Positions 1 through 41,338 of a stretch of 41,338 nucleotides of DNA are shown piece after piece; position 1 is the first letter of the stretch, and every line of letters begins with the position of its first letter. Source of the DNA: Saccoglossus kowalevskii (Eukaryota; Hemichordata; Enteropneusta; Harrimaniidae). Both the position numbers and the translations under genes were made by a program. Location: NCBI RefSeq assembly GCF_000003605.2, contig NW_003109079.1, positions 473,510 to 514,847 of the forward strand. Direction: 5' to 3'. The notes beneath the pieces were generated by a model that was not told where the DNA came from, made no database searches, and saw nothing but the letters and a program-made list of their open reading frames with translations.

Positions 1-302
1 TCAAAAAATTTGCTGGTCATCAGATTTCATTAAAATTCAAGTATTTAATAGTGATTGGATCGAGAGCTGTATCTAGACTACAACAATATGCATGCATGCC
101 TCCACACGATGGTAGCAACTGCGACCTCCCACATTGGAAATGAGGCACTTGATGATTGGATACTGTTGAACTATCATTAATATTAATGAGAACTATAAAT
201 GATGCAACAAAACCATTTCTGGATTGGTCAATTCTAACATCCATTTTGATATATAAAAATGTATATTTATATACATTTATTGAAACGTGCTTTGGTTACA
301 TT
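1..302. other. unassigned AT-rich flank
   Basis: I see no gene, splice signal pair or repeat here. A 74-codon minus-strand open frame covers most of it, but its composition is unremarkable and it has no recognisable motif. The last bases grade into degenerate units of the adjoining 33-bp array. Confidence 0.5.
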
Positions 303-2460
303 TATATGTAGATTGTAAATGTATGGTATTCATATGGAGACTGTAAACCACTATGGTTGTATTCATGTGGAGATTGTAAACCACTATGGTTGTGTTCATA
401 TGGAGATTGTAAACCACTATGGTTGCATTCATGTGGAGATTGTAAACCACTATGGCTGTATTCATGTGGGGACTAAACCACTATGGTTGTATTCATATGG
501 AAATTGTGAACCACTATGACTATTCGTGTGGAGACTAAATCACTATGGCTGTATTCGTATGGAAATTGTAAACAACTATGGCTGTATTCATGTGGAGACT
601 AAATCACTATGGCTGTATTCATATGAAGATTGTAAACTACTATGGTTTTATTCATATATGGAGGTTGTAAACACTGGCTGTGTTCATATGAAGATTGAAA
701 CCACTATATTTGTATTCATATGGAGATTGTAAACCAATATGGCTGTATTTATATGAAGATTGTAAACCACTATGGATGTGTGTTCATATGCAGAATGTAA
801 ACCACTATAGTTGTATTCATATGGAGATTGTAAACCACTATAGTTGTATTCATATGGAGATTGTGAACCACTATGGCTGTATTCATATGAAGATTGAAAC
901 CACTATATTTGTATTCATATGGAGATTGTAAACCACTATGGCTGTATTTATATGAAGATTGTAAACCACTATGGCTGTGTTCATATGAAGATTGTAAACC
1001 ACTATGTTGTATTCATATGCAGAATGTAAACCACTATAGTTGTATTCATATGGAGATTGTAAACCACTATAGTTGTATTCATATGGAGATTGTGAACCAC
1101 TATGGTTGTATTCATATGGAGATAGTTTACCACTATAGTTGTATTCATATGGAGATTGTAAACCACTATAGTTGTATTCATATGCAGAATGTAAACCACT
1201 ATAGTTGTATTCATATGGAGATTGTAAACCACTATAGTTGTATTCATATGGAGATTGTGAACCACTATGGCTGTATTCATATGAAGATTGAAACCACTAT
1301 ATTTGTATTCATATGGAGATTGTAAACCACTATGGCTGTATTTATATGAAGATTGTAAACCACTATGGTAGTATTCATATGGTGATTGTAAACCACTATG
1401 GTTGGCTTCATATGGAGATTGTAAACCTTTATGGTTGTATTCATATGGAGATTGTAAACATCTATGGTTGTATTTATATGGAGATTGTAAACCACTATGG
1501 TTGTATTCATATTGAGATTGTAAACCACTATGATTGTATTCATATGGAGATTGTAAACCACTGTGGTTGTATGCATATGGAGATTGTAAACCACTATGGT
1601 AGTATTCATATGGTGATTGTAAACCACTATGGTTGGTTTCATATGGAGATTGTAAACCACTGTGGTTGTATTCATGTGGAGATTGTAAACCACTATGGTT
1701 GTATTCATGTGGAGATTGTAAACCTCTATGGTTGTATTCATGTGGAGATTGTAAACCTCTATGGTTGTATTCATATGGAGATTGTAAACCTCTATGGTTG
1801 TATTCATATGGTGATTGTAAACCACTATGGTTGGCTTCATATGGAGATTGTAAACCTTTATGGTTGTATTCATATGGAGATTGTAAACATCTATGGTTGT
1901 ATTTATATGGAGATTGTAAACCACTATGGTTGTATTCATATTGAGATTGTAAACCACTATGATTGTATTCATATGGAGATTGTAAACCACTGTGGTTGTA
2001 TGCATATGGAGATTGTAAACCACTATGGTAGTATTCATATGGTGATTGTAAACCACTATGGTTGGTTTCATATGGAGATTGTAAACCACTATGGTTGTAT
2101 TCATGTGGAGATTGTAAACCACTATGGTTGTATTCATGTGGAGATTGTAAACCTCTATGGTTGTATTCATGTGGAGATTGTAAACCTCTATGGTTGTATT
2201 CATGTGGAGATTGTAAACCTCTATGGTTGTATTCATATGGAGATTGTAAACCACTATGGTTGTATTCATTTTGAGATTGTAAACCACTATGGTTGTATTC
2301 ATGTGGAGATTGTAAACCTCTATGGTTGTATTCATGTGGAGATTGTAAACCTCTATGGTTGTATTCATGTGGAGATTGTAAACCTCTATGGTTGTATTCA
2401 TATGGAGATTGTAAACCTCTATGGTTGTATTCATGTGGAGATTGTAAACCAATATGGTTG
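303..2460. repeat. 33-bp minisatellite, about 65 units
   Basis: A tandem array of a 33-bp unit. The core reads CATATGGAGATTGTAAACC followed by ACTATGGTTGTATT. The first ~700 bp are degenerate, with indels, and units are more uniform after about 1300. Because 33 is a multiple of three and the unit lacks stops in several frames, long frames stay open on both strands: EIVNHYGCIHM and GDCKPLWLYSY repeats on +, and NHSGLQSPYEY and VYNLHMNTTIV repeats on -, up to 493 codons. Frames open this way on both strands are best explained by repeat arithmetic rather than coding. No start context, splice site or signal peptide supports translation. Confidence 0.95.
1376..2233. repeat. higher-order repeat: two 429-bp copies (13 x 33 bp)
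   Basis: Diagnostic variant units recur at exactly 429 bp. The variant GTTGGCTTCA is at 1401 and 1830, and GGTTGGTTTC is at 1631 and 2060. Intervening variants (TTTATATGG, CATATTGAG, TGATTGTATTC, GTATGCATATGG) appear in the same order in both copies. This shows a recent duplication of a 13-unit block. An earlier block shows a looser period: AAGATTGAAACC occurs at 691, 890 and 1284. Confidence 0.85.
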
Positions 2461-3173
2461 ACAATGTAACATATTGTGAACAAGATACTTCGCGATGGGT
2501 GTTTTCTGCAATGAAATCTTTACAACTTGCTAGACCAGTTTTGCAGTTCCCATCCTATTCAAATATAATTTTGTTGATTTTGCATGATGACTGGCAATAT
2601 TCAGGCCCATTTTTAACAAATCCAAAATCACTCGAATAATTTTGGTTAATTTTCTTGTGTACTACGATTATATGTTTGCATTTATATTTTTATGAATTGT
2701 TTAGGTCTACTATAATTTTAGTAAATGTACACTTACAAAAACGGCCATTTACATTTTAGTATAGGAATCCTTATATTAACCTGGTCAATGATGTAGTTTT
2801 CCCATACATGTAACATGATGCGGACATTGTACGAATATTTTGTTCCTTGATTTTGCATTTACAGTTTCGCTATTTAGGTTACATTACGAAGTCTTTTATA
2901 ATTACTCCCAAGTGTTTCCCTTCAACCCATCCATTTTTTGAAAAAAAAAGAAGACATGGTAATTATGGTAATATGTTAGATTGTCTACAGCATATCGTAT
3001 CCAGCACTTGTTCGGAGACACAGCATTGTTTTGTCTATTTCGCTTACAAATCTGCACCAATCTCTACGTTTGTTACGGACTTATCCCCAAAGACGACGTG
3101 TGAATTTTAGCCAGGTAATTACTTACTTGTCGTTGTCTGGCTGGCATTTTTTTCAAATTGAAACGAGACGTTT
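2461..3173. other. unassigned segment between array and promoter-like cluster
   Basis: AT-rich to about 2980, then moderately GC-richer. A frame from about 2996 to 3113 ends at a CAG|GTAATT donor-like site on +, but it is short and two frames are open, so it is not called as an exon. Nothing else is supported. Confidence 0.3.
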
Positions 3174-3269
3174 CTATTGGCCATTGGAATAACATTTGAA
3201 ATTTTTCAAATGACGTCATAGCGATTGGATAGTTAGATTCAACTACCATTGAAATGTATAACTATAAAA
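3174..3269 (+). promoter_or_regulatory. promoter-like cluster: CCAAT boxes, CRE and TATA box
   Basis: Within 100 bp lie three inverted CCAAT boxes (ATTGG at about 3175, 3183 and 3224), a perfect palindromic cAMP-response element TGACGTCA at 3211-3218, and TATAAAA at 3263-3269. Order and spacing fit a TATA promoter firing rightward, with initiation predicted near 3295. CCAAT boxes are known NF-Y sites and the CRE is a CREB/ATF site; their use here is inferred. A transcript would run through 3296-3617, where CCAAG|GTGATA offers a possible 5'UTR donor, to the signal-peptide exon whose acceptor is at 3945-3946. Confidence 0.4.
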
Positions 3270-3946
3270 TTGAAGGAAACGGGTTTGTTGGGTCGATGAA
3301 AGCATGCTTTATTTGAATGGGACATTTTCTATATGCAACCAAATAAAACACTGTTTCTAGACACAACGAACTAGGAAGAGAAGAAATCGTCCGATCCAAA
3401 CTAGCTGCGTCTCGTCGTCCTTGCGTTTCTGTGCTGGAAAAAAAAAAACGTCGAGGCCGAAAACGATCGATTGTCGCCAAGACTTTTTGATAAGAATATG
3501 AATTCAATTATGCGCGTAGATTTGTTATTTATTAGAGACGCCCGGGGAACAACAATTCAGGACAATTATTTACACAGTATATAACTATAATTAAGCACAC
3601 TTAGTAACTTCGCCAAGGTGATATGAGCAGACAGTTCATCCTCAATCATTGAAAAAGTTGGTCAAGGTTGGGGTTACAAACATGTAAATGAACTGCATGC
3701 ATTAAAGGCTTTAGTCAAGAGTATTAATTTTGTATAGTTTATCTAGTCGCTAACTCTAGTCGCTATGTTCCAAATATATATACAATTTATTGGTACATGG
3801 CATAGCTTCTCAGATTGTAATAATTTCATATCATTCAAATTTATCGTCTCAAAACTGACTGGTACAGATAAATACAAATTTAATAATACTACACAGTTGT
3901 TGTAAAGCCTAATGCTTTATCCAATTAGTTTGTTTTTTTTAATCAG

Positions 3947-4057
3947 ACGCACAAATGTGGCTCGTGCGTTCACCCCGTCTGTTTCTGCCAATATCTCGTA
4001 CCCTGCTGATCCTAGCAATGTGGTGCATAACTCGGGGTGATTCACAGAATGGAATAT
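3947..4057 (+). CDS. candidate exon encoding a signal peptide (partial gene)
   Basis: Unrecognised gene. A T-rich tract ends in TTTAATCAG at 3946, with a branch-like CTAAT near 3910. Eight bases into the exon an ATG at 3955 opens a frame beginning MWLVRSPRLFLPISRTLLIL. This has a basic start, a hydrophobic core (LLILAMW) and then polar ITRGDSQNG, the layout of a secretory signal peptide. ATAT|GTGCGT at 4058 is a plausible donor leaving phase 1; without splicing the frame stops at 4093. The coding stretch is clearly GC-richer than its flanks. The phase matches the acceptor of the exon at 8968. The start context is weak (C at -3). It could be chance in T-rich DNA, and no family is recognisable from so short a piece. 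Confidence 0.35.
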
Positions 4058-4476
4058 GTGCGTATCGGCTTATTATTGCATTAATCAACAGTTAGGTACT
4101 GAGGCAAAACAAATTAAAGCTGGTGCACCTCGGTAAAAAATTATATTGATGTTTAGAGTTTATTCCTTGCTTATTAATTAACTAATTACCATATGTGTGT
4201 CAAATTTCTTTGAAATACTCGAGATCGATCGAGCTCTGATTATATCCTGGGGTGCTGTAGATTTCGCTAGTTCATTATCATAAATCATTAGTTTGCGTAA
4301 TCTACTGAGATTGGGTCAGATGCTACAAAACATATATTTGTTATTCATTTTTTTAATCGTTATTTGCTGTTTAATGTGAATAGATAATTTTCCGATTCCA
4401 GTCAAAGTTATGCCCATAACTCGGTATCATTGTGATTTAGTCTATTGCTTAAACCGTATTCTAAATTTGTTTATAA
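4058..4476. other. unassigned, intron-like
   Basis: AT-rich single-copy sequence following the candidate donor. I see no further exon, RNA gene or repeat. Confidence 0.4.
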
Positions 4477-4604
4477 AGGGCGGTGGTCGTTGTGCAGTGC
4501 GTGTTCAAATGTCATATTAAACAAACATTTTACACTTTAGAGGCGTTGTATACGTCGCTATGCGTTCCATATCGAACAGGACGTGGCGCGACGACCACCG
4601 CATT
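4477..4604 (-). mobile_element. 128-bp GC-rich TIR element, copy 1
   Basis: A compact element with imperfect terminal inverted repeats of about 19 bp. The left end reads AGGGCGGTGGTCGTTGTGC and the right end is the complement of AATGCGGTGGTCGTCGCGC. It is flanked by TTAA on the right and ATAA on the left. It matches the copy at 31912-32037 in opposite orientation, including a conserved core around GTATACGTCGCTATG and ATATCGAACAGGACG. It is far too short to encode a transposase, so it is a non-autonomous (MITE-like) element. A TTAA target would suggest piggyBac or Kolobok, which is inference only. Confidence 0.7.
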
Positions 4605-7136
4605 TTAAAGCCTTTGTGACATGTGAAACTCATTCAGCTTTCAAAACCAGTGTACGTAAATGAACATTCTATATTCACATTTTGACTTGCTCCTTGGGAC
4701 AGGATTATTTGTAGCTATAGAAGCTTGACGTTCGTTTTGGGCTCCCGATAAACTTTCTATTTGTTTCACCTTCCTTATCTTTCGTAACTGTAATTTTAAT
4801 TAATATTTAATATTTCCCACAATGACATCCGTATAACGGGGAGTATAAAACGTATCAATCAAATACGTGAAGCGTTCTTTTTCCCGAGTGGATCGGTGAG
4901 CGAGTGTTTGTTACGTATATCAATATTTGTTGTTGTTATATTAAAGCGTCGTTTATTTCCACCCTTTCAGTATCACGTGATAAAGTTGTCCAAAGTACGT
5001 AACCAATAACCCCAAATATCGGTTTGTCACACCACACAATGCATCTTGGGTAATTAAATACTAGTATTTATTCCTTACTTCTCATTGACAACTGTACAAT
5101 GTACTCATTTCTATTGCTAAGTACTTATTTGAGAATTTATTATTACTATTTGATTTGTTTTACCTATACTATTGTGTATTTGCCTTTATTATTTGTAGTT
5201 TTTTTATATTTTTTTTTATTTTAATAAGTTTGTTATTTTTCTTTTCTTTAGTTTTGTCTTTACCTTTTATAATTGTAGTTTTTTGGTAATCGCTGTACTT
5301 TCCGAAGTCAGTGATGTGTCGATAAACGTTACGCAAATAAATATTTCATTTGACTTGAAAGGTTTTGGCTCAATCGCCGCGTATGTGCACGAGACGGTGG
5401 TCGTGCGCCTCATGAACTAACTGCGGACATGTCTACAAGTGCACAGCTGCATTTCGACCGCTCTAAAATAAGTACTAGTATTGTCCCGAAGGCCATTACT
5501 ACATATACAATAAAACAAAAGCTTTCACCTTTGAACTTGGGAGTGCGGGATCTATGAATTATTCCATGACGTCGGGCCAGCGAAGTGTGACCTCGAGACT
5601 ATGTTCTAAAAAATACAATTTCATGAGACGGTTTTACGATGATGGCTGTAGAATTGAAGTTGCAGAAAGATTTGTTTTAACGATGAAGCCAATGCGATAA
5701 TTATCTCGCGTGCTGTCAAATTCAGCCTAAATGTGTTTTTCTTGTTTTGTGTAGATATTCTCTACTGACAATGCATTTGTTTACGCGACAGATATTTGTG
5801 ACACTTAATTTCTGACACTTTGTAAAAATGGTGCCCGTCGCGAAAACAACATTAAATTTAATTGATTTGGGGAAATCGGAGCGGATAAATTTAGAATCTC
5901 CTAACGCATATGCCCATCACCACGAACTGCTTTACATGTGTTTCCAACGTGACGAACTACAATCAATAATACGGCAAAGCCAGTCAATGAGAAGTGGTGA
6001 CTGGAATGCTAAATGCTTCCGGTAAACTGCTACGTGAAGTGTAAGGCCGAGTTGCGCTCACCGACTGTGCATTCGGCGTGTAACGGGCTGTTATGTGTAT
6101 TCAGAAAACGTGGTAACCCCAATGACTGAATGAAGTGAATGAATGAACAGCGCACGATTGTTATGAATACTAAGTACTTTTGGTCATCGCGGCGTTGTAG
6201 TTGATAGTGCACGTTTAGTGGTTTACTAACAAAGCCACATGGCTATGCTACTGGAATTGCGCGCCTTCCCGAACGCGACCAGATCCCGGTCACTATGAGT
6301 GATTACGTCCAAACAACCGTGAAGCAGAAAGCAAAATATTTTCTGGGGTAAATCACCGCGTTGTGAAAGACGTGGTATTTTCTACGATTTGACCTATATC
6401 ATTGCTTTAAAGGTTACGATACCCTGAAACATGGGATAAAGTTTTCAAAATTAACCATTTTATTCGAATGACTGCAAAGGAAAGTGGTAACAATGAAATC
6501 GCCTGGGTTCATCATGCCCGTGGCGTGCCGTGATGTTGTGATACATTATCGAGAAAGGCTGTGTCGGTATTTGCATTATACTCCATTATAAGGGAGAACA
6601 ATAGCTCGCACTCCAACCGCAATTGTTTTGTTGTGTCTCTATTGTAAGGGCATGTCTGGCTGTTAGCGCACAGCACTTCCCTTTCACGTTGTACTTATAT
6701 ATGGGTGCCATTCAATACAGCACCAGTACAAAGCCTTTTGACATTCAAAACTGTCAACTGGAATCACTAAAACAAATACTAATTTCAGCATCAGCTAGAT
6801 ATCGCAGCAAATGCAAAATGTTAAGACAGTAGACTCTCCGATCTCTATTGCATTTCAGCGTTTCACCCTGCAGCATTTTTTTGTTACAATTCACTCAAGC
6901 AAGCCCTATTTTAACAGATTGTTACTGTCGAGTCACTGATGCATAGAGTAATTTCAAAGTCTGTCTCCTCGAGTGCTTTCAAATATCAACTACAATTCCA
7001 GTGTTTTCCTTAATTATGGCGATAATACCGCGACAATTACCTAGGACTGTGGATATATGTGGGGAGTGAGAACGGTAGATTGCAAAGCAGACGTGCGACC
7101 TCCAGACAGAAACCGCGGACCGCATAATTAAACCGA
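4605..7136. other. unassigned CpG-rich segment
   Basis: A long single-copy stretch, GC- and CpG-richer than the window average in its second half. GTATAAAACG at about 4842 resembles a TATA box, and TGACGTCGG near 5567 resembles a half CRE. A 65-codon + frame at 5828-6025 begins MVPVAKTTLNLIDLGKSER. It has no splice sites that I trust and no recognisable domain. No RNA gene or repeat is seen. Confidence 0.3.
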
Positions 7137-7200
7137 CCAATCACAATCCGCATAACGTCATAGTGGACTAATCAGAAAGCGGCATTCTCCCGGGTTTTTA
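7137..7200 (+). promoter_or_regulatory. CCAAT/CRE-like proximal promoter
   Basis: A CCAATCA box at 7137 and AACGTCATAG (CRE half-site) at about 7153 sit 200-260 bp upstream of a strong first-exon start. No clear TATA box is present and local CpG density is high, which fits a TATA-less CpG promoter. The transcription start is not determinable by eye but should fall between about 7200 and 7320. Confidence 0.4.
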
Positions 7201-7205
7201 TGCTG

Positions 7206-7381
7206 ATGTTCAGTAATCTGCTCGATTCGCCGCAATACGCTGAGGACCTGCGATTCAAACAGATGAGTTCACCCCGAAAATAAGGCCCCACTAAAGCTGC
7301 TTAGCTAGATACAATATGTGCAAAGACAACGGCGGAGATTTTCTCGTCTCTCTGAAACATCACTCGGACATTTTGTCGTAG
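7206..7381 (+). other. two upstream open reading frames in the leader
   Basis: Two short frames precede the candidate main start. The first runs 7206-7283 (25 residues, MFSNLLDSPQYAEDL...) and the second 7316-7381 (21 residues, MCKDNGGDFLVSLKHH...). The second stops 13 bases before the ATG at 7395. If both lie in the mRNA they would be expected to lower translation of the downstream start. Whether the first is transcribed depends on the unknown transcription start. Confidence 0.35.
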
Positions 7382-7394
7382 AACGAGTAGTATA

Positions 7395-7426
7395 ATGGCC
7401 CCGGCGAAGAAGACCAAGAGTCCGAG
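7395..7426 (+). CDS. candidate first coding exon, basic N-terminus (partial gene)
   Basis: Unrecognised gene. The ATG has a good vertebrate-style context, A at -3 and G at +4. The exon encodes MAPAKKTKSP plus two bases (AG) of the next codon and ends at CCGAG|GTAAGT, a perfect donor with phase 2. An in-frame stop at 7353 means the frame starts here. The peptide is short, basic and Pro/Ala/Lys-rich, the sort of tail found on many nuclear or cytoskeletal proteins, so no family can be named. It lies downstream of a CCAAT promoter in the most CpG-rich part of the window. No convincing second coding exon of matching phase is found in the remaining 34 kb; a long first intron would explain that. Confidence 0.5.
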
Positions 7427-7819
7427 GTAAGTCGTGTTCCAATTATAAAGCGCATTCGGGTCTGTGCAGCTTTATGCAAATTACATGTCCTCATGTGTCC
7501 TCTACGCTGTCTGGAAGTGGACTAAGCTTAAGTGTATATTGGGATAGGTTTATATATGATGCACTGTCGTGTAGCCTCGCGTGGCTTGGAAAGCGTGGGG
7601 GTGTGTGATCGGTTTTCCAAGTTTACACTGACACACAGAGCCGAGTCCTTGCATTTTAAAAACCTTTTCCGTAGGACGTGATGGCAAGTAATCGGTAAGT
7701 ATTGTGTGTAGAGCGACTGACAGCTGCACACTCACTGGAACTGCGCTCAATAGACGTGTGTACAGTGCGGCGCGCTTGTGTCTGCCCTCAAATAGTACCA
7801 CGATTGCATAATATTACGC

Positions 7820-7876
7820 CTTTTTCATTCCAAACCTCCATGTTAAATCGTCCTCATTGGGTAATGGTACGCCCAT
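7820..7876 (+). repeat. 57-bp dispersed repeat, copy 1
   Basis: Begins CTTTTTCATTCCAAACCTCC and ends GGGTAATGGTACGCCCAT. It matches 10251-10307 in the same orientation with three differences in 57 bases. The identity stops abruptly at both ends. Confidence 0.85.
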
Positions 7877-7901
7877 AGGCGGGCGGGGATGGGTGCATTT
7901 C

Positions 7902-7941
7902 TGGGACATTTCTCCGCACTTCGAGGCACAGAAATGTCCCA
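7902..7941. repeat. 12-bp perfect inverted repeat, 16-nt loop
   Basis: TGGGACATTTCT at 7902-7913 is the exact complement of AGAAATGTCCCA at 7930-7941. It begins 25 bp beyond the 57-bp dispersed repeat and may belong to the same degenerate element. It could fold as a hairpin in RNA or mark an old transposon end. Confidence 0.6.
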
Positions 7942-8967
7942 CTCAAAGCTTGACAAACAGGGGGGATTTGTGTAAATGCTTTTTGACATTTAATCCTTTC
8001 CGATTCGGTTCTGATTTTAAGTAAGCCCATGGGCAGAGCAATGGCCGGCGAGGAACAGAAAACCAGCCTGTGTTTTTTGAGATCCCTGTAGACCCGTGTG
8101 CTACCAAGACCTGATTTGGAATTCCGTAACCCAATTAGTTTACCGACTGCATAACTGAACACGGGAAAACTATACCATGGAATTATAGCGGGACGTTCAC
8201 CCTAGCAGACGAGTAAACAAGTCTGACAGGGTCCTATCAAACGGGTGCTAATGTAATTGTTTTTATATGGAACATTAAAGTCGGGTCAAGTTAGTGTTTA
8301 AGTTGTTGATAACCGTTATTTTATTTTTCCGACTCGGATACTAAAGAAATGAAACTATTTTGTGACCTTTTCGAATTTTCAAAATATCCGGGTTATTTGT
8401 ACCCGTCGTCCGCACCATCGCTGTCGCTTCGTCCCACTTTCCGTTCATCGTGATTTGTTTTGAGCACGTCATAAATAAAAACAAAGACACTGATTCGGCG
8501 GCATTGACATCGTTCTCTTTATAATATGAACGCAAATGAGGTATGCTGAACCCGAATGAACATTCCCTGACAAAACCAAGACACAAATTCTCGTACACGG
8601 CCATTTTGAACGACTATTTTTCAAGTAGATACAAGTTGCGTGCACGTTTCCGTATATCGCTTCTCTTGAGACTGTGTATATGCATTTCTAAAAAGCATAG
8701 TAAAAAATATTTTTCTCCCAGAGCAAAAATATTTTAATATGGCGCTTGTTGTCGGGGTTTTGCCAAAACCTGCACAGTCGTATATATTTCTAAATAGATG
8801 TACGCGAATGTACACGATTTCAAGTTTATCGTCCAAAACAATGTTGCCAAATTTATTTATACGACGAGCATTAGTAAATATCATCGAATTGCATGGAAAC
8901 AAACTATCTAATTAATAGAATTTTTAATAGCTTACTGGTATTTTTTGGTATTGCCACTCCACTCCAG

Positions 8968-9135
8968 TTTTATCGATGATAATACATGTAGATCGTGCGA
9001 TGGACGTAGTTTATCAAGACAAAGTGTCTTTGCCCAAACCAACTATTTTTTCACTGACTCTTCTATTGACGGTTGTTTTATTTGTCTTTATTATAGGGGA
9101 AATAATCAAACAGATCCACCAGAGAGGAACCAGCG
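8968..9135 (+). CDS. candidate exon encoding a transmembrane helix (partial gene)
   Basis: Unrecognised gene. A pyrimidine-containing tract ends in CCACTCCAG at 8967 and the exon ends at CAGCG|GTAAGA at 9136, a good donor. One frame, read from 8970, is open throughout. It contains MDVVYQDKVSLPKPT (from 9000), then a strongly hydrophobic stretch, IFSLTLLLTVVLFVFIIG, then EIIKQIHQRGTSG. That is a typical single helix followed by basic residues. Entry phase is 1 and exit phase is 1, so it can follow the signal-peptide exon at 3947-4057 in frame. Alternatively the ATG at 9000 starts a type II membrane protein. A second frame, continuing from the 7395 exon, is also open but is Ser/Cys-rich and shows no domain. 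Confidence 0.35.
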
Positions 9136-10250
9136 GTAAGACATGTCAGCGTAATTTCGAAAGATCTAATGTTACTTTGTTACTATGATTCTTGTGCTTT
9201 TGGGGATATTCTTTTCATAGCTAAAACTTGTACAGTCGCCACAGAAACACAACACAATGAGTATATCAACGGTTCCGTGAAATGCATGTTTTCAATTCAC
9301 TCAGCCTCATTGACCGTGTATCCTTATCTGGCGCGTTTGAAGAAAATCCAGAAAACATAGCCGAGTATTTATTAGTCACTTTAATCGTTGAACAAAGCCA
9401 ATTACAGTGTATGTCGAGTACTGTAAGTGAAATCACAGCAATTCTGTTGTATATATAAATGAGGTTTTCCTGTCTATTATAGTATCGTGGGTTAAAGTTT
9501 CTGACCTGCAAGCCAGGCGCAGAATACATAATTATCATTCCGAGTTTTTTACTACAAGATTTCTCACACTTTCATACAAGAGAGATCAGAGTTGTTACAG
9601 ATTTTCTCCCCCTCTTTACGAATATAGCATCCTCAAAATTAGATATATTTTATTTTTTAAACTATCAATCCATATTTCAAGCCGTGACTGAATGGGGGTT
9701 GGATTGTCCTGTCTTCCCACCATTTTTTTCTACTTCAAACTGTTATATTAGAAGCTTTTTTTTTGTTGGCTACTTAAAATCCCCGATTTCTGCCACATTG
9801 TGCACATATTGGTTTCATTTGTTCCAGTGGTTGATCGGATTAGAAAAGTGTCATAAATGAAATATTTATTCTTATTTATAGATCTTTATCGACCCAATTT
9901 GCATCCAAATCAAGCGACAATATCAATCCCCTTTTCCTATTTGCTTGCGTCTTTAATTCCAAAAGTAATTTTGTCAGTAGGAGTGTGTTCTATGTGCCAT
10001 ACACATCTACAAATGCTGAGGATTTACCAAACTGGGTCAAGTAGTGTTATATATAACTATTTATTTCATCAGATGTCTCTCAATAATGTTGCCATACAAA
10101 TCGTTACTATAAAACTATTCTTCTGGGTGTTATGATACTTACTCTAAATACCTAAGTATTGTGGTAGGGGGATAAGATAATTCCCATTGTCAGGCTTTTG
10201 TATTTTGTTTTCATTGAGGTATATAAATCCTAAATGTCAACTTTCTTCAT
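9136..10250. other. unassigned, intron-like
   Basis: AT-rich and visibly CpG-poor sequence after the donor at 9136. No supported exon, RNA gene or repeat is seen. Confidence 0.4.
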
Positions 10251-10307
10251 CTTTTTCATTCCAAACCTCCATGTCAAATTGTCCTCATTGGGTAATGGTA
10301 CGTCCAT
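10251..10307 (+). repeat. 57-bp dispersed repeat, copy 2
   Basis: Direct-orientation partner of 7820-7876, about 95 percent identical. Here it lies in AT-rich, CpG-poor sequence, and two of the three differences are C/T changes at CpG positions of copy 1, consistent with decay of methylated CpG. Confidence 0.85.
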
Positions 10308-10458
10308 TTTCACAAAAAAATAATTTCCTGAGGGTTAATTGCTAAAAATCTCTAATAATTTGAAAAAAATAGTTTAGTTAAATTTTGAAGAAAAATGATG
10401 ATTGGTAAACGATATACAAATAATACGTTTCATCATAATTTTGAATTGTTATATTTAG

Positions 10459-10490
10459 TCACAGTCCCTCTATCGATAGAGGGACTGTGA
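10459..10490. repeat. 32-bp perfect palindrome flanked by TTTAG direct repeats
   Basis: The arm TCACAGTCCCTCTATC at 10459-10474 is followed directly by its exact complement GATAGAGGGACTGTGA at 10475-10490, with no spacer. TTTAG occurs immediately on each side (10454-10458 and 10491-10495), as a target-site duplication would. It may be a minimal pair of transposon ends or a dyad protein-binding site. Confidence 0.85.
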
Positions 10491-10495
10491 TTTAG

Positions 10496-11839
10496 TTAAA
10501 GGCAGTTCTGATGCATCAGGGTCAACTTGTATACAATTTCCAGTACATCTGAATGCTGGTAATCGTTTCACCGTTTGCAATCGTTTCAGCTTCCTATTTG
10601 ATTTCTTTCATTAAAGTTTTAAAATAGCGTTCCAATGCATATTTACGTAAAATTCGAACACATGCCGCATGATAACCACCAACCACTCTTTAAACAAAAA
10701 ATTTGAAGTTCTGAACATGCTAAAAGAAATACATTATGAAGAAAGGGGGAAAAGTGAAAACAGCTGTTTAGAGCCATTTTCTATTTCACACCAGTTAGTT
10801 ATGGCTAAGTTGTTAGAAAAACAGTATCAAGATCACTTGGCTTAGTACAAATATTGTTGCATAGTTGGAGGTTGTTTTGTAAACTGCAAAAACCCAATAT
10901 TCTATATATTTTGAGATAAACACAAAATTGAAACATGCCACCCCTCAAAAAAAAACATACACAGTGCAACCCACCACCACCCACTCACGCACACACACAC
11001 ACGTACAAACTTTTACAAGCTTTAATTATCTATATACCGGTATATGAGATAATGATCATAATGATGATAACGTATATTTGCATAAAAAAATCTTTTTTTC
11101 TCACAAATAATATAAATTTCATTACTTTTTCTAGACAGTTATTCACCATTCAATTTTATAAACTTTAATAGTTAGGTTAGCGTACATAGTAGGTGAATAT
11201 ATATTCAGTTAGGCTAGCGTAATCAGATCGGAGTATTTGGTTTATCTACTGTACTCCTATTGGCTAGCATACTTGGTTGAGTTTCAAATATAGTTTCAAA
11301 TTAACAAGGAAATTATAGAAAAACAGATAAAATTTGGTTACATAATAATTTCACAAGATTTTCATGAATTGCGCGAGTCAGAGAATAACCAAAATTATTG
11401 TAGCTGTAAACTTTATTCACTTGGGTTTGGAAGACACAGAGTCACAATGAATATTATGAAATGAATCTCTGAAACACTCTTGAATTATGAAATAAGTTTT
11501 AAAATGCAGTATATAGCATGAATGTTTTTTATGAAAATTTATAAAATATTTATAAAACAATCACCCTCGAGGACCCTTGCACTTCATTCCAATCCAAAGA
11601 AAATGCTTTTATAGACTATAGAAGCTATTTGGTGACACCCATTACCCATGAGTCTTTGCAGGTTATCTTCATTGTCTGATTTACTGCAATCCATCTGTTA
11701 TTGTGATTGGACAAGTTGTTTTCAACTGTCGTTTGAAATTCACTGTATATCACTAAATTAAATCTTTACATGAAAGATTTAATAGTAAGGAAATTAAGGG
11801 TCTGATGTGATTGTGTCCATACACAACCCTTGTATCAAT
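10496..11839. other. unassigned, AT-rich, one dispersed repeat
   Basis: Besides the dispersed repeat at 11581-11745 there is a short CA run near 10990-11002. I see no exon or RNA gene. Confidence 0.4.
11581..11745 (+). repeat. dispersed repeat pair, copy 1
   Basis: Aligns by eye with 21213-21388 over most of its length. Shared blocks in the same order are CATTCNAATCCAAAGAA, ATGCTTT, ATTACCCA, TTCATT, CCAT and finally TGTGATT, CAAGTTGTTTTCAACTG. Divergence and small indels suggest an old element. No terminal inverted repeats are evident. Confidence 0.65.
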
Positions 11840-12266
11840 CTAGAGAGATTATGATTTGGATCAATCAAGAAATTGCTGTATTGATTTAGATCTGGGATGA
11901 TTTGAATCAATCAAGGAATTGCTGTATTGATTTAGATCTGAGATGATGTGAATCAATCAAGGAATTGCTGTATTGATTTAGATCTGAGATGATTTGAATC
12001 AATCAAGGAATCGCTGTATTGATTTAGATATGAGATGATTTGAATCAATCAAGGAATATCTGTATAGATTTAGATCTGAGATGATTTGAATCAATGAAGG
12101 AATTGCTGTATTGATTTAGATCTGAGATGATTTGAATCAATCAATGATGGAATTGCTGTATTAATTTAGATATAGGATGATTTGAATCAATCAAGGAATT
12201 GCTGCATTGATTTAGATCTAGGACGATATGGATCAATCAAGAAATTTTTGTATTGATTTAGATCTG
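11840..12266. repeat. 46-bp minisatellite, about 9 units
   Basis: The unit contains GATTTAGATCTGAGATGATT followed by TGAATCAATCAAGGAATTGC and TGTATT. GCTGTA recurs at 11875, 11921, 11967 and 12013, exactly 46 bp apart. One unit has a small insertion (ATCAATCAATGATGG). The array ends only about 90 bp before the 42-bp array, and both contain a TGAATCAAYCAA-like block on one strand, which hints at shared ancestry. Confidence 0.9.
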
Positions 12267-12358
12267 CATGTGCCAAAAAAAACTTTATCTCAGTCCAAAG
12301 AGAGAGTCAGTAACAAAACATGGCACATGCTGAGATTGGCTGTCTGAATGCTCGCCAT

Positions 12359-13655
12359 GAACCAAAATCATTGGTTGATTCATAATTACATTAACAATAA
12401 CCACTACTACCACTGGTTGATTCCTCATTTCATTGACAATAAGCACTACTACCACTGGTTGATTCCTCATTTCATTGACAGTAACCACTACTACCATTGG
12501 TTGATTCATAATCTCATTGGCAATAACCACTACTGTGATTGGGTGATTCATAATTTCATTGACAGTAACCACTACTACCATTGGTTGATTCATAATTTCA
12601 TTGACAGTAACCACTACTACCATTGGTTGATTCCTCATTTCATTGACAGTAACCCCTACTACCATTGGTTGATTCATTATCTCATTGGCAATAACCACTA
12701 CTGTGATTGGTTGATTCATAATTTCATTGACAGTAACCACTACTACCATTAGTTGATTCCTCATTTCATTGACAGTAACCACTACTACCATTGGTTGATT
12801 CATAATTTCATTGGCAATAACCACTACTGTGATTGGTTGATTCATAATTTGACAGTAACCACTACTACCATTGGTTGATTCCTAATTTCATTGACAGTAA
12901 CCACTACTACCATTGGTTGATTCATAATTTCATTGGCAATAACCACTATTGTGATTGGTTGATTGATAATTTCATTGACAGTAACCACTACTACCATTGG
13001 TTGATTCCTCATTTCATTGACAGTAACCACTACTATCATTGGTTGATTCATAATTTCATTGACAGCAACCACTACTATCATTGGTTGATTCATAACTTCA
13101 TTGACAATAACCACTGCTACCAATGGTTTATTCCTCATTTCATTGACAGTAACCACTACTACCACTGGTTGATTCCTCATTTCATTGACAGTAACCACTA
13201 CAACCATTGGTTGATTCATAATTTCATTGACAGTAAGCACTACTACCATTGGTTGATTGATCATTTCATTGACAGTAACCACTACTACCATTGGTTGATT
13301 CCTCATTTCATTGACAGTAACCACTACTACCATTGGTTGATTCATAATTTCATTGATAGTAACCACTACTATCATTGGTTGATTCATAATTTCATTGACA
13401 GTAACCACTTCTACCATTGGTTGATTGATAATTTCATTGACAGTAACCACTACTACCATTGATTGATTGATCATTTCATTGACAGTAACCACTACTACCA
13501 TTGGTTGATTCCTCATTTCATTGACAGTAACCACTACTACCATTGGTTGATTCAGAATTTCATTGACATAACCACTAATACCATTGGTTGATTCAGAATT
13601 TCTTTAACAATAACCACTACTGTGATTGGTTGATTCCTCATTTCATTGACAGTAA
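12359..13655. repeat. 42-bp minisatellite, about 31 units, each with a CCAAT box
   Basis: The unit is ACCACTACTACCATTGGTTG followed by ATTCATAATTTCATTGACAGTA. Most units carry ATTGG, an inverted CCAAT box. A second unit type with CAATAACC and TGTGATTGG recurs at 12534, 12702 and 12828, then at 12950, spacings of 4, 3 and 3 units. The last is 4 bp short because of a CATT deletion near 12850. As 42 is a multiple of three, minus-strand frames encode 14-residue repeats like VVVVTVNEIMNQPM. The 4-bp deletion splits this frame at about 12843, which argues against coding function. Confidence 0.95.
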
Positions 13656-15891
13656 GGATTTTCTTCATGCTTGAGTAGATAGCAAAAACATGCTAGCATC
13701 AGTTTATAAATAAAAAGGTTTAGTATGCATGTATTCCTTTTTTGACGGACCTCAGCCTATTCTACACACCTCATCTCCAGTGTGTTCTTGCATTTTAACT
13801 CAGTAGCCAGTCACTTGGGTATTATCATGTCTTGAACTGTTGTTTCTTAGGATCTGTCAAAAAAATACCTCCTTCTGATATTTCTTTAATTTAATGACTC
13901 CCTGGTGTGATGTTCATATCTTTACTGCTCAGAGAGAACTGGAATTCGTTAGATATGTTTGCAATTTTACAATTTGTACAACAATTTTATTATAGTAAAA
14001 TTATATTGAAAAATGTAGTACTGTTCATTTGATATATGTTTACCTATAAATAGATTTAGTAACTACAAAATTGTAATGGAGGAAATACACCAATCTATTA
14101 CAATTCTCTCGTTTACGTTATAAATACAGTAAAAACATATACGTGGAGATTATAGGATCGCAGTTTTATTGAGGGACATAATCATGTAAAATATAGCATA
14201 TAAATCACCATATTGCTGATTCAATCTGTATGTGAGTGAAGGATATGCTACAAAAAAAAATTATTATGGTTTTTTTTTTTTTGTATTTTAGATTTTTTTT
14301 CTGTATTTTGTGAATGCACCATCATTTTTCACATATTTTATATATTTTTTATATAATTTCTTTGTTAATTTGAAACCATATGGACATAATTTTTAATTAC
14401 TTATAGGTTATGATCAATATTTAACAAAAATTATATTCTTGGGAGTAGACATCAGGGCATTTTCACTGCTTGGCAACCATCACCGATTAAAACAATGGTT
14501 TTACCCTCCTGAACAAGATGTGCAACATATGTAAATTTGGTTGTTCAGGATTGTCTCCAAGTTGAGTTTGGGCTGTTTTCTTGATTTTAGCTGTTTTCAT
14601 TGGCTGTTCGACTGGCGTTCCACAGCAGATTGCGCAGAGCCCATAGAAAAACATGGTACAGTGGTGTGTCCAAGCAACATGGAAAATTCTGTGATATAGC
14701 TTTGCCCATCGGGAATAAAAATAAGACAAAAATTGACTTTAGCATTCAAAAATTTAAAAACAAATTAAAACATATATTCGTAGTATTCTGTGAGCAGAAT
14801 AGACCATTTTCTGTTCACTGTGAGATCCCAACGTAAAATCGAACGTAAAAACAGAACAAACAAAGGTCATAGCATCATGGGGGCTTCAAACATCACATGG
14901 GACTTGACAAACGCAAAAGTATTTTTGGGGATATTTCCACGCATAATAATGTGCTATATACATTTGATGATGGTCAATTTCGATAAAGTAAGGGTATCTC
15001 AACACAATATTCCCCTGTCAAAGATTGGCCTTTCGACTTTGAGCTATGAAAAAATGTTTGCAGCAGACGTTCGGTCCATGTCTTTTAAGCAATATGCAAG
15101 ATCTTGCATTTGAACTGAAAATCACTAATTATGTACACACGACTAGGTGAATGCATTAAAAATAAACCAAATTATATCATAAATATAATATGTCATCTCT
15201 CATTTCTGACAGTTATCAATGAGCGGTATCTTGGTTTCTTAAGTACAGTATTTTAATATTTAATTTTTTCAACTTCTGTGACATGCCTGTGAATTGTATA
15301 AGGGACAAACATCTAGAGGCAAAGCAGACATTTCCTGCCAGGCCAGTTGCTACATAAATCTCTTCTAGCATTCTGAATTAAGCTGCAGGGTATATGTGGT
15401 TTAATGGTAACATGGACTGTCTAAAGTTCACTAATTTATTCGGCGTGGGGAGATAGGATGCTTGGGGGAGAGTGTACATTTGTATTTATTAACTTTAACA
15501 AATGTTGGCAATGTTTTTTGTCTGAGATTTTTTTTTTTAAATGAATGAGTTTAGAAAGCTAATTTAGTTGAGTTTTTGTTACAGAAGGGATGAAGTCCTG
15601 GTTATAAGAAGTCACCCAATTGTTAAATGCAGGTGTAATAATTGAACAAAAGAAAAGACAAATCCCATCTCTTTGTGGCATCCATGAATTATATGATTAC
15701 GTAGAATGTATAAGTGAACAAAACTAGATGTCAATAAGGGAATTGAATTGAAACCCTGGAGAATTTGTTGTTTGTTTGCTCATACCTATAGCCATAAAAG
15801 TACTTCTCAAATGAGAGTCATTGAGCACACTTTGGATGATATACTGTGTACAAGAATGAGATCTCAAACAATGTTTTAAGCAAGCGTACTG
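13656..15891. other. unassigned, AT-rich
   Basis: Contains an A/T homopolymer-rich stretch around 14250-14300. Around 14590-14700 sequence is GC-richer and a T-rich tract ends in TTGATTTTAG at 14590. The following + frame is open for 35 codons, but the minus strand is open over the same bases for 80 codons. Neither shows a known motif. No RNA gene is seen. Confidence 0.3.
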
Positions 15892-16103
15892 TACTGTAAA
15901 ATACTTTATTTTAGCTTGAATTAATTTTCGCTGAAAAGACTTTTTGGGTGTTTTTGTATGCAATTTATTTTCACTGATTTTTGATGAGTTGAATGTAAAA
16001 TATAAAAAAAGGTATATTCGCTGGATTTTATTTTCACTGAATGATCCCTTCAGTGAAAATAGTGAAAAAAAAATTCCAAGCAGAAATAAAGTTTTTCACA
16101 GTA
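15892..16103 (+). mobile_element. ~212-bp TA MITE, copy A
   Basis: The left end is TACTGTAAAATACTTTATTT and the right end is the complement of TACTGTGAAAAACTTTATTT. It has the same internal order as copies C and E, with TTTTCGCTG/TTTTCACTGA motifs in both orientations and a central TGAATGATCCCTTCA inverted repeat. Ends bounded by TA fit a Tc1/mariner-type target duplication. It has no coding capacity. Confidence 0.9.
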
Positions 16104-17214
16104 ATTGTTAAGATTAAATATTGAGGGTAATAGCTGGCACTTAAAAATAAAAAGTGAAATAAAACAAAATATCAATGGAGTAATTAAAAGCATCCCCTCC
16201 CCCTCAAATAGGATGTATGTTATTTAAGGAGGGTGAAACTGTTGTCAGGGTCTAGCCCTAGTTAACCACCACAGCGTTGGATGTATCAGACAAATGCAAT
16301 CAACCAACCTCATCTGTTGGAAATATACCCAGTATAATGGTTCCATAAATGTATATTTGGAGTCGTGTTAGCTCTTACTAGGTGTATAATTTCCCCCTTT
16401 ATAAAATGCAGTTTTCATTAACAATGTTCAATTTAACACCACACTGTCTCTCTGACTGTACCTTGATGGACCCTAGTGGTAAAGTATATATCATCATACG
16501 CACACATATCTCTCTGAGGTTATTTGTCTTATGACTGACAAATGCCATGCTGCTGCTAAGCTCACTTTTCAATGAGGCATTGCCTATATCATGAGCTGTC
16601 CGACTCCAGTGGGATTGGCAATCCGGCGACAAGCCAAAACAATCTGTTATTTTCTTCTGTTTTTCTTTGAGATTTAATTCATCGAAGGATTTCCATCGAT
16701 TCCCTCTAAGATGCATAAATGCTGAGGATTTCTGTTTTGGATAATACTGGCACCGTTATGGTCATTTTGATTACGTTATAAGAGTCTAGCAAAAAATACC
16801 CATTTTGTCATCTTTGTTAAAAAAATAATGGCTGAAGAATCTGATGCAACAAAGACCACACAAATGCTGCATCAGAATTCTACTTCTGCAAGATTTGTAC
16901 TCGCAGCAATTTCCATAACCTTAAAATCACAATGTGTTAATATCTAAACTTCAGACAGAATCAGGTATGCCATATATTGAATAGTGTTTTTAATTTTTTG
17001 CAGCTAGGATTTGATGATTTACTGGCGTTATGGGGGATAACATTTTGCGAAAGTCGCTGTGACTGCACTTTGCCTTTAAATCCTATTAACATTTTTACTG
17101 CTGCAACATATTATTTTAACTGACCTCCAAAATTTGTGAAAATTTGTTTCTCAGGAAATTAATGTTGATTACAGTAATAATTAAATACATATTTTATATT
17201 TACAGCTTTTGACC
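16104..17214. other. unassigned, AT-rich
   Basis: Holds a 105-codon minus-strand frame, 16399-16716, starting MHLRGNRWKSFDELNLKEKQ, with a possible donor AAG|GTACAG after 85 codons. Composition is protein-like, but no domain is recognised and one or two frames of this length are expected by chance. Nothing else is supported. Confidence 0.25.
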
Positions 17215-17399
17215 TACTACTTTTATGCTATATTCACAGAAGTGGTGGTTCAGTGGAAATAAAATCCAGCAAATTTACCTTTTTCCTTATATTTTACATT
17301 CAACTCATCAAAAATCAGAGAAAATAAATTCCATACAAAACCCTCAAAAAGTTTTTTCAGTGAAAATTCATTCCATCTAAAATAAAGTTGTTAACAGTA
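17215..17399 (-). mobile_element. ~185-bp TA MITE, copy B, degraded
   Basis: Reverse orientation relative to copies A, C and E. It ends AAAATAAAGTTGTTAACAGTA and contains ATTCAACTCATCAAAAATC and AAATAAAATCCAGC. The end near 17215 is eroded and about 25 bp are missing relative to the full-length copies. Confidence 0.8.
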
Positions 17400-19436
17400 T
17401 TCAGTACACATAAATATTGAGTAAATTTGTATTTGTGGTATGATGAAAGTTAGTTATGATCTTAGCCTTTACACTGCCAGTTCCCTCTTTTCATCACAAA
17501 TTCACAAAATAATCCCCTTTATAGTCTGCACTTTCCTTCAGTAGATTGGGACCAAAATAGCCAATTTTTTGGAGTGAAATCTGAAAATTTACTCAAATTT
17601 TGTCTGTTGGCTCTCAAATTTCATTTCCAGGAATATTGAAAAATATGAGAAAAAACGAAGAAAAATTTAAGGCAAGAAATTCTAGTGGTGAAAAGGTTAA
17701 AACTGAAATCGTTACTACAGTAGAAATAAATGTGACACTGCACGAAGCTTATAAAGACTGCAATATCAAACGCCTCATTTGTCTGCATGCCAATTTATTC
17801 AAATATAGTATCTGGCAAAATGAGTTTTTCTATTGTGATGTCTATCATTATATGTTTACTATACTGTATCTGATTCAACCTGTTCGAACTTGACGTATTC
17901 GCACATTGCGATGTTTTGGGGTCATTACATTTTTTTTTTATTAGGGGCTTTGAAATTTTTCATGGTGCAATTGTCTGCCAACAAGGGAGGTCAATTCAGT
18001 ACGTTGAAAATGATAAGTTGACTCACGAAATAAAACTGTTGGGAATACGAAGAGCAAGTATCAAGTGATGTGTTCCCGCTTAAACCCGTCGAGGGAAATA
18101 CACAGCTCACAATTGTAATCACTTCTTGATATTGTCTTGTCTGTCTGTCTCCATAACTAGTTCTGTTAATAAAACAGAGTAAGAAAAAAAACACTACAGA
18201 TGTAAGCTTTCGGTTACAACCTTTGACCTGTGGTCAGAGTGTACCACACTGTGCAGTAAGTTGTTTTGCAATCCAGTTTACCGACTCCAAACATCTATAC
18301 TTTATGTACAAGTCAGTGACACTGGTGAATGTTATCTTGTATAAAGCTTTTCAAAGTGAGAAATACATGAAATATTAATAATTGCTAGCATCATTTTTGA
18401 AAGGAAAAGTAATTATCATGATAATTAATTTAAATTAAATATGATTAATTCATGGTATGATGGAATGGCTTCAAGGAAATGTGCGATAGGATAGATTTTT
18501 TTTCTAATTCTCTCTTTTTTTTCTACAGATTATGTTTTTACAACAGGGTGTATTGTTCCTACTGTTCTTCTTTTCAGGAAAATATATAAAATGAACTATT
18601 CTTTATACAATATATTTTTTCTTGTGTAAGAGATAACAATCTTGGGCTTTTAAGTGTAAATGAAACCAGTAGATTGAGTAAAGTAAAAAGCTTTGGTATC
18701 TGTGTTTGGATATGCGAACATGTCAATGATTCCCTCAGGGTTTTACTCGTAGGGGAATGTGGCTTGTATCAATGTTTTATATTTAATAGATTTCACCATA
18801 GATGTGTGAGTAGTAATCACATAATTTCTTTAAGCGGTGTGGGTTCACCAACTTTTCACAGTCTTTTTTTTCTTCTTTTATATAACTGAGAACTGTATAC
18901 AGAGAACATTCCAATGAGTGCAGAATGACGCAAACATTCATATAGTCAGTCCACAGCTGCCGCCTCTGCCTCCGGAAAATCAATTCTTAGAGGGGCGGTA
19001 ATTCGTTTTTCCTAAACCGCAATGACATTTTGAAAAACAAAAACGCCGTCGTAGAGTAGTACACAGTTGAAAAGAAGGCTTAGCACATTGAATTACAGAA
19101 AACTGCAGACGGTGAAACCTTGTTTGCGCAGTAACTCAATAATGCCATGCAAGTTACACGCAAATGTCTAGCCCCAAACATGTACGAAAAATCAATTTGA
19201 CGAAACGAAATGCAAAGGGAACGTTTCTGAGTTGCTAGAGTATGCATAAAGTAGACTCAGATTGACTTTCATTATATCGCTATGATATTTAGTGAACTAT
19301 TTGATCCACTAAAAATTGTGTTGATTGAAAACACTGCATTGGAATGCTCTAGCCAATATAATTGATTATAAAATTGTTTACATTTGTTTTTGATAGTTTA
19401 GTGTTGAGAATGTAATATTTATGAACAAGTTAGAGA
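17400..19436. other. unassigned, AT-rich
   Basis: A good acceptor (CAAATTTCATTTCCAG at 17630) precedes a Lys/Glu-rich frame of about 30 codons, but A-rich DNA readily gives such residues and no firm donor follows. A GC-richer patch at 18950-19010 shows no supported gene. Confidence 0.3.
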
Positions 19437-20133
19437 GTCATTATGTCATTATAATTCTGAGCTAGTTAGGGAGTATTGAGGTCATTATTATGAGCTATTT
19501 TTTATAATTATAAGCTAGTTTGGTAAGGTTGAGTCTTTAGAATTATAAGCTAGTTAGGGAGTATTGAGTAATTAGAATTATAGCCTAGTTGGGAAGTAAT
19601 AATTCACAAGAATTATGAGCTAGTTAGGGAGTATTGAGTAATTAGAATTATAAGCTAGTTGGGAAGTACCGTAATAATTCATAAAAATTATGAGCTAGTT
19701 AGGGAGTATTGAGTAATTAGAATTATAAGCTAGTTGGGAAGTAATAATTCATAAAAATTATGAGCTAGTTAGGGAGTATTGAGTAATTAGACTTATAAGC
19801 TAGTTGGGAAGTAATAATTCATAAAAATTATGAGCTAGTTAGGGAGTATTGAGTAATTAGAATTATAAGCTAGTTGGGAAGTAATAATTCATAAGAATTA
19901 TGAGCTAGTTAGGGAGTATTGAGTAATTAGACTTATAAGCTAGTTGGGAAGTAATAATTCATAAAAATTATGAGCTAGTTATGGAGTATTGAGTAATTAG
20001 ACTTATAAGCTAGTTGGGAAGTAATAATTCATAAAAATTATGAGCTAGTTAGGGAGTATTGAGTAATTAGACTTATAAGCTAGTTGGGAAGTAATAATTC
20101 ATAAAAATTATGAGCTAGTTAGGGAGTATTGGT
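19437..20133. repeat. 70-bp dimeric minisatellite, about 10 units
   Basis: Each 70-bp unit holds two related 35-bp halves: AATTATAAGCTAGTTGGGAA plus GTAATAATTCATAAA, and AATTATGAGCTAGTTAGGGA plus GTATTGAGTAATTAG. GTAATAATTC recurs at 19741, 19811, 19881, 19951, 20021 and 20091, exactly 70 bp apart. The left part is irregular, including a CCG insertion near 19668. There is no coding frame. Confidence 0.95.
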
Positions 20134-20653
20134 GAGGTTTTGGTGAAAATTTCGTTGAAAAATGTTGAATACAGCTACTGTGAATTTAAAAAGCCTTTTC
20201 CTTTAAATCATTTTTCCATATGTCATATGAAAAAATAATTAAGATCAAAATGTGATAAAAATTCAGACCCTAGCAACCAGGTTGTATTGTTTTACATGGT
20301 AAATGCCATCAGTGTCAACTGAGATGTTTTGCAACCAAACAGTGGTTAAAGTTGTGAAGTAGTGACAAAGCAAATAGAAACTGGGCTGACTGGTAATTGG
20401 GCGCGTTTGTTCAGTTAGTAAAGTAGCTGACAAACAAGCGTTTGTTTGACCACTTGCACACTGCAAATACGAGAGACTGTGAAACGGCAGTCAGACAAGC
20501 CACTCAGCTGATCGAAATCATTGTACGAATATGCTCCTCAACAGCGATGCTTGGCACACTCTATGAGAACTGAAACTGAAACACAAATTATCATTCTCTC
20601 TGTATTGAAATGGTTATCTCTTCACTTGTCAGAAGACAAGCTGTGGCTGTGCT
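20134..20653. other. unassigned between two arrays
   Basis: Single-copy sequence, GC-richer near 20390-20560. The 67-codon minus-strand frame here shows no motif. No feature is supported. Confidence 0.4.
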
Positions 20654-20779
20654 AACTGACCAATAGGAAAATGTCTTACTGATTAATGGAGTGTCAACTG
20701 ACCAATAGGAAAATGTCCTCCTGATAAATAGAGTGTCAACTGACCAATGGGAAAATGTCTTACTGATTAATAGAGTGTC
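20654..20779. repeat. three exact-length 42-bp units with CCAAT boxes
   Basis: Units start at 20654, 20696 and 20738 (AACTGACCAATAGGAAAATG plus TCTTACTGATTAATGGAGTGTC), 126 bp in total, with a few substitutions. Each carries GACCAAT. The unit length equals that of the 12.4-kb array but the sequence is different. Confidence 0.9.
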
Positions 20780-21749
20780 TTTCCTAATGCCATCATACTT
20801 TTATCGCTATTTGATGTTATAAACATTTACTAAACCTTCTTGGTGAATTACATTTGTATTTTTTGTATTTGTATATTTTATTTCACCATAAAGTAAATAC
20901 AATTGGGTACTTGCTAAATACATAATACTTTGTCATTATGGTGTGGAACATGATAAATAGCTCAAAAAGAGCTAGTAAAACATCATGTCCCTACCATAAT
21001 TATAAACTAGTCAAATTATCAGAAATATTCTTACAAATATTCAAAGGTAATGTATATAAGAATACTTAAAACTGATCAAAAATATGTCATAAAAGTCAAG
21101 AGAGTGACAATTGTTAAATAAGTCAATACTGGGTTATTTATTACATTCATGTAGTTCAGTTAGTTTCAAAAGTACAGTGAATTTCATAAAGGCATGAACA
21201 TTTATGAAGCTCAGGCGTCATTCAAATCCAAAGAACATGCTTTCATTGGCTATAAAAAAGCCATTTTGTAACACATATTACCCACAATTCCTTTCATGTT
21301 TCCTTCATTCATTGGTTGATTAACTGCCATGCATCCATATGTTAATGCGTTGTGATTTGTCAAGTTGTTTTCAACTGCCAAGTTTATAAAACATTTATAA
21401 ATATTTTATGTAGAAAAACATTCTTTTTTTCATGTAATTCATTGTATCCAGATTTTGGAATGATGAGTGTAAACTGATTTTATTTTGTGAAAGAAAAATG
21501 TTGTAGATTTTGTGTGAGAAAATCGTTTGTAGCACTATTCATGGAAGGAGTCACAACTACTTTTCACAAAATGTATTTCACTTGAATGTCTAAAATAGCC
21601 AAATTAGGAAAATTTATAGGGCTGAAAATTTATTGTTTTACACTAGTTTATATATCAGTGATTTTTATTACAAGAAGACCGACCTCAATCTTGCTATACA
21701 TGATTATGTTTTAATTTGAAGATTGCAGGACATAAAAAAATGTAGTATA
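20780..21749. other. unassigned, AT-rich, one dispersed repeat
   Basis: Apart from the dispersed repeat at 21213-21388, nothing supported is seen. Confidence 0.4.
21213..21388 (+). repeat. dispersed repeat pair, copy 2
   Basis: Partner of 11581-11745 in the same orientation, sharing AATCCAAAGAA, ATTACCCA, TTCATT and CAAGTTGTTTTCAACTG blocks in order. It contains ATTGGTTGATT, which resembles part of the 42-bp array unit at 12.4-13.7 kb. Confidence 0.65.
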
Positions 21750-22345
21750 ATGATTATTCACCAATCACATGGTGTGTAGCTGTCACATATTACTCACTAA
21801 TCACAAGGTGTGTGTGTAACTGCCAAATATTATTGACCAATCACAAGGTGTGTAACTGCCAAATATTATTGACCAATCACAAGGTGTGTAACTGCCAAAT
21901 ATTATTGACCAATCACAAGGTGTGTAACTGCCAAATCAGGGATCGAAATACCCTGGTGCACACTGCACTATGCACATAGATTATTAGCTCGTGCAAATAA
22001 ACTCAAAATATAATGTGCACGCTGTGCATGTAGAAATTAACACATTTTCTCATTATATTCACTAAGTCTAAATTAAGTTCAACCAAGATTGTGAGACAAC
22101 TAGAAAAAATAAAATTCTTTCACAATCGCATCAATCGAGAACCCGTCAATTTTATTTAAAAGTGGTGCATTTCACAACAAGTTAGTGCAGGTAAATTTCA
22201 AATTCAACATGCACACTATGCATGCAGGGAAAAAATTCTATTTCAATCCCTGCAAATATTATTGACCAATCATAGGGTTTGTAATATTATTCACCAATCA
22301 GAAGGTGTGTAACTTCTAAATATTATTCACTAATTGCCAAGTAAA
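21750..22345. repeat. 36-bp minisatellite with CCAAT boxes, interrupted
   Basis: The unit is TATTATTGACCAATCACAAG plus GTGTGTAACTGCCAAA. TCACAAGG recurs at 21841, 21877 and 21913, exactly 36 bp apart. Outer units are diverged. The array is split at 21937-22252 by a transposon and resumes at 22253 with CAAATATTATTGACCAATCA. Confidence 0.9.
21937..22252. mobile_element. 316-bp TIR element inserted in the 36-bp array
   Basis: It starts CAGGGATCGAAATA and ends with the complement of CAGGGATTGAAATA, a 14-bp terminal inverted repeat with one mismatch. CAAAT precedes and follows it (21932-21936 and 22253-22257). Neighbouring intact array units give the empty site, GCCAAATATTATT, so the duplication is exactly 5 bp. 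Subterminal GTGCACACTGCACTATGCA and TGCACACTATGCATGCA blocks form a second inverted pair. It has no coding capacity and is therefore non-autonomous. The CAGGG end is hAT-like, but classical hAT elements duplicate 8 bp, so the superfamily is uncertain. Confidence 0.9.
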
Positions 22346-25300
22346 TAATAGCTGGGGTATTCAACTGTTGAGAAATATTTTTTTAATTTTAGGTTACATT
22401 CATCAATCATTATGTTCTAAAAATGTTCTTTTTTATTACTCGCTAGTAGCAGATTTGCTTAAAACATCACATTTGACAGTAAAACCCACAAACATCAATA
22501 ATACTACAAATTTGCATGTTTTTTCAACATACAGTAGCCATAAATCTAATGGATATAATCAACAAAAGGTGGAAAGGCTGGTTCTGTTGTAACTTGCCTT
22601 TCACTCCAGTGCACATGACTGACTGACACGTGAACAGTATAGAACTTAATAAAAGTGAGGCATTATGCGGAAATTAACTTAACTTCTGGTTGAGTAAATT
22701 ACTCTTGCACTCATTTTGTCAAAGTCAATAGCATTTACTGATGTACTTGAGCGACAAGTTCAATTGTGCAACTAGGTCAGGGATTCCCTTTTAATCTGAT
22801 TGAGAATGTGAAACACATACAATTATAGTGTCTGGTTGCAGTTGGCCCCAGGGTAGTTCAAGTTCATTGACTTTGCAGAAAAGTGTAATCTGAGAATAGA
22901 AAACTTGGCTTTGGGCCAAACAGGACTGGTGATAAATGAGTTCTTTTCTAGTTATCTGTAACACAAGATAGGATTTTGATTGGTTAGTAGAAAAGAGTGT
23001 GTGCCAATCAGTACTTTGTCACAGTGATATAAATTGTCTGTCACATGATTCCAATGCTGAATTGTGATTGGTTATGAGTCCTGTCTATTTCAAATATCAC
23101 AGTTTCATTCTTGAAATAATAACCCCTTGAACAATAAAGACAACTTTCATGAAATAATTTTTTTTTTTCAAAATGTCCATTTGATCTAGAAATTAATAAA
23201 TAAATAAATAAATATTAAAAAAAAAAAACATACAAATGTTGCACTTTTATTTTGTCAGAAAAAATTATGGCGGTCAAAAATAACTTTAAAAATATTCAAA
23301 CATTATATAAAAGTTTATTTGTGTGCTACACGCAACCATTTCTATAAATTATGTAGAATTATGGAGTAAACAATGGTTCCCCTGTGATCCTTCCACATTT
23401 ACATGTTAAATTCTGACATGAAAACACTGAAAAACAATCCCAAGACGGCTGGCTCATGAGAAGTGTAGAGGTGGTGGCAAATAAAAAATAAATCTGATCA
23501 AGAGAAAACCAGTGGAAAAAACGTAATTTATAGCACAAAAAAAAAAAACAATTCTAAATTTAAAGAGAAAAAAATAATCCAAAAAGAAATCATATAATCT
23601 TCCAGAAATTGAGTTGGTTTTATTTGTCAGAGCAAAATAATTATTCAAAATCCGGTCAAAACTATTTGTTTTTTTATTTATATTTCTTTTCTTCTGTGAG
23701 AAATAATGTGAGTATAATCTGGAATTTGTGATTGTTTTCATAGTACAATCACTGACATATTGTTCCTTCATTGCATAGTATGCGAAGTGTTTGTTTGTTT
23801 TGGTTGTCATTGGCAACCAAGAATAATGTGAGTGAATTTACAAAATACATAAATAATTTCAAATAGTTTATATAATAAAAGACAGGTCAAAATAAAATTT
23901 AACTGGTATTTTTCTGCCTGGTATAAAGGGGGGAATAAATAATAACACACTAATTTATATCTTTTTTATTCAATTCATTGGTTATTTTATGAAACATAAA
24001 TACCCAGTCTATTGGAATTGTTGGACTCTGCGGGTGGGAGGGATAGGCGGGGGAATAACAGCTACAGATTGTCAAATGTTTTCATAGAATTGTCTGAGCT
24101 TTGTGCAGTGCAGTGTGAAAAGGTGAACAGCTGTGTGGATGTGTTTTGTATATGCTACAGATTACCCCTAAGCCTTAGGAAATGATAAAAATAGTTGTTT
24201 TTTGTGTTTTTTTCTCTCACTTTTTTCATATTTTATGTTTACTATTCAACTCGGAGAACAGGAACGTCTAATGGGCTTACAAAAAAAAATTGCAATAATG
24301 AATGGATGTGTTTTCTTTTGTCAGGTTGTATTGTGTTTATCACACTCCAGTGTTCTTGTGTACTCTGAACTGTCTAGACTAGAGTTAAGGTCAATGAACT
24401 GGCCAGTGACCTTGACTTCTATTTCCAGTTGTTGTTTAAAGTGATAACATAGAGCTGCATTGTTGTCATGGTAACAATATCTGAGTGCAACTTAGGATGA
24501 GCAGGATGATATTAATATTAAGACACCTACCAGTATAAACGAAAACTTTTAAGTTCAACAGTAGCTATAAGGGATACGGTGTTATTCAGCGACTGAATTT
24601 GCATGGAAATTGCCTTGTCAAATTGGGTGATTGGCATCAAGGATAACTTCACATTAAAACGAAAACAAAAATAATGACTACACGATCATTAACAAAAAGA
24701 AATGTAAAAACATTTCATACCGCATTTGTGCCAGTCAATGAAATCAAATTTTGAATAATAGTAGTTGTTCTCTGTACAGGAAATGTGTTGTTGCATTTCT
24801 CTGAAAAGATGAACAAATAAGCAATATGTTTTAGTTTTGTATAAATTATAGTAGCAAAAACAAATTTCTCTGCCCAGACTCTAAGACATACTATCTAAAC
24901 TGTCTGCACAAGGTACTGATAACAAAGATTGAATTTATTTTTCTAATTTAGTAAATTGCAAAAATAGTGCACGTTTATAATATTCCTTGAATTCTTTTTC
25001 ATCAAACAATATTATAACAAATTCTGTGTAAAGTAGACAATATCGCAGTTTCATCAACTGACAAATATTCATATTGCATTTCAATAATTACAGAGATTGT
25101 AAACCAGAACTGACACAACAACCCATTTGCATTATAATGCAGTTGACAATGTATCACCTTTTCGAGGATTTAACGATGAAATATTTGTCTGCGAAGAAGG
25201 CAGCTCGTTTTTGACCAAATAGCCAACAGGCAATACTGTCAACTACTTCCCATCCCTTCCAATCCCTACATACAATGACTGGCTATAAAATAATTCCTAA

Positions 25301-26508
25301 CGTAACCTTTTATGCCAAGAATCTTGTAGTTCGTATCACAGGTCTACTAAAGACGAATAATTAAAATACTATTTCATGAACAAGATTATGAGAAGCTTAC
25401 AGCTTAGCTTTCATTTGAAATAAAAAAGATCAGCAAGTTGTTGTTTTTTTCCTGTAGGAAAATCGGTGTAATCAGGGTGTAAATAGAGTCGAATTACAAA
25501 TTTGTCTTGTTTTTGTAATAAGAACGTAATGCAATTCAACACCAAGCCTTAGTGCAGTTATTCAACTGCGTTGTAACCCGCTTCATACCAGCATAAATAG
25601 AGTATCTGTTTTGTTGAAATAATGGTTTATTAAACAATAAAAAATTGATAAGCAAATTTCATAATACTCCGATTACATACAAAGTGTTGAAATGGAATAA
25701 TCCAGGAAATGGTGAACTGTTATAATTAAATTGTATTCTGTTTTATTCTCCACATATTCTTGGTCCTACATATTAAAAAAAAAGAATGCCCTTTTCCTTT
25801 TTTCTGTCACCATGAATACCATCACATAATACTGCATTTTTTCTTCATTGTTGGAATATTTGTTATTTTTGCCTATAATAAGAAAAATCAGTTCATATGA
25901 AATTAAAACTCTACATGTACGTAAATACAAACATTTGCACCAGCAGATTATTCTGACCAGTGTATAATTTTTTTTTTATTTTCTGCTAAGTTTTATTATT
26001 AAAAATATAATTATTCTACACGAATATTGATATTTTATAATCATAATTTCTGTGTTTGCATGCTCGCATTCCCGGTTGCTATGGACAATAAATCAACAAT
26101 TATCGGGGTAACTTAAATTAATATATAGTCCTACATGTTGATATACTGGTGATTTTATTTAATTAAGGTTTTTAAATAATCTTTAATGATGTCAATACTG
26201 ATTTGAAATTTATTTCATCAGAAATAAGTTTTGATAGTTAAACGTTGGCACTGTACTGTGAAAAACAGTCACTTTGCATAATTATCTGATTGAATATCGG
26301 AAGTTGTTTGACAATGAAATAACACAGTGATAGGTTAGAGTGCTTGGTTGCATAATAAATATAAGAAAATGTTCACCCACAACGTGCTGATCAATGCTAT
26401 ATTACAATTAGCCCCTCTGAACAGATTCTGTGTTTACACATGTCTACCTTGTTTCAAATACATTCATGGATGAATTTGTCTTAAACTGAGAAAAATATCA
26501 ATATCAGC
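22346..26508. other. unassigned, very AT-rich
   Basis: Homopolymer A and T runs and a short AAAT run near 23190 are present. The 120-codon minus-strand frame at 23454-23816 is Phe/Tyr/Asn/Lys-rich, as expected from AT bias. The only GC-richer island is 25158-25282, where a minus-strand frame containing DWKGWEVVDSIACW is bounded by TTTTATAG and AAAAG|GTGATA. It is suggestive but unrecognised, and the + strand is also partly open. No RNA gene is seen. Confidence 0.3.
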
Positions 26509-26721
26509 TACTGTGGAATACTTTATTTTCGCTGGAATTAATTTTCGCTGAAAAGGCTTTTTGGGCGTTTTGTATGGAACTTATTTTCACTGATTTTTGA
26601 TGAATTTAATGTGAAATATAGGAAAAAAAAGTATATTCGCTGGATTTTATTTTCACGGAATCATCCATTCAGCGAAAATAGCGAAAATAAATTCCAAGCG
26701 AAAATAAAGTATTCTACAGTA
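26509..26721 (+). mobile_element. 213-bp TA MITE, copy C, best preserved
   Basis: The ends are TACTGTGGAATACTTTATTT and the complement of TACTGTAGAATACTTTATTT, nearly perfect inverted repeats. It retains CpG forms of the internal motif (TTTTCGCTGG, TTTTCGCTGA, AGCGAAAATAGCGAAAAT) that are CA/TG in other copies, so it is probably closest to the ancestral sequence. Confidence 0.93.
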
Positions 26722-27552
26722 TTTGCATATTTTGTACAGAATTAGACCCAAGATGACCCAACTCCCCCTCCACTTCCATAAATAGTGTACTTTCAAATTT
26801 TGATGGATATTTTAAAATAAATTAAATTCAAATTCACCATCTACAAAATTGCTGTCTGCTCTGATTTTCGTCTTTATATTGTTGATCTGAATTTTCTGTG
26901 TTTTGATCAAAAGTCGGCATAAAATAAACATTGAAAGTCTCAATGTTAAAAATGTTCAAAAATTTTAACTGCAATTTTGAAAAAACTGGCTACACACGAC
27001 TCCTTCACTCGTTCGCAGTCACACAAGTTAGTTCAATTCATACATTTCAAGGTTGTGTTATTTGGCTATAAGTTTATAAATTACAGTGCAGATCAAACTA
27101 ATCACTTTCAACAGCTATTATTTATAAACAAACATCTATAAATTCATATTAATGGACATCTTTCCAGTTCCGGCTGTCTCTGTTTCTTTTCATGTCATCT
27201 CCATGGTGACCTGTAATGTACATTTACTTTAAATCCACACATATTTATTAAAAAACGTAAATTCTGTATTCCTGACGCTGCAGGTATATCATCATATTTT
27301 ACGAATTTTAAGAATAATATGTTTTATAATTTTTGTTCATTTTATGAAAAGCAAAAATGTAATGCTGAAAATTCTACCTCAAACTGGGAAAAGAGCAATT
27401 TTATTGATGAGGTTGACCTTTGACATGTTCATTATGCGCGACTGTCTATTGGGAGAGTTAGCCTAGAGGGAGTAGCCTTGAAGAAAACCATGTAGGTAGA
27501 AGCGGTACATGCGAATGATCATGGCTGACATTCCTATCGCTTTCTTAGATAC
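26722..27552. other. unassigned, AT-rich
   Basis: No supported exon is seen on either strand. In particular, I found no partner exon carrying the second half of a DEG/ENaC-type membrane segment for the candidate just to its right. Confidence 0.4.
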
Positions 27553-27608
27553 CAACCAATAACTCCACCAATGTTTCCCAAGAGACTTCCATATGAGAAT
27601 GATATAGA
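27553..27608 (-). CDS. candidate 56-bp exon, weakly DEG/ENaC-like (partial)
   Basis: On the minus strand a long pyrimidine tract ends in TTGTCTTGGCAG, a strong acceptor. The phase-0 frame then reads SISFSYGSLLGNIGGVIG and the exon can end at GGTTG|GTATCT. LLGxIGGxxG resembles the start of the second membrane helix of DEG/ENaC channels (sodium-selective, proton-, peptide- or force-gated), where LLGDIGGQxGL is typical. Against it, the residue after VIG would be Trp or Cys rather than Leu, the unspliced frame stops five codons later, no partner exon is seen, and a second frame is also open. The match is short, so this is only a lead. Confidence 0.22.
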
Positions 27609-28367
27609 CTGCCAAGACAAGATTGATTATTTCACACACACACAAAAAGAGGAAAAAAGAGAGAAACAAAAAAAATGTGAATGACTGTTCATGACAAGCG
27701 TAGATCCAAGTACAAGATAAGGAACTGCTAAGAGCGCTGTATCTGAGCTGGAGTTCCTCGACCCCTATGTACCAATATCTGACAGTTTGACAGAATGTAT
27801 GCATGTATCCTAGTTTATTAAGGTGATCACTTGTTTTTTTCAGCTGTCTTGTGTCGCTCTATAAACTTTACATTATTTGACTCTGTGAATATATATATGT
27901 ATATATGGGCTCGCAACTGACAGGCAAAAATAAAAATTATATTAAGCTTTTTTTAGTTGATTCAAGTTAGGTCACACAAATAAGTGTTTGAGTGATGTCT
28001 GTAATTTTTTTGGGGAAAAGCTTGTGCTTGCAATATACAAACCAGCTTTTTTTTTCAAACCTTCCAACGTCAGATATGCTTGCAACCACATTCTATCATT
28101 GCAACATGTCACTGGATACAAATACTTTAAAAATTATTCAAAATTCATGCTGCTAAGTGAAAACATATAATTTTGATAGAATGGCCTGTATACAATGATT
28201 ATTGTTCAACTGTGAATTGGGTCACATGTTGACATGGCACAGTCCCTGGTTGGTGCATTTATATCACTTGTATATGCCATCATTACAAATACAAAGGTAT
28301 TTTACCCTCTAATTGACATAAATTGTATCCTCGTCACTAAAATTGGAATTTTTCTATCCTAAATTGG
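27609..28367. other. unassigned, AT-rich
   Basis: A GC-richer stretch at about 27690-27790 is open on the minus strand but shows no motif. An ATATATATGTATATAT run lies near 27890. No feature is supported. Confidence 0.4.
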
Positions 28368-28416
28368 TAAAGTAGAATGAGTAGAAGTAATTTCTACTTC
28401 TACTCATTCTACTTTA
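28368..28416. repeat. 22-bp perfect inverted repeat, 5-nt loop
   Basis: TAAAGTAGAATGAGTAGAAG plus TA (28368-28389) is exactly complementary to 28395-28416, with loop ATTTC. It abuts the TATTC array, and the arms share its ATTCTA word, so it probably arose by inversion of slippage-prone sequence. Confidence 0.85.
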
Positions 28417-28425
28417 GTCTTACAG

Positions 28426-28651
28426 TATTCTATTCCCCTATTCAATTCTATTCAATTCTGTTCTATTCTGTTTTATTCTATTTTATTGCTTTNNNNNNNN
28501 NNNNNNNNNNNNNNNNNNNNNNNNNNNNNNNNNNNNNNNNNNTATTCTATTCTATTCTATTCCCCTATTCAATTCTATTCTATTCTATTCTATTCTATTC
28601 TATTCTATTCTATTCTATTCTATTCTATTCTATTCTATTCTATTCTATTCT
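28426..28651. repeat. TATTC pentanucleotide array with assembly gap
   Basis: Nearly pure TATTC units fill 28567-28651; the part left of the gap is less pure. A 28-bp segment beginning TATTCTATTCCCCTATTCAA occurs at 28426 and again at 28553, on either side of the gap. True array length is unknown. Confidence 0.9.
28493..28542. other. assembly gap of 50 N
   Basis: Exactly 50 undetermined bases inside the pentanucleotide array. A round number suggests a placeholder rather than a measured size. The same 28-bp segment on both sides could mean unmerged overlapping contigs. Confidence 0.98.
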
Positions 28652-30954
28652 AAATGTTGACAGAACTAATAGAAATTACCGATTCTGCTCAAAACCTATT
28701 TTTTCCGTAATATGTGAGGTTTAATACTAGCATGTAAGTGTTCTTAGAAATGCTGTTCCATTTTCCAAATGAGTTGTTAGAGACGCTGCACAGTTTTCTT
28801 TTATTATGACTGTAATATACTGGAATAATTTCATTTATCTCAATCATTGAGAAATTGGCTCGATTTCTTCTGTTGACCTTTCTAATTTAACCTTTACCTT
28901 TCTCTTAAAAACGAGTCTCTTGACTGCTGTAACTCTTGAGCCTTCATGTCAGTGCTGGTAATTGGGATTTTTTTTTATTGAACTCACAAATTTCAAATCA
29001 TTCAATTCTCTAAGCTCTTGGAGTATGTAAATTTAGCATTTTCTACTTATTTTGTATACTACGAGTCCAGTACTGAAAAATAAAATGGTTCACTTTTTTC
29101 TGCAGAAATATTCAATTTCTGCTATTTTTGAACCGAAAAATGTTAACTGCAACCCTCAAATGATATATACTGTGTGATAACACTCGACAATGACATCACA
29201 AGGGATGAGCAATTCAACAAAAAAGTTTCGTTTTCAAAATTTGTTAAAATGGATTTGAGAAAGGCCTGTTGGCAATAAGAAATTATGTCCATTTGGTCGA
29301 ACATTATCTTATAATTTATAGAAAATTGGATAACAAGTTGCAAAATATAGCACCAAAATATTGGTAGAAAAATGACTACCATCAAAAGGTTTAAAAAATC
29401 AACTACGAAATTTTATTATTAGCTGGTTTTGAAAATTAAATTATAAATATGAGTGAAGCTAGAAACTACAATATCATAAACCCACAGAAAAAATAATGAG
29501 AATTCTCACCCTAATGATGGAAATGAGTATGTTTTATTCGTGGGAAGTGCAAGAATAGTCTATAGCATATACATTTTCAAGTCATTCGCATGAACACACA
29601 TTAATTCTTCCCTGTCCAGGAAATGGAATGAACCTGTCTCTGTTTGCATAGCTTTTGATGACCCTAAGGGTGATGACAATGAACTCAATAACAGTTGTCA
29701 TTTCTCTGTTTCTGTGAGAAGCAGCTAGTTTATCTGCGTCTCTTCCAAATCTGCTCTCGAAAAAAAAAAAAAGTTGATTTATGTCAGTATCATTGTCGTC
29801 AAATTATTGTGCCATTGAAATAATTTGTTAATGTCCTTGTACAGGTAGTAAACTTCCCTGGAATTTATAACAAATCACTGAAAGGCCACAACAAAGTAGT
29901 TTTCTGCATTTGATTCATTTCACGCATTGAACAGCTATGGTTATGGCAGTTCTATTTTTAGTAATGATCTCTTAACCGTGTCCAATGCTGTTATACTTAA
30001 TTCTATTGTATATTCTTATCGGTTGTACCATGTGCTACAGAATCTCTGACGTTGAATCAAGCTATATGTCAGCTGTAATCAAAACAGAAAATTGATTGCA
30101 ATAGTATCACCGATGTCAACTAAGTACACATAAAGGTGTGTCAAAACAGTGATAACAATACAAATTACCTGCTCAATATTTTGAACGTTTAATGCACAGT
30201 AACAATAAAATCTAACAGAAATTTTGAAATTCCTGTGCAAATCTGATGATTAAGACAACACCTGGACTAAGGGATACCATAGTTTTAAAATCTAAAAATC
30301 TGCTCTTCCACCTCTTCTTGTCAATTCCAGAAATACAATGTGAACCAAAATACTTGGATTATCACCCACGACCTTTGACCAACCCAATTAATATACTATG
30401 CAACATTGCAACATTGTATAGGGTATAGAAAATCGACAATTGTTTGGAGTGTTGTTTCATTACTCCAGTTAAAATCTATATATAGCTGTTAGGTGTCTGG
30501 ACAGCCACTTGCTAAATTTAGTTGCCTCAGTTCTCAAAGTATTGCATTCCAATGCAACCAAGCGTTCATATAAACAATGTTAATATACTTGTATCAAAAC
30601 TGGCAGAGACAGCAATTAACGCAATTCTATGTATTGTTCAACATTTCACATATTGGCCATTATTTATTAATTGGGTGTATTTATATCTCCTAGACTAACG
30701 GCCGTACATTCCCATTTTGTTGTACTTTTAATGATTTCCAGTGTCCAATGGCCATAAGGCAAATGATTCTATATGTCTACATATTTGTGTTCAGTTTGGG
30801 TGATTTTTGTTTACACTGAATTTTGTTTTTAAAAAAAAAATTATGTTTTACAGCCAACACCGTTTTTTTTTTTTTTTATTTTTTTTTTTGTAATTTCACA
30901 TCAAAGCATTTTGTAGATAATTCTTAGTATTGATATAGATTCAGAGTCAGTTTT
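28652..30954. other. unassigned, AT-rich
   Basis: One GC-richer patch, 29620-29713, follows a very good + acceptor (ATTCTTCCCTGTCCAG). Its single open + frame contains KWNEPVSVCIAFDDPKGDDN and reaches a GTGAGA donor, but the minus strand is also open there behind its own acceptor. At 30830-30893 an A run and a long T run flank 20-odd bases. No RNA gene is seen. Confidence 0.3.
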
Positions 30955-31089
30955 ATGAAAATCACAATGTTCTACACGGCGATACACGCTGCCGTTTTGT
31001 TTATGGCGTTAATAGTATTACTGGTATACTCATATAGCCTGATGTCAGACGAGACTGATGCTACCATCTGTGCTGCATGGTTTCAATGA
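30955..31089 (+). CDS. candidate small membrane or signal-anchor frame
   Basis: Unrecognised. The 44-codon frame MKITMFYTAIHAAVLFMALI then VLLVYSYSLMSDETDATICA has a short N-terminus, one strong hydrophobic helix and a polar acidic tail, the layout of a type II signal anchor. An ACTG|GTATAC site inside could be a donor. A long T-rich tract lies 60-80 bp upstream, with TTCTTAG at 30925 as a possible acceptor. The frame is GC-richer than its surroundings. T-rich DNA often gives hydrophobic frames, and no family can be assigned. Confidence 0.2.
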   Translation: MKITMFYTAIHAAVLFMALIVLLVYSYSLMSDETDATICAAWFQ

Positions 31090-31911
31090 ATTATTTTTAA
31101 ATACGAATTAGATTCAGTCTGGAACTAGACAATGTGGGTTGAATGGCAGTCATATGATACTTGTAGTTTAGGTATATTTTGCTGTCCCGTTCCCAATGTG
31201 GCAGGACTATTCAGAATCATCTCTCAAATTTTCTCAAAAGGATGTTGGTCCATGTAATTATATTTTAAATGCAAAAGAAAGTTATATTTGGTAGTGTATT
31301 ATTTCCATGGAAACAGATATTGTATCTTCCAGTTTTTTGTTAGTTTTTTTTTTTCCTTGCACCTATGGTGTTAAATACCAGTGATGTCTTAAAATACTGA
31401 AGGGGTCCATAGGAATAAATACATTTTTCCATATTAAGGCACCACAGTTTTTATATTAGCATATGTCATTGTTAGGTATAGGTCTATGTAGAGTGTAAAA
31501 ATCATATTACAACTTTATTAATTTATTTTTCAGAAAAAAATACATAATTTTAGTGCATCATAATGCTATATATGACTGAATTATTACATATCTTGAATGT
31601 TAACAAAAAATAATGTTATAATGTTTACAATGAATTATATTTAATCCGTTGACCAAACAATATTACAAAACATAGACAGTTGTGTTCACTTATACATCCA
31701 AATTTTCAGAAGGTATTCCTAACTAACTATATAATGAAAATATATTAATTATAAAAATGTCCTTGGTTTGAAATTTAATGACATATAAAACAAATAATCA
31801 GCTACTAATCATGATGGTTTATGTCCACTGCATATTAGAACAAAGTAGATTGGTTTAAAATTATTAAAATCAATGTCTGTACATCACATATCAGTAAGAA
31901 ATAACTCTTAA
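31090..31911. other. unassigned, AT-rich
   Basis: No exon, RNA gene or repeat supported. The last four bases are the TTAA flanking the adjoining element. Confidence 0.4.
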
Positions 31912-32037
31912 AGGGCGGCAGTCGTCGTGCCGCGTCCTGTTCGATATGGGACTCATAGCGACGTATACAACGCGTGTAAAATACATTGTTTATTTTACAT
32001 GAAATTCAAACACGCGCTGCGCAACGACCACCACGCA
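31912..32037 (+). mobile_element. 126-bp GC-rich TIR element, copy 2
   Basis: Inverted relative to the copy at 4477-4604 and homologous over its whole length. The left end is AGGGCGGCAGTCGTCGTGC and the right end is the complement of TGCGTGGTGGTCGTTGCGC. TTAA lies on both sides (31908-31911 and 32038-32041), so a TTAA target duplication is directly visible. A 60-codon frame crossing it is fortuitous. Confidence 0.8.
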
Positions 32038-32041
32038 TTAA

Positions 32042-34907
32042 AACTGACCGATCTTCTTTCTCATCACAACAAATATTGCTGTTTACTCATTAATTTTCTT
32101 CAGTGTTAGTAGTATATTCTGCTGTCGGGGATGGCAATATCTTAAGGTTGTTCGCAGACATTCCACCTATGAAATAATGATCACATTCTTTTGTTTCAAA
32201 AATGGTACATACTGATAATTATTTTTCTGCTAGTACGAACTACTTTTTAATAGAATGGTCTGAAAGTATTCAAAAATGGACCTTTTTGAAAAATAAATAG
32301 TATTCGTCCTAATAATTTGGGACAACCATAAGTCCCATCCTATAACTACAAATTAGTTTTTTCGCCAAATGTACCTAAAGAAATGTTGAGAAATGGCGAA
32401 ACCTTACTGCTATAGAAATCAATGAAAAACAACTCAAAAATAACCATTTCCACGGGTGTTTGACATATTTTTTGTGTAAAATGTAGTTTGGTGAGTTTTT
32501 TTCAGTATTTTGTGAGCAACAATATAAAATAAAGCTATACTGTAAAAGTAAAAAAAGTCTGGCGATAAGTTTCAATGGTAGCTAACTACTCTAAAACCAC
32601 ACTTAACAATTATTTCTGAATTTAATGAACACAAAAAATTGGTTTTACAATTGTCAAACCAAATCACACTTGATGTTATTATTCAAATTGAGTCAAAACT
32701 GATTGTGAGTTGTCAGATCTCCATCGAATTAGCATGCAATGTTGAAAAAAAAGGTCATTCATACTCATAAACATAGGTTATCTGGCACGCACAGATTAAC
32801 ATGGGACACAAGGGCCAATGGTATCGAACCATATCAGACTCTTGAATCAAAATTCAATTGCATTTTAATGAAGTCAAACACAACTATTAAACATGCAAGG
32901 TAAAAAAATAAAAAGTGAAGCATTTTGCTCACTGACATTCTATTTATATTCTAACCTTTCAAAGACAAGAGCTGCTCAATACAAGTACGACAAGATATGG
33001 TCTATTAGCGTATTTATCCAGCAGCCACTTGTCATACAACAGACTTAAAGTACCATGATGACAGACTTTAAATTTCATTTTATTCCAAATTAAAATGTTC
33101 ACACTTGAATATGGCAGGTGTAATAAAAAAAAAAATTTAAATATGTTTTTATTAAGGGTCACTTAACACTTTTCAGCATCCTAGTCAATTTTTACTACGT
33201 GTGCCAAAAATAAATATGAACAAATTTTTCCTTTTTTTTAAAATTTTGATCAAGAATTGCAGCTACTTGGGAATTAATTAAGTCTGTCTGTTACTAAATT
33301 AACAAAAAAATTACAGAAAATATTTGCAAAATGTTACACGATTTTTTTTGGTGGGAAAAATGATAGCGTTCAAATAGTTACTATGCATTTAGTGTACTTT
33401 TAATAGTACAAACAATTGTAGACAGTCGTTAAATTGCTGCTTGAGCAAAATCTGAAAGTCGTATAAATGTACCAACGAAATACAAAATAGGATTGAAAAA
33501 AGTGTACATGTAAAACTACCCTGTCTGAAAATGTCATGAAAAATTACGCCTTCGCGGACAGCCTGATGCATTAAGTGTCAAATGAAAAGTTAATCAGGGA
33601 TTTATAATCATGGAAAGTATTCATGAAAAAGATGCTCTTTTAGATGGAATAGTCAATATACGGCATCAATTATCGAGGTCTCCTAGTCGTCGGCTCTGGA
33701 GAATAGTATGTTAAAACTGATAAATAGTTAATTTACTGTAATAAAATGCGTGAGATTACTCACACCTCGCAGACGATAGATTAGTGGAGAACGCAGACTA
33801 TTGTTGTGTTGATTTAATGCTATCTGGATCTGTATATGTACAAAAGAGTTAAACCTATCTAAACTACGAACACCAATGGACTTATAGAGGTTCCCTGTTT
33901 ATATATGTACAATTTTTTTGAACGATCAAGTCTACAGAGAAAGGACTGCAGAAGGTTTTTATCAATGCTGCTTTCTGGATTTTTTTATGTTTGGTTGGGA
34001 CGACAGGTTTTTCTGTACAGTTGTTCTATTCACTCGTGTTATGTCTTGTCCGGATACATGTTACATCCATATAACTCATTGAGTGTTCATCAAATATGTA
34101 TATCTCCTGAGAATATCTCTTTCAAATGATCCATCAACGCAATTGTTTTTATTAATTTTAATGAACATAATCAGCAACTTGAACAATTGTAACCGGATGG
34201 TTCAATTTTTTAATTTCGTCTGACTATCTGTCTGTGAATAAAAAGAAAAATAATTGTGCTATAAATACAGAATCAAAGATTAATTTGCGAATTGAACATA
34301 GAACATAAAGTATACTAACTTTTATTAATCTTTTCAATGTCAAAGTCAATTTTTGTCCCCTTTCAAAACATTGCTTTATAAAATTTTCAAGATCAATTTT
34401 AATCAAGATATTTAGGCAATGGAAAAATGTGGCCCAAAATAAATAATTTATAATATTATAAAAAAAAGGAAAAGTTTGCATCAATAATTTGGTGGTCAAA
34501 CATTAAACTTTCTGAAACTAACAAAATTTTCCTCTTTTAATGCACTTTTCATTACATTTTGATTTTGTTCTGATCTTCTATTGTTATTCTTGTCATGAGT
34601 TCTGTACATTAAACATTCTTATCTGCTTCGATGATTTACACATAAAAATTATTTTTTGTGTGTGTTTTGTCAAATCTATGGCTTGACATTATCTTGGCAC
34701 AGTTATCATTTCCCTTCTTCATACAGTGTATCTTGGAACAATGATTTTTGTCAATCCCTGATGATAGTTGTTATCATCGTAGCCATGGTTACCAGTATAG
34801 ATGTCTTATGTGAGACATGCCAGGGAAAGAAAAGTTTAGCCTTGTCATATTGTGGTCTAGACACTATGATAATATTGTTATGATTATGCTTCTGACAAAT
34901 TCAGGGG
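32042..34907. other. unassigned, very AT-rich
   Basis: No supported features. Open frames such as 33905-34129 (MYNFFERSSLQRKDCRRFLS...) and 34224-34499 are short and AT-biased. No repeat structure is evident. Confidence 0.4.
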
Positions 34908-35103
34908 TACTGTAAAATTTCTACTTGGAATTGATTTTCACTGAAGGAATGATTCAGTGAAAATAAAATTCAGTGAATATACATTTTTTCCTATATTTTA
35001 CATTCAACTCTATAAATTAGTGAAAATAAATTCCACACAAAAAACATGCATAAAATCATTTCAGCGAAAACTAATTTCAGCTAAAATAAAGTATTTTACT
35101 GTA
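34908..35103 (-). mobile_element. ~196-bp TA MITE, copy D
   Basis: Reverse orientation. It begins TACTGTAAAATTTCTACTTG and ends CTAAAATAAAGTATTTTACTGTA. The central inverted repeat is intact (TTTTCACTGAAGGAATGA, then TTCAGTGAAAAT). Slightly shorter than copies A, C and E. Confidence 0.88.
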
Positions 35104-38100
35104 CGATATTTTCTCTAAAGTAAACATGTGAAGAAAAAAGCCACACATTTTTGTGTTATAGTTAGGGCTTGAGAGTTAGCAAATTCGGGAAAGGGAGGAG
35201 GTAAAAAAAAAATATGAAAATTACAAGAATACCTGAAAGTATGCACGAAGACAGTATAGCTGGAGTGTTGATCGACGTGCAGCGGAGGTAGATGCATGGC
35301 GTACTGTCTGAGTGCATAATTTGCGGTATACACGTAATAACCTTATTATTATTCATCTTTTCCTTCCAAGGATACACTATGGGAATGCCGAAATCCAAAA
35401 AGTTTAGAACTGTTTAGAATCAGCAAACTTTTTTGTGTGGAGTCTGGTCAAACCCCAGTGGCAGCCATGTTTGTTTTTATTCTTAGAGGACACTGATGTG
35501 CGTAATCATTCAATATTTGGAATTCGCATTTCCTTATATGGTAGGATGAAAATACCCCGTAAAATACTGCAAAATTACGACACGCTGTAAATTATGGCGT
35601 TACGGTGACAGATAATAATGATGATTATTACATGCATAATGTATATATCTTTATAGTTTGACGTAATACAGGAAAGATATGCATATCACTTAGTTTGCCA
35701 TCATTTTTTTGCCTGAATGTTGTTGGGAACTTTCGGTTGATATGAGGTCTGTACAGTTTACGATAAAAATAGGTTATTTTGGCTCTTGTGTGTTATTATA
35801 CAGTCTCTTTAAAAAACCAGTTGAAAAAATTCTACCAATTGGAACAAATACCACGGACAAGCAGAATCACCATACAGTGTATGCAACAAGGTGTCTGAAT
35901 GGAATGAAAACCATACTGTTAACAAAATTAGCATACAAGGTTCACAAAATGATATACCGGTATTTGTATTGGTGTTATTTCAGCACTTCACTTTTCTGAA
36001 CTGTGGAAATAAGCTTGTGATGAATATTTAATTCCTTGATATTGTTTCTTAAGCTGACGCCAGCATACAATCGTGATTACTGCCAGAAAAGCATCAATCC
36101 CTGCTAGCTGCTCAGATTGATACTAAATCAATTGTGTTTGCCATGTCGACCTGAAAGAAAATATTATGGTATATAGAAATAGTAATAGTAATATTAATAG
36201 TAATAAATGATGGATTGTTTTTCAAAGTTTTACACTGTGCAGACCCCAACTCCAGTTTTCATATCATCGCCCCCCCCCCCCCTCGAGTTTTTAATGGTCA
36301 ACTCCTTAGCTGCAAAGTAATGTAGCTTTTCACTTTTTTGAGAAACTATCAAATTTTATATAAAATATGTTTTTGTAACCCAATGTCATAATGAACTAAA
36401 ATTGACATAGGATAAATGCTGTGACTGAGGTGGACTTTTCAAAATGGTTTAGAATACTGTTAATGGATGGATGAGATTACCTCCAAACAATCCTGTCCAT
36501 CATCTCATTCTTATATCTTTTATGATATATGACTTTTATTACATTCTTTAATTGTTTCCATTTGGTTACGCTTACTTATAATATTGTATGTAAATCCTTT
36601 GGGGAATTCTTTGTCCTTTCTCAGAATTCCTGGTAAGTATAGTACACAGATCTCTATCCCAGTCATGCATAGAGTGGAGAGAAATAAAGATACTGTCTGC
36701 TTCGTCGTTATGGTAACAAGACACTGCTTTTTAGTTATATAAGTATATAATTTTTATGTCATTGAAAACAAGTGATAAAACGAAAAATATAATAAGGCCA
36801 TGATAATTAAAATCTTTGTTTTTCATCATGTTTCTAAAGCAAACAGAAATTTGGAATGACAAAAATAGTTTTGCGATATATTTAACAACAAACAAACATG
36901 CTGTGATTAATAGAAAAAAGTAGGTTCTAAACATTTGTTTCAGGTACTTCATGTTTTTCAACTTATTTTCCCATCCTGAAACTCAAAAGAAATAATATTA
37001 GACATTTCAAAGTTTTCAAATTTGTTTAAACTACAAATCTGAATAAATTTTCTAGGATAATTATGATATTTATTTTTATTACCCTTATTTTTCTTAAAAA
37101 CATTTGTAAATTTAACATTAAACATTAAAACATGATTTTTAACAAAAGAAAACACTTGAAAAGATTTTTTATGTTCTTGTATTGTTCTGTGAATACCTGT
37201 ACTTGAATACATTATCTAGGATCAGCTGCAATTTTTATCTCTGTAACAACCAATTTCTGTTTCCATGGTTGTTGACCTTTGACCCACGGGATCATATTTT
37301 GGATGGTAAATTTGTTCAAATCTTCAAAAGTGTAGTGAACTATAGAAAGTTTCACCTCAGAGTTACTCAGGCTATAAAATTGCTTTTTTATCATTTGATG
37401 ATCAAGATTAAGAAAGATCAGTGTCTGTGTGACATATCTCAACGAGTTGTGCTGGTACGACTTCTTCCTAAAAAAAACGGTAGCTCTATTGCTTTTATGT
37501 GCCGTACATATGTTCCTTGGCTGGCCCTTTATGAGATTTGTTTATTTGGTGATGATGTCTTCAATTTAAAATTGTTGGTATTGTATGCATAGCTCAATCA
37601 ATGTCATTGTGTGTTGTCTTGCTAAACCTGCTGATATTAATAAAAAAAAATGAATCATTGTTTATTGAATCAACCAAAAATTATTATTTTTATTTCATAC
37701 ACAAGAAAAAAGTAATTTCTGTTTGAGTGTAAGCTATAATAGTTCACAATCGTGAAAAGACAATTTTTAACTATTTTTAAATTTTTAAAATTTTGTGTGC
37801 TTTTCAAGTTTTTACATTGTCGTCTATGGGGAGTTTGCAAAGTTCCAAGATATATTCCTAACTGACTGTCTGAACAATTCTCAGAACGTCTATGAGCCCT
37901 AAAAGTCACACTTCCTGGCACTTCCTGGTGGTATGCCAGCGATAACTTGAATGTTACACCTTACACTTTGCCATGTTGAAATGTTCTTGATTTTCAAAGC
38001 CGACAGCTTATATTGGTTTTAGAAAAAATAAAGTGAATTTTTACCCCTTTCCCCACCTACAAATGACAGGATGTGACTATTCAGAAGTACCAGGATGTGT

Positions 38101-38546
38101 GACCTTTACCATATAGTGAAAATAAAGTAATCTGTTACATTTTTTGAAAATCGCAAGACGTAATCTTCTCAAGTATGTGACACAAAATAGATAATTAGTC
38201 GAAATACGTGACAGGGAAATCACCTCTGATTAGTTCATTGGTTTTATGCCTTATCTACAAATTTGTTTGATTTGCTAGCACTAAAGCTGTTGTATTATCT
38301 GCTCAATGCATAAGAATACCATTTGTCACTGTCTTATCTTCAGACCATCTCAAGTTCCACCATTTTCTTTCTGAGATATCTGGTGAATGCATTGACTATG
38401 TGACTGGAGATTTAATTCCACTCTCTAGTTTTCTTCGTCATGAATCTTGTATCTTGTCGTTTTTTGTTCTATATTTTATAAACAGTTTTTTTTATTATTT
38501 ATCTCCCAAATGAATTTTACATTGTGTTGTTCTGTGTTACATTTGA
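35104..38546. other. unassigned, AT-rich
   Basis: A C-run lies near 36271-36283. The longest non-repeat frame of the window is at 37182-37592 (+, 136 codons), with a Leu/Phe/Ile-rich AT-biased composition and no motif. A short + frame at 35214-35287 (MKITRIPESMHEDSIAGVLI) ends at an AG|GTAGAT donor-like site but lacks an upstream signal. None is called. Confidence 0.3.
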
Positions 38547-38732
38547 TGGGTTTTACACATTAATGCGATGAATGCTGTTGCTACAAATGAAACGTTAGTC
38601 GCTGGAGAATCAAATTGTCGAAATGCTGATCTCGATAAATTACCTGAGTGCATCACCCGATCAAACGTGATCTTGGATCAGACAGGACATTCATGGGGAG
38701 AAGGATTTCCGATCGGATGTGAAATGGTGTGA
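38547..38732 (+). other. GC-richer open frame, possible exon fragment
   Basis: A 61-codon open stretch, with an ATG at 38568 (MNAVATNETLVAGESNCRNA, then DLDKLPECITRSNVILDQTG), ends at a TGA at 38730. Composition is balanced, with three Cys and few AT-biased residues, unlike most frames here. No domain is recognised and splice sites are weak (GTTAG acceptor-like at 38598, GTGTGA at the end). Confidence 0.2.
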
Positions 38733-39053
38733 TTGGACAATAACCTAAGGGGTGTTTTAGAAATATTACTTTTTGCTGCAATGAAAAAGTATTTCCATAC
38801 ACTCGGAATGAAAATCAAGTAGGACGCCATTAACATTACAAGATATAAGGGCCACAGTCAACACTCATATACATATCTAGACTTGTTGATCAACAATAAT
38901 CTTTATAATAATTTTATTGCACAACTAAATCATCAGAGGATTTAGTAAGGCAAAGAGAATAACAAGACAAAAATAAACATATGTAATAAAAACAAAATAC
39001 TATAATACCCACACATGGTGCTTTAAGACAACCACAAAAATACATGCAGATAT
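38733..39053. other. unassigned, AT-rich
   Basis: Begins with a GTGATTGGACAATAACC block containing an inverted CCAAT. Nothing else is supported. Confidence 0.4.
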
Positions 39054-39320
39054 CAACTTTTTTTGATTTCTGATCAATAGTTTTGATTTCGGATCAATAG
39101 ATTTGAGTTTTGATCAAGATTTTTGAAATCAAGATTTTGTTGTTTTTAGTCACAAATATTGAATCGTGATTGACAGAACTTTGATTGATAGTTATCAATT
39201 CTGGTTAGTATTTTCAATTTTGATTGAAGGAACTGTTTTGAACAGGGCTATTTTGTGTACAAGACTATTTTCTGAATGGAGCTGTTTTGTGAACACCACT
39301 GTTTTGTGAACACAAGTTGA
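39054..39320. repeat. degenerate short tandem repeats
   Basis: Loosely repeated TTTTGATTTCTGATCAATAG words (about 20-22 bp) are followed by CTGTTTTGTGAACAC words near 39270-39315. Units are diverged and boundaries are uncertain. Confidence 0.55.
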
Positions 39321-39936
39321 TAGTGTGATCGTGTAATATGGAAGTACCCCCCCCCCCCACCGGTAGTTCTACTTGAAGTAGTTCTAAATGAAGTTACAAC
39401 GAAAAAAAACCAGTCTAATTTAATCACAATGATTTCATTAGTAACAGTAAAACAAACCACAACTCAATTGCAATAACCAGAACTATGTGTACATAAAAAT
39501 AAAATGCTGTCTAAACTTAAGATATGTTAATTAGAATTTAATTAGAAGAAACTGAGACTGAAAATAAAAATGCAACTTGCCATTTGAGATAATACCAGAG
39601 ATCTTATCACCAACATCTTTATAAGTTAACTTATCAGTATTTTGCTGTTATAACACAGCCTACAAATTATCAGCAACTATCACCCTCTAGCTGAAAAAAT
39701 ACTCCAAGGCTTTATACACTATCAGCTCTAATTACTTCACTAATTGAATAATATGATTGTTAATTAAATGGGTAATTAATACCCTAACTTGAGATCTCTC
39801 CAGGGATCAGTGCTAGTAGTTGGTCACTTTAAAAGCCATTAATGTATTGAAGGCTATAGGTGAGATTATTGCTATGGTTCCCTTAGCAACAGTGTTCTTC
39901 ATAAGTTGGTTATATGTGATCACCTTATTTTCGGAC
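39321..39936. other. unassigned, AT-rich
   Basis: A C-run at about 39349-39358 is the only low-complexity feature. No exon or RNA gene is seen. Confidence 0.4.
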
Positions 39937-40148
39937 TACTGTAAAATACTTTATTTTAGCTGGAATTAATTTTCGCTGAAAAGACTTTTTAGGTGTTTTG
40001 TATGGAATTCATTTTCACTGATTTTTGGCGAGTTCAATGTAAAATATAGGAAAAAGGGTATATTCACTGGATTTTATTTTCACTGAATCATTCCTTCAGC
40101 TAAAATAGTGAAAATTAAATCCAAGCGAATATAAAGAATTCCACAGTA
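39937..40148 (+). mobile_element. 212-bp TA MITE, copy E
   Basis: It starts TACTGTAAAATACTTTATTT and ends with the complement of TACTGTGGAATTCTTTATAT. Same order of internal motifs and same length as copy A. Confidence 0.92.
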
Positions 40149-40974
40149 GCTGCATAACTTGTACCGGTAACGCCCTAAGAAGTGCAATGTATTATATATT
40201 TTAAGTATACACTGTATACATTTGTTTTAATTGATCATGAATATCTAAATCTATACTCAAGATTTCTCTATCTAGTTTTAAGTGAAATATAATTAAACAT
40301 GTTTAACACTGATGATATATCTTGTTGGTTTAGTAGTAAATGTAGTTGTCAATTGTCTCCATGCTCTAATGGACACAGCTAGTATATAGAAGGTGACAGC
40401 TTATACAACATTCAAGATATCAATGCCTAAGCAAACATCTCTATTTTGCAATTGCAGTTTTCTTACTTATGTACCATATTTAGTACTTATTCTTTAATAA
40501 CGGAATGTACCAGGTATAAGTACTCTTTACTATAAAAATGTTTTTGATGTTAGCGCACTATCGAGTGAACAAAATGAAAAATTTTCCAGTAGAGGTCGAA
40601 ATTCACTCCTAATCAGTATAATAATGTACACACAATGGATGCTACCAAATTGTATATCTTGTTCTCAGATTCTGGATACTCATTTGTGCATATTAATTAG
40701 ATAATTTGCATATTAGCCAATGTAGGAACATTTATTAATACATTCCCTAGTATTTGGAACTAATCAATGAAATGTTGTTGAAATATGTGTGCTAATTAAG
40801 AATTCCATTGTTTGTTTGCAATTCTGTCCATATTATTCAGCTAATTTGCATTATTAAATTAATAATATGATCCAACTTTACCACAGTCAATATAATAGTC
40901 ATCTTCTTTTCTGGTATGTTCCAAATTTTATCAACTTCAATATAACTTCAATTCCAAGTAAAACCAGGAATGTG
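40149..40974. other. unassigned, AT-rich
   Basis: No supported gene, RNA or repeat; AT-rich with several ATTAAT and TTTGCAT words. Confidence 0.4.
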
Positions 40975-41338
40975 ATAAATGCACAACATGAATGTGATAA
41001 ATGCACAACATATGTGTGTTAAATTTACAACATGAATGCGATAAATGCACAACATGAATGTGATAAATGCACATGAATGTGATAAATGCACAACATAAAT
41101 GTGATAAATGCACACCATGAATGCGATAAATGCACAAAATGAATGTGATAAATGTATAACATGAATGCGATAAATGCACAACATAAATGTGATAAATGCA
41201 CACATGAATGTGATAAATGCACATGAATGTGATAAATGCACAACATGAATGTGATAAATGCACAACATGAATGTGATAAATGCACAACATGAATGTGATA
41301 AATGTACAACATGGATGCGATAAATGCACAACATGAAT
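40975..41338. repeat. 22-bp minisatellite running off the window end
   Basis: Unit CAACATGAATGTGATAAATG plus CA, about 16-17 copies, some shortened by deletion of the CAACA part (near 41070 and 41200). It is cut by the window edge. Since 22 is not a multiple of three, all three minus frames read through it, giving overlapping Cys/His/Ile-rich frames of 95-130 codons that are artefacts. Confidence 0.95.

Follow-up and report, generated by a model that had tools for sequence, protein, structure and literature searches.

A short non-coding transposon with a 5-bp target duplication and a hAT-coding relative in Saccoglossus kowalevskii

Background

Transposons of the hAT superfamily usually leave 8-bp target duplications, and the published groups hAT5, hAT6 and hAT7 are described in passages of PMC12730594 as departing from this length. 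The same passages credit the naming of hAT5, which comprises hAT elements with 5-bp duplications, to Kapitonov and Jurka 2007 (Repbase Reports). hAT5 elements were previously found in some invertebrates and fish and are called unusual for their 5-bp duplications in an excerpt of PMC9004415, and a hAT-hAT5 group is named in Hydra in an excerpt of PMC12220107. The main text of PMC6004678 contains no mention of hAT5.

A comparable short element is Mar of Drosophila. According to excerpts of PMC3517528, Mar is short and non-coding, is assigned to a hAT parent, and has inverted ends and duplications on most copies, all of which are also true of the family described here. However, the duplications of Mar are 8 bp long and conform to nnnTAnnn, and its ends are 11 bp, whereas the present family has mostly 5-bp duplications and 14-bp ends.

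The element studied here lies in a stretch of 41,338 nucleotides (the window) from contig NW_003109079.1 of the hemichordate S. kowalevskii. Related sequences were sought in the genome from which the window comes (572,110,611 bases in 4,830 contigs).

Results and discussion

An insertion with a readable empty site

The element interrupts an array of 36-bp tandem repeats (Table 1). The flanking sequences are CTGCCAAAT on the left and CAAATATTATTGACC on the right, and an intact array unit reads CTGCCAAATATTATTGACC, so the two flanks overlap by exactly CAAAT and the target duplication is 5 bp. The insertion is a clean case because the array units themselves supply the empty site. The array, the empty site and the CAAAT duplication had been proposed in an earlier note on this DNA and are confirmed by this comparison; the element also begins and ends exactly at the two positions, 21937 and 22252, that the note had given.

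The inverted ends match at 13 of 14 bases. Inside them, TGCAC and ATGCA words make up a 48-nt direct repeat and a 23-nt inverted pair, and the second inverted block that the note had described there is real.

No transposase was found by Pfam in the 10 of 37 open frames of the window that were searched. One match, to ChrB_C (1.1e-5), lies in a minisatellite frame and was taken as spurious, since no stretch of it passes alone. Rfam, at gathering thresholds, gave no match in the window, neither the viral contigs nor the genome contigs searched contain an exact match to a 34-base subterminal word, and PDB and NCBIfam searches returned nothing useful.

Table 1. Coordinates, in the window, of the element and of features inside and beside it
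Feature	Position	Strand	Remark
36-bp tandem array broken by the element, 5 copies	21753..21936	+	intact units give the empty site
TG at -3,-2 before the duplication	21929..21930	+	family target preference
CAAAT, left copy of 5-bp target duplication	21932..21936	.	
Non-autonomous hAT element (MITE), 316 bp	21937..22252	.	no coding capacity seen
Left terminal inverted repeat, CAGGGATCGAAATA	21937..21950	+	93% complementary to right end
Subterminal word GTGCACACTG	21956..21965	+	further copies at 22015-22024 and 22209-22218
48-nt subterminal direct repeat, left copy	21986..22033	+	71% identity
Inner inverted block, left arm, 23 nt	22016..22038	+	78% complementary to 22200-22222
48-nt subterminal direct repeat, right copy	22180..22227	+	71% identity
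Inner inverted block, right arm, 23 nt	22200..22222	-	78% complementary to 22016-22038
Right terminal inverted repeat, TATTTCAATCCCTG (reverse complement CAGGGATTGAAATA)	22239..22252	-	93% complementary
CAAAT, right copy of 5-bp target duplication	22253..22257	.	
Diverged array remainder past the insertion, period 28	22255..22312	+	

Copies in the genome

The earlier note had suggested that a genome search with the ends would recover relatives, and many copies were found. A similarity search located at least 40 distinct places (41 matches, including the window copy; 40 of 130 candidates were scored). An exact pattern of the right end gave 77 genome matches, 47 of them new, against 0 for a reversed control. 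Flanks were read at the resulting 87 loci, of which the similarity search contributed 40 and the right-end pattern 47.

When the first 40 copies are aligned, the commonest base has a mean share of 0.92-0.98 in five inner regions. Over the 15 bp beyond each end its share drops to 0.42-0.43, which fixes the ends of the element independently of the window copy. Each of these copies differs from the majority base at 2.0-7.3% of the columns present in the window copy. Length is 271-368 bp in 72 of the 76 copies with two scoreable ends.

The 683-bp copy at L081 contains a repeat also present at 14798-15054 of the window, a likely nested insertion. A composite insertion made of L116 and L117, both on contig C3982, was considered and rejected: their flanks were unmatched in the pairings compared by eye.

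A coding relative with the same ends

At locus L090 (contig C453), the left and right ends of the family lie 3,054 bp apart and are flanked by a duplication of TTTGC. Pieces of the intervening sequence match the hAT C-terminal dimerisation region (Dimer_Tnp_hAT, PF05699; E 4.5e-6, 26.8 bits, Pfam cut-off 21.4) and an N-terminal DNA-binding zinc finger (zf-C17orf113, PF25431; E 2.1e-7, 31.1 bits, cut-off 29.5). L090 is thus the transposase-coding copy that the earlier note had advised looking for, and its domains bear out the suggestion that the CAGGG ends are of hAT type. A central run of 1,740 bases in L090 consists of N, no continuous transposase is seen, and there is a frame change in the C-terminal part.

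Positions 1-225 of L090 align with the window copy at 82%, and positions 2957-3054 at 97%. Four other small copies align to both ends likewise, the right part starting from 2933. Because the small copies comprise both ends of L090 without its interior, the window element is best read as the larger element minus its gene. The ends that it has in common with L090, together with the interior-deleted alignment, make it a non-autonomous hAT element (MITE), and the family is short, non-coding and multicopy, as MITEs are. A different short derivative of 320 bp occurs at L128 (G000:C93:52700-53500, positions 192-511); in it, 303 bp from the left of L090 (98%) are joined to an apparent inverted left end, and the flanks are ACATT and ACATG.

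A second coding copy, L127 on contig C1210, is decayed. It is 84% identical to positions 170-731 of L090 and matches zf-C17orf113 at 5.6e-14 (52.2 bits, cut-off 29.5). It contains no N, and it has many broken frames, a damaged right end and a left end that is not recognised. The pieces ILSDGSTE and CFDGASVMMG...HCLAH in L127, and CERGFS in L090, were read by eye in these decayed or partial copies and may represent the D, D and E catalytic motifs of hAT transposases. Pfam assigned none of four other pieces of L127, the two D-containing ones included, to a hAT family.

When the C-terminal piece of L090 was used as a protein query, seven matches were obtained. Three of them were weak; the others were L090 itself, two members of a sister family and the decayed C1210 copy. 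An N-terminal piece used as a DNA query gave three matches, to L090, to the C1210 copy at 83% and, over 54 bases, to contig C93. L090 is missing from the 34 matches of a genome-wide Dimer_Tnp_hAT search, its 26.8 bits falling below the weakest match listed (28 bits). The ends of the window family, allowing up to two mismatches, are absent from 30 Dimer_Tnp_hAT loci among these 34 matches (about 1.5 kb on either side). None of the stretches read contains an intact transposase, and a live source of the enzyme may exist.

Two of the 30 loci, L074 and L075, have related ends, CAGGGCTCGAAATTAA, next to long runs of N. They belong, with L078 and L079, to the sister family, whose ends have CAGGGnTCGAAAT in common with those of the window family. 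The C-terminal transposase of the sister family includes Dimer_Tnp_hAT and is 46% identical over 78 aa to that of the window family. A 32-base pattern of the sister-family end gave two genome hits, both beside long N runs; no second end occurs in the stretches read, and both coding parts run into N.

Length of the target duplication

Duplication lengths were scored for the 76 copies with two scoreable ends. Exact duplications of 5 bp flank 53 of them, the coding copy L090 included, and eight others have longer exact duplications (six of 6 bp, one of 7 bp and one, L034, of 8 bp); 15 have none. The earlier note had proposed such a tally, with consistent 8-bp duplications as the outcome that would count against a 5-bp lineage, and only 1 of 76 copies shows exactly 8 bp. 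Flanks mispaired between copies give, for every 76, 0.14 duplications of 5 bp, 0.026 of 6 bp and none longer. With this control near zero, the duplications of 6-8 bp are not due to chance.

Among the 15 copies without an exact duplication, five (L019, L041, L080, L102 and L121) show a 5-bp duplication that differs at one base, and L120 has the 5-bp duplication CTCAT if one extra G is allowed in the left end (by eye). An 8-bp duplication with two mismatches is seen at L013. L122 was kept among the 15, and its left end is probably spurious (three mismatches). Eleven of the 87 loci were left out because an end was not recognisable (L012, L026, L028, L037 and L046; L085, L093 and L099; L111, L112 and L123); one of these, L037, has a damaged left end, next to which an exact 6-bp GAAAAA is present.

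In all eight copies with duplications of 6-8 bp, the sixth base of the left end is G. Longer duplications thus occur in 8 of 36 copies with this G and in 0 of 25 others, a post hoc comparison with Fisher p = 0.017.

Target preference

The dinucleotide TG occupies positions -3 and -2 before the duplication in 25 of the 61 copies that have an exact duplication of at least 5 bp; the first and second sets of loci contribute 13 of 30 and 12 of 31, respectively. This is far above the flanking control, which for the first set averages 2.2 of 30 over offsets 3 to 199 upstream, the next highest offset reaching 7. Base use was also compared, position by position, with the average of the sites, at 19 positions extending to 7 bases on either side of the 53 duplications of 5 bp, with p values uncorrected for the number of positions. 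At -3, T is present in 39 of 53 (p = 4e-8), and at -2, G is present in 26 of 53 (p = 3e-8). A weaker excess of A lies at +3, three bases past the duplication (28 of 53, p = 0.004); here the 17 of 30 observed does not stand out from the control, whose mean is 10 and which reaches 16 at three other offsets. Either T at -3 or A at +3 is present at 58 of 61 sites. The window insertion has the TG, and at +3 it has T, not A.

The TG preference and the spread of 5-8 bp are two small details that may be new. The literature passages that we consulted contain no statement of either for hAT5, and both may already be in print. They are testable properties of hAT5-type cutting, unlike that of the better-studied 8-bp hAT elements. 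A bolder and rather doubtful proposal is that a single hAT5-like family leaves 5-8 bp according to its left-end sequence, with longer duplications only from CAGGGG ends, and chooses targets by a TG that lies outside the duplication and is oriented toward the left end. If true, the family would be an intermediate showing how the hAT stagger can shift from 8 to 5 bp.

Identity and mechanism of movement

The window element is very probably a non-coding cut-and-paste transposon that was derived from a 3-kb hAT element by deletion of the interior and was mobilised in trans by a hAT5-type transposase. The 5-bp duplication does not exclude hAT membership, since hAT5, hAT6 and hAT7 depart from 8 bp. 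As judged from excerpts of the hAT5 literature, hAT5 elements and the present family are alike in their hAT transposase and 5-bp target duplications; they are unlike in that a minority of 6-8 bp and the outside TG have been measured in the present family. By duplication length, the family would fit the published hAT5 clade. The earlier note had suspected an unusual hAT lineage that makes 5-bp duplications; the length holds, but the lineage is not an unknown one, hAT5 having been named in 2007. The element is a clean but largely ordinary example of an already known kind, and its value lies in the tie between a non-coding element and a coding relative, with duplication length tabulated over 76 copies.

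The element most likely arose when a 3-kb element encoding a hAT transposase lost its interior, leaving about 225 bp on the left and about 100-120 bp on the right. The TGCAC-rich inner repeats that were retained are probable binding sites for the transposase. The enzyme, supplied in trans, would bind the ends, and probably the inner repeats as well, and excise the element. The target would presumably be cut with a 5-bp stagger, preferably where TG stands two to three bases beyond the cut next to the left end. Repair of the gaps after insertion would leave CAAAT in duplicate.

Alternatively, the family could be a 5-bp hAT lineage of separate origin, outside the Repbase hAT5 clade. Its zinc finger belongs to the C17orf113 class, and literature searches on C17orf113 returned no paper that would place this finger in Repbase hAT5 proteins. 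Against this, the duplication length and the superfamily are the same as those reported for hAT5 in the sources consulted, and we consider a separate origin unlikely.

Two further explanations are very improbable. Transib elements also leave 5-bp duplications, and a Transib-like or other superfamily making 5-bp duplications might simply have CAGGG ends in common with the family. However, Transib elements have a RAG1-like transposase and ends that start with CACWATG, not CAGGG, and the coding relative with the same ends as the window element has hAT domains above the Pfam cut-offs, which largely refutes this explanation. Equally hard to credit is an ordinary 8-bp hAT element whose window copy has 5 bp by accident: L034, L013 and the copies with 6 or 7 bp favour it, but the 53 copies with exactly 5 bp refute it.

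Other repeats in the window

Another small inverted-repeat element occupies 26509-26721, with 25-nt arms that are 96% complementary and 163 nt apart; the region 26500-26727 matches several loci of the same genome at up to 93% identity. Dispersed repeats at 15890-16125, 17227-17701, 34908-35128 and 39934-40150 are common to other loci (13-19 hits per bin), and 15892-16069 and 17221-17399 are mutually inverted copies about 1.2 kb apart. The repeat at 14798-15054 also occurs in L029, L081 and L088, and the peptide EIERKNRTNKGHS, in an open frame of this repeat, is found both in the window and inside L081. Minisatellites are frequent in the 41 kb, with units of 33, 46, 42, 35/70 and 22 bp at 326-2460, 11851-12266, 12369-13655, 19502-20131 and 40968-41338, respectively.
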